In this document: positions 1-64,000 of the stretch, piece after piece
Position numbering within the stretch: the stretch's first letter is position 1
Layout of the letters: the number at the start of each line of letters is the position of its first letter
Assembly: GCF_028864635.1 (NCBI RefSeq)
Contig: NZ_CP104850.1
Location: forward strand, 440,001 to 504,000
Source of the DNA: Cloacibacterium sp. TD35
GTDB taxonomy: Bacteria; Bacteroidota; Bacteroidia; Flavobacteriales; Weeksellaceae
DNA length: 64,000 nt
Direction of reading: 5' to 3'
Position numbers and translations under genes: made by a program
The notes under the pieces: generated by a model
Seen by the model: only the letters and a program-made list of their open reading frames with translations
Told to the model about the DNA's origin: nothing
The model's database searches: none

Positions 1-167
1 TTGCTCCCATTGCTGGGTGACATATCTTCAATATGCCGGGTTGCCCCATTCGGACATCTGCGGATCAATTCGTGTGTGCCAATCCCCGCAGCTTTTCGCA
101 GCTTACCACGTCCTTCGTCGCCTCTGAAAGCCTAGGCATCCGCCATACGCCCTTAACGATTTCTTTC
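1..167 (-). rRNA. rrl: 23S rRNA, 5' end only
   Basis: The complement reads as the start of a bacterial 23S rRNA: the GGATGCC block and the following conserved bases match the first ~170 nt of the molecule. The gene runs off the left edge of the window, so only about 6% is present. The 5' end is set by alignment to the E. coli start and is good to about 5 nt. It is the last gene of the 16S-Ile-Ala-23S operon. Confidence 0.95.
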
Positions 168-337
168 CTAATAATTATATTAGTATATTTTTATACTCGG
201 CACTCGAAAGTGCTCGGTTATCTCTTTGTGATGTCTTTATCGTTAATGTCAATGATCTATTTTTCTTCTTAGATGTCTAATGAACAAATATTGTTTTTGG
301 CTCTATTCGTCACTTTTAAATTAGACCTCTAAAACTG
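168..337 (-). other. rRNA spacer, tRNA-Ala to 23S
   Basis: AT-rich transcribed spacer with no gene. The short hairpin cggcactcgaaagtgctcgg near 198-217 is the only obvious local structure. It is presumably cut by RNase III during 23S processing, by analogy with other rRNA operons. Confidence 0.6.
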
Positions 338-411
338 TGGAGAATAAGGGAGTCGAACCCTTGACCTCCTGCGTGCAAGGCAGGCGCTCTAGCCAGCTGA
401 GCTAATTCCCC
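338..411 (-). tRNA. tRNA-Ala (anticodon TGC)
   Basis: A full cloverleaf can be folded on the minus strand: acceptor GGGGAAT with ATTCTCC (one G-U pair), the D-arm GCTCAGCTGGCTAGAGC, anticodon loop CTTGCAC with anticodon TGC, and T-loop TTCGACT. The discriminator base is A and CCA is not encoded. It lies in the rRNA spacer, where Ile-Ala is the common pair. Confidence 0.96.
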
Positions 412-424
412 TCTAATTCTTTAG

Positions 425-498
425 TAGTCTCGGGCAGGCTCGAACTGCCGACCTCTACATTATCAGTGTAGCGCTCTAACCAGCTGAGCTACGAGACT
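425..498 (-). tRNA. tRNA-Ile (anticodon GAT)
   Basis: Cloverleaf on the minus strand: acceptor AGTCTCG pairs with CGAGACT, followed by discriminator A. The anticodon loop is CTGATAA with anticodon GAT, and the T-loop is TTCGAGC. CCA is not encoded. It sits between 16S and tRNA-Ala in the rRNA spacer. Confidence 0.96.
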
Positions 499-618
499 TT
501 AAATCTCTTCCCTCTTACTAATGATTAGGGGTATATTTTTATATATCAACCAGTAAAAAACCAAAGCGAACTGAGTAAGTTCTTATTTTAATTTTGTTTT
601 ACGTCTAAAGACGCTCTA

Positions 619-2136
<1,518 letters not shown>

Positions 2137-2275
2137 TGTTTGTCTGACTCACTCAAAGTTGACTTCGCTTTGGTTTATTTTTTTTACTTGGTTGTTATAT
2201 TGTATTTCAAAGATCTCTTTTTCTTTCGCGCCTCAGAAAGCTTTTCTGTCATCTTTCGTTTCTGATTTGCGAGTG
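2137..2275 (-). other. rRNA operon leader region
   Basis: Transcribed leader between the nearest rRNA promoter and the mature 16S 5' end. It is T/C-rich on the plus strand. The ORF that can be drawn across it also covers 16S sequence and is not a gene. Confidence 0.6.
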
Positions 2276-2306
2276 CAAAAGTATAAATTATTTTTTAATT
2301 GACAAA
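2276..2306 (-). promoter_or_regulatory. rrn promoter proximal to 16S
   Basis: On the minus strand a -33 TTTG (2303-2306), a 19-nt spacer and -7 box TACTTTTG (2276-2283) match the Bacteroidetes sigma-A promoter pattern TTTG-N19-TAnnTTTG. An A/T tract lies just upstream, as in an UP element. Confidence 0.75.
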
Positions 2307-2435
2307 ACTTTTTTTGAAAAAATTTTTATTTTTTTTCGAGACCGTCAGTCGCACTATTTTATTAGTTAGTTTAACTTAATCTATCTCTTTCAAAAAAAAC
2401 CTCTACTCTTCTGCGCTCCCTCATTTAAGGGACTG

Positions 2436-2466
2436 CAAAGGTAAGACTTTTTTCTTAACTTCCAAA
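2436..2466 (-). promoter_or_regulatory. rrn promoter, middle
   Basis: TTTG (2463-2466), 19-nt spacer, TACCTTTG (2436-2443) on the minus strand, followed by GCAGTCCC. It has the same architecture as its two neighbours. Confidence 0.8.
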
Positions 2467-2558
2467 TATTTTTTGAAATATTTTTAAGTTTTTATTTCGT
2501 CTCTTTTTCTTAATTAGCTTCTGCTCTTTCCCGTAACGTTTGTTATCGTTTGGGAGTG

Positions 2559-2589
2559 CAAAGGTACAAAGTTTTATATAATTTCCAAA
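2559..2589 (-). promoter_or_regulatory. rrn promoter, distal
   Basis: TTTG (2586-2589), 19-nt spacer, TACCTTTG (2559-2566) on the minus strand, followed by GCACTCCC. The -33 context TTTGGAA is shared with the middle promoter. Confidence 0.8.
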
Positions 2590-2698
2590 TTTACCAATGA
2601 GTTTTTTGCGAGATAAATCACAACTTACTGAAAATTAGTGGAAAAAATTCACTTATACTTTATGTTAAATTGTAAGGTTTGTTTGTAAAACTGTTTTT

Positions 2699-2779
2699 AG
2701 CCCCGATTAAAACGGAAATCCTTTTTGGCGAGAGGCTATGCTAAGCCAAAAAGATTGCAGTGGAAAGCGGGAAATAGCT
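2699..2779 (-). repeat. Imperfect palindromic intergenic element
   Basis: An 81-nt imperfect palindrome. The outer arms are AGCCCCG and CGGGAAATAGCT; the inner arms are TTTTTGGC and GCCAAAAA. It ends 2 nt before the stop of the adjacent minus-strand gene, where it could act as a terminator or mRNA 3'-end structure. From memory, elements with the same AGCCCCGAT...AGCGGGA(A)TAGC frame are scattered through many Flavobacteriia genomes. I cannot check copy number here. A gene or RNA role is not shown. Confidence 0.65.
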
Positions 2780-2780
2780 T

Positions 2781-3452
2781 CTAAAATTTCTGATAAATGG
2801 TTAAAAGAAACTGTGCAAATGATTTTTCTATGGCTATAATGTCTCCTGTTTTATAATTTATGCCTGGAGAAGCAGGTGAATTTGCAGAAATTTTTTTTCC
2901 TGAAATCTGAAAATATTGTTCGGGCTGGTTATTTTTAGTCTGGAGTTTTATTCTTGCCCCTAAAAATTTACCTACTGAAATATCTGTAATCTCTTGTTGA
3001 GATAAATCTAACTGAAGAAAACTTCTCTGTGGCAACTTTATTTTTTTATTATTAATCCTTACCTCAATTTCTTTTTCTGGATTTATGAGATAGGCTGTAT
3101 TTTCTTTATGAGGAATAGTCTGCTTTTCTTTATAATATATATATAGTATATAGTGATGTGGATTAAAGGTAGAATTACCTTCTATATTTTCGGCGGGTTT
3201 CATATAATAGGTATTGCCACCGATAGATTTTGCTTTTTTATAAATTTCCGAAAAAACAGCTGCGTCTTCTGTAGAAAATCCTGAAATTTCTATTTTCCCT
3301 AAATACTGAGCGTCTGTTTTGGGTTCTTCAGACAGTGCATAAAGAAATTTATCATTATTGGCATGAAATTCTTTGGCTTCTGTGAGGAATATATTCTGTG
3401 AGAAACAAAAACTACTATATAATAATATATATATGTATAAGATTTTTTTCAT
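2781..3452 (-). CDS. Unknown secreted protein
   Basis: A 223-residue protein I do not recognise. It starts with a clear signal peptide (MKKILYIYILLYSSFCFSQ, cleavage likely after FSQ), so it should be exported. The mature part is Lys-rich. Near residues 50-85 it has a stretch (GKIEISGFSTEDAAVFSE, then SIGGNTYYM) that recalls the core of small heavy-metal-binding-type folds, but that is only a resemblance. It lies 1 nt after rmlD and is probably the last gene of the thioesterase-rmlC-rmlD unit. It ends at the palindromic element. Confidence 0.7.
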   Translation of the reverse strand: MKKILYIYILLYSSFCFSQNIFLTEAKEFHANNDKFLYALSEEPKTDAQYLGKIEISGFSTEDAAVFSEIYKKAKSIGGNTYYMKPAENIEGNSTFNPHHYILYIYYKEKQTIPHKENTAYLINPEKEIEVRINNKKIKLPQRSFLQLDLSQQEITDISVGKFLGARIKLQTKNNQPEQYFQISGKKISANSPASPGINYKTGDIIAIEKSFAQFLLTIYQKF

Positions 3453-3453
3453 T

Positions 3454-4314
3454 TTAATTATTTTGTAATACTTGAATGCAGTCTTCTAGACTTTCTTCCC
3501 AAGGTTTTAATTGGATGGCATAGGTTTTAGAAATCTTGTCTAAATCTAGAACACTATTTTTTGGTCTTTTTGCTGGTGTAGGATATTGTGAAGTTTCAAT
3601 GGCGTTTAATTTAATCTTAGCCTCTGAAAGTTCTGCAATCTTTTCGGCAAAATCAAACCACGAAATTTTGTCCAAATTAGAAAAATTAAAAATCCCTGGT
3701 GTGATTTTTTCTGATTTTATGATTTTCATAATCGCCTCGGCTAAATCATTGGCATTGGTAGGCTGCCCAAATTGGTCTGCTACGATATTCAATTCTTCTT
3801 TAGTAGCGAAAAGATTGAGCATCGTTTTTACAAAATTTTTGCCAAATTCTGAATATACCCATGATGTTCTGAGAATAACCGAACATGGATTCACTTCCAA
3901 AGCCAATTCGTCTCCCGCTAATTTAGATGCACCATAAACGCCCAAAGGATTGGTAAAGTCTTCTTCTGTATACGCTAAATTATTTTCGCCATCAAAAACA
4001 TAGTCTGTTGAAACATGAATAAATTGTGCATTATTATCTGCACATGCTTCTGCCAAATTTTCTGTGCCGTCAGCATTGACCAAAAAAGCTTTTTCTACAT
4101 CTGTCTCTGCTAAATCTACAGCAGTGTAAGCCGCTGCATTGATACAAAAATCAGGAGCATTTTGCCAAAAGAAATCATTTACTTTTTCTTTATTGGTAAT
4201 ATCTAGTGTTTCTGAATCTGTAAAAATAAATTCGAACTCTTCAAATTGAGAAGAAATTTTCTGAAGGCATTGTCCTAATTGTCCGTTTGCCCCAGTTACT
4301 AAAATTTTTTTCAT
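3454..4314 (-). CDS. rmlD: dTDP-4-dehydrorhamnose reductase
   Basis: A 286-residue short-chain dehydrogenase/reductase that reduces dTDP-4-keto-L-rhamnose to dTDP-L-rhamnose with NAD(P)H. Visible are the Rossmann motif TGANGQLG (residues 7-14), STDYVFDG (102-109) and the catalytic pair Y127-x3-K131 in YGASK. The length fits RmlD (about 285-300). Its ATG overlaps the rmlC stop by one base (TAATG), so the two are translationally coupled. rmlA and rmlB are not in the window. The product probably feeds surface polysaccharide synthesis. Confidence 0.95.
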   Translation of the reverse strand: MKKILVTGANGQLGQCLQKISSQFEEFEFIFTDSETLDITNKEKVNDFFWQNAPDFCINAAAYTAVDLAETDVEKAFLVNADGTENLAEACADNNAQFIHVSTDYVFDGENNLAYTEEDFTNPLGVYGASKLAGDELALEVNPCSVILRTSWVYSEFGKNFVKTMLNLFATKEELNIVADQFGQPTNANDLAEAIMKIIKSEKITPGIFNFSNLDKISWFDFAEKIAELSEAKIKLNAIETSQYPTPAKRPKNSVLDLDKISKTYAIQLKPWEESLEDCIQVLQNN

Positions 4315-4868
4315 TATAAAATAATTTCAGGAAGTTCTAAAAAAGAAATAGCGTTTAAATCTTTTTCTGAGATTAATTGTTGATCTGCTGGAATTCTCCA
4401 GTCAATATTTACAGTATTATCTAATGGATGAATCCCGCATTCTGACTCTTTATTATAAAAATCATCACACTTATACCCAACTAAAGCTGTTTCTGAAAGT
4501 ACAGAATACCCATGTAAAAAACCTTTTGGCACAAATAACTGCCATCTGTTGTCTTCTGTAAGTTCTACAGCAAAAGATTGACCAAAGGTGGGTGAATCTT
4601 TTCTTACATCTACAGCAACATCTAATATTCTGCCTTGTACACAGTATACCAATTTAGCTTGTGCATAAGGTGGAAGCTGCATATGCAAACCTCTGATTGC
4701 ACCGTAATGTGAAAACGCAAGGTTGTCTTGAACGAAATCTCCTTCTTTGCCAGAAAGCTTTTGAAAAATATTTTTATTATAATTTTCGAAAAAGTACCCG
4801 CGATTATCGTTCCAGATTTTCGGTTTTAAAATAAAACAATCTAAAAGGGCTGTATTTTCTATGTCCAT
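4314..4868 (-). CDS. rmlC: dTDP-4-dehydrorhamnose 3,5-epimerase
   Basis: A 184-residue cupin-fold epimerase acting just before RmlD in dTDP-L-rhamnose synthesis. The family signature is clear: FVQDNLAFSHYGAIRGLHMQ (residues 45-64) carries the catalytic His62, and VPKGFLHGY (113-121) follows. The length is typical. It starts 2 nt after the thioesterase gene and overlaps rmlD by one base, so these three genes form one tight operon on the minus strand. Confidence 0.95.
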   Translation of the reverse strand: MDIENTALLDCFILKPKIWNDNRGYFFENYNKNIFQKLSGKEGDFVQDNLAFSHYGAIRGLHMQLPPYAQAKLVYCVQGRILDVAVDVRKDSPTFGQSFAVELTEDNRWQLFVPKGFLHGYSVLSETALVGYKCDDFYNKESECGIHPLDNTVNIDWRIPADQQLISEKDLNAISFLELPEIIL

Positions 4869-4869
4869 C

Positions 4870-5355
4870 TTATCCTTTATTTAAAATTCTGAAATATTGA
4901 ACTCTGTCTTTGAACTCTTGATGAGGAATTTCTACCAAATATTGAGAAAAAAGCTCTTTAGTTTCTGCTGGTAGTACCTCTGATCTTCTGGTTTTCATAT
5001 TAAAATAAATAACCGTAATCCAAAGTACTGCAAAAACTTCTTTTTCGTTTTCGTCTTTCATGAGAATTTCTACTTTAGAAACTCTGTCTGTCATCTCGAT
5101 GGTTTTACTACTGATGACAACCTTGGTATTGGCTTTTACTTCTTTTAGGTAGGCAATTTCATTTTGAACGGCTACCCAAGTGCAGCCTGTTCTTCTAAAA
5201 TAATCTTCATAAGTGAAGCCATAAAACTCTTCTACATGATCTTCTCTAGCATTGAGCATGTACTCTAAATACTTTACATTATTAAGATGCCCAATAGGGT
5301 CACAATCGCTGAATCTAATTTTTACTAGGCTCGAAACTTCTTTTTCCATTTTCAT
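4870..5355 (-). CDS. Hot-dog acyl-CoA thioesterase
   Basis: A 161-residue single hot-dog domain of the 4-hydroxybenzoyl-CoA thioesterase type. The N-terminal signature SDCDPIGHLNNVKYLEYM has the catalytic Asp19 and the GHxN helix start. Substrate cannot be told from sequence; short acyl-CoAs are usual for such cytosolic proteins. The first ATG was chosen (MKMEKE), though the second ATG two codons later is possible. First gene of the unit leading into rmlC-rmlD; the link is positional, not an obvious pathway link. Confidence 0.85.
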   Translation of the reverse strand: MKMEKEVSSLVKIRFSDCDPIGHLNNVKYLEYMLNAREDHVEEFYGFTYEDYFRRTGCTWVAVQNEIAYLKEVKANTKVVISSKTIEMTDRVSKVEILMKDENEKEVFAVLWITVIYFNMKTRRSEVLPAETKELFSQYLVEIPHQEFKDRVQYFRILNKG

Positions 5356-5410
5356 AATTTAAGATTTTTATTCTTTATACAAATAAAGAATGATGGTACA
5401 AAAATAAATA

Positions 5411-5438
5411 AAAAAACCACCTTATTGTAAGGTGGTTC
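5411..5438 (-). terminator. Terminator of the bamA-skp operon
   Basis: On the minus strand the perfect stem AACCACCTTA / TAAGGTGGTT (3-nt loop) is followed by a T-run. It lies 20 nt after the second skp gene. Confidence 0.9.
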
Positions 5439-5457
5439 TATATATTTAGGCGATAAA

Positions 5458-5958
5458 TTACATTCCTAATTCTTTTTTTACAGCAGCTGTAGCATCTGGA
5501 CCAGCTTTGTAAATTAATCCTTGAGTTGCAGAATCGAAAACAAAATCCCAACCGTTTGCTTTAGCAGCTCTGGTGATGGCATCATTTAATCTTTTTTCGA
5601 TTGGTGCATAAGCAGCATCTTGCTTATCTAATAAATCTTTTTGAGCAGTCTGAGACATTTGCTGAAGATTTTGTTGAGTTTTACCCAATTCAGTTTCTTT
5701 AGCTTCTCTTTGTTGAGCAGTTAATTTAGCACCTTCTTGTTGATATTTCTGAACATCTGCTTGGAAAGCATTTGCTAATTTTTCTAGTTCTGCTTGTTTA
5801 GCAGTCGAGAAAGCTTTTAATTGTTCATCAGCTTTTATTTTTTCTGGCATCATGTTAAGAATAGCTGCCACATCTACTGTAGCTATCTTCTGAGCCTTTG
5901 CAACTCCGAACGACATAAACATCATCACTGCTGCAAATAATACGCTTAATTTTTTCAT
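5458..5958 (-). CDS. OmpH/Skp-family periplasmic chaperone
   Basis: A 166-residue protein with a signal peptide ending in VAKA (about residue 22) and the OmpH layout: a short beta strand (KIATVDVAAIL), a long charged Gln/Lys-rich coiled coil (about 45-120) and a C-terminal strand (WDFVFDSATQGLIY). Skp-like proteins are trimeric holdases that carry unfolded outer-membrane proteins to BamA. It is the second of two tandem paralogues after bamA and is followed by a strong terminator. Confidence 0.92.
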   Translation of the reverse strand: MKKLSVLFAAVMMFMSFGVAKAQKIATVDVAAILNMMPEKIKADEQLKAFSTAKQAELEKLANAFQADVQKYQQEGAKLTAQQREAKETELGKTQQNLQQMSQTAQKDLLDKQDAAYAPIEKRLNDAITRAAKANGWDFVFDSATQGLIYKAGPDATAAVKKELGM

Positions 5959-5992
5959 GTTTTTCTAAAAATTTAAATTGTTTATTATTTTA

Positions 5993-6562
5993 CTATTTTT
6001 TATTTTTTGCTTTAGCGTCTTTACTTTTAGTGTCTTCTTTAGAAGAACCTTTGAGTAATTGGTCTAAAACTTTATCGGTGTAATCGTATCTTTTGTCAAG
6101 AAAAATAACACTCATATTATTACTTTTATCAAGAACTATGCCCAAACTATTTTTTTCTGTAACTGTTTTGATGGCATTCCAAATTTGGTCTTGAAAAGGT
6201 TTTGCTAAATTAGCTCTAAATTTATTAATTTCTCCTTCTCCGCTAAATTTTTCAGCAATAAATTTTTTAATTTTTTTATCGAGATTTTTTACTTCTGTAT
6301 CTCTTTGTTTTAATTGCTCTCCTACTAAAAGAACTTTTTCATTTTCAAAAGCGGCTTTTTTAGCATCATATTCTGCTTGTAGAGACTGTAATTCTGTTTC
6401 CCAAGCTTTAATCTGCTCTTCTAATCGCGCTTGTGCTTCTGTATATTGTGGCATTTTACTCAATATATAATTGGTATCTACCACTCCTATCTTTTGTGCA
6501 AATGTAACAGAATTAGCGGTTAAAAAAATTAAAAATATTAAAAAAACTTTTAAATTTTTCAT
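5993..6562 (-). CDS. OmpH/Skp-family periplasmic chaperone
   Basis: A 189-residue paralogue of the next gene. It has a signal peptide (to about residue 22, VTFAQ), the strand KIGVVDTNYILSKMPQY, a coiled coil over about 40-120, and the family C-terminal strand (LGIVLDKSNNMSVIF). It adds a Lys-rich tail (TKSKDAKAKNKK) that the other copy lacks. It begins 19 nt after bamA, so chaperone and barrel-insertion machine are co-expressed. Confidence 0.92.
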   Translation of the reverse strand: MKNLKVFLIFLIFLTANSVTFAQKIGVVDTNYILSKMPQYTEAQARLEEQIKAWETELQSLQAEYDAKKAAFENEKVLLVGEQLKQRDTEVKNLDKKIKKFIAEKFSGEGEINKFRANLAKPFQDQIWNAIKTVTEKNSLGIVLDKSNNMSVIFLDKRYDYTDKVLDQLLKGSSKEDTKSKDAKAKNKK

Positions 6563-6580
6563 ATTAATAATGATTGTGTG

Positions 6581-9100
6581 TTATAATGACTGATTCATTA
6601 AGAAGTGAGTCTGCCATCCTGAAGGTTCTGAACCGCCAATAGTTTTATCAAAACCATAAGCGAAATCAAATCCTATTAAACCAAATGCACCCATGTAAAC
6701 TCTAATCCCTAATCCTACGGATCTTTTTAACTGAAACGGATTAAATGAAGAATAATTGTTCCAAGTGTTTCCTGCTTCAGCAAAAGTTAAGGCAAAAATC
6801 TTAGCCGTTTGGTTCATAGAAATCGGATATCTTAATTCTGCTGCATATCTGCTGTAGATTGTTCCTCCTCCAATTGGGGTGATATCAGTTGCTGAACCAC
6901 CTTCTGTAGAAGCATTTTCATAACCTCTTAAAGGAATTAATTCTCTACCATCAAATCTTCCGCCGAATAAACCTGTTCCCCCTACATAGAATCTTTCAAA
7001 TGGTGGAGCTCCCAATTCACTATTATATCCATTTAAGAATCCCATTTCGGCAGTACTTCTTAGTACTAACTTTCCTACCACCTCATTATAAGCATCTGCT
7101 TTTAATTTAACCTTATAAAATTCCATCCATCTATATTTTTCTTGTGGTGTCATTTTAGAATAATCTTTATTTTGGAATAAAGAATAAGGTGGGGTGAATT
7201 TAATAGTAGCTTCTACGTTAGAACCTGTGGTTGGGAAAATAGGGTCATAACCTGCGGAATTTCTACTTAAGCCTACATTGAAACTAAAGTTATTCGCATT
7301 ACCGTTACTCACCGTTGTAGAGCCAAACTGGAATGGATAATTTTTAAAATTATAACTTTGGTATGATATACCTGTATATAAAGAAAAATAGTTATCTGGC
7401 CAATTTAAAAGCCTATTCAAACCTACATTTGCAGAGAAAATATTTAATTTTTGACTAGCTCCTGTGTAATCTTTATAATCTACCATAGATTGGTTTAGTC
7501 CAACTGATAATGCTGTAGGTCTGGTTCCAAATAACCAAGGTTCTGTGAATGACAAACTATAGTTTTTAAAATATTGTCCAGCCTGTGCTTGTACAGAAAG
7601 CATCTGCCCATCTCCTTGTGGAATTGGTTTAAAATCTTTGAACTTCAAGAAATTTCTTAATGAGAAGTTATTGAATGTTAATCCTAGGGTTCCGATAAAT
7701 GATCTACCTCCATAACCCGCTTGTAATTGTACCTGAGAAGAACCTTTTTCTACCAAAGTCCAGTGAACGTCTACGGTATTGTCTTGTGGATTTGGTTGGA
7801 TATCTTGACCTATTTGTTGTGGGTCAAAGAATTGCATTCCTGCTAAGTCAAAATAAGTTCTTTTAATATCTAATTTAGAGAATAAATTTCCTGGTTTTGT
7901 TCTTAGTGAACGAAGAATTACGTGGTCATGAGTAGTCGTGTTACCAGACCAAGTTACTCTGTTCCAACTTGCTTTTTCTCCTTCTTTTATTCTTATTTCT
8001 ATATCAATAGAATCTCCTCTTACAGCTTTTTCTACTGGTACAACGGTTGAGAATAAATAACCATTGTTTAAGTAAAGTGATTTGATATCTGTATCATCTT
8101 CTTTACCACCATCTTCACCTACTTTTTTATTAAATCCTACCGCGTCATAGATTTCTCCTTTTCTGTAACCTAATAATTTTTGTAAAACTTCTGTAGAATA
8201 AGACGTATTCCCGATGAAATTAATCTCACCAATGTAATATTTTTTCCCTTCGTTTAGTTTTACATTGATATTAAACCCTTTATCGTTTCTCCAAACTGAG
8301 TCTGAAAGAATTCTAGCATCTCTAAATCCTAACGAGTTATAATAACTGATAAGATTTCTTTTGTCTTCATCATATTTATCCTTAATGAATTTAGAAGGTT
8401 TTAAAATTCCTTTAATACCAAATCTTTTTTGTTTTGTTTCTTTGAAGCCTTTTTTACGAAGTTTGGCATCAGAAACTTGGTCATTCCCTTCGAATTCTAT
8501 TTTTGCAATTTTTACCTTTTTACCTTTAGCAACTTCTATCGTCCAATCTACTAGATTAGGGTCATTGGCATTAATTTTATCTTGAATGGTAATTTTCGCA
8601 TCAGCGAAACCTTTTTTCACATATTCTTGTGGAATTTTATTTTTAAGTGAAGATACTAGGTCATTGGTAATTTTAGTACCAGGCTTCAGGTTATTATCTT
8701 TAATGAGTTTTTCATTTTTAGATTTCCCTACACCTTTTCCTACGAATTTTACTTCGCCGAGTTCTTTAAGGTCTTGTAAGTAGAATTTAAGAACTACACT
8801 TTGTCCTTCTACATCTTCTACGTATACTTCTACTTCTGAGAATGATTCTGTTTCCCAAAGTTTTTTAACTGCACTACTGATTTTTTGCCCAGGAATATCT
8901 ACTACTTCTCCTTTACTAAGCCCTGTGAATCTTAAAATCTGAGCTGGGGAATATTTTTTTACACCATCTACTACAATGTCTTTTAAGATATAAGATGAAG
9001 TCTGATTTTGTGCAGCAGCAGTTTCTTGGTTAGGAGTTACCTGCGCCGAAATGTTTACAGACGCAAAAAATAAAAAAATTGGGATTAAAATATATCTCAT
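6581..9100 (-). CDS. bamA: Outer-membrane assembly protein BamA
   Basis: An 839-residue Omp85 protein: signal peptide (to about residue 20, NISAQ), several POTRA domains over about 40-440 (for example KIAKIEFEGNDQVSDAKLRKKG and EINFIGNTSYSTEVLQKLLG) and a C-terminal 16-strand barrel. The lid-loop VRGF-type motif appears as LIPLRGYEN. It folds and inserts outer-membrane beta-barrels. It lies 22 nt after uppS and before two Skp genes, a conserved Bacteroidetes order. The length is normal for the phylum. Confidence 0.97.
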   Translation of the reverse strand: MRYILIPIFLFFASVNISAQVTPNQETAAAQNQTSSYILKDIVVDGVKKYSPAQILRFTGLSKGEVVDIPGQKISSAVKKLWETESFSEVEVYVEDVEGQSVVLKFYLQDLKELGEVKFVGKGVGKSKNEKLIKDNNLKPGTKITNDLVSSLKNKIPQEYVKKGFADAKITIQDKINANDPNLVDWTIEVAKGKKVKIAKIEFEGNDQVSDAKLRKKGFKETKQKRFGIKGILKPSKFIKDKYDEDKRNLISYYNSLGFRDARILSDSVWRNDKGFNINVKLNEGKKYYIGEINFIGNTSYSTEVLQKLLGYRKGEIYDAVGFNKKVGEDGGKEDDTDIKSLYLNNGYLFSTVVPVEKAVRGDSIDIEIRIKEGEKASWNRVTWSGNTTTHDHVILRSLRTKPGNLFSKLDIKRTYFDLAGMQFFDPQQIGQDIQPNPQDNTVDVHWTLVEKGSSQVQLQAGYGGRSFIGTLGLTFNNFSLRNFLKFKDFKPIPQGDGQMLSVQAQAGQYFKNYSLSFTEPWLFGTRPTALSVGLNQSMVDYKDYTGASQKLNIFSANVGLNRLLNWPDNYFSLYTGISYQSYNFKNYPFQFGSTTVSNGNANNFSFNVGLSRNSAGYDPIFPTTGSNVEATIKFTPPYSLFQNKDYSKMTPQEKYRWMEFYKVKLKADAYNEVVGKLVLRSTAEMGFLNGYNSELGAPPFERFYVGGTGLFGGRFDGRELIPLRGYENASTEGGSATDITPIGGGTIYSRYAAELRYPISMNQTAKIFALTFAEAGNTWNNYSSFNPFQLKRSVGLGIRVYMGAFGLIGFDFAYGFDKTIGGSEPSGWQTHFLMNQSL

Positions 9101-9122
9101 TGTTTATAATATTCTATAAAGA

Positions 9123-9872
9123 TTAATTAGTGATTTGTTCACTGGTTTTACCAAATCTTCTTTCTTTGTTTTGGTAGTTTAAAATACATTGATAAAGATG
9201 TTCTTCTTGAAAATCTGGCCAAAATATATCTAAAAATTGTAATTCTGCATATGCAATTTGCCAAAGTAAGAAATTACTTACTCTCACTTCTCCACTGGTT
9301 CTAATTAATAAGTCTACTGGTGGTAAATTTTTGGTATAGAGATGGTTTTCGAATAGTTTTTCATCTATATCTTCTACAGAAATTTTATCATCTTTTACTT
9401 CTTGTGCTATCTCTTTTACTGCATTTAGAATTTCTCTTTGTGAGCCATAGCTCAATGCAAGAACTAGATTACTCTTCGTATTTTTTTTTGTAAGATCTAC
9501 TACATTAAGTAATTGCTCACTTACCAAGCTAGGTAATTTTTCTATTTCCCCTATTACGTGCAGTCTTATACCTTTAGAAAAAAGTTCTTCTGCTTCTTCT
9601 AATAAGGTTTCGGAGAGTAAACTCATTAATGTACTTACCTCATCCAAAGGACGATTCCAGTTTTCGGTAGAAAAAGTATATAACGTTAGAAATTCTATAC
9701 CTGCTTTTTCGCAAGCAGAGAGTGCATTTCTTACCGCAGAGATACCACTTTTATGTCCAAAGGTTCTTTCTTCTCCTCTAGATTTTGCCCATCTCCCGTT
9801 TCCATCCATGATGATGGCCACATGTTTGGGAAGATTATTTTTATCAATTTTTTCTAAAATTTCCTGCATCAT
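9123..9872 (-). CDS. uppS: Undecaprenyl diphosphate synthase
   Basis: A 249-residue cis-prenyltransferase that builds the C55 lipid carrier for peptidoglycan and surface polysaccharides. The signature IMDGNGRWAK holds catalytic Asp23; FSTENWNRP and the C-terminal RTSGEVRVSNFLLWQIAYAE segment are also diagnostic. The first of two consecutive ATGs is given. It starts 7 nt after the upstream barrel gene and 22 nt before bamA, within one operon. Confidence 0.97.
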   Translation of the reverse strand: MMQEILEKIDKNNLPKHVAIIMDGNGRWAKSRGEERTFGHKSGISAVRNALSACEKAGIEFLTLYTFSTENWNRPLDEVSTLMSLLSETLLEEAEELFSKGIRLHVIGEIEKLPSLVSEQLLNVVDLTKKNTKSNLVLALSYGSQREILNAVKEIAQEVKDDKISVEDIDEKLFENHLYTKNLPPVDLLIRTSGEVRVSNFLLWQIAYAELQFLDIFWPDFQEEHLYQCILNYQNKERRFGKTSEQITN

Positions 9873-9879
9873 TATTTAC

Positions 9880-10551
9880 TTATTGACAATAGCATGGCGG
9901 TCTTCCGAATGAATAAGAAAGACCAAGAGACATAGAGTTCATCCAATCTTTAGAGTTTAAATTCCCTAAATTGTACTGATCGCTATAATCTAATGTGTCA
10001 CTATTGGTTGCTCGGAACATAAACTCTCCGAACAATGCCCAGTTATAATTAAATTTATATTTAAGGCCCGCTCCAAAAGGAATGGCAAAACCAAATTGAT
10101 TTCCTTCTAAAGTCGTATTAAACATTAATCCAGAAATTCCTCCAAAAATATATGGACTTAGCATACTTTTTTGTTCTTCGTTTACTGGTAAAAAATTGTA
10201 ATCAAAAATCACTGAAGCCTCATAAACAGAGTTTGTTCCATATAAACCTCTACTTGCTCTATATAATTCCTGTGCGTAATTATCATCAAACTGAATATGA
10301 TTGTAAGCTAGTCTAAATCTCAATGATTGATATGGATTAAAATTCATTCTATACATTATAGCAGCATAAAACGGTATTCCTTCATCAGAAAAATTACTCA
10401 TACTATTAGGAAACGGATTGATGTATTTGGTCTTACCAATATCTCCGGTAAGATTACTTGTTCCTAATTGTATGCCTATCTCATGTCTTTGTGCCTGTGC
10501 AAAAAGATTCATGAAAAATAAGGCTATGATTACTAATGTTTTTCTCTTCAT
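9880..10551 (-). CDS. DUF6089-like outer-membrane barrel protein
   Basis: A 223-residue predicted small outer-membrane barrel. It has a signal peptide (to about residue 20, NLFAQAQ), alternating aromatic strands (YNHIQFDDNYAQEL, NWALFGEFMFRATN) and a C-terminal strand SLGLSYSFG. A tail Cys pair (PPCYCQ) follows the last strand. A protein like this often heads the uppS-bamA operon in Bacteroidetes; its function is not established. It is the first gene after the -7 box at 10595-10602. Confidence 0.85.
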   Translation of the reverse strand: MKRKTLVIIALFFMNLFAQAQRHEIGIQLGTSNLTGDIGKTKYINPFPNSMSNFSDEGIPFYAAIMYRMNFNPYQSLRFRLAYNHIQFDDNYAQELYRASRGLYGTNSVYEASVIFDYNFLPVNEEQKSMLSPYIFGGISGLMFNTTLEGNQFGFAIPFGAGLKYKFNYNWALFGEFMFRATNSDTLDYSDQYNLGNLNSKDWMNSMSLGLSYSFGRPPCYCQ

Positions 10552-10594
10552 GTGTGCTGTGTGTTACTTACAACTTCAGCGGTTTAATAATCTG

Positions 10595-10634
10595 CAAATA
10601 TAAAACATTTTTACATTAAGACTTATCTTAATGT
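10595..10634 (-). promoter_or_regulatory. Promoter of the bamA operon with overlapping inverted repeat
   Basis: Minus-strand -7 box TATATTTG (10595-10602). Upstream, a perfect 9-bp inverted repeat, ACATTAAGA-CTTA-TCTTAATGT (10613-10634), covers the place where the -33 element should be, so it could be an operator. No T-run follows, so it is not a terminator. Confidence 0.65.
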
Positions 10635-10720
10635 TTAGTTAAATATTACCACTTAAAGTATAAATTTTATTTAAATATTTTTATTTAAAACCCAAATGTG
10701 TTTTAAATATTGTTTTATGT

Positions 10721-10748
10721 CAAAAAAACTCCCTCAAATAAGAGGGAG
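10721..10748 (-). terminator. Terminator of the exopolysaccharide operon
   Basis: Minus-strand stem CTCCCTC / GAGGGAG with a 6-nt loop and a run of seven T, just after the tyrosine autokinase gene. Confidence 0.92.
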
Positions 10749-10753
10749 AACTA

Positions 10754-13231
10754 TTATTTAATCTTCAAGATTTTCTTGAGTTTATTTCTTAATTTAATTA
10801 ATGTAGGCTCTTCATAATTGGCATCTTCATCAAAGTAGCCGTAGCCATATCCGTAGCCATAACCATAGCCATAACCCTTATCCATCTCAAAGTCATTATA
10901 GATAAGCCCTAGGTGTTTAATCTCACTGTTATGATATTTTTCGGTAATCATTTTCAACATGTACTTTTCGGTATACTCGTGTCTCACTACATAAACGTTT
11001 GCATCAGTATATTTCATCAATTCAAAAGAATCTACTACCAAGCCCACTGGTGGCGAATCAATAATTACAAAATCATAAATCTTTTTTAAGTCTTCAATAA
11101 ATTGTTGATTTTTTTCGCTCATCAGTAATTCTGATGGATTAGGAGGGATAGGGCCAGAGGTAATAACATCTAAATCTGGGATTCTAGTTTTGTTAATGAT
11201 TTCTTCTATTTTTACCTCTCCAGTAAGATAATTAGAAATTCCTACTTTATTATTTACTTTGAAATCTCCAAAAATTTTCGGTTTTCTAAGGTCCATTCCT
11301 AGTAGAATAGTTTTTTTACCACTTAACCCTAAGACTGAAGCTATATTAATAGAAACGTAGGTCTTACCCTCACCACCAATAGAAGATGTAACCATTAAAA
11401 CTTTACTCTTGCCATCTTCTTTGTACAAAAATCTGAGATTAGCTCTTACTCCTCTAAAGGCTTCAGAAACAGAAGATTTCGGCTTTTCTAAAACACTTAA
11501 ATTATTTTCGTGAATATTTTTGCCAATTACTCCCAAAAGTGGAATTTTAGTAGCATTCACCACTTCTTTAATCACTCTAACCTTATTGTCTAATAATTCA
11601 GAAATCAATAAAATAAGAATTGGGACTAATAAAAAGCCAAACAATAGAATATTTCTAATAAATCCAGTATCAGGAGAAATAGGAGCTTGTCCTAAGTTTT
11701 TTGCCTTATCAATTACTGTAATATCTGATGTATTGGTTCTGAGTCTAAGTTCTGACTCCGAAAGTTTAGCCAAAAGAGTGCTATAGGTAGATTCATTTAC
11801 GGTAAATCCTCTCTGCGCATCTATAAATCTCTGTTGTTTATACGGAAGAGTGCCTAAATCTTCCTCATATTTTGCAATCTGGCTATTAATGGTTGCTAGT
11901 TCCGCATCATAAACGCTATAATATCTGTTCAAATGTTTATATGAACTCCCTCTAGCATCATTAATCAATCGATTAATTTCTTTAATAGGCTCAGACTGTG
12001 GAGTGTAAATAGTAGATAATTCTGCTTTTTTTGCATAAAGAGCTTTAAGCTCAGAAATAGTGGCATTAAAACTTCCATCTTCTACCCCAGCTGCATTTAA
12101 ATTAATTAAATTGTCTAGATTTTTACCTACAGAACTTTTAACTGCATTTAGCGCATTGACTTTTGTAATAATATCCGCCCTTTTTTGTTCTAGTGATGTT
12201 ATACTTTGCAAAATACCAGAAACATCTCCTTTTTCATCAGTTAATTTTTCTTCTACTTTAATTGAATTAAGTTTTGCAGAGCTAGAGTCTAATTTTATTT
12301 TAGCCTTATCTAGATTTTCTTTTATAAATTCTACTGTGTTTTTTTCTACAATGCTTTTGTCTCGTTTTCTTTTTTCAATAAGTTCTTCTACACTTTTATT
12401 GAGAAAATTTACTGTACTGTTTAAATTATAACCACTCTTGGTAATGATCATCATCGTACTTAATTCTTGATCAAATTCTATGGAAATTGTGTTTTTAATT
12501 TCATTCACAGTTTGATCTATCGTCTTTAGACTGATAACAATATTATGCAAATCTATTTCGATTGGCTGAGTGTTTTTTACTAATTTGAATTTAAGAAATG
12601 GGGTTTCATACCATTCATTTATTCCTATAATCTTATTTGGTAATCTAGAAAAATTATGTGTTTTTTTAAATCCTTCAGAATTATAATCATATAGACTATT
12701 GGTTGAAAATTTTTCTGGTAAAACTACTTCATACTTCCCTGAAGACTTAGGAATAAGTGTAATTTCAATATTTACAGCCTGTGGATGAGTCTTATCAATC
12801 ACTAAAAACACGGGAGAGTCGTCTTTGTCTATATATGTAGTTTTAAGTCTTCCTTTTGTACTATAGTCAATAAATAAATCAAGTTTTTGTACTAAATATT
12901 CATTATGAGACCTAGAAGTGAGTAGCTTCTTCAAAAATAGACCTTCTTGATTTGAGCCGTTTCCCCAAATGAAATTTATGGACTGATTGGGGGTAAAATA
13001 ACTTGAAGAATTATTAGAAATACTCACTGTAGTATTAGAAGCATAGACTCTCTGTGCATAATATTTATTGTAAATAAATGCAGTGGTGTAGCCTAAAAAT
13101 CCTAAAATAAAAAACCAATACCAGTTTTTAATTATTCTTACTAGAAAATGCTCTAAATTGAAAAAATCAAATGTTCCTATTTTTTCTTTTTCTAGATTTT
13201 TATTTTCATTTATGTTTTTTTCAGGAATCAT
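10754..13231 (-). CDS. Wzc-like tyrosine autokinase, polysaccharide co-polymerase
   Basis: An inner-membrane protein of 825 residues that controls chain length and export of surface polysaccharide. It has an N-terminal Wzz domain with one TM near residue 40, a long periplasmic coiled-coil region, a second TM (LLFGFLLVPILILLI, about 525-540), and a BY-kinase domain with Walker A IGGEGKT (about 615-625), Walker A' LLGMDLRKP and Walker B FVIIDSPP. The C-terminal tyrosine cluster, the autophosphorylation site in this family, is seven Gly-Tyr repeats. The ATG at 13231 is preferred to the TTG one codon upstream. It lies directly after the Wza-like gene. Confidence 0.93.
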   Translation of the reverse strand: MIPEKNINENKNLEKEKIGTFDFFNLEHFLVRIIKNWYWFFILGFLGYTTAFIYNKYYAQRVYASNTTVSISNNSSSYFTPNQSINFIWGNGSNQEGLFLKKLLTSRSHNEYLVQKLDLFIDYSTKGRLKTTYIDKDDSPVFLVIDKTHPQAVNIEITLIPKSSGKYEVVLPEKFSTNSLYDYNSEGFKKTHNFSRLPNKIIGINEWYETPFLKFKLVKNTQPIEIDLHNIVISLKTIDQTVNEIKNTISIEFDQELSTMMIITKSGYNLNSTVNFLNKSVEELIEKRKRDKSIVEKNTVEFIKENLDKAKIKLDSSSAKLNSIKVEEKLTDEKGDVSGILQSITSLEQKRADIITKVNALNAVKSSVGKNLDNLINLNAAGVEDGSFNATISELKALYAKKAELSTIYTPQSEPIKEINRLINDARGSSYKHLNRYYSVYDAELATINSQIAKYEEDLGTLPYKQQRFIDAQRGFTVNESTYSTLLAKLSESELRLRTNTSDITVIDKAKNLGQAPISPDTGFIRNILLFGFLLVPILILLISELLDNKVRVIKEVVNATKIPLLGVIGKNIHENNLSVLEKPKSSVSEAFRGVRANLRFLYKEDGKSKVLMVTSSIGGEGKTYVSINIASVLGLSGKKTILLGMDLRKPKIFGDFKVNNKVGISNYLTGEVKIEEIINKTRIPDLDVITSGPIPPNPSELLMSEKNQQFIEDLKKIYDFVIIDSPPVGLVVDSFELMKYTDANVYVVRHEYTEKYMLKMITEKYHNSEIKHLGLIYNDFEMDKGYGYGYGYGYGYGYFDEDANYEEPTLIKLRNKLKKILKIK
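10835..10876 (-). repeat. Seven tandem GGN-TAY hexamers (Gly-Tyr tail)
   Basis: Forty-two bases encode (Gly-Tyr)x7 in the autokinase tail. Third bases vary between units (GGT/GGC/GGA, TAT/TAC), so the repeat is not a pure microsatellite, but the six-base period is exact. Confidence 0.9.
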
Positions 13232-13234
13232 CAA

Positions 13235-14053
13235 TTATATTTTTGTTATCAATAAGTAAATAGAAATTGCGGTGGTAAGAATAGAAACTCCCGTAGTAAG
13301 GGTTTGCAATGGTTCTTTGCCAAAGCCATAGAAACTCTTTGCTTTAGTATTAAAAATTACTAAATCACCATTTTGTAACCAAAAATATGGTGAATTTTGT
13401 AAATCCTCTCTAGTTAAATCGATTTGAGCTTTTTTAATTCCTTCTGGAAATCTCCTATAAATAATGACGTTTTTCCTATCAACAGTTCTGTCTAAACCTC
13501 CGTTTTGTGCTATAGCTTCTAGAATGCTTATAGAAACTTCTGATGCTGTCTTTTGAATAGATTTTCCCTCCACATCATACAAAAAGGTATATTTTATTCC
13601 CTCTAAAAAAAGTCTAACTTCAGATTTTTCGGGTAAAAAATTCTCATTTACTCTATTTTGAATATCAGTTTGAATTTCTTCAATAGTTCTCCCCTCTGCC
13701 TTTATTTTCCCTATTCCTAGTATGTACACCTCTCCGTTATCGTCTATTTTTAGTCCACTGAAATAAAAACCCGAGCCTGCACCTGCCACAGAAGAACCTC
13801 CGCCACCAACTCCTTGAGTATGAAGAATAGAATAAAACTGTGCAGCATCTCCTTTTGGAGTAGTAATGATGTTTAGTTTAAGTATATCATGCCTTGTAAC
13901 TCTGTATTTAGGCATATTATCATATGAAATAAGTCCCTCTGAATTAAGCACCAAATTTTCATTGGGCTGCAAATACCTTACCTCTTGCATACCCACACAC
14001 GAAGTAATTATAAGGAACATAAATAAGATTAGCACGTTTAATTTTTTCATCAT
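13235..14053 (-). CDS. Wza-like polysaccharide export lipoprotein
   Basis: About 272 residues. The signal peptide ends in the lipobox ITSC (about residue 19), so it is an outer-membrane lipoprotein. It contains a poly-export domain (YRVTRHDILKLNI) and a SLBB-type segment (EVYILGIGKIKAEGRTIEEIQ). It has a C-terminal hydrophobic helix (LTTGVSILTTAISIYLLI). It would form the outer-membrane channel partnering the Wzc-like protein encoded directly downstream. A -7 box at 14072-14079 suggests that this pair can also be transcribed separately from the upstream genes. Confidence 0.92.
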   Translation of the reverse strand: MMKKLNVLILFMFLIITSCVGMQEVRYLQPNENLVLNSEGLISYDNMPKYRVTRHDILKLNIITTPKGDAAQFYSILHTQGVGGGGSSVAGAGSGFYFSGLKIDDNGEVYILGIGKIKAEGRTIEEIQTDIQNRVNENFLPEKSEVRLFLEGIKYTFLYDVEGKSIQKTASEVSISILEAIAQNGGLDRTVDRKNVIIYRRFPEGIKKAQIDLTREDLQNSPYFWLQNGDLVIFNTKAKSFYGFGKEPLQTLTTGVSILTTAISIYLLITKI

Positions 14054-14071
14054 CAATTTTTAATTTTTTAA

Positions 14072-14079
14072 CAAAAGTA
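14072..14079 (-). promoter_or_regulatory. Candidate internal promoter (-7 box)
   Basis: TACTTTTG on the minus strand lies 19 nt before the Wza-like start, in the 31-nt gap after the WecA-like gene. No clear -33 element was found. Confidence 0.45.
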
Positions 14080-14084
14080 ATATT

Positions 14085-15197
14085 TTAATTATTAATTTTC
14101 TTCTTCATCAATATATCTGGTAAGTAAGCACCTAAAAACCCTAGACTGATAATAAGCACTAAGAGAGAATTATTCTCTATGTGTCTAAAAATATAGGCTA
14201 CTGAAACTATAAGTAGATAATAAGAAATAATATATAGAGTGGCTCTTTTATGAGAGAAACCCATCTTAAGCAATTTGTGATGAATATGGTTTTTATCTGC
14301 CTCGAAAGGTGATCGTTTTTCTGCCAATCTGACGATTATGACATTTAAAGTGTCTATAATGGGTAAAATTAAAATAGCTACAGCTATAACAGGAGCAGAA
14401 TTTAGGTGATAATATATCACTCCCGGTCCTCGTTTTGCAATAAAAATATCTATAAAACAAATAGCTGTAAAAGTAAGTAGAAAGCCTAGAACCATAGAAC
14501 CTGTGTCTCCCATAAAAATTTTCTTACTTCGTTCTGCAAAATTATAATATAAGAAGCCTATTACGCTTCCCATAATGGTAGTAGATAAAATCACCAATGG
14601 ATAGTTGTACTCTCCCAATCGATAATAGCTAATACCAAAAAGCCCAAAACATATTAATCCATAAGTGCCAGCTAAACCATCAATTCCATCAATTAAATTA
14701 AAAGCATTAACTAAAATTATAAAAGTCACAATACTGAAAATTACACTGAAAAAATAATTGAGCTCGTATACTCCAAATACCCCAAAAAGATTTCTGATTC
14801 TAACATCTGACCCTATTACCAACATGGCAGATACTACTAATTGAACTATCAATTTCTTATAAGCTCTCATCACCACTATATCATCCATTACTCCGATGTA
14901 AAGCAATATTACCAATGATGCAAAAAGAAATTTATACAAATCAAATAATTGGTAGGCATAAATAGAGGCAGTTACTGATATGGCAAAAAATATAGCTACT
15001 CCACCCAAATTAGGAATTTTTCTTTCGTGAGAACTCCTTTGGCCGGGTTCATCTATTAAGTTTTTTCTCCTAGAAATTTTTATAATGGTAGGAATTGAAT
15101 AATAGGTAATCAATAATGAAGTAATAAAAGAAAATATCACCTTCAAATAAAAAACAGGGAAGTTTAGCGTTGCCAAAAAAGAATCTATCTTATCCAT
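14085..15197 (-). CDS. WecA/MraY-family sugar-1-phosphate transferase
   Basis: A 370-residue polytopic protein with about 10-11 TM helices that moves a sugar-1-phosphate (probably an N-acetylhexosamine) from UDP-sugar to undecaprenyl phosphate, starting polysaccharide assembly. Family motifs are all present: LGGVAIF, the DD pair in MDDIVV, NAFNLIDGIDGLAG, FMGDTGS and HIHHKLLKMG. The lipid carrier comes from uppS, 4 kb away. It lies between the polymerase-like gene and the exporter genes. Confidence 0.93.
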   Translation of the reverse strand: MDKIDSFLATLNFPVFYLKVIFSFITSLLITYYSIPTIIKISRRKNLIDEPGQRSSHERKIPNLGGVAIFFAISVTASIYAYQLFDLYKFLFASLVILLYIGVMDDIVVMRAYKKLIVQLVVSAMLVIGSDVRIRNLFGVFGVYELNYFFSVIFSIVTFIILVNAFNLIDGIDGLAGTYGLICFGLFGISYYRLGEYNYPLVILSTTIMGSVIGFLYYNFAERSKKIFMGDTGSMVLGFLLTFTAICFIDIFIAKRGPGVIYYHLNSAPVIAVAILILPIIDTLNVIIVRLAEKRSPFEADKNHIHHKLLKMGFSHKRATLYIISYYLLIVSVAYIFRHIENNSLLVLIISLGFLGAYLPDILMKKKINN

Positions 15198-15218
15198 AAT
15201 TTTTTCTTGATTGAAATG

Positions 15219-16352
15219 TTATTTCCAAAGTACATTCTGATATTTACTAGGAGTAAACCTTCCTGCATTACCATTAGATTTAGCAAAATTAAAATACATT
15301 AAAGTGAGATAAAGCATGTATCCAGATATCAAAGCCTTTTTTGCCTTTTCTTCAACTGCATATATTAAACTAGGTATTACAAACATGGTTAAGAAAAACA
15401 TGTAAACTCCTGGTAATCTTATGGCAAAAATCCTAGTCCCTCTAAAAAGATAAAACATACATAACCCAAATACAGCCAAGTTTCGCATGTATTCAAAATA
15501 AGCAATCTTTTCTGAACCCTTTTTTTCATAAATTAACAAAGTAATAATGAAGAAAATTTTTACAATATCAGTAAGGCCATACTCTAAATCACCACCAAAC
15601 TGACTATCATTCACATACGCATCATATCCTCCAGAAATAACTTGTGGCAAAAGTGATGAAAACATCTCACCGAATAATTTATACGGTTCTAATGGAGAAA
15701 GCAACAAACTAATTATTAAAGCCCATAGAATTTTCTTACTATTCATAGGAATTTTAACCAACCAATATGCTGGCAAAAAAACAATAGAAGTTTTATGGAA
15801 GCCCAGTGCCAAATAGATACAAAGCAAAAACATCATCAAATTCCTCTCTACAATATACCGAAAAGAAAAAACACAAATGGCAATTCCTATCCCTTGTCTC
15901 ATCTGTCCTGAATCCTCGAAAAAAAACACTGGCATAAAATAAAATAAGGTAGATAAGGTTGGAAGTGGAGAAAATTTATATACTGTAGATAATTTAAGAC
16001 TCACTGTAATAAGAGCCATTACAAAGGTTACCATGTAAAATGGCATCCCCAGATCGAAGATGACTTTATTAATCAATACAAAAATCCATTCTATATCTTC
16101 TTTTGACTTACTAAAAAGCGCTTTTTTAAAAACATCTGAATAGTCTGTATAAATAGAAAACCCTACAAATAAATTTTTGTAAGCGGGATAATCTGCTCCT
16201 ACATAGTACCTAAATCCTCCTAAAACAATAAGCGACACTCCTGCAATTATAGTAAATACAGGTGTTTTTTTCTTATATTGGAAAAGCTCTAATACAGAAC
16301 CAAAAAATAGAAATATAAATAAAAAAGTAAATGCAGGGTGTAAAAAAACCAT
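15219..16352 (-). CDS. EpsG-family membrane protein, probable polysaccharide polymerase
   Basis: A 377-residue protein with about ten hydrophobic helices. The RYYVGADYPAYKNLF segment and the MRQGIGIAICVFSF region match the EpsG family of Wzy-like polymerases. Context as first gene of a WecA-Wza-Wzc run supports polymerisation of the repeat unit. It is preceded by the -7 box TATATTTG at 16378-16385. No flippase (Wzx) is seen here; it must be elsewhere. Confidence 0.85.
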   Translation of the reverse strand: MVFLHPAFTFLFIFLFFGSVLELFQYKKKTPVFTIIAGVSLIVLGGFRYYVGADYPAYKNLFVGFSIYTDYSDVFKKALFSKSKEDIEWIFVLINKVIFDLGMPFYMVTFVMALITVSLKLSTVYKFSPLPTLSTLFYFMPVFFFEDSGQMRQGIGIAICVFSFRYIVERNLMMFLLCIYLALGFHKTSIVFLPAYWLVKIPMNSKKILWALIISLLLSPLEPYKLFGEMFSSLLPQVISGGYDAYVNDSQFGGDLEYGLTDIVKIFFIITLLIYEKKGSEKIAYFEYMRNLAVFGLCMFYLFRGTRIFAIRLPGVYMFFLTMFVIPSLIYAVEEKAKKALISGYMLYLTLMYFNFAKSNGNAGRFTPSKYQNVLWK

Positions 16353-16377
16353 TAGCTATAGCTATCTCAACAATATA

Positions 16378-16385
16378 CAAATATA
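16378..16385 (-). promoter_or_regulatory. Promoter of the exopolysaccharide operon (-7 box)
   Basis: TATATTTG on the minus strand, 25 nt before the EpsG-like start. Divergent from the promoter at 16448. Confidence 0.55.
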
Positions 16386-16447
16386 TAATTTTTTTAATCG
16401 TTATTTAAACTATTGCTTTATTAATTCCATTATTCGGCTAAAAAAAT

Positions 16448-16455
16448 TAAATTTG
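16448..16455 (+). promoter_or_regulatory. -7 box of the polytopic protein gene
   Basis: TAAATTTG, ending 18 nt before the ATG at 16474. It rules out the earlier TTG at 16453, which lies inside the box. Confidence 0.6.
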
Positions 16456-16473
16456 TTATCAAATAATATTCTG

Positions 16474-17472
16474 ATGCAGAAAATCACCGATAAGATTACA
16501 ATTATATTTTTTTTACCTATAACTTTTCTTACTATAGTTTTTTATGGTTTTAATTCTGCTTATTATCCTTATGCCCAATTAGAAAAATTACCAGATTATT
16601 ATTACAGTAATATTTATAATTACAGATTCCTTTCAAGAGATGCGCTAGCGTGGGTTTTTGAACAATTTAACGCTGTTTTCATCAATCTAAATCCCACCAT
16701 AAAAGAATACGCATTACATTACGGAACTCCATTTTACCATAGTTTTTTCCTTTTCAATGCTTTTTTTCTTGTGCTTACTTCCTTTTCATTGAGCGAAATT
16801 TTAGCACTGAAAATATTTGCTAAATCTTCAGAAAAAGCAAAATTAACCATTCACATTCTCATTTTATTGTTGATTAGCATTACCAGCTACGTTTTAACAC
16901 CTTACGACAGTCCTGCATTATTTTTATTTGCAATTACCCTATTTTTCACACTGAAATATTTCGAAGAAAGAAAACTGCAACAACTTATTATCATTTCCGC
17001 ACTCATTTTTATTTCAACCTTAAATAGAGAAACTTCTAGCCTAAACATTGCTTTTTTAGGCGCTTTATTTCTAAACAAAGAAATATTGAAAAAAGAAAAA
17101 TTACAGCAATTCGTCAAAATCATCGCATTGCCAGTTTTTGCTTTTTTGTTGGCTTATATTTCGGTGAGAGTTTTCATAAAAACAGAAGAAGCAACCATTA
17201 GTGAAGGCATTTATTTAGTGCAAAATCTCACCAAACCAAATAATATTTTAGGCATCCTATTCTTTATTATTTTTATCAGATTGACTCAAAAAATAAGCAG
17301 TTCAAAGCAAAACATTAGCAAAATTTCAGCATTCTTGCTTCTTTGCATGCCTTATTTATTAATGATTTTAATGGTTGGAATTTTGTGGGAAATCAGACTT
17401 TTTATTCCCATCATTATCGGAATGATATTGCTTTCTCAAATGAATTTCGAGGAAGAAACAAAAATGGATTAA
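16474..17472 (+). CDS. Polytopic membrane protein, unknown
   Basis: A 332-residue protein with about 8-9 predicted TM helices (for example FFLPITFLTIVFYGF and ILLLISITSYVLTPY), including a RFLSRDALAW motif in the first periplasmic loop and an Arg-Glu pair (STLNRETSSLNI) in mid-chain. Such a layout, with acidic and Arg residues in outer loops, resembles GT-C-type or other lipid-linked sugar proteins, but I do not recognise a named family. It stands beside polysaccharide genes, divergent from epsG. Start set by the ATG downstream of the -7 box. Confidence 0.75.
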   Translation: MQKITDKITIIFFLPITFLTIVFYGFNSAYYPYAQLEKLPDYYYSNIYNYRFLSRDALAWVFEQFNAVFINLNPTIKEYALHYGTPFYHSFFLFNAFFLVLTSFSLSEILALKIFAKSSEKAKLTIHILILLLISITSYVLTPYDSPALFLFAITLFFTLKYFEERKLQQLIIISALIFISTLNRETSSLNIAFLGALFLNKEILKKEKLQQFVKIIALPVFAFLLAYISVRVFIKTEEATISEGIYLVQNLTKPNNILGILFFIIFIRLTQKISSSKQNISKISAFLLLCMPYLLMILMVGILWEIRLFIPIIIGMILLSQMNFEEETKMD

Positions 17473-17496
17473 ATTCCATTTAACGAAGTTAAAATC

Positions 17497-17552
17497 TTTG
17501 CGACTTAAAAACGTAAAATGTCAAAAACTCATTTTGCGACTTTGCGTTTTTT
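17497..17552. terminator. Hairpin and direct repeat between convergent genes
   Basis: The stem CGTAAAATG (17512-17520) pairs with CATTTTGCG (17530-17538, one G-U) and is followed by a T-run at 17546-17553. The 10-mer TTTGCGACTT occurs twice (17497, 17533). It could serve both convergent genes. Confidence 0.55.
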
Positions 17553-17553
17553 T

Positions 17554-18540
17554 TCAAATTATTTTTCTAATTATTTTTTCAAGTCCAAAGAAATACAGCA
17601 AGTAATAAAACTGCTTTTTCAAAGGAAGTGAGAGCAAATAGTTTTTCCCAAATCTCTGATATTTCAAGATTTCAAAAGTTGAAATTTTCCTTTCTTTAAT
17701 GAATCTTTTCAACTCCAAAGACATTTTTTGGTACACCTCATCCTCTTTTACAAAAGCGAGATACGCCAAAAAAGTATAAACACCTTCTAAAATTTGAAAT
17801 CCTTGCAACTCTTTTTGTTTGGAAGAATAAACTGAATTTTTAAAAGATTTTTCTACGTTTTTCACGGCTTTTAAAATATCCAAACCTCTTTCTGTATGAG
17901 ATTTTGAGATAGAATTGCTTCTTTCTAAATATTGATAATGAAACGCATCTGTTTTTACCAAAGTTTTACATTGAAGTAAAATTTGCGGAATCAATTCGAT
18001 ATCCTCGAAATGCATCCCTTTTTGAAATCTTTTTCCTTCAAAAAGTTCTCTTTTGAAAATTTTATTACAAGCAAAATAAGAAATATCAGAAAACACTGAA
18101 AAATGCTTTTCTAAGTCTATTTTTTCAGGCAAATTCGGTATTTGCGTAAGTTTTTGAGTTACGTTTCCGTTTTCATTTACTTTTTGAAGATTACAAATTA
18201 CAATTTCGGCTTCGTGCCTTTTTGCCAAATCACACATTTCTTCCAACATATTTTCAGAAACATAATCATCAGAATCTACAAAAGCGATAAATTCTCCCGT
18301 TGCTCTGTCTATTCCAAAATTTCGCGCATCGCTTAAACCACCATTTTCCTTTACAAAAGTTTTTATTTTTTGAGGAAATTTACGTTGAAAAACCTCTACA
18401 ATTTTTTGAGAATCATCTTTACTTCCGTCATTAATAACCAGAATTTCAATCTCTTGCAAAGTCTGATTCACCAGAGAATTTAAACATTTCTCTAGGTAAT
18501 TTTCTACATTATAAACTGGAACAATTACAGATATTTTCAT
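17554..18540 (-). CDS. Family 2 glycosyltransferase
   Basis: A 328-residue cytosolic GT2 (GT-A fold). The N-terminus ISVIVPVYNVENYLEKCLNS, VINDGSKDDS and GLSDARNFGI are classic nucleotide-binding motifs, and the metal-binding DxD is FVDSDD at about residue 91. The C-terminal third is basic and less conserved. Sugar and acceptor cannot be told. It is separated from the EPS operon by a convergent gene, so it may be its own unit. Confidence 0.92.
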   Translation of the reverse strand: MKISVIVPVYNVENYLEKCLNSLVNQTLQEIEILVINDGSKDDSQKIVEVFQRKFPQKIKTFVKENGGLSDARNFGIDRATGEFIAFVDSDDYVSENMLEEMCDLAKRHEAEIVICNLQKVNENGNVTQKLTQIPNLPEKIDLEKHFSVFSDISYFACNKIFKRELFEGKRFQKGMHFEDIELIPQILLQCKTLVKTDAFHYQYLERSNSISKSHTERGLDILKAVKNVEKSFKNSVYSSKQKELQGFQILEGVYTFLAYLAFVKEDEVYQKMSLELKRFIKERKISTFEILKYQRFGKNYLLSLPLKKQFYYLLYFFGLEKIIRKII

Positions 18541-18550
18541 TTATTTTTTT

Positions 18551-18632
18551 GTAAAGTTGTTGATTTGTAAAGTTGTAAAGTCGCTTAAAAAGTTTTTACG
18601 ACTTTACTATATTTTCACGATTTTACAATCAA
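18551..18632. repeat. Dispersed intergenic repeat, copy 1
   Basis: GTAAAGTTGTTGATTTG and a following GTAAAGTCGCTTAA match the copy at 43631 with few changes; both copies end with a TTTCAC..TTTTACAA block. Both lie between two minus-strand genes. The right end overlaps the last codons of the arginase-like gene. Confidence 0.65.
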
Positions 18633-19691
18633 TCTTTCACTTAACACCCCATTCTTCGCCATATCATATTCATATTGCGAACAAGGAACGCATTTTTGAA
18701 TATTTTTATCACTACCAAAATACCACAATCCCGTAAAACTGTCTCTTTTGAAAGCAAATTCCTGATCATCTATCAACACCCAAAAAGTATCGTAATGACG
18801 TTCTTTCGGATGCGTTTTTTGAATATCAATTCCTTCCAATAAATACCAAAGCATTTGTGCCAACAATTGATGATTCAGAACATTTTCAGCATCTGCATTG
18901 AAATTAAAAATTCCCGCCATTTTCAGATTTTCGCCTAAGCCAATTTCTTTCATCACGGCACAGATTTCCCTTCTGTTCAAGCCATTAATTTGAGGATTTA
19001 CCGAAAATGGCTCTGCAAAACTTTCCACCGCATCGCAATTCAGTGTAACCAAATCTGCTCTACGGAAAAACGGCTCTATTCTATCGGTATTTCCCATCAT
19101 TTCGGCCAATCTAATTACATCAAACTCCACACTTTTCATGAGTTGCACTGCATCTATTTCATTCAAATGCTTCTGATAACCGAGATGATGATAATCTTTA
19201 AGGCTCAACAATTTAGAATTGAAAATTTTCTGCAAAAAATTCTTTTCTGAAATTTCCTCGCCTTCATTGGAAAGGTCAATTTTATTGTTGATTTGAGTGT
19301 ATCTTATATTTTTTTGATGAAAATTAAGCGCATGAATCATCGCAATCGACAGATCATTTCCTCCGCCTACAACAATCGGAACCGTATTTTTATACAAACA
19401 CGCAGAAAGAACTTCCTGCAAAATATAATGTGTGTCTTGAAGAGATTTCCCAGAAATAAGGTCTCCCAAATCACAAATCGGGATTTCAAAATCAAATTTC
19501 GAAAGTTTATAAAATTCGTCTCTTACTGTATCAAAATTTTTGGCAACCGCATTTCCTTTTCCACCTCTGTAATCGCTACAAAAAACCAACAAAATTCCGT
19601 TTTCTGGAATTTCATTCGTAATCACACTTCCTAATTGCCAAGGCTGAGTTTCTATTTTTTTTGGTGAGATGATAATGTCTTCTATGTTCAT
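18615..19691 (-). CDS. Arginase/formimidoylglutamase-fold protein, metal site degenerate
   Basis: A 358-residue ureohydrolase-fold protein. Databases would call it formimidoylglutamase, but the manganese ligands are mostly replaced: GGxH is GGGND (VVGGGNDLS), the DAHxD loop is INNKID, and the SxDxD motif is LNCDAVE. It is therefore unlikely to be a working Mn hydrolase. The C-terminus (about residues 290-358) has an added Cys-containing part (CVPCSQYEYD). The ATG at 19691 is used rather than a TTG five codons upstream. topA lies upstream on the same strand after a terminator. Confidence 0.85.
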   Translation of the reverse strand: MNIEDIIISPKKIETQPWQLGSVITNEIPENGILLVFCSDYRGGKGNAVAKNFDTVRDEFYKLSKFDFEIPICDLGDLISGKSLQDTHYILQEVLSACLYKNTVPIVVGGGNDLSIAMIHALNFHQKNIRYTQINNKIDLSNEGEEISEKNFLQKIFNSKLLSLKDYHHLGYQKHLNEIDAVQLMKSVEFDVIRLAEMMGNTDRIEPFFRRADLVTLNCDAVESFAEPFSVNPQINGLNRREICAVMKEIGLGENLKMAGIFNFNADAENVLNHQLLAQMLWYLLEGIDIQKTHPKERHYDTFWVLIDDQEFAFKRDSFTGLWYFGSDKNIQKCVPCSQYEYDMAKNGVLSERLIVKS

Positions 19692-19807
19692 TGGTTTTTG
19701 TGTCAAATTTTAAAATCAGTTTAATTAAAGAACCTTTCCTACAAACTTACAAAATAAGTTCTTCAACTAAAAATTTAAGTTTCGGCTAAAACAAATAGTT
19801 TCTCCAC

Positions 19808-19831
19808 AAAAAAAGCGGACTAAAGTCCGCT
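19808..19831 (-). terminator. topA terminator
   Basis: Minus-strand stem AGCGGAC / GTCCGCT with a 4-nt loop followed by a T-run, 28 nt after topA. Confidence 0.9.
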
Positions 19832-19858
19832 CTTATTGATTTTATAATCTTTTGAAAA

Positions 19859-22369
19859 TTATTTCTTCTTCGCTGCAGGTTTTTTCTTTTCTGCAAAAGC
19901 TGTTTTATCTTGGTCAGTAATCCATTTTTTTACTTCATCCAGAGAAACGGTTTGCAATTCTTCTGCTTCATACTTGCTTCCGTCTTCTTTTTTAGGAATT
20001 TTGAACATTCCTTTGCCAAATTTGATGAAAGGTCCCCATCTTCCGTTTTCAATAGAAATTTTTTCTTTTTCCCATTGCTGAATATAGCGGTTAGCTTCCT
20101 TCTCTAATTTTGCAGAAATGAGCTCTTCTATGTCTCCTTGAGTAAGATTGTCAAAATCATATTTCTTCGGAACATTTACATATAAATCTTTGTATTTTAC
20201 AAATGGCCCAAATCTTCCTGTTCCTTTCGTTACAGGTTCACCTTTATAAGTGGCAATTGGCGCATCTGCTTCTATTTTTTCTTTGATAAAATTTTCTGCA
20301 ACTTCCTGTGTTACCGAGAACGGATCTGTTCCTCTTCCGATAGAAATAAATGCATCTCCCCATTTTACATAAGGCCCGAATCTCCCTACGCCAACAGAAA
20401 CTGGTTTTCCTTGGAATTCATTTAAGTCAAATGGAATTTTAAATAGCTCTAGAGCTTCTTCAAAACTAATGGTATTGATATTTTGAGTAGGTAATAGTGA
20501 AGCGTAAGTTGGTTTCTCTTCATCATCATTTTCACCAATTTGAATCATCGCACCATATCTTCCCATTCTAGCGTAAACATTTTTACCAGATTTAGGATCT
20601 ACACCTAATAATCTCTCGCCAGTAGCTCTGTCTGCATGCTCTTCTACATCTTCAATTTTCGGGTGAAAATTATCATAAAAATGCTTTAGGGTTTCTTTCC
20701 ATTTTTCTGAACCATTGGCAATATCGTCAAAATCTTGTTCAACTTTTGCAGTAAAACCATAATCCAAAATTTCATTGAAATTACTGATTAAAAACTCATT
20801 CACTACTTCACCAATGTCCGTAGGAACGAATTTATTTTTATCTCCCCCGAATTTCTCCGTCAAAACTTCTTTTTTCAGACCAGATTTTCCTAGAGAAAGT
20901 TTTACGATTTCTCTTTCATGCGGTAGAATTTCTCTTTTATCTACATATTCTCTATTCTGAATCGTCTGAATCGTTGGTGCATAAGTAGAAGGTCTACCAA
21001 TTCCCAGTTCTTCTAATTTTCTTACTAAAGCAGCTTCGGTATATCTTGCTGCTGGTTTAGTGAATTTTTCGGTAGCCGTAATTTTTTTGAAATGTAAAAC
21101 CTCGCCCACCTTTACTTTTGGCAACAGTTTTTCGTTGTTTTCCTCATCATCTTCTTCTGTTTTCGAAATTCCATAGACTTTTAAGAAACCATCGAAAACA
21201 ATCACTTCACCTTGTGCTTCAAAATGACTTGGCAAAGCAGAATTCCCGATTTCAATTACGGTTTTTTCAATTTTTGCATTAGCCATCTGAGAAGCTAGAG
21301 TTCTCTTATAAATGAGTTGATATAATTTATTGAGTTGTGCATCACCAATGGTTTTCACTCCAAAATCAGTCGGACGAATTGCCTCGTGTGCTTCTTGAGC
21401 AGATGAAGATTTCGTAGTATAATTTATTGGCGATGAATATTCTGCCCCAAATTCTTTTTCGATGAAATCTTTAGCAGCACTAATTGCATCTTGAGAAAGA
21501 TTTACTGAGTCTGTTCTCATATAAGTAATGTACCCTTCTTCGTAGAGACGCTGTGCAATTCTCATGGTAGAAGTTACATTATACCCTAATCTATTAGAAG
21601 CTTCTTGCTGTAATGTAGAAGTAGTAAAAGGTGCAGAAGCAGAACGCGTTCCTGGCTTTTTTTCTACATTTAAAACTTTGAATTCAGTATTCTGAGATTT
21701 TTCTAAAAATGCTTCCGATTCTTTTTCTTGAGCAAAATCTTTTTTCAGTCTTGCGGCAATTTCTTGCTTTTCGGCATTTAAGAAAGTTCCTTCCACTTTA
21801 TAAGTAGAAGTCGGTTTGAAATTTCTAATTTCTTGCTCTCTTTCTACTACCAATCTTACTGCAACAGATTGTACTCTTCCCGCCGAAAGTCCGGTTTTCA
21901 CTTTTTTCCAAAGTACGGGCGACATTTCAAAACCTACAATTCTGTCGAGAACCCTTCTTGCTTGTTGAGCATTTACGAGATTCTGGTCAATTTTTCTAGG
22001 GTTTTCAATCGCTTTCAGTATTGCATTTTTGGTAATTTCGTGGAAAACAATACGCTTGGTATTTTCTTCTTTGAGTTTTAATTCTTGTGCTAAATGCCAA
22101 GCAATAGCTTCTCCTTCACGGTCTTCATCGGAAGCTAACCAAACGATTTCTGCTTTTTTCACCGCTGCTTTCAGTTCAGTTACTAATTTCTTTTTATCAG
22201 CAGAAACTTCGTAATCTGGCGTGAAGGTTTTAAGGTCTATTCCCATTCCTTTTTTGGGTAAATCTCGGATATGACCGAAGCTAGATTTCACTTCGAAATC
22301 CTTTCCAAGATACTTCTGAATGGTCTTCGCTTTTGCTGGTGACTCTACGATGACTAGATTTTTTGACAT
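19859..22369 (-). CDS. topA: DNA topoisomerase I
   Basis: A type IA topoisomerase of 836 residues that relaxes negative supercoils. Seen are the Toprim motif (LVIVESPAKAKT, residues 5-16; DEDREGEAIAWHL at 81-93), the catalytic Tyr283 in ITYMRTDS, and HEAIRPT. The C-terminus has repeated TOPRIM-C modules (GRFGPYVKWGD, GRFGPFVKYKD, GRWGPFIKFGK) in place of zinc fingers, and a Lys-rich tail. The ATG at 22369 gives the conserved MSKNLVIVES start. It has a -7 box, TACTTTTG, at 22384-22391. Confidence 0.97.
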   Translation of the reverse strand: MSKNLVIVESPAKAKTIQKYLGKDFEVKSSFGHIRDLPKKGMGIDLKTFTPDYEVSADKKKLVTELKAAVKKAEIVWLASDEDREGEAIAWHLAQELKLKEENTKRIVFHEITKNAILKAIENPRKIDQNLVNAQQARRVLDRIVGFEMSPVLWKKVKTGLSAGRVQSVAVRLVVEREQEIRNFKPTSTYKVEGTFLNAEKQEIAARLKKDFAQEKESEAFLEKSQNTEFKVLNVEKKPGTRSASAPFTTSTLQQEASNRLGYNVTSTMRIAQRLYEEGYITYMRTDSVNLSQDAISAAKDFIEKEFGAEYSSPINYTTKSSSAQEAHEAIRPTDFGVKTIGDAQLNKLYQLIYKRTLASQMANAKIEKTVIEIGNSALPSHFEAQGEVIVFDGFLKVYGISKTEEDDEENNEKLLPKVKVGEVLHFKKITATEKFTKPAARYTEAALVRKLEELGIGRPSTYAPTIQTIQNREYVDKREILPHEREIVKLSLGKSGLKKEVLTEKFGGDKNKFVPTDIGEVVNEFLISNFNEILDYGFTAKVEQDFDDIANGSEKWKETLKHFYDNFHPKIEDVEEHADRATGERLLGVDPKSGKNVYARMGRYGAMIQIGENDDEEKPTYASLLPTQNINTISFEEALELFKIPFDLNEFQGKPVSVGVGRFGPYVKWGDAFISIGRGTDPFSVTQEVAENFIKEKIEADAPIATYKGEPVTKGTGRFGPFVKYKDLYVNVPKKYDFDNLTQGDIEELISAKLEKEANRYIQQWEKEKISIENGRWGPFIKFGKGMFKIPKKEDGSKYEAEELQTVSLDEVKKWITDQDKTAFAEKKKPAAKKK

Positions 22370-22383
22370 GCACAAAATTTTTG

Positions 22384-22391
22384 CAAAAGTA
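22384..22391 (-). promoter_or_regulatory. topA -7 box
   Basis: TACTTTTG on the minus strand, 14 nt before the topA ATG. Confidence 0.6.
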
Positions 22392-22517
22392 GAAACTTTT
22401 TTTTAAACAATCGTTTTTAGCAATTTTCTTACGGTTTTCTTTTCTTCAAATAAAGTATTTTATCTTCGTTTCATTCATTTTTTCTATAATAAGAAGTTGG
22501 TTTTTCTTGGCATTTAA

Positions 22518-22549
22518 TTTGATGAAATTCTGCCAATGATTTATTTTTG
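22518..22549 (+). promoter_or_regulatory. Promoter of the Cys-leader / DUF4395 unit
   Basis: -33 TTTG (22518-22521), 20-nt spacer, -7 box TATTTTTG (22542-22549). The leader-peptide ATG begins only 12 nt later, so the peptide is at the very start of the transcript. Confidence 0.75.
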
Positions 22550-22561
22550 CACTATCAAAAT

Positions 22562-22660
22562 ATGAAAACCACATTATCTACTTTTACAAAAATTCAAAAA
22601 ATGAATTGCTGTTGTTCTTTTAAAACAAAAGAGGACGGGTTAGATGATGTAACGTTTTAA
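22562..22660 (+). CDS. Putative cysteine-rich leader peptide (32 residues)
   Basis: A small ORF at the start of the DUF4395 transcript. It has 32 codons; residues 14-19 are MNCCCS, three consecutive Cys codons (TGC TGT TGT), followed by an acidic end (KEDGLDDVTF). The stop lies 26 nt before an intrinsic terminator. The codons for Glu-Asp (GAGGAC, 22631-22636) are identical to the 3' arm of that terminator and complementary to its 5' arm, so they could form an antiterminator. This is how amino-acid attenuators are built; here the sensed amino acid would be cysteine. Expression is not shown. Confidence 0.65.
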   Translation: MKTTLSTFTKIQKMNCCCSFKTKEDGLDDVTF

Positions 22661-22686
22661 AATACAAATGTCTCCATATATCACTG

Positions 22687-22712
22687 AGTCCTCGAAATGA
22701 GGACTTTTTTTT
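22687..22712 (+). terminator. Intrinsic terminator within the DUF4395 leader
   Basis: AGTCCTC (22687-22693), 5-nt loop, GAGGACT (22699-22705), then an uninterrupted T-run to 22712. It lies upstream of the DUF4395 ATG (22737) and downstream of the leader peptide, where an attenuator belongs. It is on the plus strand, so topA cannot use it. Confidence 0.9.
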
Positions 22713-22736
22713 ATTTAATCATTTAAAATTTTATTC

Positions 22737-23135
22737 ATGCCAACAGAAAACAAAATCAGAATAACCGCATTTTTAGTATTTATCTTAACCTTTTTATACA
22801 TCACAACTCATTTCATTTGGATTCCTATTTTTCTATTGATAGATTTTGCTTTGAGAGGTTCTGGATACGGAAAATGGAGCGTTTTAGGGTTTTTAGCAGA
22901 AAAAATAGTTTCGATTTTTAATTTTGAACAAAAACCCATTTATTTTCCACCGAAACAATTTGCAGCACAAGTAGGTTTTATTTTTTCATTGACCTTGTTG
23001 GTTTTTAATCTTCTCGAAATCAACAGTCTTATTGTAAGCGGAATTTTGCTGATTTGCGCAGGTCTAGAGGCATTTTTCAATTTCTGTGTAGGATGTTATG
23101 TGTACAATGCTTATTATCACATCAAAAATAAATAG
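22737..23135 (+). CDS. DUF4395 membrane protein
   Basis: A 132-residue protein with about four TM helices (ITAFLVFILTFLYI, IWIPIFLLIDFAL, VGFIFSLTLLVF, LIVSGILLICAGLEAFF) and a conserved Cys pair FCVGCYVY near the C-terminus. The DUF4395 family has no settled function; members are often encoded near thioredoxin or rhodanese-like genes, which suggests a redox or sulfur role. The cysteine-codon leader just upstream fits that idea. Single gene, followed by DUF2062 with its own promoter. Confidence 0.85.
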   Translation: MPTENKIRITAFLVFILTFLYITTHFIWIPIFLLIDFALRGSGYGKWSVLGFLAEKIVSIFNFEQKPIYFPPKQFAAQVGFIFSLTLLVFNLLEINSLIVSGILLICAGLEAFFNFCVGCYVYNAYYHIKNK

Positions 23136-23180
23136 CATTTATTTAACATTTTCAAAAGGTACAACTGCATTAAATTCTAT

Positions 23181-23188
23181 TATTTTTG
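23181..23188 (+). promoter_or_regulatory. -7 box of the DUF2062 gene
   Basis: TATTTTTG, 21 nt before the TTG start. Confidence 0.5.
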
Positions 23189-23209
23189 TAGAATACAAAT
23201 CTTATTTTA

Positions 23210-23695
23210 TTGAAAAACTTCATTCAAAATTCCATTAAAAGTCAGAAAGTATTCTATCGATATTTCCGTAGGAAAGGCATTAAAAGACTTTTCAAAGAAA
23301 ATATCTTAGAAAGTGATGGAGACAACAAAACTAAAGCGCTTTCTATTGCTTTAGGAATTTTTATTGGACTGACTCCATTTTGGGGATTTCATACCGTTTT
23401 AGCGCTTTCTTTAGCTGCTATTTTTAAGCTGAATAAGTTTTTGTCATTTGTGTTCTCCCAAATCAGCATTGCTCCTTTGGCGCCCTTCATCATAGGAATT
23501 TCTATGTTTTTCGGTTCTTTTTTCGTGGGAGGAAAAACCGATTTTTCTCATCAAGAATTGAATTTAGAAATGGTAAAACACAACTTGTTACAATATGTGG
23601 TGGGAAGTTTTGTTTTTGCAACAATAATAGCAATGAGCTTTGGATTTATATTTTACTACTTATTGAATCTTTTCCAAAAAGAAAGCACCTCTTAA
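23210..23695 (+). CDS. DUF2062 membrane protein, TTG start
   Basis: A 161-residue protein of the DUF2062 family. After a basic N-terminus (about 1-35, KVFYRYFRRKGIKRLF) comes the family signature ALSIALGIFIGLTPFWGFHT, then two to three TM helices. The function is not known; relatives sit next to lipid or glycan enzymes. The TTG start is preferred because the basic N-terminal part is conserved in relatives and there is no in-frame ATG near. A -7 box lies 21 nt upstream. Confidence 0.85.
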   Translation: MKNFIQNSIKSQKVFYRYFRRKGIKRLFKENILESDGDNKTKALSIALGIFIGLTPFWGFHTVLALSLAAIFKLNKFLSFVFSQISIAPLAPFIIGISMFFGSFFVGGKTDFSHQELNLEMVKHNLLQYVVGSFVFATIIAMSFGFIFYYLLNLFQKESTS

Positions 23696-23795
23696 CTCAC
23701 TTAAAACCAATATTTTTAACCAAAAATTAATAAAAAATCCACGAAAATTCATTATATTCGCACACTTAAATTTTAACAGTAGAAACCGAGATATA

Positions 23796-26700
23796 ATGAA
23801 GAAGTTCACAGAATACAAGCAACTTAACCTAAATGCTGTAGCAGATAACGTTGCCAATTTTTGGAAAACCAATCAAACTTTTAAAAAATCCGTAGAAACG
23901 CGCGAGGGAAAACCAGAGTACGTTTTTTACGAAGGACCGCCTTCTGCAAACGGAATGCCAGGAATTCACCATGTAATGGCGAGAGCATTGAAGGATATTT
24001 TTTGCCGTTATCAAACGCAAAACGGAAAGCAAGTTTTCCGTAAAGCAGGTTGGGACACGCATGGTTTACCAGTGGAACTAGGCGTAGAAAAAGAACTCGG
24101 GATTACCAAAGAAGACATCGGTAAAAAAATTACCGTAGAAGAATATAACCAAGCTTGTAGAAATGCAGTAATGCGTTATACAGACGTTTGGAATGACCTT
24201 ACCGAAAAAATTGGGTATTGGGTAGATTTAGACAATCCATACATTACCTACGAACCAAAATACATGGAAACGGTTTGGTGGTTGCTAAAACAATTGTACA
24301 ACAAAGATTTATTGTACAAAGGTTACACCATTCAGCCGTATTCTCCAAAAGCGGGAACTGGACTTTCTTCTCACGAATTAAATCAACCAGGAACATACAG
24401 AGATGTTTCTGACACTACTGTTGTTGCGCAATTCAAAGTTAAAAAATTCTCAGAAAATCTCGGCTCTAAAATCTCGGCTCTAGGCTCTGATTTTCACATT
24501 TTGGCTTGGACGACTACTCCTTGGACTTTGCCTTCTAACACAGCTCTTGCTGTAGGTAGAGACATAGAATATGTTTTGGTTAAGACTTTCAATCAATATA
24601 CTTTTGAGCCAATTAATATTGTTTTGGCGAGAGTTCTTTTAGAGAAAAATTTTGGCAAAAAATACGCAGAAGGAACAGAAGAAGATTTTGCTAACTACAC
24701 ATCTGAAAGCAAAACCATTCCTTACCAAATTTTAGCAGAATTTACTGGAGAAGATTTAGCAGGAACCACTTATGAACAATTGATCCCTTGGTTTTTACCA
24801 GCAGAAAATCCTGAAAAAGCGTTCCGTGTAATCATAGGAGATTTTGTAACGACTGAAGACGGAACAGGAATTGTGCACATTGCACCAACTTTCGGGGCAG
24901 ATGATAACAGAGTCGCTCAAGAAAACGGAATCCCACCAATGTTAGTAAAAGATGAAAATGATAATCTTGTTCCATTGGTTGACTTAACTGGTAGATTTTT
25001 AAAAGGCGAAAACGTTCCTGAACTTTTCAGCGGGAAATATATTAAAAACGAATACTACGATGAAGGAACTGCTCCCGAAAAATCTTGGGACGTAGAATTG
25101 GCGATTTTGTTAAAAACCGAAAATAAAGCCTTCAAAGTAGAGAAATATGTTCACAGTTATCCGCATTGTTGGAGAACTGATAAGCCTGTATTGTACTATC
25201 CTTTGGATTCTTGGTTTGTAAAAATGACTTCGGTAAGAAATCGTTTGGTAGAACTCAATGAAACCATCAATTGGAAGCCAAAATCAACGGGAGAAGGAAG
25301 ATTTGCCAACTGGTTAGAAAACGTTAACGACTGGAATCTTTCTCGTTCAAGATATTGGGGAATTCCTTTGCCAATATGGAGAAGTGAAGACCTGAAAGAA
25401 CAAAAAGTAATCGGTTCTGTAGAAGAATTGGTTAATGAAATTCAAAAATCTATTGAAGCAGGTTTTATGACCGAAAATCCTTTCAAAGATTTTGAAGTAG
25501 GAAATATGTCTGCTGAAAACTATGCAAAAATAGATTTACACAAAAATATTGTAGATGCCATTATTTTGGTTTCAGACAGCGGAAAACCAATGAAACGTGA
25601 ATCTGATTTGATTGATGTTTGGTTTGATTCGGGTTCAATGCCTTACGCTCAGTTACATTATCCTTTCGAAAATAAGGAAATGATTGACAGCGGAAAAGCT
25701 TTCCCTGCAGATTTTATCGCAGAAGGAGTAGACCAAACTAGAGGTTGGTTTTATACACTTCACGCAATTGGAACTACCGTTTTTGATTCTATTGCTTATA
25801 AAAATGTGGTTTCTAACGGTTTAGTCCTCGACAAAAACGGACAAAAAATGTCTAAACGTCTTGGAAACGCCATTGACCCATTTGAAACTTTACAAAAATA
25901 TGGACCTGATGCAACGCGTTGGTACATGATTTCTAACGCCAATCCTTGGGAAAATTTAAAATTTGACTTAGAAGGAATTGATGAAGTGCGTAGAAAATTC
26001 TTCGGAACACTTTACAATACTTATTCTTTCTTTAGTTTGTACGCGAATGTTGATGGTTTCAGTTATTCTGAAAAAGAAGTTGAAAACAGACCAGAAATCG
26101 ATAGATGGATTCTTTCAGAACTCAATTTATTGGTGAAAGATGTTACCGAATTCTACGAAGATTACGAACCAACGAAAGTAGCAAGAGCGATTAATAATTT
26201 CGTGAATGATAATTTAAGTAACTGGTATGTAAGACTTTGCAGAAGACGTTTCTGGAAAGGAGATTATTCTGAAGACAAAATCTCTGCTTACCAAACTCTA
26301 TACACTTGTTTAGAAACTGTTGCGAAAATTTCGGCGCCAATTGCTCCTTTCTTTATGGACCAATTGTATCAAGATTTGAACGCGGTTACTGGAAAAGACA
26401 CTGCAGAATCTGTTCACTTAACTGATTTCCCGAAAGTGAATGAAAGCTTAATCGATCAAAATTTAGTAGAAAAAACGCATTTGGCTCAAACCATCACTTC
26501 TATGGTATTCTCTTTGAGAAAGAAAGAAAACGTGAAGGTTCGTCAGCCACTTCAAAAAGTGATGATTCCTGTTCTGGACAAGAAAACCGAAGAGCAAATT
26601 TTAGCGGTTTCGGAACTCATCAAACAAGAAGTGAATGTAAAAGAATTGCAATTGATTAATGCAGAAGAAGCTTCTCACTTGATTGTAAAGCAAATTAAGC

Positions 26701-27194
26701 CAAATTTCAAAGCATTGGGTTCTAGATTAGGAAAAGACATGAAAGTGGTAGGTTCTGAAATTCAGAATATGACTTCAGAGCAAATTTCAGCGCTTGAAAA
26801 AGAAGGAAAAATGACCATTGCAGGTTATGAAATCGGTTTAGAAGATGTAGAAATTTCCACAAAAGACATTCCAGGTTGGACAGTGGCTAGTGAAGGAAAA
26901 ACAACCGTAGCACTTGATTTAACCATTACTGATGAATTAAAATCTGAAGGAATCGCAAGAGAATTCATTAATAGAGTTCAGAATTTAAGAAAAGACAAAG
27001 ATTTCGACCTAACAGACAGAATTTCAATCAGTTTAGAAGAAAGCTGCCCATTTAGAAAAGAACTTACTAACAATGAACAATATATTTGTACAGAAGTATT
27101 GTCAGATAAAATAGAATTTGTAATTTCACTCGCAAATTTTGAAGAAATCGAAATTGACGAAGTTAAATTTAATGTTAATATTGAAAAAATATAA
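23796..27194 (+). CDS. ileS: Isoleucyl-tRNA synthetase
   Basis: A class I synthetase of 1,132 residues that charges tRNA-Ile and edits valine. The HIGH-equivalent GIHH is at residues 56-59 (PSANGMPGIHH) and the KMSKR loop is at 684-688. The CP1 editing domain is in between (WTTTPWTLPSNTAL). The long type matches Bacteroidetes and eukaryote-like IleRS, which lack the C-terminal zinc finger of E. coli IleS. The upstream TATATTCG (23753-23760) is one base off the -7 consensus. The DksA-like gene starts 5 nt after the stop. Confidence 0.97.
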   Translation: MKKFTEYKQLNLNAVADNVANFWKTNQTFKKSVETREGKPEYVFYEGPPSANGMPGIHHVMARALKDIFCRYQTQNGKQVFRKAGWDTHGLPVELGVEKELGITKEDIGKKITVEEYNQACRNAVMRYTDVWNDLTEKIGYWVDLDNPYITYEPKYMETVWWLLKQLYNKDLLYKGYTIQPYSPKAGTGLSSHELNQPGTYRDVSDTTVVAQFKVKKFSENLGSKISALGSDFHILAWTTTPWTLPSNTALAVGRDIEYVLVKTFNQYTFEPINIVLARVLLEKNFGKKYAEGTEEDFANYTSESKTIPYQILAEFTGEDLAGTTYEQLIPWFLPAENPEKAFRVIIGDFVTTEDGTGIVHIAPTFGADDNRVAQENGIPPMLVKDENDNLVPLVDLTGRFLKGENVPELFSGKYIKNEYYDEGTAPEKSWDVELAILLKTENKAFKVEKYVHSYPHCWRTDKPVLYYPLDSWFVKMTSVRNRLVELNETINWKPKSTGEGRFANWLENVNDWNLSRSRYWGIPLPIWRSEDLKEQKVIGSVEELVNEIQKSIEAGFMTENPFKDFEVGNMSAENYAKIDLHKNIVDAIILVSDSGKPMKRESDLIDVWFDSGSMPYAQLHYPFENKEMIDSGKAFPADFIAEGVDQTRGWFYTLHAIGTTVFDSIAYKNVVSNGLVLDKNGQKMSKRLGNAIDPFETLQKYGPDATRWYMISNANPWENLKFDLEGIDEVRRKFFGTLYNTYSFFSLYANVDGFSYSEKEVENRPEIDRWILSELNLLVKDVTEFYEDYEPTKVARAINNFVNDNLSNWYVRLCRRRFWKGDYSEDKISAYQTLYTCLETVAKISAPIAPFFMDQLYQDLNAVTGKDTAESVHLTDFPKVNESLIDQNLVEKTHLAQTITSMVFSLRKKENVKVRQPLQKVMIPVLDKKTEEQILAVSELIKQEVNVKELQLINAEEASHLIVKQIKPNFKALGSRLGKDMKVVGSEIQNMTSEQISALEKEGKMTIAGYEIGLEDVEISTKDIPGWTVASEGKTTVALDLTITDELKSEGIAREFINRVQNLRKDKDFDLTDRISISLEESCPFRKELTNNEQYICTEVLSDKIEFVISLANFEEIEIDEVKFNVNIEKI

Positions 27195-27199
27195 CAAAG

Positions 27200-27580
27200 A
27201 TGGCAGAAGAAAGAGTAAGATATAGTGACGCTGAGTTACAAGAATTTAAGAAAATCATACAAGACAAAATAGCAAAGGCTGAAAAAGATTTAGCCCTTAT
27301 TAACGAAAGTTTCATCAATGACCAAAATAATGGTACGGATGACACTTCTCCTACCTTCAAAGCTTTTGAAGAAGGAGCTGAAACGCTAAGCAAAGAGCAA
27401 AATTCTATTTTGGCTGGAAGACAAGAAAAATTCATCCGTGACCTTAAACACGCTTTAATAAGAATTGAAAACAAAACTTACGGCGTTTGTAGAGTAACTG
27501 GCAAATTAATCCCAAAAGAAAGATTAATGGCAGTTCCTCATGCTACATTAAGCATTGAAGCGAAAAATATGCAAAGATAA
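27200..27580 (+). CDS. TraR/DksA-family protein, Bacteroidetes type
   Basis: A 126-residue protein with a coiled-coil N-terminus (about 8-75) and the family C-terminal part RIENKTYGVCRVTGKLIPKE followed by LMAVPHATLSIEAK. Only one Cys remains of the four-Cys zinc finger, as is usual in this phylum's copies. DksA-like proteins bind the RNA polymerase secondary channel; whether this form does so is not known. It starts 5 nt after ileS and was probably co-transcribed with it. Confidence 0.88.
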   Translation: MAEERVRYSDAELQEFKKIIQDKIAKAEKDLALINESFINDQNNGTDDTSPTFKAFEEGAETLSKEQNSILAGRQEKFIRDLKHALIRIENKTYGVCRVTGKLIPKERLMAVPHATLSIEAKNMQR

Positions 27581-27582
27581 AT

Positions 27583-27660
27583 TTGTACTTTGTACAACTT
27601 ATAATGTGCAATGTATAATGTGTTTTGAAAAAGATTCATTATACTTTGTGCATTTTATAT
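27583..27660. repeat. Intergenic hairpin repeat
   Basis: Holds the palindrome TTGTACTTTGTACAA (27583-27597) and an inverted pair CAATGTATAATG (27609-27620) / CATTATACTTTG (27638-27649) with one mismatch. Strings like these recur between genes in related genomes, from memory. No gene is seen. Confidence 0.5.
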
Positions 27661-27676
27661 TTTTATACCATCAACT

Positions 27677-27919
27677 ATGGAACTTTTATTTCTAATACTT
27701 GCCATTGCAGTAATTTTTATCTTTTTCTTTAGAAAAGACATCAAAGAGAAAATAAATCCTGACAAAACTAAAAACTACACCATAGACGATAAATATAACG
27801 CTGCAAAACGTGAAAGAGAAAAAGAAATAGATCAACTCTTAAGCAAAATGGGAGAAAACGGAATTGCAGATTTAAGCGAGAAAGACCTAAAAAGATTAGA
27901 AGAATTATCTAAAAAATAA
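27677..27919 (+). CDS. Small membrane-anchored protein, unknown
   Basis: An 80-residue protein: one N-terminal TM (LLFLILAIAVIFIFFF) and a charged cytosolic tail with EKEIDQLLSKMGENGIADLS then EKDLKRLEELSKK. The tail resembles the C-terminal domain seen on rhomboid-like proteins of this phylum (DUF6576 type), where a Met-Gly-x-Gly-Ile-x-x-Leu core followed by a helix is common. No function is known. Confidence 0.75.
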   Translation: MELLFLILAIAVIFIFFFRKDIKEKINPDKTKNYTIDDKYNAAKREREKEIDQLLSKMGENGIADLSEKDLKRLEELSKK

Positions 27920-27972
27920 ATGAATAAGCGTTATCAATTTGTAAAATCATAGCGCTTTAAAATAAACCAAAA

Positions 27973-28173
27973 ATGGAATCACTTATCGTTCACCTAAAAA
28001 ACCAAATGGAACTCAATGCACTGAAAAGTGTAATGAAAGAAATGGGAATTAAATATGAAAAATTTCACACCAGAAATAATAAAACAAACCCTTTTGTAGA
28101 AAAGAAAATTTCAGCTAAAAAAGCGGTAAAAGCCACTAAAAACTTTAAAGAAAAACCAAAACCAGGATTATAA
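27973..28173 (+). CDS. Small DUF2683-like protein
   Basis: A 66-residue basic protein. The first half (MESLIVHLKNQMELNALKSV, then MKEMGIKYEKF) looks like the DUF2683 family, which is found in antitoxin-like settings; no toxin gene is next to it. The second half is Lys-rich. Its TAA overlaps the lspA ATG by one base (TAATG), so lspA translation is coupled to it. Confidence 0.75.
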   Translation: MESLIVHLKNQMELNALKSVMKEMGIKYEKFHTRNNKTNPFVEKKISAKKAVKATKNFKEKPKPGL

Positions 28174-28796
28174 TGAAAAAAATCGTACTTGTTACTTTTA
28201 TCGTTTTATTAATCGACCAACTGTCTAAAATTTACGTAAAAACTCATTTTAATCTCAATGAAAGCATAGAAGTTTTCGGCCAAGATTGGTGGAGATTTAC
28301 TTTCGTAGAAAATCCCGGAATGGCTTATGGTTTACAATTCGGTGGTTTACTCGGCAAATATGCACTTGTCATCATCAGAATTTTCTTAATTGGAGGAATG
28401 ATTTACCTTTTTAGAAAATGGCTCAAAGAAGGCGCTTCTAATTACTTATTAATCCCAATGTCTATGATTTTTGCAGGAGCCATCGGAAACCTGATTGACG
28501 GAATGTTCTACGGATTAATTTTCGATTCTGGAATGGTTTATGACTCAACGATTGATAGATGGATTGGTTATGACGGGATTTCTCAATTTACAGAATTCGG
28601 GAAAGGCTATTCACATTTCATGAAAGGTTGTGTAGTAGATATGTTTCATTTTCCGATGTTCTCTTTCAATCTTTTTGGAAAGCATTTTGAATTTTTCAGT
28701 TACATTTTTAATGTAGCAGATTCTGCCATCACCATCGGTGCTATTTTCTTACTTATTTTCAAGAGGAAAGCTTTTCCTAATGGATTTGAACTATAA
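28173..28796 (+). CDS. lspA: Lipoprotein signal peptidase
   Basis: A 207-residue inner-membrane aspartyl protease (signal peptidase II) with four TM helices that removes signal peptides from prolipoproteins, several of which are encoded in this window. Conserved blocks are VENPGMAYG, GAIGNLIDGMFYG, the first catalytic Asp in CVVDMFHFP, and the second in FNVADSAITIG. It is longer than E. coli LspA (164) through an insert between TM3 and TM4, as is usual in Bacteroidetes. A strong terminator follows. Confidence 0.95.
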   Translation: MKKIVLVTFIVLLIDQLSKIYVKTHFNLNESIEVFGQDWWRFTFVENPGMAYGLQFGGLLGKYALVIIRIFLIGGMIYLFRKWLKEGASNYLLIPMSMIFAGAIGNLIDGMFYGLIFDSGMVYDSTIDRWIGYDGISQFTEFGKGYSHFMKGCVVDMFHFPMFSFNLFGKHFEFFSYIFNVADSAITIGAIFLLIFKRKAFPNGFEL

Positions 28797-28820
28797 GGAT
28801 TAAATCTTTTTTAATATATA

Positions 28821-28848
28821 AACTTCAAGAAATTTCTTGAAGTTTTTT
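28821..28848 (+). terminator. lspA terminator
   Basis: AACTTCAAGAAATTTCTTGAAG is a near-perfect palindrome followed by a T-run. The -33 TTG of the trpS promoter falls inside it. Confidence 0.9.
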
Positions 28849-28864
28849 CTTTTCCGTAAATTTG
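28837..28864 (+). promoter_or_regulatory. trpS promoter
   Basis: TTG (28837-28839), 17-nt spacer, TAAATTTG (28857-28864). The leader is about 48 nt. Confidence 0.65.
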
Positions 28865-28918
28865 CTCAACTTTTGAGAATAATTGAAACTCAACTTTAAC
28901 CTCAACCTAAAAATTGAA

Positions 28919-29887
28919 ATGTCAAGAATTTTAACCGGAATACAAGCAACAGGAACTCCACATTTAGGAAATCTTTTGGGAGCCATCATTCCTGCAATAG
29001 AATTATCTGAAAAATCTGAAAACGAATCGTTTTTGTTTATCGCAAACATGCACTCTTTGACGCAAATTAAAAATGCAGAAGAACTTAGACAAAACACTTA
29101 TGAAATCGCAGCAGCGTGGTTAGCTTGTGGTTTAGACACCGAAAAAACTTATTTCTACAGACAAAGTGATATCCCTGAAGTTTGTGAACTTTCTTGGTAT
29201 TTATCTTGCTTTTTTCCTTTTTCTAGATTGCAATTAGCGCATTCTTTCAAAGATAAAGCAGACCGTTTAGAAGACGTAAACGCAGGACTTTTCACCTATC
29301 CTATGTTGATGGCGGCAGATATTTTATTGTATGACGCAGAAATCGTTCCTGTAGGAAAAGACCAGTTACAGCATTTGGAAATGGCGAGAGATGTAGGTGC
29401 GAGATTCAACAATCAAATGGGAGAAATTTTCGTGCTTCCACAAGCTGAATTACAAGAAAACACGAAATACGTACCAGGAATTGATGGTCATAAAATGTCT
29501 AAATCTAGAGGAAATATCATCAATATTTTCCTTCCAGAAAAGCAATTAAAAAAACAAGTGATGGCTATCGAAACGGATTCTACTCCGCTAGAAGAACCGA
29601 AAAACCCTGACACTTGTAAAGTTTTCGCCATTTATTCTTTACTCGCAAATGAAACGCAAATCGCAGAAATGCGTGCTAAATATTTGGCAGGAAATTACGG
29701 TTATGGTCATGCTAAAACAGAATTATTCAATTTAATTCTTGAAAATTTCAAAACAGAAAGAGAAAAATTCGAATATTACATGAACAATCCGTCTGAACTA
29801 GACGCAAAATTGCAAGAAGGCGCAGAAAAAACTAGAAAAATTGCCGCAGAAACTTTGAAAAGAGTAAGATTAAGCTTAGGAATGTAA
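28919..29887 (+). CDS. trpS: Tryptophanyl-tRNA synthetase
   Basis: A class Ic synthetase of 322 residues. The N-terminus RILTGIQATGTPHLGN has the HIGH-like PHLGN, and KMSKS is in GIDGHKMSKSRGN near residue 195. The ATG at 28919 gives the family start; an earlier in-frame ATG at 28883 would add 12 residues that have no counterpart. It has a promoter of its own and a bidirectional terminator. Confidence 0.96.
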   Translation: MSRILTGIQATGTPHLGNLLGAIIPAIELSEKSENESFLFIANMHSLTQIKNAEELRQNTYEIAAAWLACGLDTEKTYFYRQSDIPEVCELSWYLSCFFPFSRLQLAHSFKDKADRLEDVNAGLFTYPMLMAADILLYDAEIVPVGKDQLQHLEMARDVGARFNNQMGEIFVLPQAELQENTKYVPGIDGHKMSKSRGNIINIFLPEKQLKKQVMAIETDSTPLEEPKNPDTCKVFAIYSLLANETQIAEMRAKYLAGNYGYGHAKTELFNLILENFKTEREKFEYYMNNPSELDAKLQEGAEKTRKIAAETLKRVRLSLGM

Positions 29888-29910
29888 TTTCTAATGAAAT
29901 CATAAATTAA

Positions 29911-29940
29911 AAAAACCTTTCAGAAGTCTGAAAGGTTTTT
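29911..29940. terminator. Bidirectional terminator, trpS / HAD gene
   Basis: AAAAACCTTTCAGA and TCTGAAAGGTTTTT form a long perfect stem with A and T flanks, between two convergent genes. Confidence 0.92.
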
Positions 29941-29943
29941 GTT

Positions 29944-30642
29944 TTATAAATAGTTTTTAATTTCTTCCAAATTTTGAATGGTTTTCAGACCTTCTTCGGA
30001 TTTATTTTCTTTAAGCGCATCGAAGAAAATAATGTCTAAACCAAAATTCTGAGCTCCTTTTACATCTGCAACCCAGTCATCTCCTATGAAAACAGACTCA
30101 GCTTTTTCGGCATTGGCTAAATTCAAGGAATGTTCGAAAATTCTTTCGTCTGGCTTCATGGCATGAGCATCTTCAGCGCTCGTCACGGTTTCGAAATATT
30201 TTTTAAGTCCAGATTTTTCTACTTTTCTGTTCGTCACTTCATGGAAACCGTTAGAAACTACGTGAAGCTGATAACCTTTCTCTTTTAAATATTCTAAAAC
30301 TTCAATGGTTTGTGGAATCAATTCATTGAAATTGATGATTTCGTCTAAGAAATGCTTCTCGAAATATTGCGCTAATTCTTCATTATCTATCCCGAAATGC
30401 AAAAAAGTATCATAAAATCTATGTTTTCTCAAGAAATCCTTATCAATAATTCCGTCTCTGATTTTCACCCATAAATCTTCATTGATTTCATCATATTTAG
30501 CATGAAATTCATGAAAGAGGATGTTATACTTATCTGAAATTTCTTTTCTCTGGAACAATTCTTCTAAGGTAAGAACTGCATTTTTGCGGTGATCCCAAAG
30601 GGTATTATCGAGGTCAAAAAAAATGTGCCTTATGTTTTTCAT
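29944..30642 (-). CDS. YjjG-family HAD nucleotidase
   Basis: A 232-residue haloacid-dehalogenase phosphatase of subfamily IA, likely acting on (non-canonical) pyrimidine nucleotides. All four HAD motifs are seen: FFDLDNTLWDH (Asp nucleophile), VVSNGFHE, the Lys in MKPDERIFEHS, and VFIGDDWVADVKGA. The ATG at 30642 is used; three codons upstream lies only a TTG inside the -7 box. With the box TAAATTTG six bases before ATG, the mRNA may be leaderless. Confidence 0.9.
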   Translation of the reverse strand: MKNIRHIFFDLDNTLWDHRKNAVLTLEELFQRKEISDKYNILFHEFHAKYDEINEDLWVKIRDGIIDKDFLRKHRFYDTFLHFGIDNEELAQYFEKHFLDEIINFNELIPQTIEVLEYLKEKGYQLHVVSNGFHEVTNRKVEKSGLKKYFETVTSAEDAHAMKPDERIFEHSLNLANAEKAESVFIGDDWVADVKGAQNFGLDIIFFDALKENKSEEGLKTIQNLEEIKNYL

Positions 30643-30648
30643 AGGGCA

Positions 30649-30656
30649 CAAATTTA
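30649..30656 (-). promoter_or_regulatory. -7 box of the HAD gene
   Basis: TAAATTTG followed by TGCCCT and the ATG. Transcription should start at or next to the start codon. Confidence 0.7.
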
Positions 30657-30675
30657 AGTAAAATAAGCGGTTTAT

Positions 30676-30810
30676 TTAATTTTTAGAAATGATAAATTTC
30701 TTATCATTTGAAGTTAAAACAGCTATACTTTTAGAATAACTTAATAAAAAATTTACTGTTGACTTTTTTGGATTCAAGACAGGATTTTTAACAGAGTAAT
30801 TATTTTTCAT
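30676..30810 (-). CDS. Small basic protein downstream of the sigma factor (44 residues)
   Basis: An ORF of 44 codons, not annotated by length-based gene callers. The peptide starts MKNNYSVKNPVLNPKKST and continues VNFLLSYSKSIAVL; the Pro-Lys-Lys-Ser/Thr core followed by an amphipathic FLLSYSKS helix looks like a real small protein. It lies 53 nt after the sigma factor stop on the same strand. I think relatives of this pattern follow similar sigma genes in other flavobacteria, but this is from memory and needs a search. The function is unknown. Confidence 0.6.
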   Translation of the reverse strand: MKNNYSVKNPVLNPKKSTVNFLLSYSKSIAVLTSNDKKFIISKN

Positions 30811-30863
30811 AGGCTAAAAAAAGTTTGTTTTAATCAAAACGAAACCTAATTAGCTTTATTGTA

Positions 30864-31454
30864 TTACCTTGTTAAAATTATTTGGTTTTCTTCCATTATT
30901 TTTCTCATGTTGATAAGTGCATAACGCACTCTACCCAGTGTAGTATTGATACTTGTATTGGTTTGCTCTGCAATTTCTTTGAAACTCAGGCCATCAAAAA
31001 ATCTTAATTTGATGACTTCCTGTTGGTTTTCGGGTAAGAAAACGAGCATTTTCATCAGATCATCATAAATTTGATTCGTGATTAACCTTTCTTCGATGTT
31101 TTCTTCTGTTTCTTTAAGCAAATCAAAAATAGAAAACTCTTCATTTTCATAAGTTGTTTCAGAAACTTTTATGTGCTTAGATTTAAGTCGATAATGGTCT
31201 ATAATAAGATTGTGCGCAATTCTTTTTGCCCAAAGAATAAATTTACCATCATCATTGTATCTTCCTTCTTTTAGGGAAACAATGATTTTCATAAAAGTAT
31301 CTTGAAAAACATCATTAGCGAGTTCTTCATCCATCAATTTATAGAAAATAAACGAGAAAAGTTCTTTTTGGTGTCTTGAAATAAGAATAGAAAGTGCGTT
31401 TTCGTCGCCTTTTTGATATCTCGAAATCAGCAAACTATCAGTATGTGTTTCCAT
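30864..31454 (-). CDS. Sigma-70 family factor, ECF type
   Basis: A 196-residue sigma factor. Region 2 covers about residues 10-75 (RHQKELFSFIFYKLMDEELA, then NDVFQDTFMKI; the -10 contact around WAKRIAHNLIIDHYR), and region 4 about 130-185 (LPENQQEVIKLRFFDGLSF with HTH KEIAEQTNTSINTTLGRVR). No anti-sigma gene is next to it; a 44-residue ORF follows instead. The regulated genes are not known. The start is the only good ATG. Confidence 0.92.
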   Translation of the reverse strand: METHTDSLLISRYQKGDENALSILISRHQKELFSFIFYKLMDEELANDVFQDTFMKIIVSLKEGRYNDDGKFILWAKRIAHNLIIDHYRLKSKHIKVSETTYENEEFSIFDLLKETEENIEERLITNQIYDDLMKMLVFLPENQQEVIKLRFFDGLSFKEIAEQTNTSINTTLGRVRYALINMRKIMEENQIILTR

Positions 31455-31629
31455 AACTTTAACTTCATTATTATGAAACAGACTAACAAAAGCTAGCTAT
31501 TTCTGGTTTTTACAGTTTATTAAATGAAGTAAAGTTTGCTCAATAGGCGATTCGATCTACGTTTTGTATGACAAATTTATAAAAAATGTTAAATATTCAA
31601 AATAATTTTTCAAAAAAATCGTTGTTTGC

Positions 31630-32124
31630 TTATTTATTTTTCTTTGATTTACTGAAAACAACTAATGGAATATTGATTGTGAAATTTAAATTAAGACCTT
31701 TCATTACACTATCATTCAATAGATTATTCCCAAGCTGAAATGCGTAACCGCCAGTAAAATCTATAATTCCGAAAAGAGAAATCCCAACTTTTGGTGCAAC
31801 AAATTGAGGTGTAATTTCTGTTCCTGCGAGAAAATAATAAGAATGCTGTACATCTACGTTTTTTTCGAAGTTCAATAAAATATCCCCTTGAAATTTAGGT
31901 AAAATCGCAAATTCACCGTTTACTTTTCCCATCAAAGCAGAACCAGAAACCCTGTACAGAACATTATCGTTCTTTAGAAAAATGAATCATGCTCCAACTT
32001 CTCCAAAGTTTGAGTTTTGATATTCGTAACCTGCAAAAACCATAGGGTGAACCGTAACCTGCGATTGCGCACGAAATCCAATGAAAAAAATACTGAAGAA
32101 AAATATATGTTTGAGAAATTGCAT
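31630..32124 (-). pseudogene. Outer-membrane barrel protein gene with in-frame stop
   Basis: From ATG at 32124 the reading is a signal peptide (MQFLKHIFFFSIFFIGFRAQ) and a first strand (MVFAGYEYQNSNFGEVGA), then TGA at 31987-31989, then in the same frame FIFLKNDNVLYRVSGSALMG and onward to a normal stop at 31630. Together these make a coherent 164-codon small barrel protein with a single nonsense codon (for example GGA to TGA). Without readthrough the product is a 45-residue fragment. It is a recent pseudogene or a sequencing error. Confidence 0.75.
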
Positions 32125-32149
32125 TCTGGAAATTTTTGTAAAAATAAGA

Positions 32150-32173
32150 AAACCGTTCATTTCTGAACGGTTT
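32150..32173 (-). terminator. metK terminator
   Basis: AAACCGTTCA / TGAACGGTTT stem with a 4-nt loop, 6 nt after metK; the T-run on the minus strand is interrupted by one C. Confidence 0.8.
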
Positions 32174-32178
32174 ATTGA

Positions 32179-33456
32179 TTATAAGTTGAAGGTTTTCTTA
32201 ATATCTTCTACTCTGTCTAGCTTTTCCCAAGTAAAGAATTCTAGATTATCGAGTGTAATTTCATTTTTTTGACCTTTATTGAAAGTCTTGCTTCCCACAT
32301 AGTAATCTCTTCCCATGTGTCCGTAAGCAGCTGTTTCTTGATAAATAGGATTTCTCAATTTCAAGTTTTGCTCAATAGCGTAAGGTCTTAAATCAAATAA
32401 TTCTTGAACTTTTTTCGCTAACTCACCATCATTGATTCCTACTTTAGAAGTTCCGTAAGTATTAATAAACAAACCACAAGGTTCTGCTACCCCAATTGCG
32501 TAAGAAACTTGAACCAAAACTTCATCTGCAACTCCTGCAGCAACTAAGTTTTTAGCAATGTGTCTTGTTGCATAAGCAGCACTTCTATCTACTTTTGATG
32601 GGTCTTTTCCAGAGAAAGCACCACCTCCGTGAGCTCCTTTTCCGCCGTAAGTATCTACGATAATTTTTCTACCGGTTAAACCAGTATCACCGTGAGGTCC
32701 TCCAATTACAAATTTCCCAGTTGGGTTGATGTGATATTTAATTTGGTCATTAAACAATGCTTGAATTTCTGGCTTTTGCTTAGCAATTACTCTAGGCATT
32801 AGAATCTCGATGATATCTTTTCTAATTTTCGCTAACATTTCTTCATCTTCTGCAAAATCATCATGCTGTGTAGAAACTACAATAGCGTCTATTCTTTGTG
32901 GTTTATGATCATCTGAATATTCTATAGTTACCTGAGACTTCGCATCTGGACGAAGGTAAGTAATCTCAGTACCTTCTCTTCTGATGGCTGAAAGTTCTCT
33001 CAAAATAGAATGTGCTAAATCTAATGCAAGAGGCATATAGTTTTCGGTTTCATTGGTTGCATAACCGAACATCATTCCTTGGTCTCCTGCTCCTTGAGCA
33101 TTTGCTTTCTCTTCAAAAGATTCTCCAGATTTTCTATCAACTCCTTGATTAATATCTGAAGATTGCTCGTGAATTGCAGAAATTACGCCACAAGAATCAC
33201 CATTAAACATATATTCACCTTTGGTATAACCTATTCCATTGATGACTTCTCTAGCGATGGTCTGTACATCTAGATAAGCTTCTGATTTTACTTCTCCTGC
33301 TAGTACAACTTGTCCTGTAGTGACTAAAGTTTCGCAAGCGACCTTAGAATTTCTATCATGAGCTAAAAAATTATCGATAAGCGCATCAGAAATTTGGTCT
33401 GCTACTTTGTCTGGATGTCCTTCTGAAACAGATTCAGATGTAAATAAATAAGGCAT
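32179..33456 (-). CDS. metK: S-adenosylmethionine synthetase
   Basis: A 425-residue enzyme making SAM from methionine and ATP. Signatures are [20 protein letters not shown] at the N-terminus, [12 protein letters not shown], the P-loop-like [19 protein letters not shown], and [10 protein letters not shown]. The length is slightly above E. coli MetK (384) through a C-terminal extension typical of Bacteroidetes. The leader holds a SAM-II-like riboswitch, so the gene is likely shut off by its own product. Confidence 0.97.
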
Positions 33457-33531
33457 ATTATTATTTTCTTTTTAAGGATTAAAATAGAAAAAATTGGAAG
33501 GCAAACCTTATGAGAACTAAAAAGAAGAAAT

Positions 33532-33582
33532 CTGTTTTAGCATTTTTTATTGAGGTTGCAATCAGTCCAAATTTTTCCTCTA
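33532..33582 (-). promoter_or_regulatory. SAM-II-type riboswitch in the metK leader
   Basis: On the minus strand the leader has P1 arms GAGG (33577-33580) and CCTC (33552-33555), a loop with GGACTGATTGCAA, then AATAAAAAATGCTAAAACAG. The ATTGCAA before the 3' arm of P1, the A-rich strand, the GCTAAAA block and a CTG/CAG loop pairing (pseudoknot) are the marks of the SAM-II class, known in alphaproteobacteria and, in variant forms, in Bacteroidetes. It begins a few bases after the predicted transcription start. Assignment is by eye. Confidence 0.75.
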
Positions 33583-33594
33583 AAATTTGTTGGG

Positions 33595-33625
33595 CAAAAT
33601 TACAGAGTATTTTATTAATATCAAA
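33595..33625 (-). promoter_or_regulatory. metK promoter
   Basis: -33 TTTG (33622-33625), 19-nt spacer, -7 TAATTTTG (33595-33602): an exact match to the Bacteroidetes pattern. The leader is about 130 nt, leaving room for the riboswitch. Confidence 0.8.
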
Positions 33626-33633
33626 ATACTTAG

Positions 33634-33667
33634 AAAAAAAGCTCCTCAAAAATTTGAAGAGCTTTTT
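33634..33667 (-). terminator. oxyR terminator
   Basis: AAAAAGCTCTTCAAA pairs with TTTGAGGAGCTTTTT (one mismatch) and a T-run follows on the minus strand, directly after oxyR and before the metK promoter. Confidence 0.88.
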
Positions 33668-33675
33668 GATAAAAA

Positions 33676-34629
33676 TTATTGTGGTTTTATTTTTACAAAA
33701 TCCTGAGGGAATTGGGTATAATTCAACTTCGGTTCTAGGGAAGTTTTAATAGATTTCACCAATTCGTCTAGAATTTTTTGTTTGTAAGTAGGTTTGTAAT
33801 AAATCATGCTGATTTCTCTACTTGGGAAAGGTTTCTTGAAACGGTGAATTTTATCTTTTTGATTTTCCTGAAGTTGTGATACTGCTAATTCTGGTAAAAC
33901 AGTTAAACCTCCTACTTTATCTACCATTTGTACCAAAGTATTAATGTTAGACGCCATAAAATCTAAATTTTTAGGCTTCAGAGAGTTTTCTTTAAGATTA
34001 CAGATGTTCTCGAATTGAGTTCTTAAGCAGTTCCCTTCTTCTAAAAGCCAAACTTTATTCACATCTACATCTTCTGGCAAGATGAATTCATCTTTATTAT
34101 CATTCGCAATTTTATCAGCAGAATACACCATCAACTCTTCATTGAACAAAAAGTCGCTGAAAAACTCTTCTGCTTCTGAATAAGGTGTAGAAATAATCCC
34201 TGCATCTAATTCTCCTGATTTCAGTGCTTTAATAATGTTTTCAGTGGTCATTTCTTTCACATTCAACTCAATTTTTGGATTTTTAGAAAGAAAATCAAAA
34301 ATTTCTGTTGGCAAAATAAAACTTGAAACGGTAGGAATAATCCCTAAGTTAATTCTCCCAGCAAGAACATTGTTTAAAATGCTTGCTTTGTTTTTCAGTT
34401 CCATTACAGAATCTACTACTACTTTTGCTTGATCAATAATTTGTGCACCAATATCTGTAGTTCTAATAGGATGGGTAGTTCTATCAAAGATTTTTACTTC
34501 CATCTCATCTTCGAACTTCTGAATCATTGCACTTAAAGTAGGTTGGGTAATAAAACAAGCTTGAGCAGCTTTTCCGAAGTGTTTATATTTATCTACTGCG
34601 ATAAGATATTCTAATTGTTGAATATTCAT
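33676..34629 (-). CDS. oxyR: Peroxide-sensing LysR regulator OxyR
   Basis: A 317-residue LysR protein: winged HTH at about residues 1-60 (GKAAQACFITQPTLSAMIQK) and a periplasmic-binding-like effector domain. Two Cys, C201 and C210 in EEGNCLRTQFENIC, align exactly in spacing and context with the redox pair C199/C208 of E. coli OxyR (GHCLRDQAMGFC). It is divergent from katA, the usual OxyR target. A -7 box TATATTTG is at 34660-34667. Confidence 0.93.
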   Translation of the reverse strand: MNIQQLEYLIAVDKYKHFGKAAQACFITQPTLSAMIQKFEDEMEVKIFDRTTHPIRTTDIGAQIIDQAKVVVDSVMELKNKASILNNVLAGRINLGIIPTVSSFILPTEIFDFLSKNPKIELNVKEMTTENIIKALKSGELDAGIISTPYSEAEEFFSDFLFNEELMVYSADKIANDNKDEFILPEDVDVNKVWLLEEGNCLRTQFENICNLKENSLKPKNLDFMASNINTLVQMVDKVGGLTVLPELAVSQLQENQKDKIHRFKKPFPSREISMIYYKPTYKQKILDELVKSIKTSLEPKLNYTQFPQDFVKIKPQ

Positions 34630-34659
34630 TTGTAGGGTACTTATTTATAATTTCTATTA

Positions 34660-34667
34660 CAAATATA
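34660..34667 (-). promoter_or_regulatory. oxyR -7 box
   Basis: TATATTTG on the minus strand, 30 nt before the oxyR ATG, in the 194-nt gap shared with katA. Confidence 0.55.
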
Positions 34668-34700
34668 GAGAAGATATGCGAGAAAAAATAATATTTCTGT

Positions 34701-34714
34701 ATGATAGACGTCAT
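34701..34714. promoter_or_regulatory. Candidate operator in the oxyR-katA gap
   Basis: ATGATAGACGTCAT, an inverted repeat ATGA-N6-TCAT. Which regulator would use it is open: OxyR by place, a Crp-family protein by the TGA-N6-TCA spacing. Confidence 0.35.
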
Positions 34715-34823
34715 GCGTTGAATTCTGATTTTTAATTGATTCTATAAATAAATCAGTCCGCAATTTTTCTCCTCAAAAATTAATTTTTATTCGTTACTTT
34801 GTTAACCAGAAAAAACAACCATC

Positions 34824-36308
34824 ATGAGTAATAAGCTTACCAATTCATCAGGAATACCGTATTTTGAACATCAAGATTCTCAAACGGTTGGAGCAAGAGG
34901 ACCTGTTTTGTTGCAAGATTTTATTCTACAAGAAAATCTGGCGCATTTTGTAAGAGAAAGAATTCCAGAAAGAATAGTCCACGCAAAAGGAACAGGCGCT
35001 TACGGAAAATTTACCGTAACTCACGATATTACAAAATATACCAGAGCCAAATTATTTTCTAAAATAGGAAACACTTGTAGAATGTTTGCTAGATTTTCTA
35101 CTGTAGGCGGAGAAAAAGGTAGCGCAGATACTGCAAGAGATCCTAGAGGTTTCGCGCTGAAATTTTATACAGAAGACGGAAATTGGGATTTAGTAGGAAA
35201 TAACACTCCCGTATTTTTCATAAAAGACGCTAAAAAATTCCCAGATTTTATTCATACTCAAAAAAGGCACCCAAAAACCAATTTGAAGTCTCATACCATG
35301 ATGTGGGATTTTTGGAGTTTGAATCCAGAAAGTTTGCATCAAGTACTCATTTTGATGAGTGACAGAGGAACTCCTTATGGTTACAGACACATGCACGGTT
35401 TTGGTTCTCATACTTTTTCGATGATTAATGATAAAAATGAGAGAGTTTGGGTGAAATTTCATCTAAAAACCAAACAAGGCATTAAAAACTTCACCGATGC
35501 AGAAGCCACTCAAATGGCGGGAGAAAATCCAGATTTCGCACAAGAAGACCTTTGCAATGCTATAGAAAATGGTAATTTCCCGAAATGGACCATGTACATA
35601 CAAGTAATGACCGAGGAAGAATCCAGAGAATTTAAATGGAATCCTTTTGACATTACTAAAGTATGGCCACAAGCAGAATTTCCAATAATAGAAGTCGGTG
35701 AAATGGAACTCAATGAAATTCCAAAAAATTATTTTGCACATGTAGAACAATCTACTTTTTCGCCAAGTAATTTGGTTGATGGAATTAGTTTTTCGCCTGA
35801 CAAAATGCTTCAAGGAAGATTATTTTCTTATCCAGATGCTCACAGATATAGAGTGGGTGTAAATGCACATCAATTAGAAGTTAACAGATGTCCTTTTGCA
35901 ACTCATAATTATCAAAGAGACGGATTTATGGCAGATTCTAGAGATTATGGAGACGCACCAAATTACCATCCTAATAGTTTTGATGATATAAAACCTGATC
36001 CTTCTTACAAAAAATTTGAAGAAGAACTAGATAGCAATCGTGTAGCACATTTCGATAGAAATGAAAATGATAACGACCATTATACACAGCCAGGTCTACT
36101 CTACACCAAAGCGATGAACCAAGAAGACAGAACCAATCTGGTGAATAATATCATCAGTCACATGAAGAAGATTGACGGGCCAAAAAGAGATGAAATCATT
36201 AATAGACAATTGTGTCACTTCTTCAGAGCGAATGTAGAAATGGGAATGAGAATTGCGGCGGGACTTCAAGTAAAATTAGACGAGGGAATTATGAACCACG
36301 CAAAATAA
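34824..36308 (+). CDS. katA: Catalase
   Basis: A monofunctional heme catalase of 494 residues (small-subunit clade). The catalytic His is H53 in RIVHAKGTGAYG; the proximal heme ligand is Y336 in RLFSYPDAHRYRVG. FARFSTVGGEKGSADTARDP is the classic catalase block. It destroys hydrogen peroxide in the cytosol. It is divergent from oxyR across 194 bp, which strongly suggests OxyR control. A terminator follows at 36336. Confidence 0.97.
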   Translation: MSNKLTNSSGIPYFEHQDSQTVGARGPVLLQDFILQENLAHFVRERIPERIVHAKGTGAYGKFTVTHDITKYTRAKLFSKIGNTCRMFARFSTVGGEKGSADTARDPRGFALKFYTEDGNWDLVGNNTPVFFIKDAKKFPDFIHTQKRHPKTNLKSHTMMWDFWSLNPESLHQVLILMSDRGTPYGYRHMHGFGSHTFSMINDKNERVWVKFHLKTKQGIKNFTDAEATQMAGENPDFAQEDLCNAIENGNFPKWTMYIQVMTEEESREFKWNPFDITKVWPQAEFPIIEVGEMELNEIPKNYFAHVEQSTFSPSNLVDGISFSPDKMLQGRLFSYPDAHRYRVGVNAHQLEVNRCPFATHNYQRDGFMADSRDYGDAPNYHPNSFDDIKPDPSYKKFEEELDSNRVAHFDRNENDNDHYTQPGLLYTKAMNQEDRTNLVNNIISHMKKIDGPKRDEIINRQLCHFFRANVEMGMRIAAGLQVKLDEGIMNHAK

Positions 36309-36335
36309 GAACGAACTTATAACAAACTTAAATAG

Positions 36336-36366
36336 AGTCAAGCATATAAGTGCTTGGCTTTTTTGT
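36336..36366 (+). terminator. katA terminator
   Basis: AGTCAAGCA / TGCTTGGCT stem (one G-U) with a 6-nt loop and a T-run. Confidence 0.88.
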
Positions 36367-36431
36367 ATTTTAAGCCAAAAATTAGTTATTTTGCACTTAT
36401 CCTAAAAATCTTAATTTAATACCATTCTACC

Positions 36432-37199
36432 ATGAATTTCCAAAATATTTTGCTAGAAAATGAAGGTCAAATTTCTACCATTACCATTAATAGACCACAG
36501 AGTTTAAACGCTTTAAACGGAGCTACAATTAGTGAGCTAAGCGAGGCTTTATCTCAACTAGAACAAGATTCTCAATGTAGAGTTATTATTATTACGGGAA
36601 GTGGCGAAAAATCTTTCGTAGCGGGAGCAGACATTAAAGAGTTTTCTGATTTTGGTCAAGACAAAGCAGAAGAATTAGCCAGAAACGGACAAAATTCATT
36701 ATTTAATAAAATAGAAAATTTAAGCAAACCAGTTATAGCCGCTGTAAATGGTTTTGCACTAGGTGGAGGTTTAGAACTTGCCATGGCTTGCCATATAAGA
36801 TATGCTTCGGAAAACGCTAAATTAGGTTTGCCTGAAGTTACCTTAGGACTTATTCCCGGGTATGGAGGTACCCAAAGATTACCAAAATTAGTTGGAAAAG
36901 GACTTGCTAATGAACTCATTTTTTCCGCTAAGATGATTTCGGCGAGTAGAGCAAAAGAAATTGGTTTAGTAAACGAGATTTTTAGTTTAGAAGAATTATT
37001 ATCAAAAACCAAAGAATTAGCAACCCTTATTTCTAAAAATTCACCACAAGGAATTTCTAAAGCCATCGCTGCAGTGAATGCATCAGACTCTGCAGAAGGT
37101 TATGCACTAGAAATTAAATCTTTCGGAGAATTATTTGAAATGGAAGATAAAAAAGAAGGTGTTTCTGCGTTCTTAGAAAAAAGAAAGCCTAATTTCTAA
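36432..37199 (+). CDS. Enoyl-CoA hydratase/isomerase family protein
   Basis: A 255-residue crotonase-fold enzyme. The oxyanion-hole motifs GADIKEFS and ALGGGLELAMAC, the catalytic Glu in KLGLPEVTLGLIPGYGG, and QRLPKLVGK are all seen. It most likely hydrates short-chain enoyl-CoA in fatty-acid breakdown or a related pathway; exact substrate is not clear. It is followed by the dCMP deaminase gene with no clear functional link. Confidence 0.92.
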   Translation: MNFQNILLENEGQISTITINRPQSLNALNGATISELSEALSQLEQDSQCRVIIITGSGEKSFVAGADIKEFSDFGQDKAEELARNGQNSLFNKIENLSKPVIAAVNGFALGGGLELAMACHIRYASENAKLGLPEVTLGLIPGYGGTQRLPKLVGKGLANELIFSAKMISASRAKEIGLVNEIFSLEELLSKTKELATLISKNSPQGISKAIAAVNASDSAEGYALEIKSFGELFEMEDKKEGVSAFLEKRKPNF

Positions 37200-37246
37200 A
37201 AGCATAGAATAAAGAGTTAGAAGCTAATTTTAAAATTATTTATAAA

Positions 37247-37672
37247 GTGAATCACAATAAATTTGATGTAGCCTACCTAAAAATGGCTAAAGAATGGGCC
37301 AAACTTTCTTACTGCGAAAGAAAAAAAGTAGGAGCGCTGATTGTAAAAGACAGAATGATTATTTCTGATGGTTATAATGGAACTCCTTCTGGTGCAGAAA
37401 ATTGCTGTGAAGATGAAGGAGGAAAAACACACTGGTACGTGCTTCATGCAGAAGCAAATGCCATTTTAAAATTAGCTTCTAGTACTCAGTCTGCGAAAGG
37501 TGCTACACTCTACCTTACGCTTTCGCCATGTAAAGAGTGCAGTAAACTCATATTACAATCTGGCATTAGAAGGCTAGTCTATATAGACCAATACTCAGAC
37601 ACAGAAGGACTAATGTTTCTAGAAAATGCACAAGTAGAAATCATTCAAATTAAGGAAGAAAATCTAAAATGA
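37247..37672 (+). CDS. dCMP deaminase-type protein, GTG start
   Basis: A 141-residue zinc deaminase. The zinc site is complete: H67-A-E69 in VLHAEANAI and C95-x2-C98 in LSPCKECSK. DGYNGTPSGAENC fits dCMP deaminases (making dUMP for thymidylate) more than tRNA or cytidine deaminases. The GTG at 37247 is taken as start since it gives the family N-terminus (the next ATG would cut the first strand). The 5' gap of 47 nt after echA shows no clear -7 box. Confidence 0.88.
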   Translation: MNHNKFDVAYLKMAKEWAKLSYCERKKVGALIVKDRMIISDGYNGTPSGAENCCEDEGGKTHWYVLHAEANAILKLASSTQSAKGATLYLTLSPCKECSKLILQSGIRRLVYIDQYSDTEGLMFLENAQVEIIQIKEENLK

Positions 37673-37741
37673 AAAAAAATAGCATAATATTTGCACCACA
37701 AAAAAACACTTAAAAACACAATAAAAACAAAAAAAACACAA

Positions 37742-38644
37742 ATGACCTGGAATGAAACTATTGAAAATTATTCACATTTTCTAAAATTTGAGAGAAACTT
37801 CTCTGATAATACTTTAGATGCCTATATAAGGGATATCAAAAAATTAAAAGTGTTTTCAGAGGAAAAATTAGAATGTATTAACCCTGACAAAATAACCTTC
37901 GAAAACCTACAGGAATTCCTCCTTCAGCTCACAAAAGAAAAAATTAGCGAAAGAACACAAGCCAGATGGATTTCTTCTATCAAGTCTTTCTTTAAATATC
38001 TTTTAGAAGAAGAAATCAGAGAAGATAATCCCGCCGCTTTACTCGAAGGCCCTAAATTAGGCCTATATTTACCAGATACGCTAAGTTTTGAAGATGTAGA
38101 AAAAATCATCAAAACCATAGATTTAAGCACCGATTTAGGGGTAAGAAACCATTGCATGATAGAAGTTCTCTATGGTTGCGGACTCAGAGTTTCTGAATTA
38201 ATAGAACTAAAAATCTCTGACATCAATTTCAAAGAAAACTTTATAAAAGTAGAAGGAAAAGGCAAAAAAATAAGATATGTTCCTCTTGCGAATTATACTG
38301 CTCATCTTATTTTAAATTACATTAACAATGTAAGAGCTAATAACAAAGTAACAAAAAAATATGAAGACCATATTTTCTTAAACAGCAGAGGTTCTTCTAT
38401 GTCTAGAGTGATTGTGTTCATCATCATCAAAGAATTGGTAGAAAAAGCAGGAATAAGAAAAAACATTTCTCCACACACCTTCCGTCACTCTTTTGCAACC
38501 CATCTATTACAAAACGGTGCAGATTTAAGGTTCATCCAAGAAATGCTGGGACACTCTAGTATTACTACTACTGAGATTTATACCCATTTGAAAACCGAAG
38601 AATTGCATGATGTAATTCTGAAATATCATCCGAGAAATAAATGA
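37742..38644 (+). CDS. xerD: Tyrosine recombinase XerD-like
   Basis: A 300-residue site-specific recombinase for chromosome-dimer resolution. The catalytic set is complete: R149 (CGLRVSEL), K173, H245-x2-R248 (SPHTFRHSFATH), H271 (LGHSSITTT), Y280. The N-terminal SAM-like domain is normal, and the length is that of XerC/XerD. The ATG at 37742 is used; the in-frame extension upstream is a low-complexity A-rich leader. The gene overlaps the next by 4 nt (ATGA). Confidence 0.93.
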   Translation: MTWNETIENYSHFLKFERNFSDNTLDAYIRDIKKLKVFSEEKLECINPDKITFENLQEFLLQLTKEKISERTQARWISSIKSFFKYLLEEEIREDNPAALLEGPKLGLYLPDTLSFEDVEKIIKTIDLSTDLGVRNHCMIEVLYGCGLRVSELIELKISDINFKENFIKVEGKGKKIRYVPLANYTAHLILNYINNVRANNKVTKKYEDHIFLNSRGSSMSRVIVFIIIKELVEKAGIRKNISPHTFRHSFATHLLQNGADLRFIQEMLGHSSITTTEIYTHLKTEELHDVILKYHPRNK

Positions 38645-39150
38645 AACATTTAAAATACTGCCCAAAGTGTGGCCAAGAAACGCTCATTTTTGATAGAGAA
38701 AAGAAGTTCTCTTGCTCAAAGTGTGATTTTGTAATGTATCAAAATATCGCCGTGGCAGTCGCAGTATTAATAAGATACGAAGATGAATTATTATTAACTA
38801 AGAGAAATCAAAATCCTAAAATAGGGAAACTAGATTTGGCAGGTGGTTTCACAGACCCAAAAGAAAGTGCTGAAGAAACTTGCGCAAGAGAATTAAGAGA
38901 AGAACTAGGAATAGAAATAGACCTCAAAAATTTAAAATTCGTGGGAAGTCTACCTAATGTTTATCATTACAAAGAAGTAGACTATAATACTTTGGACTTA
39001 TTCTTTGAATATCGAGTGGAAGAAAAATTAGAAGTCAAAAAACTAGAAGCTCACGAAATTTCCGAAACCTTTTGGGTGAAAATTTCAGAACTCAATTTTG
39101 AGGAAATCGCTTTCGATTCGCAAAGAAAATTTTTAGAAAATTATCAATAA
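38641..39150 (+). CDS. NUDIX hydrolase with N-terminal zinc ribbon
   Basis: A 169-residue protein: a Cys4 zinc ribbon (YCPKCGQ at 6-12, FSCSKCDF at about 28-35) fused to a NUDIX domain with the complete box GFTDPKESAEETCARELREE. This design is like NAD pyrophosphatase NudC and ADP-sugar hydrolases; the substrate is unclear. Its ATG overlaps the xerD stop, so it is co-translated with xerD. Confidence 0.92.
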   Translation: MKHLKYCPKCGQETLIFDREKKFSCSKCDFVMYQNIAVAVAVLIRYEDELLLTKRNQNPKIGKLDLAGGFTDPKESAEETCARELREELGIEIDLKNLKFVGSLPNVYHYKEVDYNTLDLFFEYRVEEKLEVKKLEAHEISETFWVKISELNFEEIAFDSQRKFLENYQ

Positions 39151-39176
39151 AAAAAGCTCCTTTTCGGAGCTTTTTT
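39151..39176. terminator. Bidirectional terminator
   Basis: AAAAAGCTCC / GGAGCTTTTT stem with a 5-nt loop between the convergent NUDIX and heme-binding genes. Confidence 0.92.
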
Positions 39177-39181
39177 AGTTT

Positions 39182-39631
39182 TTAGTATTGACCAGATTTT
39201 TGTAATCCTTTAAAATAATCAATCAATATTTTTCTTTGAGCATCAGTAAGGTCTGCTTCCGGATGCATCGGAATATAGCCTTTAAATGGCATTTCTTTAT
39301 TCTCTATCGTTTCGATGACCTCATCTATAATGTGCTCTTTTTGATCCTTGTTATACGTCATCCATTCAGAGAAATTTACATTTTCTCTTCCTTCATTTAC
39401 GTGATGCTTAATCGACCAAGAAATAGGAGCTACATAAGCATAATTAGGATATTTCACCTCGTTACTATGGCAATCGTAACACGCATTTTTCAGCATTTCG
39501 GTTACATCTTTCGGAGTTTTGAGCACCTCTACAAAATTCTGTTTCGGATCTACTGGCTTATTGGTTCTGTCAATAGGAATAAGCTGTATCAAAACCAAGA
39601 ATACAACAATACCGATGAGTACTTTTTTCAT
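39182..39631 (-). CDS. Heme-binding domain protein, cytochrome c-like
   Basis: A 149-residue protein with an N-terminal membrane anchor or signal (VLIGIVVFLVLIQLIPI) and one CxxCH heme site, CYDCHSNEVKYPNYAYVAPI, the hallmark of the 'haem-binding domain' family of Bacteroidetes. A distal Met lies in NKEMPFKGYIPMHPEA. It is probably periplasmic and attached to the inner membrane; the partner is not known. Downstream of the large lipoprotein gene on the same strand. Confidence 0.9.
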   Translation of the reverse strand: MKKVLIGIVVFLVLIQLIPIDRTNKPVDPKQNFVEVLKTPKDVTEMLKNACYDCHSNEVKYPNYAYVAPISWSIKHHVNEGRENVNFSEWMTYNKDQKEHIIDEVIETIENKEMPFKGYIPMHPEADLTDAQRKILIDYFKGLQKSGQY

Positions 39632-39676
39632 TTGAATATATTTATGAGTTCAAAGGATTCAGAAAATTCTACTTTT

Positions 39677-41296
39677 TTAATTATTGGTCAGTTCCCAATC
39701 TTCCTTAATTTCCCAGAGTGGTCTTACATTAATTTCTTTCTCAAAAATGTAGACTTCTTCTGCAGCTATATTTTGCGCAAAATCTGCTTCGTCCCAAAAT
39801 CCATTTCCATTATTATCTACTCTAATTCTAGCGATATAAGTCGCTGGCTTCAAGTTTTTAAAGGAAACTTCAGATTCATTGGTAAATTTAGAATATAATA
39901 TTTCGCCTTTTTCATTGGTCAACTCTACCCAAAATTTAGCCGTAGGTTTATTTTTAATAATAGCCGTAAAAGAGCCATAATTTTCTGGTTTATCAATCTC
40001 AAATTGAAATTGGAAGGATTTATCATTACTGCTGTAATAAGAAGAAACGGTTTCTTTTGGAATCGTTAAAACATATTTTTTTGCAGGTTTAAAACTAGAA
40101 TTTACTAGGATTTTAAACGGATTTTTTTTTGAAATTTTCGCAGTGAAATCTTGTGCTATGCTATCGCTTTCAAGCTTCCAAGAAGAAGTGTTAAGATTTT
40201 CTATGGGCAACGATGTGTTAATCACAAAATTATTTTCTGGTGCGATTAAATTTCCTGCTTCATTAGAGAGTTTAAAATCATCTTTCACCGCTTTATAACT
40301 CACGGAAATGGTATCACTAATCGTAGGTGTAAAATAACTTAATTTCACTTGCTTAGAAATATTCCCGCCCAAATTACTCTTTTCAGCATCAAACCAGATA
40401 TTCACAGAATCCGAACGTTTAGCGTGTGTCACCTTGAAATCTTTCAGTTCTTCTGAAAGTGATTTTACATCTACCGTTTCTGGATTTCCTTCAAAAGTCA
40501 TCAACAAACCGCCATTGATGGCTTTACTTTCTTTGTATTTTACCACTTTTTTAGAAGGGTAAAGTTTCAGTTTGAGACCTCTAACACTCGTGCTGTCTAA
40601 CGTAATTTTTTCTTTCAAGAAAGAAACTTTTTCTTTTCCTGCATCGTAAACGGAATTTTGATTTTCGTCATCAAAAGCTATAATTACAAATTCCCCTTTT
40701 GGTAAAAAATTAAGTTCAAAATAATTTTCTTCGTCTACTTTGGTAATATAATCGGGTTTCTGTTTGTAGTCTAGATTTTCGCCCACTTTATAGAGTCCCA
40801 CCACCATTTTATTCTCTTTTGCAGTTTGATTTTCTTTGATGAGCGTCATGGCATCTTTCACGGTTCCGCTCACGAAAAGGTCATCTATTTTATCTCCTGT
40901 AGAAAAAGCAAAATTAAAGTAAGGCAAAGGATTAGACTCATTATTGTCTACAATGGCGTTTCCAAAATTAAAATTATAGGTAGTATTCGCTTGAAGCGTA
41001 TCTTCCCACTGTATCAAAACATATTTATTAGCCAGATTAGAAGGAATGACTTTTTTAATTTTTTTAATTGGTGGCGATACATTGAAATTTTTATTAAAAT
41101 CCTTCAGCATCACGTATTCATCAAAATCCAGTCTCAATTCCTTTACCGTTCTAGAAACATTTAATCGAGTAGTATCTATATTAGAACTTAAAAATTTAGG
41201 GGCCAGAGAATCTCTAGTACCGCCATTTGGTGCGCCAACTCTAGCACACGAAAAAAGCAAAAGATTAAGCAGGAGAAGAAAAATTATTTTTTTCAT
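39677..41296 (-). CDS. Lipoprotein with Ig-like (Big_5) domain
   Basis: A 539-residue outer-membrane lipoprotein. The signal peptide ends in the lipobox LFSC (about residue 17). Residues 25-135 form the Big_5 Ig-like domain (LRLDFDEYVMLKDF, NTTYNFNFGNAIVDNNE). Further down, DDENQNSVYDAGKE and DNNGNGFWDEADFAQN look like calcium-loop segments of SdrD/Cna-type beta domains. Conserved in flavobacteria, but its function is not known. A -7 box is at 41311-41318. Confidence 0.88.
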   Translation of the reverse strand: MKKIIFLLLLNLLLFSCARVGAPNGGTRDSLAPKFLSSNIDTTRLNVSRTVKELRLDFDEYVMLKDFNKNFNVSPPIKKIKKVIPSNLANKYVLIQWEDTLQANTTYNFNFGNAIVDNNESNPLPYFNFAFSTGDKIDDLFVSGTVKDAMTLIKENQTAKENKMVVGLYKVGENLDYKQKPDYITKVDEENYFELNFLPKGEFVIIAFDDENQNSVYDAGKEKVSFLKEKITLDSTSVRGLKLKLYPSKKVVKYKESKAINGGLLMTFEGNPETVDVKSLSEELKDFKVTHAKRSDSVNIWFDAEKSNLGGNISKQVKLSYFTPTISDTISVSYKAVKDDFKLSNEAGNLIAPENNFVINTSLPIENLNTSSWKLESDSIAQDFTAKISKKNPFKILVNSSFKPAKKYVLTIPKETVSSYYSSNDKSFQFQFEIDKPENYGSFTAIIKNKPTAKFWVELTNEKGEILYSKFTNESEVSFKNLKPATYIARIRVDNNGNGFWDEADFAQNIAAEEVYIFEKEINVRPLWEIKEDWELTNN

Positions 41297-41310
41297 TGAT
41301 GAAATTTGAG

Positions 41311-41318
41311 CAAAATTA
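41311..41318 (-). promoter_or_regulatory. -7 box of the Big_5 lipoprotein gene
   Basis: TAATTTTG on the minus strand, 14 nt before the ATG. Confidence 0.55.
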
Positions 41319-41333
41319 AGAAATATGCATTAA

Positions 41334-42587
41334 TTATTCGGTAGGTTCTGCCGAGGCTTCGTGATTCTCTTTCGTAGTATCTGTTTCCTTATTCATCAGT
41401 TTATTCAATTTCTCTCTTTCTAAAGGAAAATCTTCAAACAATGAAGAAAGCGTGAGCGCAGAATACACTCTTCTAGAAAATTTGTTTCCAAGAGCAATGA
41501 TAGTCACTTTAGATTTTTGTAAATGAACAAAAGCGGTATTACTTCCGTGCCACCAACCATTATGAAAAGTGAGTTTTTCTCCGTTATCAAAAACCTTCAT
41601 CCTAAAACCTATCCCATAATTGTTTACGCCCCTTCTTTCATTGCTGTAAGGTGTAAAAATAGAATCTTTAAGGCTTTTTCTCAAGAAATTTTCGGCGTAC
41701 ATCGCTTTCGAAAACTTAAATAAATCTCTTGGCGTGGTGTAGCAGTTTTTGTCACCATAAATCCCATCTAATTTATCTGTAGGATACAATCTGCTTCCTT
41801 GATAGTAAAAAGATTGAGCAGCGCGCAGAGAATCTTTTTGTTGAAAAATATACGTATGTTCCATTCCTAATGGTTTGAAAACGATTTTCTGCATCGCCAA
41901 AGGAAAAGGATGTGCGGTAACTTTTTCTACAATCAGTGCAAGAAGCGCATAATTGGTATTACAATACATAAAGCCAGTGTTGGCATTTCTTGCCAAATCT
42001 GGTTTGTGCAGAATAAGCAAATCGAGAACTTCTTGGTTGGTGAAATATTTATTTTGGGGTTTAAGCCCTAGTTTTTCGATGAAATATTCATATTTCGGCA
42101 ATCCACTTCTATGATTGAGCAAGTGAATCACTTCTACTTCTTTGTATGGGAATTTCGGAAAATAATGAGTAACCTTATCGTGAAGATTTATTTTTCTGGC
42201 TTCTACCAATTTAAGAACAGCCATCGCAGTAAGCGATTTAGAAATAGAAGCGATATGAAGCGGAACATCTTTAGTAATGGGAACTTGATTATTTTCTTTG
42301 GCAAAACCTCTATAGCTTTCGAAGAGAATTTTATCGCCTTTTGCCACGAGAAAACCACCACTTAAATCCCCTTTTTCCCAAACTTTATCATAATATTGCT
42401 GAATGGTATTAACCACATTCTGTTTATCTTGAAGCTTAGAATCTTCTGCAGTAAGGACATTTTCTACATCTACGTTTCCGTAATTAGGCAAACCATTTTC
42501 ATTCTCTTGCTGAAAAAAATTAAATTCTTTTTTACAAGAAACCAAGGTCAATAAAAGGATAAGAATTACTACAATTTTCTGCTTCAT
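41334..42587 (-). CDS. Serine beta-lactamase-fold lipoprotein (class C-like)
   Basis: A 417-residue lipoprotein (lipobox LVSC, about residue 18) with a penicillin-binding-protein-like hydrolase domain. The active-site Ser-x-x-Lys is ASISKSLTA, the Tyr-x-Asn is YCNTNY, and the KTG-equivalent is HNGWWHGSN (HxG type). These features fit D-aminopeptidase/esterase-like members rather than a resistance beta-lactamase. Natural substrate unknown. It has a Glu-rich tail. Confidence 0.88.
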   Translation of the reverse strand: MKQKIVVILILLLTLVSCKKEFNFFQQENENGLPNYGNVDVENVLTAEDSKLQDKQNVVNTIQQYYDKVWEKGDLSGGFLVAKGDKILFESYRGFAKENNQVPITKDVPLHIASISKSLTAMAVLKLVEARKINLHDKVTHYFPKFPYKEVEVIHLLNHRSGLPKYEYFIEKLGLKPQNKYFTNQEVLDLLILHKPDLARNANTGFMYCNTNYALLALIVEKVTAHPFPLAMQKIVFKPLGMEHTYIFQQKDSLRAAQSFYYQGSRLYPTDKLDGIYGDKNCYTTPRDLFKFSKAMYAENFLRKSLKDSIFTPYSNERRGVNNYGIGFRMKVFDNGEKLTFHNGWWHGSNTAFVHLQKSKVTIIALGNKFSRRVYSALTLSSLFEDFPLEREKLNKLMNKETDTTKENHEASAEPTE

Positions 42588-42667
42588 CTTCTGATTAATT
42601 ATTTAGGCGGGCAATTTAACATTTTTTTGAAGCAGTGTTTTATGATTGCGGTAATATTAAGATTTTT

Positions 42668-43618
42668 TTAACAGAATTGCTGTACTATTTTATCTACGAT
42701 AAATTGCGCCAGTTTTTCTTTGCTTTGATGCGTCCAACCTGCAATGTGCGGTGTAACAATGACTTGATTTGACTGCAATAGAAATTGTAAATATTCTTTG
42801 TTTCTTGTGCTGAGCGAAGTAGAAGTATCTAGGTTTTCGAAGGAAGATTTTTCGTATTCTAAAACGTCTAATGCTGCGGCTTTTACTTTACCAGATTTTA
42901 GAGCATCTACTAATGCAGAAGTTTTCACATTTTTACCTCTTGCAGTATTAACCAAATAGAAATTTTTCTTCATTTTCGAGATGAAGCCTTCATCAACTAA
43001 ATATTCCGTTGAAGCATCTAGAGGAATATGCAAACTAAGAATATCTGCGCGTTCTTGTAATTCTTCTAAGGAAACTTGTTTGGCAAATTCATCTTCTAAA
43101 TTTGGCAAAATATCATGGAAAATAACTTCCACACCAAAACCAGAAAGTCTTTTAGCTGTCGCTTTTCCCATGTTTCCGTAGCCAATAATTCCAAAGGTTT
43201 TTCCTAACAATTCATCTCCTCTATTTTCCTCTCGTTTCCAGATTCCGTTTTTCACTTCTTCTGAAGCGATGAACAGACGATTCATGAGAATTAATAACAT
43301 CGCTACTACATGTTCTGCTACTGCATCTCGATTTCCTTCTGGTGAATTAATCAAAGAAATTCCTAGATTTTTGGCGATTTCCAGGTCTATGTTTTCCATT
43401 CCAGCTCCTACTCTTGCAATGAATTTGAGATTTTGAGCATTTTCTAGAAAATTTTTATCAAGAGGAATTCTGCTCCTGATGATAATTCCATCATATTGAT
43501 TGATTTTCTGCAAAACCTCATCATAAGACGAAGTAAAATCTTCTTCCAAAACAAAACCTTTTGCTAGAAGTTGCTCGGTAATTAATGGATGATTGCTATC
43601 GAGAAGGAGAATTTTCAT
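42668..43618 (-). CDS. D-2-hydroxyacid dehydrogenase
   Basis: A 316-residue NAD-dependent dehydrogenase. The Rossmann motif GIIGYGNMGKATAKRL is near residue 145; the catalytic Arg (VNTARGKNV), Glu (ALDVLEYE) and His (VTPHIAGWT) are in their usual order. It resembles SerA/phosphoglycerate dehydrogenase without the ACT domain. Its substrate (3-phosphoglycerate, 4-phosphoerythronate or another) cannot be told by sequence alone. Confidence 0.9.
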   Translation of the reverse strand: MKILLLDSNHPLITEQLLAKGFVLEEDFTSSYDEVLQKINQYDGIIIRSRIPLDKNFLENAQNLKFIARVGAGMENIDLEIAKNLGISLINSPEGNRDAVAEHVVAMLLILMNRLFIASEEVKNGIWKREENRGDELLGKTFGIIGYGNMGKATAKRLSGFGVEVIFHDILPNLEDEFAKQVSLEELQERADILSLHIPLDASTEYLVDEGFISKMKKNFYLVNTARGKNVKTSALVDALKSGKVKAAALDVLEYEKSSFENLDTSTSLSTRNKEYLQFLLQSNQVIVTPHIAGWTHQSKEKLAQFIVDKIVQQFC

Positions 43619-43630
43619 TTTTTTGAAATG

Positions 43631-43742
43631 GTAAAATTGTTGATTTGCAAAACGTAAAATCGCTTAATACTAAATTCTTAAAAACTTTAAAACTGTAGTT
43701 TCACAGTTTTACAACTTAACGAATCAACGACTTTACAATAAA
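43631..43742. repeat. Dispersed intergenic repeat, copy 2
   Basis: GTAAAATTGTTGATTTG at 43631 and GTAAAATCGCTTAA match the copy at 18551. The other end carries AATCAACGACTTTAC, the inverted form of the first block, so the whole 110-nt gap can fold into one long hairpin. No gene is seen. Confidence 0.65.
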
Positions 43743-43746
43743 TATT

Positions 43747-44262
43747 CTAACCAAATAACTTTTTAAGTTCTATAGAATCTTGAGCTTTCATTTTTCCAGA
43801 AAGAATTAGAGAAAGTTCTTTTCTACGAAGCGCTGCATCAAATCTTGCTTTTTCAACATCAGATTGAGGAATAAGCTCAGGAATAGGAACTGGATGGTTA
43901 TTTTTATCTACTGCTACGAAAGTATAAATTCCTTCGTTGGTATAAATTTTTTCTTTGGTGATTGGGTTATCTAACCACACATCGCAATAAATTTCCATAG
44001 AAGTAGAAAACGCTCTAGAAACTTTAGCTTCTACCACTACCACACCACCTTCTGGAATAGGATATTTAAAAGAAACGTGGTTTACAGAAGCAGTAACAAC
44101 GGTAGATTCACTATGTCTTTGTGCAGCAATAGCAGCCGCTCTGTCCATTCTAGAAAGAAGCTCACCACCAAACATATTTCCTAATGCATTGGTTTCATTG
44201 GGAAGCACAATATTGGTCATAATAGTCCTAGTTTCTGCAGGAGTTTTCGCATTTTTTTCCAT
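43747..44262 (-). CDS. Acyl-CoA thioesterase, YciA/BACH type
   Basis: A 171-residue hot-dog thioesterase. The core NETNALGNMFGGELLSRMDRAAAIAAQRH has the catalytic Asn/Asp set of the acyl-CoA thioester hydrolase family, followed by VTASVNHVSFKYPIP. It hydrolyses acyl-CoAs, perhaps for chain-length or CoA control. It lies 5 nt after the HU-domain gene on the same strand and is probably co-transcribed. Confidence 0.92.
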   Translation of the reverse strand: MEKNAKTPAETRTIMTNIVLPNETNALGNMFGGELLSRMDRAAAIAAQRHSESTVVTASVNHVSFKYPIPEGGVVVVEAKVSRAFSTSMEIYCDVWLDNPITKEKIYTNEGIYTFVAVDKNNHPVPIPELIPQSDVEKARFDAALRRKELSLILSGKMKAQDSIELKKLFG

Positions 44263-44267
44263 AGAAA

Positions 44268-44954
44268 TTATTTAGAAATTCTTAATGAATCTGTTTTTGA
44301 AGTTTGTAATGAATCTTTTTGTAAAGTAGGATTTACCTTTGGCTTTTCAGGAATTCTATGTGTAGAAGTTTTCACAGTAACTTCATCAAAAGATTTTTTT
44401 CCAAAAATTTGATCTTGATAATTAATTGCCAAATAAATAATTGCTCCTACTGGTAATATGAATAGGAAAATCCAAAGAATAGAATAATTAAAAACGTATT
44501 GATTGTCTGATTTCTCAACCTTTTCTGACTGGTCTATGTTTTGAATTTGTTCTAAACTGATTTCTTCTAAGCCAAAAAACTTAGGCGTATTGGTATAATC
44601 TTTTTTTCCTAAAAGTTTTATAGCATTGTCCTCTAGTGAAAATTCACCTATTTCGTCTATTGTAATTTTTTGTTCGGCTTGTAATGCTTCTACCCAAGAA
44701 GTTACTTCTTCTTTGATTAGAGACTGCACCACAAATAAATTTTCGCCTGTTTTTTCTACAATATACTTAGAAAAATCTGCATTGAAAAGGTTTTTATTTT
44801 CTACGAAAGAAATTTCATAAGTGGGCGGCAAGATTTTAGAGGATTGCTCATCTAAAGTAGCCGATTTTTTCTTGAGTGTAAAAACGCCAAAACCAGGAAG
44901 TTCTGCACTTCCTTTTTCTTGCAAATAATTGTATAGATGTAATCCTAAATTCAT
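44268..44954 (-). CDS. HU-CCDC81-type domain membrane protein
   Basis: A 228-residue protein. Two HU/IHF-like halves (NLGLHLYNYLQEKGSAELPG, then GVFTLKKKSA; second half VQSLIKEEVTSWVEALQAEQ) match the CCDC81-type HU domains of Bacteroidetes. They are followed by one TM (YSILWIFLFILPVGAIIYLA) and a short Lys/Thr-rich periplasmic end with no SPOR domain. Related proteins are linked to cell division, by inference. The ATG at 44954 is used; the upstream TTG lies inside the -7 box. The mRNA may be leaderless. Confidence 0.85.
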   Translation of the reverse strand: MNLGLHLYNYLQEKGSAELPGFGVFTLKKKSATLDEQSSKILPPTYEISFVENKNLFNADFSKYIVEKTGENLFVVQSLIKEEVTSWVEALQAEQKITIDEIGEFSLEDNAIKLLGKKDYTNTPKFFGLEEISLEQIQNIDQSEKVEKSDNQYVFNYSILWIFLFILPVGAIIYLAINYQDQIFGKKSFDEVTVKTSTHRIPEKPKVNPTLQKDSLQTSKTDSLRISK

Positions 44955-44960
44955 TTGGCA

Positions 44961-44968
44961 CAAATTTA
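44961..44968 (-). promoter_or_regulatory. -7 box of the HU-domain gene
   Basis: TAAATTTG followed by TGCCAA and the ATG; a TTTG 23 nt further upstream may be the -33. Confidence 0.7.
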
Positions 44969-44992
44969 ATATTTTTTGTTGAGTTGAGTTAC

Positions 44993-45019
44993 AAAAAAAG
45001 GTTGCTAAAAAGCAACCTT
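44993..45019 (-). terminator. Terminator of the T9SS cargo gene
   Basis: Minus-strand stem AAGGTTGCT / AGCAACCTT with a 4-nt loop and a T-run. Confidence 0.92.
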
Positions 45020-45046
45020 GTATAAAAACATTTTTTCTTTTTTTGA

Positions 45047-45729
45047 TTAATAGGCGAACTTAATGACCTCATCATTAAGTTTAAGAAGGTAATTTCCTTT
45101 TTTTGGAAGATTAAGCTCTACTCCATCTGTAGAGGATTGAGCAGAGAAAGTTTTAATTGTTCTTCCAGAAAAATCTATTATCTGTATGTTTAAATTTCCT
45201 TTTTTAGAAGTATACAATTTTCCACCTGAAACAAATGAATTAAAATTAGAGTTATTAATATTAATTGTCCCTAAAAACTTGTGTTAGTAGTTGTAAATCC
45301 ATAGTCTGTAGCTAATTTATCTGTAGTTTGGTGTGCACTATTACCCACGGGATATTCTGTGAATAAAAAATGCAATTGGGTTACTACAGTTCCTGCAGGA
45401 AGTACACCTCCCATGTTATTAAAATTATGAGTATTAAGATTTAATACCCCTGTATAATTTGTACCTTCCCAAGTTAACTGAGTCGTGATATTACTAAAAC
45501 TATCATTATATGAACTTCCTGTAGAGTTATCAGCTCCATTTAACCACAGGTAAACTCCAATTGGGTTCCCTGTTCCTGGGTTATAAAATGCCCATCCGTT
45601 TGCTTCGTCATTATAAGTAATTTTATAGATTCCTGAATTTGCAGGAGTCTGTATAATGCTCAATGTCGATTGACTATATACGGCAACCATTGCAAAAATA
45701 GCTGCTAAAAAAGAATAAAGTTTTTTCAT
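45047..45729 (-). pseudogene. T9SS cargo protein, frameshifted before its sorting domain
   Basis: Reading from ATG at 45729 gives a signal peptide (MKKLYSFLAAIFAMVAVYSQ) and about 130 residues of a secreted beta-rich domain, then TAG at 45271. One frame over, the sequence goes on as FLGTININ...GGKLYTSKKG, IIDFSGRTIKTFSAQ and KKGNYLLKLNDEVIKFAY, ending at 45047. That is a textbook type A sorting domain of the type IX secretion system. A single missing A in the run of five A at about 45274-45278 (plus strand) explains the break. Without the domain the product would be secreted to the periplasm but not exported. Confidence 0.82.
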
Positions 45730-45805
45730 TTTTTACTTTTAATTTAGTTCAAAAACAAATTTAATGAAATTATTCTTTCCAACCTTTATTTCTTGGAATG
45801 ATTTT

Positions 45806-47908
45806 TTACAACTTAATATTTATGCCCACCATGAAATTTCTGCCAGCTTGTGCATAATAGTAAGGCCCATCATACACAAAACCATTATTTACATACTTTT
45901 TGTCAAAAATATTATTCAGCATAAATTGTAAACTCACCTCTTGTTTTGCAATTTTAAACCCATATTGCGCATTAAAATCGGTCAAGAAGTAATCATTCAG
46001 TTGTAGTGATTTAGTTGCGGTGTTATCTAAATACTGCTTTCCAACATATTGATTACTAAGATTTAACTGTAAATTTTTAATAGGCTTATATTGAATTACC
46101 GCATTGGCAATAATATTAGGAGAGAAAGAAATATCGGTATTTCCCAGATTGGTCACGGTAGAGTTTTCTTCAATTTTGAAATCTACATTTTTATTTTGGC
46201 TCAAAGTAATATTTCCTAATAAGTTCAGTTTTTCTGAGACTTTAGCCAAAGTTCCCAATTCTAAACCTAATCTATAAGATTTTCCAGAATTAATTTTAAT
46301 GAATTCTCCCACCATATTGATTTCTCCACTCAGAACCAATTGGTTTACATAATTCATGTAATAAGCGTTTGCGGTAAAAGAAACATTACCAAAAGTTTTT
46401 TCTAAACCGACTTCAAAATCATGTAATTTTTCTGGCTTCGTATTAGGATTGGCAAATAAATCATCACGGTTGGGCTCTCTGTGAGCATGAGCGTATGAGA
46501 AAAATAATTTTCCGTTTTCTATCTGATAATTCACCCCGAATTTTGGATTAAAAAACGTCCATTTCTGGCTTAAATTTGCTCCTTCTTCTGCATTTTCATC
46601 TAAAACATACGTTTTATAGTCAATATTTCTGAGCTGTAAGTCTCCAAAAAATTCAAGTTTTTCAATTTTATAAATGGCTTTCGCAAAACCTGAAACTTCA
46701 TTTTTCAGAGCATTATTTCTGTAGTATTCACGCTCGAAAATATCAGTATACTTCACACCCGATACATTCCCAAAATGCCTTCCAAAGTATTGATTTGCGG
46801 CTACTCCGAAATTCAAATTCACATTTTCAAAATTTCCATAAAGACTAGAAACTACGCCATAAAAATCATTATCTAACCATTTTTTTCTAATAAAATCTGT
46901 TCTGGTAATGGTATTTCCATTCTCTATGATGTTTGGTAAATCATATTTAGAAAATTTAGCATCTTGCTTATAATTTTCATAGTAACCTTCTCCATGAGTA
47001 AGGTGAAAAGTAGTTTCTAGATTCCAAATTTTACCGAGTTTTTGTTCCCAAAGTAAATGATAATGGTTTTGTCGGTAATTATCGGTTTCATTATCATAAA
47101 ACCCAATAATATTCTCCCAATTAGCATCATAAATCGCTCCAGAATAATTAAATTTCGGGTTAGATTCATAGGTAGACTTATCAATTCCATTCCAGGCCTG
47201 ATAAGTTTTTTCTTTCCCTCCGAAAGTTAAAAATCTCAGTTTCGTATTGCCTTTTTCAAACAGTGCATTGATATTGTAAGAATTTAATTTTGAAAAGGCT
47301 CTATCGATATAACCATCTGAATTTATGATAGAATACCTTGCCGAAACCGAAAATAAATCGTTCAAAAACTTTCCTGTTCCTGCTTCAAAGGAATGTTTAA
47401 AGGTATTAAAACTTCCTGCGCTTTGATTGGTCAAAAAATAAGGTTTCTCCTCTGGATTTTTGGTCAAAATATTCACACTTGCCCCAAAACTTGCTACACC
47501 GTTGCTAGAAGTTCCTACTCCTCTCTGGATTACAATCTGCGATGCAGAACTTGCCATGTCTGGAATATTCACAAAAAAAGTTCCCTGACTTTCTGAATCA
47601 TTGTACGGAACACCATTCAGCATTACATTAATACTTGTCCCTGCGCTTCCTCTAATTCTGAAACCAGTGTAACCCACTCCGTTTCCTGCATCAGAAGTTG
47701 CAACTACAGACATTTGATTTTTGAGCAAAATAGGCAAATCTTGACCTAGATTTTTAGCTCCTAAATCTTTTTGTACGTTAATAATTTCTTTGGAAACCGG
47801 TAGCCTTTTTGTAAAGCTAACCTCTTGAATTTCTTTTACTTGCACAGTATCTACTTGTGCAGAGAGAACAGAGCTCATTCCTAGCCCTAAAATAATAAAT
47901 CCTTTCAT
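45806..47908 (-). CDS. TonB-dependent receptor, predicted thiamine uptake
   Basis: About 700 residues: signal peptide (MKGFIILGLGMSSVLSAQ), a plug domain (LPILLKNQMSVVATSDAGNG, RIRGSAGTSINVMLNGVPYN) and a 22-strand barrel ending in the typical aromatic strand (YYYAQAGRNFMVGINIKL). No N-terminal CarboxypepD_reg domain. The start at 47908 gives a proper signal peptide. A TPP riboswitch precedes it, so the substrate is likely thiamine or a phosphate or precursor of it. No inner-membrane transporter lies next to it. Confidence 0.93.
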   Translation of the reverse strand: MKGFIILGLGMSSVLSAQVDTVQVKEIQEVSFTKRLPVSKEIINVQKDLGAKNLGQDLPILLKNQMSVVATSDAGNGVGYTGFRIRGSAGTSINVMLNGVPYNDSESQGTFFVNIPDMASSASQIVIQRGVGTSSNGVASFGASVNILTKNPEEKPYFLTNQSAGSFNTFKHSFEAGTGKFLNDLFSVSARYSIINSDGYIDRAFSKLNSYNINALFEKGNTKLRFLTFGGKEKTYQAWNGIDKSTYESNPKFNYSGAIYDANWENIIGFYDNETDNYRQNHYHLLWEQKLGKIWNLETTFHLTHGEGYYENYKQDAKFSKYDLPNIIENGNTITRTDFIRKKWLDNDFYGVVSSLYGNFENVNLNFGVAANQYFGRHFGNVSGVKYTDIFEREYYRNNALKNEVSGFAKAIYKIEKLEFFGDLQLRNIDYKTYVLDENAEEGANLSQKWTFFNPKFGVNYQIENGKLFFSYAHAHREPNRDDLFANPNTKPEKLHDFEVGLEKTFGNVSFTANAYYMNYVNQLVLSGEINMVGEFIKINSGKSYRLGLELGTLAKVSEKLNLLGNITLSQNKNVDFKIEENSTVTNLGNTDISFSPNIIANAVIQYKPIKNLQLNLSNQYVGKQYLDNTATKSLQLNDYFLTDFNAQYGFKIAKQEVSLQFMLNNIFDKKYVNNGFVYDGPYYYAQAGRNFMVGINIKL

Positions 47909-47968
47909 TCTGATGTTGTAAAAAATTAAACAAATCGAATAAAAGGATGCCACGTGCGAAAAATACAT

Positions 47969-48050
47969 CAAAGACGTTTCCATAAACAGCATTACCTGTT
48001 CTATGTTCTTTGGGTATAATCTCAGCTTTTTACAGCACCCCTTTTTCTTG
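47969..48050 (-). promoter_or_regulatory. TPP riboswitch (THI element)
   Basis: The minus strand reads GGGGTGC...GCTGAGATTATACCC...GAACA...GAACAGGTAATGCTG...GGAAA, the conserved core of thiamine-pyrophosphate riboswitches; outer arms CAAGA and TCTTTG form P1. Downstream, GCATCC (about 47944-47949) could pair with GGTAATGC in an alternative fold. Confidence 0.93.
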
Positions 48051-48054
48051 AGTG

Positions 48055-48062
48055 CAAATGTA
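48055..48062 (-). promoter_or_regulatory. -7 box before the TPP riboswitch
   Basis: TACATTTG on the minus strand; the riboswitch begins at about the expected transcription start. Confidence 0.7.
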
Positions 48063-48070
48063 TAAAATTT

Positions 48071-48439
48071 TTATAAATTTCTAAAAATACCGAAAAGAAT
48101 TACGATGATGAACAAAATTAGTATTGTTTTCTTACCGATGAGAAACTGTCTCAACTTAGCATATTTCTCTTGATGAAAACTGGTAAAGAAAATCAAAGAA
48201 AAATAAGGAATTCCGAATAACACAAGTGCATTTTGATGAAACGCTTCTCGGAAATTCAAATGTAAAACCTCGTAAAATGCCCTTTGTGAACCGCAGCCTG
48301 AACACTGGTAACCTGTAATTTCATAAATATAACAAGGCAAAAAACAAGAAGGATTCTGAGCGGGATTAAAAACAAAGAAATATCCTACTAGCAATAGAAT
48401 TAAGCACACTGAAAGCCAAAAAGTTATCTTTTTTGTCAT
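48071..48439 (-). CDS. DUF2752 membrane protein
   Basis: A 122-residue protein with three TM helices. The loop motif TGYQCSGCGSQRAFYEVLHLN (CxxCGxxRA) is the DUF2752 signature. Its function is not known. The -7 box TATCTTTG lies only 4 nt before the ATG, so this mRNA may lack a leader. It is divergent from aconitase. Confidence 0.88.
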   Translation of the reverse strand: MTKKITFWLSVCLILLLVGYFFVFNPAQNPSCFLPCYIYEITGYQCSGCGSQRAFYEVLHLNFREAFHQNALVLFGIPYFSLIFFTSFHQEKYAKLRQFLIGKKTILILFIIVILFGIFRNL

Positions 48440-48443
48440 GAAA

Positions 48444-48451
48444 CAAAGATA
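48444..48451 (-). promoter_or_regulatory. -7 box of the DUF2752 gene
   Basis: TATCTTTG, 4 nt before the ATG. Confidence 0.55.
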
Positions 48452-48543
48452 AGTTTTATTAATTTCTGAATCAAAATAGATTTATCACATAACTTTTATC
48501 AAGAAAACCTTTGATTTTTTCTAATAAAAAACTAAAATTTTTG

Positions 48544-48551
48544 TAAATTTG
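48544..48551 (+). promoter_or_regulatory. Aconitase -7 box
   Basis: TAAATTTG, 41 nt before the aconitase ATG. Confidence 0.65.
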
Positions 48552-48592
48552 GGCAACTTATAATATAATCACTAATTTTAAATTTTGAGGAT

Positions 48593-50866
48593 ATGATTTT
48601 TGACCTTGATATGATCAAAAAAGTGTACGAGCGCTACCCTGAAAGAATTGCTGCGGCAAGACAAGTAGTACAAAAACCTCTTACACTTTCAGAAAAAATT
48701 CTTTACGCTCACCTTTGGCAAGGTAGCGCAACAGAAGCTTACGAAAGAGGAAACTCTTATGTAGATTTCGCTCCAGATAGAGTAGCAATGCAAGATGCAA
48801 CTGCGCAAATGGCACTTTTACAATTTATGCAAGCTGGTAAAACAAAGGTTGCAGTTCCTTCTACAGCTCACGCAGATCACTTAATTCAAGCAAAAATTGG
48901 TGCTGATAAAGATTTACAAGAAGGTCTTAATAAAAATAATGAAGTTTTTAACTTCTTAAGCTCTGTTTGTGATAAATACGGAATTGGTTTCTGGAAACCA
49001 GGCGCTGGTATTATTCACCAAGTAGTTTTAGAAAATTATGCTTTCCCTGGTGGAATGATGATTGGTACCGACTCTCACACAGTAAACGCAGGTGGTTTAG
49101 GAATGGTAGCCATCGGAGTTGGTGGAGCTGATGCTGTTGACGTAATGGCTGGTATGGCTTGGGAACTTAAAATGCCTAAACTAATCGGTGTAAAATTAAC
49201 AGGAAAACTAAACGGATGGGCTTCTGCTAAAGATGTTATCCTAAAAGTTGCAGGTATCCTTACTGTAAAAGGTGGAACTGGTGCAATTGTAGAATATTTC
49301 GGAGAAGGAGCTGTATCTCTTTCTGCTACTGGTAAAGGTACTATCTGTAACATGGGTGCAGAAATTGGTGCTACCACGTCTACTTTCGGTTATGATGATT
49401 CTATGAGAAGATATCTTGCTGCAACAGGAAGACAAGAAGTAGTAGATGCTGCCGATAAAATTGCTGAACACTTAACTGGTGATGCTGAAGTGTACGCAGA
49501 GCCAGAAAAATATTTCGATCAAGTAATTGAAATTAATCTTTCTGAGTTAACTCCACACCTTAATGGGCCTTTCACTCCAGACTTAGCAACTCCAGTAGCT
49601 GAAATGAAAGAAAAAGCGCTTGCTAATGATTGGCCACTTGATATTGAATGGGCTTTAATTGGTTCTTGTACCAACTCATCATACGAAGATTTATCAAGAG
49701 CAGCTTCTATTGTAGAAGACGCTGTAGCTAAAGGTGTAAAACCAAAAGCTATTTTAGGAATTAACCCAGGTTCTGAACAGGTAAGATATACTGCAGAAAG
49801 AGATGGCCTGATTGATACTTTCAAAAAATTTGAAAACTCTAGAATCTTTACCAACGCTTGTGGACCATGTATCGGACAATGGGACAGAGAAGGCGCTGAA
49901 AAACAAGAGAAAAACTCTATCATTCACTCTTTCAACAGAAACTTTGCAAAAAGAGCTGATGGAAACCCAAATACTCACGCTTTCGTAGCTTCTCCTGAGA
50001 TGGTAGCTGCTGTAGCAATTTCTGGTAGATTAGATTTTAACCCAATTACAGATACATTAACCAACCAAAATGGTGAGCAAGTAAAACTAGATGAACCTAA
50101 AGGTTCTGAACTTCCAGCAAAAGGATTTGACGTAGAAGATAATGGCTACCAAGCTCCTGCGGAAGACGGTTCTGCTGTTCAAGTAATTGTTTCTCCTACT
50201 TCAGACAGATTACAATTATTAGAACCTTTCTCTCCTTGGGATGGTAAAAATATTACAGGCGCTAAACTTCTCATCAAAGCTGAAGGAAAATGTACTACTG
50301 ACCACATTTCTATGGCTGGTCCTTGGTTGAAATATAGAGGTCACTTAGATAATATTTCTAACAACATGTTAATCGGTGCTGTAAACTTCTTTAACAAAGA
50401 AACTAACAGAGTTAAAAACCAATTAACTGGAGAATACGGTGAAGTTCCTGCAGTACAAAGAGCTTATAAATCAGCAGGCGTTCCTTCAATTGTAGTAGGA
50501 GACCAAAACTACGGAGAAGGCTCTTCTAGAGAACACGCTGCAATGGAGCCAAGACATCTTGGTGTAAAAGCAGTTTTAGTAAAATCTTTTGCGAGAATCC
50601 ACGAAACCAACCTTAAGAAACAAGGTATGCTTGCATTAACTTTTGTAAATGCTGAGGATTATGATAAAATCCAAGAAGATGATACTTTTGATTTCTTGAA
50701 TCTGGAAGGTTTCGCGCCTAATACCCCACTTCAAATTCAGATTACTCACAAAGATGGGACTACTGAAACCATCTTAGCAAACCATACTTATAACGAACAA
50801 CAAATTGGTTGGTTTAAAGCTGGTTCTGCACTTAATCTAATTGCTGAAGAAGCTAAAAAAGCATAA
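48593..50866 (+). CDS. acnA: Aconitate hydratase, mitochondrial-type
   Basis: A 757-residue TCA-cycle enzyme converting citrate to isocitrate with a 4Fe-4S cluster. Cluster Cys are seen in [10 protein letters not shown] (about residue 357) and [12 protein letters not shown] (about 423-426). Domain 4 contains [17 protein letters not shown]. The sequence is closer to mitochondrial aconitase than to E. coli AcnA/AcnB, which is usual for Bacteroidetes. It is a single-gene unit with a bidirectional terminator. Confidence 0.96.
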
Positions 50867-50885
50867 GCTTTTTTTCATAAATACT

Positions 50886-50917
50886 AAAAAACCACTCGAA
50901 AATTCGGGTGGTTTTTA
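50886..50917. terminator. Bidirectional terminator after aconitase
   Basis: AAAAACCACTCG / GGGTGGTTTTTA stem between convergent genes, A- and T-flanked. Confidence 0.88.
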
Positions 50918-50943
50918 TTTTGTAATATTTTGATTTATAAAAA

Positions 50944-51648
50944 TTAAACATTTTCTTCGCAAGCGCGCCAAACGGCATCATTCTGAGGAACTGGCGCTGT
51001 AATTTCAATATTTTCTTTCGTTACAGGATGTATAAATTCTAATTTTCTGGCATGTAAATGAATACCTCCATCAGGATTAGAACGTGGCGAACCGTATTTT
51101 AAATCGCCTTTTATGGGCGTGCCGTTTTTAGAAAGCTGCGCTCTGATTTGGTGATGTCTTCCTGTTTCCAAATCAATCTCAAGGAGAAGATAATTGTCTA
51201 AAGATTTAACAATATTATAAGTAAGAATCGCTTCTTTTGCACCTTCAGTTGGTTTTGGGAAAACAATTGCTTTGTTATTTTTTTCATTTTTTTTGAGATA
51301 ATGAACCAATCTTTGAGAAGGCGGAATAATTTCCTTGGCTACAACTGCCCAATATGTTTTCTTAATCTCACGGTTTTTTACCATTTGCGTAAGACGAGAA
51401 AGTGCTTTAGAAGTTTTGGCATAAATAACCAAACCAGAAGTAGGCCTATCTATTCTATGAACCAAACCTAGAAAAACATTTCCTGGTTTATTATCTCTTA
51501 TTTTAATGTGATTTTTGATAGAATCTAGCAGAGATTCGTCGCCAGTTTTATCACCTTGAACCAATTGTCCAACTTTTTTATTGATGATTAAAAGGTGGTT
51601 GTCTTCATAGATGATTTGAGAAGATATATCTGAATTTATTTTTTGCAT
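50944..51648 (-). CDS. RluA-family pseudouridine synthase
   Basis: A 234-residue enzyme of the RluA/RluC/RluD family without an S4 domain. The catalytic Asp is in GLVHRIDRPTSGLVIYAKT; HQIRAQLSKNGTPIKGD and the C-terminal IHLHARKLEFIHP are also family marks. It isomerises uridine in rRNA or tRNA; the target is not known. Its promoter lies inside the panB terminator region. Confidence 0.93.
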   Translation of the reverse strand: MQKINSDISSQIIYEDNHLLIINKKVGQLVQGDKTGDESLLDSIKNHIKIRDNKPGNVFLGLVHRIDRPTSGLVIYAKTSKALSRLTQMVKNREIKKTYWAVVAKEIIPPSQRLVHYLKKNEKNNKAIVFPKPTEGAKEAILTYNIVKSLDNYLLLEIDLETGRHHQIRAQLSKNGTPIKGDLKYGSPRSNPDGGIHLHARKLEFIHPVTKENIEITAPVPQNDAVWRACEENV

Positions 51649-51664
51649 TTTCTATAGGAAAGTG

Positions 51665-51695
51665 CAAAGTTAGGAAATAAAAAAAGTTGAACAAA
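51665..51695 (-). promoter_or_regulatory. Promoter of the pseudouridine synthase gene
   Basis: TTTG (51692-51695), 19-nt spacer, TAACTTTG (51665-51672). The -33 sits in the loop of the panB terminator. Confidence 0.7.
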
Positions 51696-51708
51696 AAACT
51701 CAACTTTT
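51682..51708 (-). terminator. panB terminator
   Basis: Minus-strand stem AAAAGTTGA / TCAACTTTT with a T-run. Confidence 0.8.
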
Positions 51709-51714
51709 ATTTAC

Positions 51715-52530
51715 CTAGTAACTTTCGTTCTTATTCGGGAAGGAAACATCTTTTACATCTTTTACATACTGCGAAACTGCTCCTGTAATTTCTGTATAAA
51801 GGTCTAAATATCTTCTTAAAAATTTCGGAGAAAATCCTTTATTCATCCCTACCATATCATGATAAACCAGAACTTGACCGTCACAATCTGGACCAGCTCC
51901 AATTCCTATAGTTGGGATAGAAACGCTCTCCGAAACTTTTTTTGCTAATTCAGCAGGTATTTTTTCTAAAACTAATGAAAAACACCCTAGTTCTTCCAAA
52001 ATTTTAGCATCTCTTATTAGTTTTTCGGCTTCTGCATCTTCTTTAGCACGTACTTTATAAGTTCCAAACTGATAAATAGATTGCGGCGTAAGTCCAAGAT
52101 GTCCCATTACAGGAATCCCTGCATTGATTAGTCTAGAAACAGAATCTGCAATTTCCTCACCTCCTTCTATTTTTATAGCGTGAGCTCCAGATTCTTTCAT
52201 CATTCTTACACCAGACTCCAACGCTTTTTGCGGGTCTGACTGATACGTTCCGAATGGTAAATCTGCAACTACTAATGCTCTATCTACTCCTCTCACTACG
52301 CACTGAGCGTGATAAATCATTTGATCTAAAGTAATAGGCAAAGTAGTTTCGTGACCTGCCATTACATTCGCCGCCGAATCTCCTATTAAAATAGCATCTA
52401 CTCCACCTGCATCTACCATTTTGGCAGTGGTATAATCATATGCGGTAAGCATTGTGATTTTTTCCTTATCGAATTTCATTTTTCGTAAGGTTTCGGTTGT
52501 TACTTTTTTAATTTCGGAATGTACTGACAT
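51715..52530 (-). CDS. panB: Ketopantoate hydroxymethyltransferase
   Basis: A 271-residue TIM-barrel enzyme that adds a hydroxymethyl group to alpha-ketoisovalerate, the first step to pantothenate and CoA. Marks are MLTAYDYTTAKMVDAGGVDA with IGDSAANV, VVADLPFGTYQ, AHAIKIEGG, and GHLGLTPQS. The length is normal (about 264-275). Downstream pan genes are not in the window. Confidence 0.96.
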   Translation of the reverse strand: MSVHSEIKKVTTETLRKMKFDKEKITMLTAYDYTTAKMVDAGGVDAILIGDSAANVMAGHETTLPITLDQMIYHAQCVVRGVDRALVVADLPFGTYQSDPQKALESGVRMMKESGAHAIKIEGGEEIADSVSRLINAGIPVMGHLGLTPQSIYQFGTYKVRAKEDAEAEKLIRDAKILEELGCFSLVLEKIPAELAKKVSESVSIPTIGIGAGPDCDGQVLVYHDMVGMNKGFSPKFLRRYLDLYTEITGAVSQYVKDVKDVSFPNKNESY

Positions 52531-52557
52531 GGGAATAAATTTTAAAGAGTAAAAGTA

Positions 52558-52585
52558 TAAAAAAATGCCGACTCGCGGTCGACAT
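52558..52585 (-). terminator. Terminator of the Crp-like regulator
   Basis: ATGTCGAC / GTCGGCAT stem (one G-U), 5-nt loop and a run of T on the minus strand, between the regulator gene and panB. Confidence 0.85.
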
Positions 52586-52594
52586 TTTTAATTT

Positions 52595-53308
52595 TTATAA
52601 AACTACGTGTCCTAATTTTCTTAGTTTTTCGTGGTTTAAGATTTTTAAGTTTCTTCCTTCCACTTCTATGTAGTTGTCTTGTTTAAATTCTGAGATTAAT
52701 CTGATGGCACTTTCTGTAGCAGTTCCGATTAAGTTAGCAATTTCTTCTCTTGTTAAAGAAATTTTGATAAAACCTTCTGGGTCTGTTCCTAATTTCTGCT
52801 CTAGAAGAAGAAGTACTTCTGCTAATCTTTCTCTTACTGTTTTTTGAGCCAAGAAAGTTACCGTATTAGAACTTTCGCCCAATTCGAAAGAGATTTTCTG
52901 AAGCATTGCAAAAGACAATTGAGGGTCTACTTCTAGCAAATGAAGAAATACATCTGCAGGAATATAAGTAGCTTGTAAATCGCTCATCGCTTCAGCAGTA
53001 GCTTGATAAGCTTCACCAATTAATAGCGCTCTGTAACCAATAATATCACCTTCTTTGATGAATCTTAAGATTTGTTCTTTTCTATTAAAACCTAGTTTAT
53101 AAAGTTTTGCTGTACCACTTTCTATAAAAAAAACACCTTCTACATTTCTTCCTTCCTCGAAAAGAGATTCTCCTTTGTTAAAGAAAAGAGTTTGCTTAGC
53201 ATTGATATATTTAGTGTAATCTTCTTTAGATAGAATTTCCTTAAAAGCCTTGTCATTAAAAACACTTAGAAACTTGTTTTCAATAAAAATTTGTTTTTCT
53301 AAAGACAT
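52595..53308 (-). CDS. Crp/Fnr-family regulator
   Basis: A 237-residue transcription factor: cyclic-nucleotide-binding-like beta roll at about residues 30-140 (GESLFEEGRNVEGVFFIESG), a dimer helix, and a winged HTH at about 165-225 (SLTREEIANLIGTATESAIR). There are no Cys residues at all, so it cannot hold an Fe-S cluster like Fnr. The cAMP-contact Arg-Ser of Crp is not evident either. It is divergent from the cbb3 oxidase locus, so oxygen- or redox-related control is likely by context. Confidence 0.9.
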   Translation of the reverse strand: MSLEKQIFIENKFLSVFNDKAFKEILSKEDYTKYINAKQTLFFNKGESLFEEGRNVEGVFFIESGTAKLYKLGFNRKEQILRFIKEGDIIGYRALLIGEAYQATAEAMSDLQATYIPADVFLHLLEVDPQLSFAMLQKISFELGESSNTVTFLAQKTVRERLAEVLLLLEQKLGTDPEGFIKISLTREEIANLIGTATESAIRLISEFKQDNYIEVEGRNLKILNHEKLRKLGHVVL

Positions 53309-53321
53309 AGATGAATTTTTA

Positions 53322-53333
53322 TGATTTTCGTCA
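53322..53333. promoter_or_regulatory. Candidate Crp-family operator in the shared promoter region
   Basis: TGA-TTTTCG-TCA has the half-site spacing of Crp-family sites (TGTGA-N6-TCACA). It lies just past the regulator's own -7 box, where it could repress, and about 66 nt before the predicted ccoI start, where it could activate. Confidence 0.45.
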
Positions 53334-53334
53334 G

Positions 53335-53342
53335 CAAAATTA
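53335..53342 (-). promoter_or_regulatory. -7 box of the Crp-like gene
   Basis: TAATTTTG on the minus strand, 26 nt before the ATG. Confidence 0.55.
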
Positions 53343-53379
53343 TCATTTTTTTCTTATTAATCATAAAGAATTTTTGTAT

Positions 53380-53387
53380 TATTTTTG
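53380..53387 (+). promoter_or_regulatory. -7 box of ccoI
   Basis: TATTTTTG, 18 nt before the ccoI ATG. Confidence 0.6.
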
Positions 53388-53405
53388 CACATTTAACAAA
53401 AGCAG

Positions 53406-55784
53406 ATGGCAGAAAATTGTTTCCATTGTGGACAAGAAATAGATAAAGATAGAATTTTCTTCGATGAGAAGGCATTTTGTTGTAACGGATGCAAATCTGT
53501 TTATGAAATTCTTAATGCAAATAATCTCGGAAATTTTTATGAATTAAATAAAAATTCTGGAATTAGACCAGACGAAAATCTTTCTCAATTTGATTATTTA
53601 GATACTCCAGAAATTTTCGAAAAAGTAGTAGATTTTTCTGAAGGGAATACCAGTGTAGTCACCTTTAAAATCCCAGTGATTCACTGTAGCTCTTGTATTT
53701 GGTTACTTGAAAGTTTACAAGATTTGAACACGAATATTAGATATTCTCAGGTAAATTTCACCAAGAAAACGCTACAAATTTCTTTCAACCAAAACGAATT
53801 ACCTCTGAGTGAATTGGCAAAATTCCTAACGAATCTTGGTTATAAACCTGTAATTTCATTAGAAACGGCAGACAAAAAAGAAGCCACAGTAGACAGAAGC
53901 CTCACGATAAAAGTAGCAGTTGCAGGATTTGCCTTCGGAAATGCAATGATGTTTGCGTTCCCAGAATATTTAAACACGGGCTCTTCAGTAGATTTCTGGT
54001 TAGAAGAGTTTGCGCCGTTTTTCAGATTTTTAACTTTCTTACTTTCCATTCCAGTGGTAGTGTATTCTGCATCAGACTATTATAAATCTGCGTGGTTTGG
54101 TTTGAAAAATAAAATTGTAAACATAGATGTCCCTATTGTTTTAGGAATTCTGGTTTTATTCTTTAGAAGTGTCTACGAAATCGCAACCAATTACGGTCCA
54201 GGATATTTTGATACACTTTGTGGATTGTTATTCTTCATGTTATTGGGTAAAATTTTCCAAAAGAGAACTTATTCTGCACTTTCGTATGATAGAGATTACA
54301 AATCTTTTTATCCAATTGCGGTAACCAAAGTAGATTTTGGGGGACAACAACAAAATATTTTACTTTCTGATATTAAAGTTGGCGATAGAATTTTAGTAAG
54401 AAACCAAGAAATTATTCCTGTAGATGCGGTTTTAATTAATGGAGAAGGAAATATAGACAATAGTTTCATTACTGGTGAAAGTGCTACGATTACCAAAAAT
54501 CCTGGGGATAAAATTTTTGCAGGGGGAAAACAAATTGGTTCTATCTTAGAACTGGAAGTAATAAAAACTGTGAACCAAAGTTATTTAACTCAACTTTGGA
54601 ACAAAGAAGCTTTTAGAAAAGAAGATTTAGGACTCGACACTTTGGTGAATAAGATTTCTAAATATTTCACCTTCATCATTTTAGCCATTACCCTTTTTGC
54701 TGGAATTTATTGGTATCAAATAGATTTTGAAAAAATGTTTCAGGTGGTTTCTGCGATTTTGATTGTAGCTTGTCCTTGTGCATTAGCACTTTCTACTCCA
54801 TTTACAATGGGGCACATCATGAGAATTCTTGGCAGAAATAAAATGTATGTGAAAGACGCTCACACTATTGAAAAAATGGCAAAAATTGACACTTTGGTTT
54901 TTGACAAAACAGGCACGATTACCTATAATAAAAAAGCCAACATTAGTTTTGAAGGTCAAGAAATCGCTGAATTTGATTTAAAAAACATAAAATCTTTACT
55001 CAAAAATTCTAATCACCCGCTTTCTAAATCGCTTTACGAGTTTATAGAAGTAGAAGATGAATATCTACCGATTGAAAACTTCAAAGAAACCGCTGGAAAA
55101 GGTTATGAAGCCACGGTAAGAGGGAAAGTTTATAAAATTGGTTCTGCAAAATTTACCCATCAAGAAGCTAAATCACTAGAAACTGCCGTTTTTATAGAAA
55201 GAGATGGTGAGTTTTTAGGGAAATTTATCTTCAAAAACGAATACAGAGATGGTTTAGCCGAAATGGCAAAGGAACTGAGGGGTTATAAAATCCATGTTTT
55301 AAGCGGAGACAACTCTTCTGAAGAGAAAACGCTTAAAAATATAATTCCAAGTATTACCGAAATGAGATTCAGTCAATCTCCGGAAGATAAATTAGAGTAT
55401 ATCAAACATTTACAAGATCAGGGCAAAAAAGTTGCCATGCTTGGAGATGGACTAAATGATGCGGGTGCGCTGAAACAAAGTAACATAGGAATTGCGATTG
55501 CAGATGACACCAATTCTTTCACGCCGAGTTCAGATGTGATCATGAATGGAGGGGTTTTGACAAAGTTGCATGACTATTTTGCACTCACGAAAGATGCTAT
55601 GATCATTGTAAAATTAACATTTGGGATTAGTTTTCTATATAATGTGGTAGGTTTAACCGCAGCAGTTCTCGGCGAGATGTCTCCTTTGTTTGCTGCAATT
55701 TTGATGCCTTTAAGCTCGATAAGTGTAGTTGCATTTACCTCATTATCAACATGGTTAAGATCAAGAAAATACTTCAAATTTTAA
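53406..55784 (+). CDS. ccoI: Copper P1B-type ATPase CcoI
   Basis: A 792-residue heavy-metal ATPase that supplies copper for cbb3 oxidase assembly. The N-terminus has a Cys-rich metal-binding module (NCFHCGQ, FCCNGCKSVYE) and an HMA-like CSSCIW; then eight TM helices, the ion-path CPC (C456-P-C458), the phosphorylated D500 in DKTGTIT, and GDGLNDAGAL. Relatives at cbb3 loci are FixI/CcoI. It is followed by ccoS with its own promoter. Confidence 0.94.
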   Translation: MAENCFHCGQEIDKDRIFFDEKAFCCNGCKSVYEILNANNLGNFYELNKNSGIRPDENLSQFDYLDTPEIFEKVVDFSEGNTSVVTFKIPVIHCSSCIWLLESLQDLNTNIRYSQVNFTKKTLQISFNQNELPLSELAKFLTNLGYKPVISLETADKKEATVDRSLTIKVAVAGFAFGNAMMFAFPEYLNTGSSVDFWLEEFAPFFRFLTFLLSIPVVVYSASDYYKSAWFGLKNKIVNIDVPIVLGILVLFFRSVYEIATNYGPGYFDTLCGLLFFMLLGKIFQKRTYSALSYDRDYKSFYPIAVTKVDFGGQQQNILLSDIKVGDRILVRNQEIIPVDAVLINGEGNIDNSFITGESATITKNPGDKIFAGGKQIGSILELEVIKTVNQSYLTQLWNKEAFRKEDLGLDTLVNKISKYFTFIILAITLFAGIYWYQIDFEKMFQVVSAILIVACPCALALSTPFTMGHIMRILGRNKMYVKDAHTIEKMAKIDTLVFDKTGTITYNKKANISFEGQEIAEFDLKNIKSLLKNSNHPLSKSLYEFIEVEDEYLPIENFKETAGKGYEATVRGKVYKIGSAKFTHQEAKSLETAVFIERDGEFLGKFIFKNEYRDGLAEMAKELRGYKIHVLSGDNSSEEKTLKNIIPSITEMRFSQSPEDKLEYIKHLQDQGKKVAMLGDGLNDAGALKQSNIGIAIADDTNSFTPSSDVIMNGGVLTKLHDYFALTKDAMIIVKLTFGISFLYNVVGLTAAVLGEMSPLFAAILMPLSSISVVAFTSLSTWLRSRKYFKF

Positions 55785-55844
55785 TAATAAGATAAAAAAA
55801 ATCTTATTTAGAATATTTTAAAATTAACGTTTTTTTAACAGACC

Positions 55845-55858
55845 ATGATGAAAGTCAT
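55845..55858. promoter_or_regulatory. Candidate Crp-family operator before ccoS
   Basis: ATGATGAAAGTCAT, an inverted repeat ATGA-N6-TCAT with the same spacing as the site at 53322. Its centre lies about 54 nt before the expected ccoS start. Confidence 0.45.
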
Positions 55859-55872
55859 TAAAAAACATTAAT

Positions 55873-55900
55873 TTTGAAGCGCAAAATCCTTTTATATTTG
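55873..55900 (+). promoter_or_regulatory. ccoS promoter
   Basis: TTTG (55873-55876), 16-nt spacer, TATATTTG (55893-55900), then 7 nt to the GTG start. Confidence 0.6.
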
Positions 55901-55907
55901 TAAAATC

Positions 55908-56087
55908 GTGGAAATTCTCTATTTAATGATCATCTGCAGTGTCTCAATCGCTGTAATTTTTCTAATAGTCTTTATTATTAGTGCCAAGAATGGTCAGTTT
56001 GACGATGACGAATCTCACGCAGTAAGAATTTTATTAGAAGACAAAAAAACAGATATAGAAGAAGAAAAATCTGAAGAAAAAAATTAA
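55908..56087 (+). CDS. ccoS: cbb3 oxidase assembly protein CcoS, GTG start
   Basis: A 59-residue protein too short for many gene finders. It reads VEILYLMIICSVSIAVIF and on: one TM helix, then SAKNGQFDDDE, the family signature (SGQFDD), and an acidic tail. CcoS is needed to put heme b and copper in the oxidase. The GTG at 55908 gives the family-like N-terminus; the in-frame ATG at 55926 would cut the TM. It lies 20 nt before ccoNO. Confidence 0.88.
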   Translation: MEILYLMIICSVSIAVIFLIVFIISAKNGQFDDDESHAVRILLEDKKTDIEEEKSEEKN

Positions 56088-56107
56088 AATTAAAGTGATT
56101 AGTTAAT

Positions 56108-58387
56108 ATGGAAACACAAAAGTTTAGTTATGACAATGGCATTGTGCGTGCGTTTCTTTACGCTACAATAGTCTGGGGAGTACTTGGTTTTACATTTGGT
56201 GTAACTGTTGCATCAATGTTATTTTATCCAGAGTTACCAGAATTCCTTTTTGGAACAGATGACCCTACAATTGCAAGTTTAAGAAGTGGAGACATTCAAG
56301 GACTTGTAAGTACTAATGGTGCGTTTGGATTTGGCAGATGGAGAATGTTGCACACCAGCACAGTTATTTTTGCATTTGTAGGTAATGGATTCTTTGCAGG
56401 TGCTTATTATTCTTTACAAAGATTATTAAAGGCAAGAATGTTTAGTGACGTTCTTTCTTGGATTAATTTCTGGGGATGGCAATTAATAATTGTTACAGTA
56501 GCAATTACCTTTCTAATGGGTATAAATACTTCTAAAGAATATGCAGAACATGAATGGCCAATTGACATTATGATTGCTATTATTTGGATTGTAATGGGTA
56601 TTAATATGTTTGGTACTATTGCCAAGAGAAGAGTAAGACACCTATATGTTGCTATATGGTTTTACATTGCAACATGGGTAGGTATTACGATGCTACACGT
56701 ATTCAACAATCTAGAAGTTCCTTTATCATTTGCAGGATGGAAATCTTATTCAGCTTATGCTGGTGTAAAAGATGCTTTAGTACAATGGTGGTATGGTCAC
56801 AATGCGGTAGCATTCTTCCTAACAACTCCAGTACTTGGTTTAATGTATTACTTTATGCCAAAAGCAGCTGATAGACCTGTGTTTTCTTATAAACTTTCTA
56901 TCATCCACTTCTGGTCATTAATATTTGTTTACATTTGGGCTGGTCCTCACCACTTGTTATACACAGCAATTCCAGGTTGGGCACAAGCTTTAGGTACTAC
57001 GTTCTCTATTGCTCTTATTGCTCCATCTTGGGGAGGTATGCTTAATGGTTTATTAACCTTAAGAGGAGCTTGGGATAAAGTAAGAGAAAATCCTGTTCTT
57101 AAATTCTTCGTGGTTGCAGTTACTTGTTATGGTATGGCAACTTTCGAAGGACCACTTTTAGCAACAAAAACATTAAATAAAATCGGTCACTTTACAGACT
57201 GGGTAATTGGTCACGTTCACGTAGGTGCATTAGGTTGGAATGGCTTTATGGCATTTGGTATGATTTATTATTTACTACCAATTATGTGGAGAACAAAATT
57301 GTGGTCTGTAAAATTAGCAAATTGGCATTTCTGGTTAGGTACTTTAGGTATTATTTTCTACGCAGTACCAATGTATCTTTCAGGATTTACACAAGGTTTA
57401 ATGTGGAAACAATTTAATCCAGATGGAACTTTAGTATATAAAAACTTTTTAGATACTGTTACGGCAATTATTCCTTACTATCAAATGAGATTTTTTGGTG
57501 GGTTATTATATCTTACTGGCTCTATTCTTATGGTTATTAATGTTATTGCTACTGTAAGACAAGGTTCATTCGAAAAAGAAGTTCCAGTAGAAGCTCCTGC
57601 ATTAGCAAAAATTTCTGATGCTAGAAAAGAAGGAGAAGGAAAACACCTTTGGTTAGAAAGAATGCCATTATATTTAACTCTATTATCTTTCGTGGCATTA
57701 GCAATTGGAGGTATGGTAGAAATTATCCCTACATTAACTGTAAAAGATAATGTTCCTACTATCGCATCAGTAAAACCTTATACTCCGCTAGAATTAGAAG
57801 GTAGAGACTTATACATTAGAGAAGGCTGTAATGCGTGCCACACTCAAATGATTAGACCATTTAGAGATGAGGTTGTACGTTACAATGGTAAAAACGGTCA
57901 ATACTCTAAAGCTGGTGAATTTATTTATGACAGACCATTCTTATGGGGTTCTAGAAGAACTGGGCCAGATTTGCATAGAGAAGGAGGTAAAAACCCAGAT
58001 ACTTGGCATTTCAAACACATGCTGAATCCTAGAGTTACTTCTCCAGGTTCTATCATGCCTAGATATCCATGGTTAATCTATAACGAACTAGACAGAACTA
58101 AAACTAAGGATAAATTAGTATTATTGAAAAATGTATTTGGTCACCCTTATACAGATGAAGAAATCAATAATGTAGACAAATTAGTAGACGAACAAGCTGC
58201 TAAAATTGTAGAAGGAATCTATTCTGGAGATGCTGAAATCAAAAAAGCATTTGATGCTCAAAAAGCTCAGCAAGGTGCAGCATTCGTTCCTGTAGAAAAG
58301 AGAGAAATCGTTGCTTTAATTGCTTATTTACAAAGATTAGGTACAGACATTAAAACTACCGAAGTAAAAACAGCAAGCAATAATTAA
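56108..58387 (+). CDS. ccoNO: cbb3 cytochrome oxidase, fused CcoN-CcoO
   Basis: A 759-residue fusion of the catalytic subunit and the membrane cytochrome c subunit of cbb3 oxidase. The first ~500 residues are CcoN: 12 TM helices with His ligands in RMLHTSTVIF, QWWYGHNAVAFFLT, GPHHLLYT and IGHVHVGALGWNG. After a linker and one TM, the CcoO part has one heme site C574-x2-C577-H578 (EGCNACHTQMIRP). The fusion is common in Bacteroidetes. It reduces oxygen at low concentration and pumps protons. Confidence 0.96.
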   Translation: METQKFSYDNGIVRAFLYATIVWGVLGFTFGVTVASMLFYPELPEFLFGTDDPTIASLRSGDIQGLVSTNGAFGFGRWRMLHTSTVIFAFVGNGFFAGAYYSLQRLLKARMFSDVLSWINFWGWQLIIVTVAITFLMGINTSKEYAEHEWPIDIMIAIIWIVMGINMFGTIAKRRVRHLYVAIWFYIATWVGITMLHVFNNLEVPLSFAGWKSYSAYAGVKDALVQWWYGHNAVAFFLTTPVLGLMYYFMPKAADRPVFSYKLSIIHFWSLIFVYIWAGPHHLLYTAIPGWAQALGTTFSIALIAPSWGGMLNGLLTLRGAWDKVRENPVLKFFVVAVTCYGMATFEGPLLATKTLNKIGHFTDWVIGHVHVGALGWNGFMAFGMIYYLLPIMWRTKLWSVKLANWHFWLGTLGIIFYAVPMYLSGFTQGLMWKQFNPDGTLVYKNFLDTVTAIIPYYQMRFFGGLLYLTGSILMVINVIATVRQGSFEKEVPVEAPALAKISDARKEGEGKHLWLERMPLYLTLLSFVALAIGGMVEIIPTLTVKDNVPTIASVKPYTPLELEGRDLYIREGCNACHTQMIRPFRDEVVRYNGKNGQYSKAGEFIYDRPFLWGSRRTGPDLHREGGKNPDTWHFKHMLNPRVTSPGSIMPRYPWLIYNELDRTKTKDKLVLLKNVFGHPYTDEEINNVDKLVDEQAAKIVEGIYSGDAEIKKAFDAQKAQQGAAFVPVEKREIVALIAYLQRLGTDIKTTEVKTASNN

Positions 58388-58413
58388 TAATCTAATAAAG
58401 GAGTTTTTTCAAT

Positions 58414-58596
58414 ATGATACCAAGTAATATTAAAGATATCTTAGCAAATATAGATAATGCAGGAATCTACCAAACATTGTCTATGATTATCTTTATCATA
58501 TTTTTCATCAGCACTGTGTTATACGTTCTTTCTAGACCGAAAAAACACTACAGCGAAGTTGAAAAAGCTCCTTTAGAAGATGATCATAACAATTAA
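58414..58596 (+). CDS. ccoQ: cbb3 oxidase small subunit CcoQ
   Basis: A 60-residue single-TM protein (LSMIIFIIFFISTVLYVL) with the short cytosolic RPKKHYSEVEKAPLEDDH tail typical of CcoQ in this phylum. It stabilises the oxidase complex in other bacteria. It lies between ccoNO and ccoP with gaps of 26 and 21 nt. Confidence 0.85.
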   Translation: MIPSNIKDILANIDNAGIYQTLSMIIFIIFFISTVLYVLSRPKKHYSEVEKAPLEDDHNN

Positions 58597-58617
58597 AAGT
58601 TCTAAAAAACAAGAGTC

Positions 58618-59487
58618 ATGAAACATAGAACACCCGTACTTGTAAACATAGTAGCAATATTATTTATCTTAGTATTTTTATTCTACATGTTTATACAAAA
58701 TACCTCTTTCTTATCTTCTCCTTATTTCTGGGGAACTATAGTAATTGGTATTGTTTTAGCATACATTTTCAATGCAATCGGTGCATTAGCTGAAAACGAA
58801 AGATTCAAGCAAATGACAGATGCAGAAAAAGCAACTTTCTTAAAAGAAAAAGAAATTCCATTCTTCAAAAGATTATATGACAGTGGTTTCAAAAAACAAT
58901 CAGATGTTGAAGAAAAAGACATCCTTATTGACCACGGTTTTGATGGCATCAAAGAATTAGATAATCAATTACCAAAATGGTGGTTAGGCTTATTCTATTT
59001 TGGCGTAATTTATGCAGTAGTTTATTTAATTGCCTACTCAGTTTCAGATTTTGCTCACCCAGACAAAGAATATGAAGCAGAGCACAAACAGCAATTAGCA
59101 GATATCGCAGCTTATGACGCAGTTACTCCTAAAGCGACTATCGAAACGGCAAAATATATTGCAGATAATATTGCAGAAGGAGAACAAATCTTCAAAACCA
59201 ACTGTGTATCATGTCACAGTGAAGGTGGAAAAGGAGGAATTGGACCAAACTTAACAGATGATTTCTGGATCAATCAACCAGAAAAAACATTATTCAAAAA
59301 TGTATTCCACATGGTTGAAAATGGTAGTCCAAACAATCCTGCAATGCAAGCTTTCGGTAAAAATGGAGTTCTTAACGGCAACGACATCGAAAAAGTAGCT
59401 GCATACATCTACCACATTAACCAAGAAATGCCAGATGCTGCTGGTGGAGCTGCTCCACAAGGAACCAAGGCAAATTGGGAAAAATAA
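58618..59487 (+). CDS. ccoP: cbb3 oxidase subunit CcoP, single heme
   Basis: A 289-residue protein. Two N-terminal TM segments (VNIVAILFILVFLFYMFI, FWGTIVIGIVLAYIF), then a third (WWLGLFYFGVIYAVVYLIAYS) and a periplasmic cytochrome c domain with one site C196-VS-C199-H200 (NCVSCHSEGGKGGIGPNLTD). Classic CcoP has two hemes; this form has one, as in other Bacteroidetes. It passes electrons to CcoO/CcoN. Confidence 0.94.
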   Translation: MKHRTPVLVNIVAILFILVFLFYMFIQNTSFLSSPYFWGTIVIGIVLAYIFNAIGALAENERFKQMTDAEKATFLKEKEIPFFKRLYDSGFKKQSDVEEKDILIDHGFDGIKELDNQLPKWWLGLFYFGVIYAVVYLIAYSVSDFAHPDKEYEAEHKQQLADIAAYDAVTPKATIETAKYIADNIAEGEQIFKTNCVSCHSEGGKGGIGPNLTDDFWINQPEKTLFKNVFHMVENGSPNNPAMQAFGKNGVLNGNDIEKVAAYIYHINQEMPDAAGGAAPQGTKANWEK

Positions 59488-59557
59488 ATTTAAAAAATTA
59501 TATTTGTTATAAAAGAAAATATGAAAAGTTAGTTTTTATAATAAATAACATACAAAA

Positions 59558-61003
59558 ATGGCTAATAAAGAAGAACAATTTGGCGCTGGTCAAGTAATTC
59601 ATGCAGAAACCTTCAGAGATTCTGTATCAACTATAGAACAATCAGGTTCTAGAAAATGGGTATATCCTAAAAAACCAAAAGGGAAATTTACCAATTACAG
59701 AGATATTGTCACGTTCATTTTATTAGCCATTTTCTTTATTACTCCATTTCTTAAAATAAATGGAAATGCAATGCTCAAAATAAATATTATCGATAGAGAA
59801 TTTTTTATTTTCGGGCAACCATTCTATCCGCAAGACTTCTTTATTCTTGCATTAGGAGCAATTACTTCTCTTGTTTTCATTATTCTTTTTACCGCAATCT
59901 TCGGAAGAATTTTCTGTGGATGGATTTGTCCACAAACTATTTTTATGGAAGGGGTTTTCCGTAAAATAGAATTTTGGATTGAAGGAGATAGAAACAAACA
60001 AATTAGATTAGCCAGTCAACCTTGGAATGCAGAAAAAATCTGGAAAAAAGGATTGAAATGGTCTGTTTATGTAGTCATTTCTCTTATCATTACGCATTGG
60101 ATGTTCATGTACATCGTAGGTGTAGAAGACACGCTAAAAATCATGAAAGGCGGTCCTGTAGAATACCCTACTAATTTCATTGTAATGGTAATTTTCACTG
60201 GATTATTTTACTTCGTTTTTGCTTGGTTCAGAGAGCAAGTTTGTACACTTGTTTGTCCTTATGGCAGATTACAAGGTGTATTGATTGACAAAGAAACCGT
60301 AAACGTTTTCTACGATTATAAAAGAGGAGAAAACAGAGCAAAATGGAGAAAGGGTGAAGACAGAAAAGCTGCAGGAAAAGGAGATTGTATCGATTGTAAT
60401 CAGTGCGTAGTCGTTTGTCCTACTGGTATTGATATTAGAAATGGTCAACAGTTAGAATGCATCAACTGTACTATGTGTATTGATGCTTGTGATGAAGTAA
60501 TGATCAAAACAGGTTTACCTACAGGTCTTATTCGTTACGCTACAGAAGACGAAATCGAAAAAGAAGAAAAATTCAAATTTACTAATAGAATGAAAGCATA
60601 CTCGCTTGTTCTATTAGCATTAGTAGGTATTTTAGGCTATTTATTAAACAACAGAGGTGGTTTAGAAGCTAAATTCATCAAACCAGCGGGAAGTTCTTTC
60701 TATGTGAAAGACGGAAAAATTAATAATACCTACAATTACACCTTCCTAAACAAAACTAATGATGATAAACTTGTTACCATAAAAGTAATTGAACCAAAAC
60801 ATGGTGAAGTTATTTTCAGTGGAAACAGTACTATCGCTCTAAAACGTGACAAAATCACCAAAGGAACTGTAAATGTAAGTTTCCCTGAAAAAGAAGTGAA
60901 CCAACCAAAATTAATTGTTACTTTTGGCGTTTATGATTCTAAAGGAAAACTTTTAGACACTTTCGAAACCAATTTTGAAGGTCCATTTAAGTTACAATTC
61001 TAA
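59558..61003 (+). CDS. ccoG: cbb3 maturation ferredoxin-like protein CcoG
   Basis: A 481-residue inner-membrane iron-sulfur protein (RdxA/FixG family). TM helices hold FGRIFCGWICPQTIFMEGV and REQVCTLVCPYGRLQG; two 4Fe-4S sites follow, CIDCNQCVVVCPTG and CINCTMCIDACDE. The C-terminal part is an Ig-like domain (about 370-480). CcoG reduces copper for oxidase assembly in characterised bacteria. It lies 70 nt after ccoP. Confidence 0.95.
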   Translation: MANKEEQFGAGQVIHAETFRDSVSTIEQSGSRKWVYPKKPKGKFTNYRDIVTFILLAIFFITPFLKINGNAMLKINIIDREFFIFGQPFYPQDFFILALGAITSLVFIILFTAIFGRIFCGWICPQTIFMEGVFRKIEFWIEGDRNKQIRLASQPWNAEKIWKKGLKWSVYVVISLIITHWMFMYIVGVEDTLKIMKGGPVEYPTNFIVMVIFTGLFYFVFAWFREQVCTLVCPYGRLQGVLIDKETVNVFYDYKRGENRAKWRKGEDRKAAGKGDCIDCNQCVVVCPTGIDIRNGQQLECINCTMCIDACDEVMIKTGLPTGLIRYATEDEIEKEEKFKFTNRMKAYSLVLLALVGILGYLLNNRGGLEAKFIKPAGSSFYVKDGKINNTYNYTFLNKTNDDKLVTIKVIEPKHGEVIFSGNSTIALKRDKITKGTVNVSFPEKEVNQPKLIVTFGVYDSKGKLLDTFETNFEGPFKLQF

Positions 61004-61023
61004 TTTTTTAAAAAATATTTTTA

Positions 61024-61473
61024 ATGAAATTCACTTGGGGACATGGTATAGTAGTCGCTTTAGGACTTTTTATATCCTTTATTTTGTATTTAATTTTCAT
61101 TTTTCCAATTGGTAAACAGAATTCTGAGTTGGTTACCGAAAATTATTATGAAGACGAATTATCTTATGAAAAAGTGATCATCGCTAAAAAAAATGCGGCA
61201 AACTTAACTGCAAAACCTCAATATGCACAGTTGCCTTACGGAATTAGAATTGCTTTCCCTAAAGATATCAACAATGAAAATGCTAAAATAGAGTACTATT
61301 TATACAGAACCAATGACAAAACCCAAGACAAAACAGGTTCTGTACAACTAGATACTGATAATAGCTTTTTAATCCCTAAGAATTTTATGATTCCTGGTTC
61401 ATATACACTAAAAGTTTTGTGGACCAAAGATGGAAAAGATTACCAAGTAGATTATGACGTAGAATGGAAATAA
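61024..61473 (+). CDS. ccoH: FixH/CcoH-family protein
   Basis: A 149-residue protein: one N-terminal TM (GIVVALGLFISFILYLIFIF) and a periplasmic beta domain (ENYYEDELSYEKVI, LRI/VLWTKDGKDYQVDYDVEW). It matches FixH, which is involved in cbb3 oxidase maturation. It starts 20 nt after ccoG and overlaps the next gene by 10 nt. Confidence 0.92.
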   Translation: MKFTWGHGIVVALGLFISFILYLIFIFPIGKQNSELVTENYYEDELSYEKVIIAKKNAANLTAKPQYAQLPYGIRIAFPKDINNENAKIEYYLYRTNDKTQDKTGSVQLDTDNSFLIPKNFMIPGSYTLKVLWTKDGKDYQVDYDVEWK

Positions 61474-62198
61474 CTCTTATTTTAGCGGCACTAGGTTTAG
61501 GTTTTGCAAGCGGATTCCACTGTATAGGAATGTGCGGTCCCATTGCGCTTTCGCTAGGATTGTCTAAAAAACAACAAGTTAATTTCCATCTTCAAAATCT
61601 TACTTATCAATTCGGCAGAATTCTCACTTATTCTATTTTAGGAGCCATTGTAGGAATTGTAGGCGAAGGTTTTCAGCTCGCAGGAATTCAGCAATACATC
61701 AGCATTTTTGCAGGAGTTTTATTAATGGTTATGGCACTTTTCTCTTTCGGAGGAGATTTTGCCTCAAAAATTCCAGCCATTAATAATGCTTTGCTCAAAG
61801 TTAAAATCAATCTCGGAAAATTTTTACAAAAATCTGATTATTCCTCTCGATTTTTAACAGGATTATTAAACGGACTTCTTCCTTGTGGAATGGTTTATAT
61901 GGCACTTACTGCCAGTTTAGCAGCAGGCGGAATTTGGCAAAGTGCAAGTTTTATGGCTATTTTTGGTTTGGGAACATTTCCGTTCATGTTTGCCACTGTT
62001 CTTTTCGGAAATCTAATTAACACGGCTCTTAGAAACAAAATTCTTAAGATTGTACCAATTGTTATGCTCATTTTAGGCGGTTTATTCATTCTAAGAGGTC
62101 TAGAATTAGGAATCCCATACATATCTCCTAAAAAGGAAGCTTTGAAGGTAGAGAAGAAAATGAACTCAGAGAAAACTTCAGACGAAAACTGCCATTAA
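61464..62198 (+). CDS. TauE/SafE-like membrane protein of the cbb3 locus
   Basis: A 244-residue protein with six to seven TM helices. The conserved GFASGFHCIGMCGPIALSLG near the N-terminus and GLLPCGMVYMALTAS in mid-chain put it in the Cys-containing branch of the sulfite exporter TauE/SafE family found at cbb3 loci. Copper or redox transport for oxidase assembly is likely by place; sulfite export is not supported. The gene overlaps ccoH by 10 nt. It is the last gene of the locus. Confidence 0.88.
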   Translation: MEITLILAALGLGFASGFHCIGMCGPIALSLGLSKKQQVNFHLQNLTYQFGRILTYSILGAIVGIVGEGFQLAGIQQYISIFAGVLLMVMALFSFGGDFASKIPAINNALLKVKINLGKFLQKSDYSSRFLTGLLNGLLPCGMVYMALTASLAAGGIWQSASFMAIFGLGTFPFMFATVLFGNLINTALRNKILKIVPIVMLILGGLFILRGLELGIPYISPKKEALKVEKKMNSEKTSDENCH

Positions 62199-62231
62199 AA
62201 TATAGAATATTAACGACTTTATCATAAAAAC

Positions 62232-62260
62232 AAAAACCACCGAAATTTCGGTGGTTTTTT
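62232..62260. terminator. Bidirectional terminator at the end of the cbb3 locus
   Basis: AAAAACCACCGAAA / TTTCGGTGGTTTTT, a perfect palindrome between convergent genes. Confidence 0.95.
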
Positions 62261-62288
62261 TATGTTAAAAATATTTCTAATTAAAATT

Positions 62289-63557
62289 TTAATCAATCAT
62301 TTCAAATCTAGCGTATTCCGCTACTTTTTTCGGTAACTTAATTCCGCCTTCTACTTGATTGTTTTCTAACAGAGCAGCCATAATTCTAGGCAAAGCCATT
62401 GCAGAACCGTTTAATGTATGTGCTAGTTGTGTTTTTCCGTCACCTTTGAATCTGCATTTTAAACGATTCGCTTGGAAGGTTTCAAAATTAGAAACAGAAG
62501 AAACTTCTAACCATTTTTCTTGCGCAGCACTCCAAACTTCGAAATCATAAGTCATCGCAGAAGTGAAACCTTGGTCGCCTCCACACAATCTTAAAATTCT
62601 GAATGGCAATTCTAAATCTTCTAAAATAGATTTTACATGCGCTACCATTTCTTCAAGAGCTGCATATGAATTTTCTGGCTTTTCAATTCTTACAATTTCT
62701 ACTTTTTCGAATTGGTGTAATCTGTTTAAACCACGAACATGAGCACCATAACTACCCGCTTCTCTTCTATAACATTGTGAAAAAGCAGTGTTCTTAATTG
62801 GCAAATCTTTTTCGTCTAAAATAACATCTCTGTAAATATTCGTTACGGGAACTTCTGCAGTTGGAATTAAATATAAATCATCAATTCCTACGTGATACAT
62901 TTGGCCTTCTTTGTCAGGCAACTGTCCTGTTCCATAACCAGAAGCTTCATTCACAACATGAGGCGGATTAACTTCTAAATAACCAGCGTCTGTATTTTTA
63001 TCTAAGAAATATTGAACCAAAGCTCTTTGTAATCTCGCTCCTTTTCCTAAGTAAACTGGGAAACCTGCACCTGCAATTTTTACGCCTAATTCAAAATCAA
63101 TTAAACTATATTTCTTTGCCAATTCCCAATGCGGAATAGCACCTTCTCCCAAGCCGTGAACTTCGTGAGATTGATAAACGATTTCGTTATCATCAGCAGA
63201 AACACCAGCTTTAACTAAGTGATAAGGAATATTTGGAATTTGATATAAAATATTAAGCAACGCGGTTTCTATTTCCGAAAGTTTTGTGGTAAGTTCTTTG
63301 GAAGACTCTTTGTATTGAGCCGTTTTAGATTTAGCAGCTTCGGCTTCTTCTTTTTTTCCTTCTTTCATTAAAATTCCTATCTCTCTAGAAATTTTATTGA
63401 TTTCAGCCAATTGCGAGTCTAATTCTTGTTGTGTTTTTTTACGTTCGTCATCTAATTGGATAGCTTCATCTACCAACTCTAATTGCTTAAAATTTCTTTT
63501 TTTAAGACCTTCTAAAACGCGTTCTTTTTCTTCGCGCAAAAAACTTACTTGTAACAT
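62289..63557 (-). CDS. serS: Seryl-tRNA synthetase
   Basis: A class II synthetase of 422 residues. The N-terminal coiled-coil arm spans about 30-100 (tRNA binding). Motif 2 is in FSQCYRREAGSYGAHVRGLNR and motif 3 in LNGSAMALPRIMAALLEN. TAEVPVTNIYRD is also conserved. It is convergent with the cbb3 locus. Confidence 0.97.
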   Translation of the reverse strand: MLQVSFLREEKERVLEGLKKRNFKQLELVDEAIQLDDERKKTQQELDSQLAEINKISREIGILMKEGKKEEAEAAKSKTAQYKESSKELTTKLSEIETALLNILYQIPNIPYHLVKAGVSADDNEIVYQSHEVHGLGEGAIPHWELAKKYSLIDFELGVKIAGAGFPVYLGKGARLQRALVQYFLDKNTDAGYLEVNPPHVVNEASGYGTGQLPDKEGQMYHVGIDDLYLIPTAEVPVTNIYRDVILDEKDLPIKNTAFSQCYRREAGSYGAHVRGLNRLHQFEKVEIVRIEKPENSYAALEEMVAHVKSILEDLELPFRILRLCGGDQGFTSAMTYDFEVWSAAQEKWLEVSSVSNFETFQANRLKCRFKGDGKTQLAHTLNGSAMALPRIMAALLENNQVEGGIKLPKKVAEYARFEMID

Positions 63558-63632
63558 CTTATTTGGTTTGAGATTTAAGATTTGAGTCTGAAATAAAACT
63601 CAAATTTTAATGATTTATGCAAATTTACGGAA

Positions 63633-64000
63633 TTATTTTACGATATGAATGATGTTTGGCTGTCCTTCCACTTTAGAAAACGAAAGTTTATTATTATACC
63701 AAACTTTGGAGACTTGAAACAAGTTAGGAGACCAACTGTACTCTACTTTTACTGTGTCTACATCTGTTACCGTTTCTTTATTTACTATTTTAGAAAGATT
63801 GATGTAAAAATCAGATTGATACGTTTTTTGACTTGCCGAAATAGAATCCTTTAAAATTCTAACCGCACCAGTTGCATAATCTACATAAGCAATCGTGTCT
63901 TGGTCTTTTTTCACGGAAATTCCTGTAATATCTTGCAAAGCTCTATCCGCATTTAAATCCTGAGCTCTCACTGCGGTAAAACCTCCAGGAATATTGGTAT
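63633..64000 (-). CDS. C-terminal part of an unknown protein
   Basis: The reading frame is open to the right window edge (upstream of the first possible GTG at 63971 it reads TNIPGGFTAVRAQDLNADRA). About 122 C-terminal residues are present: VDYATGAVRILKDSISASQK then a beta-rich end (VEYSWSPNLFQVSKVWYNNK). I do not recognise the family. No other feature is seen. Confidence 0.7.
   Translation of the reverse strand, partial: TNIPGGFTAVRAQDLNADRALQDITGISVKKDQDTIAYVDYATGAVRILKDSISASQKTYQSDFYINLSKIVNKETVTDVDTVKVEYSWSPNLFQVSKVWYNNKLSFSKVEGQPNIIHIVK

Follow-up and report, generated by a model that had tools for sequence, protein, structure and literature searches.

The DUF4395 membrane protein gene of Cloacibacterium sp. 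TD35 is probably preceded by a transcription attenuator in which a translating ribosome senses charged tRNA-Cys. The case for this reading is comparative and, more weakly, comes from computed folding: an RNA element is kept although its reading frame has shifted, competing folds can form, shuffled sequences serve as controls, and other cysteine-codon leaders are found before DUF4395 in other bacteria. The initial annotation of the window (the whole 64,000-nucleotide stretch of DNA that was analysed) had proposed cysteine-dependent attenuation at this place. The elements that it described are present at their coordinates, and the mechanism that it put forward is probably right, though incomplete.

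The Cloacibacterium leader and its conservation

The host genome is a single contig of 2.6 Mb. The features of the locus are the following:

22518–22549, forward strand: promoter read from the sequence, TTTG (22518–22521), a spacer of 20 nt and TATTTTTG (22542–22549)
22562–22660, forward strand: leader ORF read from the first ATG, 32 aa, MKTTLSTFTKIQKMNCCCSFKTKEDGLDDVTF, stop codon at 22658–22660
22601–22660, forward strand: leader ORF from the second ATG, MNCCCSFKTKEDGLDDVTF, the likelier coding unit, with MNCCC[SP]FK intact in four genomes
22607–22615, forward strand: putative control codons TGC TGT TGT (Cys-Cys-Cys), with identical letters in four genomes
22614–22621, forward strand: segment 1, predicted 5' arm of the protector, GUUCUUUU, which begins in the third Cys codon and forms 8 bp with 22629–22636
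22629–22636, forward strand: segment 2, AAGAGGAC, predicted 3' arm of the protector, whose GAGGAC provides the antiterminator with its 5' arm; AAAAGAGGAC is invariant in four genomes
22631–22693, forward strand: predicted antiterminator, GAGGAC (22631–22636) with GTCCTC (22688–22693), TTAG (22640–22643) with CTGA (22684–22687), plus an inner stem
22686–22712, forward strand: intrinsic terminator (segments 3 and 4), hairpin 22686–22706 (−11.1 kcal/mol) and T-run 22705–22712
22737–23135, forward strand: candidate regulated gene, a DUF4395 membrane protein of 132 aa with a C-terminal CVGC (PF14340, E 1.1e-27, 97.4 bits)

The promoter fits the Bacteroidota form, TTTG/TAnnTTTG, and the first ATG, at 22562, is 12 nt downstream of the −7 box. 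A promoter, a 32-codon leader ORF starting 12 nt further on with three Cys codons, and a terminator ahead of the DUF4395 ATG were all described in the initial annotation, and all are there. The same holds for two further observations, that GAGGAC at 22631–22636 is the same as the 3' arm of the terminator (22699–22704, facing GTCCTC at 22688–22693) and that it begins 15 nt past the last Cys codon. A search of 22300–22800 against Rfam 15 yields two hits with E up to 1, which score well under the gathering threshold, and there is no tRNA-Cys within the 64-kb window.

Seven Cloacibacterium genomes were searched with the region 22500–22745. The whole leader region is found in four of them, TD35 itself, G056 (97%), G080 (88%) and G070 (86%), and is absent from G039, G010 and G089. 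DUF4395 is 95% identical in Cloacibacterium normanense (L001), while G010 and G089 contain distant DUF4395 proteins only. The close homologue of G039 (L008) is located behind a gene which by eye resembles a TonB receptor gene, and has no leader, unlike its four close relatives. The nearest outgroup gene, from another genus (L010), has no leader either; the divergent neighbour that, by eye, it has in common with the Cloacibacterium locus is presumably a topoisomerase I gene. DNA matches of 27–29 nt to the leader elsewhere in the genus (E 9e-5 to 6e-4) are AT-rich stretches before other genes and were rejected as leaders.

The alignment of the four leaders contains three invariant blocks: AAAAAATGAATTGCTGTTGT, around the Cys codons, AAAAGAGGAC and CATATATCACTGAGTCCTCGAAATGAGGAC. 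Positions 22686–22704 of the terminator are invariant as well, TTTG is unchanged in all four, and the second base of the −7 box changes from A to G in G070. Conservation of the Cys run and of the GAGGAC/GTCCTC complementarity in relatives had been set beforehand as a test of the proposal, and the four leaders show no change in either. Between the Cys codons and AAAAGAGGAC lies a 2-nt indel, which makes the reading frame of this block differ by lineage (..FKTKEDGLDDVTF in TD35, ..FKNQKRTD in G080 and G070). Since AAAAGAGGAC is unchanged across the frame shift, it is conserved as RNA and not as protein.

The peptide beyond MNCCC is poorly conserved among the four leaders. In G070, a 1-nt insertion between the two ATGs (an extra A before AAAAAATGAATTGCTGTTGT, within an A-run where a sequencing error is possible) breaks the frame of the first ATG and spares MNCCC read from the second. 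Because only the first frame is broken, the true start of the leader may be the second ATG, at 22601. The initial annotation had also suggested looking for codon-level conservation of the Cys run together with covariation of the stems. The run is kept, but there is no synonymous change at the Cys codons of the four leaders, which are mutually close, and their invariant terminator and antiterminator arms allow no covariation. As the Cys codons have the same letters in all four, selection on codons is inseparable from nucleotide conservation within Cloacibacterium.

The motif TGYTGYTGY occurs at 215 sites in the TD35 genome (134 forward and 81 reverse). Among the matches listed, which comprise 99 other forward sites, some of them overlapping, none is in a free-standing short ORF: the 12 short frames found at these sites are all inside frames of at least 70 codons. 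Within the window, the TGYTGYTGY sites include no second free-standing Cys-Cys-Cys leader.

Proposed mechanism and computed folding

Classical trp and his attenuators form a protector (segments 1:2), an antiterminator (2:3) and a terminator (3:4), with the control codons located by segment 1. In its predicted folds, the Cloacibacterium element shares this layout, and differs by a weak protector and a long antiterminator.

According to the proposed mechanism, RNA polymerase would start near 22555 and a ribosome would translate the leader peptide. When cysteine is ample, the ribosome would clear the three Cys codons, reach the stop codon and cover the 5' side of the antiterminator: its footprint at the stop codon is estimated at about 22640–22672 in TD35, and the earlier stop of G080 and G070 would place it over GAGGAC itself. 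The 22686–22706 hairpin would then form, and transcription would end ahead of DUF4395. When cysteine is short, the ribosome would stall at 22607–22615 and mask segment 1, which would let segment 2 pair with segment 3 ahead of the synthesis of segment 4, a presumed kinetic advantage. The terminator would thus be delayed or prevented and the polymerase would read into DUF4395, which is the direction of the response that we infer.

Folding yields both the antiterminator and the terminator, in agreement with the claim that GTCCTC is able to pair with either GAGGAC. The fold scheme of the initial annotation contained these competing hairpins but lacked the protector helix and the extension of the antiterminator. 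The protector helix (22614–22621:22629–22636) has 8 bp in TD35, with two GU pairs in TD35 and G056, and its energy is −4.4 kcal/mol in these two leaders, −6.3 in G080 and −6.9 in G070. In G070 it is formed by GUCCUUUU (8 bp), where the pair 22616–22634 is C-G versus U-G in TD35, and in G080 by GUCCCUUU (8 bp with a bulge); the 2-nt indel falls in its loop. The antiterminator runs beyond GAGGAC via UUAG/CUGA and the inner stem, and reaches −18.6 kcal/mol in TD35 and G056 and −11.0 in G080 and G070, the terminator being at −11.1.

When a ribosome occupies one of the three Cys codons, whichever it is, the minimum-energy fold of the TD35 and G056 leaders is the antiterminator, even when the terminator sequence is included; in G080 and G070 this is the case only before segment 4 is made. 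Without a stalled ribosome, the lowest-energy fold of TD35 combines the protector and the terminator. The computed probability of the terminator helix in the presence of a stalled ribosome is 0.65–0.71 in TD35, 0.64–0.71 in G056, 0.99 in G080 and 0.97 in G070, compared to 0.997–0.9996 without stalling. The proposal that a ribosome at the Cys codons frees GAGGAC for the antiterminator therefore agrees with the lowest-energy folds of TD35 and G056, but the terminator is the more probable structure at equilibrium in each of the four leaders. Since the terminator prevails at equilibrium despite the stall, the switch would have to be kinetic.

The spacer of each of the four leaders was compared to 1000 dinucleotide shuffles. 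The amplitude of the switch is matched by 11, 9, 40 and 18 shuffles out of 1000 in TD35, G056, G080 and G070, respectively, and it is tiny in G080 (0.006) and G070 (0.026). The sequestration of segment 3 was computed with the ribosome at the Cys codons and segment 4 still absent; 8, 3, 4 and 4 of 1000 shuffles reach it, in the same order. In G080 and G070, this sequestration is 0.998 with the stall and about 0.49 in its absence, and a difference of about 0.5 is matched by 22 and 19 of 1000 shuffles. In TD35 and G056, before segment 4, the antiterminator reaches 0.946 and 0.996 without a stall versus 0.998 and 0.999 with it; 342 and 538 of 1000 shuffles reach the same stalled-minus-free difference. 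The protector alone does not prevent the antiterminator in these two leaders, so that a ribosome positioned at the stop codon would have to account for their off state. As a model, folding lends partial support to the attenuator reading.

One could suppose instead a plain terminator or roadblock with constant readthrough, the ORF being incidental and the common GAGGAC arising by chance in a short AT-rich spacer. Indeed, TGYTGYTGY is not rare in this genome (215 sites), the peptide is poorly conserved beyond MNCCC, and the hairpin is a plain terminator which wins at equilibrium. However, a terminator between a promoter and its own gene makes little sense without control, the antiterminator potential is above that of nearly all shuffles in four genomes, and GAGGAC is preserved despite the change of frame. 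The lack of a free Cys-Cys-Cys leader at the 99 other listed sites and the presence of other Cys-codon leaders before DUF4395 elsewhere also speak against constant readthrough, which we regard as unlikely. Attenuation by charged tRNA-Cys accounts better for these features.

Cysteine-codon leaders at other DUF4395 loci

A second type of leader is found in another genus of the same family, designated g9. DUF4395 is present in 20 of its 23 genomes, and a different Cys leader followed by a terminator precedes the gene in all 20. The peptide has 14–15 aa, with the consensus M..IFS[HQ]I.MC[NKH].[KN]-stop (exceptions: L017, L023 and L031), and its Cys is always fourth from the end. The Cys codon is TGT in 19 cases and TGC in 2, including one more leader in G105. 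An in-frame codon indel that distinguishes L015 from L020 fits translation of this leader.

In most g9 leaders, segment 1 occupies codons 3–7 and forms up to 12 bp with sequence located past the stop codon, and the 5' arm of the terminator is an alternative partner of segment 2, the helices being mutually exclusive. The protector is paired without interruption over 5 bp at the least (L028, L030) and 12 bp at the most. The helix exists as two sub-types, TTCTCTC/GAGAGAA and TTCTCAC/GTGAGAA, and the T-A to A-T replacement between them is its sole compensatory change. RNAalifold applied to the 20 leaders recovers the terminator alone, MAFFT misplacing the TTCTCAC/GTGAGAA variant. The set was therefore split into 13 main-type and 4 variant leaders, L017 being omitted, as well as L021 and L026, which are identical to L016. 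The protector of the 13 main-type leaders is paired in 93.0% of cells with no two-sided change, and covariation gives no support in this type: the score obtained for the entire structure is attained with shuffled letters 203 times out of 500. Sliding the arms of the 13 leaders decreases the proportion of paired cells from 90.8% to 38–61%.

A fold control was run on 11 of the 20 g9 leaders. The stalled-minus-free difference is 0.47–0.67 in nine of them, where it is matched by 0–42 of 300 shuffles, and near zero in L017 and L020, which have no computed switch. The antiterminator taken alone is not above shuffles in most leaders tested (matched by 5 to 210 of 300).

A covariance model built from the 13 leaders has matches in 18 of 296 genomes of the family, once in each: 17 are before DUF4395 and one, in G105, before a NIL-domain gene. 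The model missed 3 of the 20 g9 leaders (G008, G054 and G100). In G105 (L085), DUF4395 was not found; the leader and terminator persist, directly before the NIL gene. A NIL-domain gene follows DUF4395 in the three g9 loci that were read (L011, L021 and L022, the domain being tested in L022), and in G008 a NIL gene follows it by coordinates.

A conserved palindrome, TTTAATTCATACTTATTTGGTGGGAATTAAAT, occurs near the promoter of the g9 leader, for example just upstream of it in L021, and is possibly a transcription-factor site. A search of seven genomes allowing up to three mismatches finds one copy before DUF4395 in each of five g9 genomes, and no copy at this gene in the two Cloacibacterium genomes. 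A variant copy precedes a PLP-enzyme-like gene (L042) and three further matches are inside genes. Palindrome-like stretches are seen by eye before DUF4395 in L137 and L142.

At the level of the class, DUF4395 is present in 36 of 395 genomes. Twenty-eight loci were scanned for runs or close pairs of Cys or Met-Cys codons, a search which may miss single-Cys leaders; L117 and L118 are short and poorly placed, and the start is doubtful in L120 and L129. The locus L130 contains, in this order, a third type of leader, MNTTFTHIMSTKPVHYFNNVAKVMCCCHVWMCGNYLCLN (MCCCHVWMCG...), a strong terminator, a tRNA-Cys (GCA), DUF4395 and a NIL gene. In its family, 294 genomes were searched, 50 of which had a match, and among the 30 loci read a Cys-run leader with a terminator is present in L133 (same genome as L130) and L134. 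This arrangement is found in two genomes of different species, G688 and G1112 (L134; NIL tested), each of which has a second tRNA-Cys elsewhere. The terminator of the L133 and L134 leader is at about −22 kcal/mol versus −10 to −13 for the antiterminator, so that folding supports a switch poorly in this third leader. In both loci the Cys-rich leader and terminator lie directly before the tRNA-Cys gene, where they may exert a codon-level feedback on it.

A tRNA-Cys is also located directly before DUF4395 in L138 and L141 and, by coordinates, upstream of it on the same strand in G1226 (L169) and G1269 (L173). In these four cases, the 300 nt before the tRNA contain no Cys-codon run in a convincing leader. 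Seven genomes were chosen for their close DUF4395 homologues; in six of them (G688, G1112, G1184, G1225, G1226 and G1269, the exception being G1021) a tRNA-Cys precedes the gene on its strand, at a distance of about 1.2 kb or less. A MetN-type ABC ATPase carrying a NIL domain comes after DUF4395 in L135, L137 and L139; in L143 its place is taken by an ABC ATPase and a separate NIL frame. In L013, it overlaps a metN-like gene (446 bits to TIGR02314, below the cut-off of 499.7). Rfam gives nothing at the gathering score in eight related loci.

L119 contains a frame of 18 aa, MKQIILAIIVLAVTLPCC, which ends in Pro-Cys-Cys-stop and extends from about 234 to 177 nt before the start of a longer-type DUF4395; a GC-rich hairpin and a T-run lie within about 15 nt of it. 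It is a possible fourth leader, ambiguous and seen in one genome. The Cys-bearing frames of L107, L115, L142, L158 and L160 were inspected and not taken as leaders.

The three types of leader also bear on whether the peptide could be functional itself, either as a small Cys-rich product with a metal-binding or redox role, or as a nascent regulatory peptide which senses something other than the charging of tRNA-Cys. Three successive Cys may bind a metal, and the residues I, F, S, M and C of the g9 leader, which are largely kept, are also compatible with an arrest peptide. RNA pairing nevertheless accounts for part of this residue conservation, since segment 1 of g9 lies within codons. The C-terminal half of the Cloacibacterium peptide is in frames that differ by lineage, which argues against a folded product, and by eye the three types share little save their Cys codons, often after Met, and their position. 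A functional peptide is therefore improbable. Sensing of methionine, or of both sulfur amino acids, in place of cysteine is less probable still: all 21 g9-type leaders have a Met codon immediately before their only Cys codon and related DUF4395 genes adjoin MetN-type transporter genes, but the Cloacibacterium leader has three Cys codons for one or two Met, one being the start, the third leader reads MCCCHVWMC, and tRNA-Cys adjoins DUF4395 in loci scanned.

Origin of the leaders, known systems and meaning

A tree was made of 51 DUF4395 proteins, 6 of 57 having been dropped beforehand as longer or divergent. It places L010 and others together with the Cloacibacterium genes, and the g9 genes are in another clade with those linked to tRNA-Cys, MetN or NIL (99/96). 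Because the Cloacibacterium gene belongs to a different subfamily from the third-leader pair, Cys-codon leaders probably arose more than once. The simplest reading is that the leaders of Cloacibacterium and g9 originated independently, even if losses are possible, and the g9 and third leaders, found in one clade, could share an origin.

The C-terminal Cys pair of DUF4395 (CxxC, mostly CxGC), which the initial annotation had called conserved, is invariant in 37 aligned proteins and might have a role in membrane-located redox or metal chemistry. Since homologues elsewhere adjoin tRNA-Cys, NIL-domain and MetN-type genes, DUF4395 probably serves the handling of cysteine or of sulfur compounds, by analogy with a related subfamily in other Bacteroidota. 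A NIL-domain gene was not found in the five Cloacibacterium genomes searched, nor a tRNA-Cys in the window, so the link with sulfur is indirect there. Tentatively, these observations may be combined as follows: attenuation sensing tRNA-Cys would have been placed before DUF4395 at least two and probably three separate times in Bacteroidota, DUF4395 would take part in the uptake of cysteine or sulfur compounds at the membrane with MetN/NIL-type transport, and in G688 and G1112 a shortage of charged tRNA-Cys would raise tRNA-Cys itself.

Canestrari (2020) reportedly described polycysteine leaderless short ORFs in mycobacteria. According to the available parts of two other sources, the speed of the ribosome on the Cys codons of such ORFs tracks the cysteine supply (PMC13236596, PMC9031893). 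They resemble the present leader by their Cys-codon runs in a short upstream ORF, but they are described as attenuating translation, whereas here the terminator and antiterminator would act on transcription (PMC13236596, PMC9031893). The element uORFC-8-2, located before cysS in Rhodobacterales, is a predicted case of ribosome-mediated attenuation (PMC8632094). As it is described in the accessible text, it is similar to the Cloacibacterium leader in having a short ORF with tandem Cys codons in a stem, then an intrinsic terminator; it differs in that it precedes a cysteinyl-tRNA synthetase gene in Alphaproteobacteria and not DUF4395 (PMC8632094). Cys leader peptides are also found before cys operons in Mycobacterium and Propionibacterium and before cbs in Bifidobacterium; the accessible part of that report mentions that no terminators were found, whereas a terminator is present in every leader described here (PMC1262725).

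In the same phylum, leader peptides are located upstream of amino-acid biosynthesis operons in Flavobacterium psychrophilum, in a paper whose available text names no cysteine leader and does not contain DUF4395 (PMC9723704), and possible leader peptides are mentioned for Bacteroides thetaiotaomicron in the accessible part of another (PMC7366714). Among the matches listed in the literature searched, mostly papers available without subscription, no title or abstract shows a Cys leader before DUF4395 or tRNA-Cys, and DUF4395 is not in the title or abstract of any paper found to contain the word. Cysteine attenuators are known as a kind; what is new, as far as searched, is their recurrence and their presence at this gene and in this phylum.

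If the attenuator reading is true, DUF4395, an uncharacterised membrane family, gains a testable signal, the shortage of cysteine, and its set of neighbours (tRNA-Cys, NIL and MetN-type genes) points it toward sulfur amino acids. Cysteine attenuators, described so far in Actinobacteria and Rhodobacterales in the accessible sources, would then extend to Bacteroidota. The recurrence of dissimilar Cys-codon leaders before one gene family would provide a natural experiment on the origin of attenuators.
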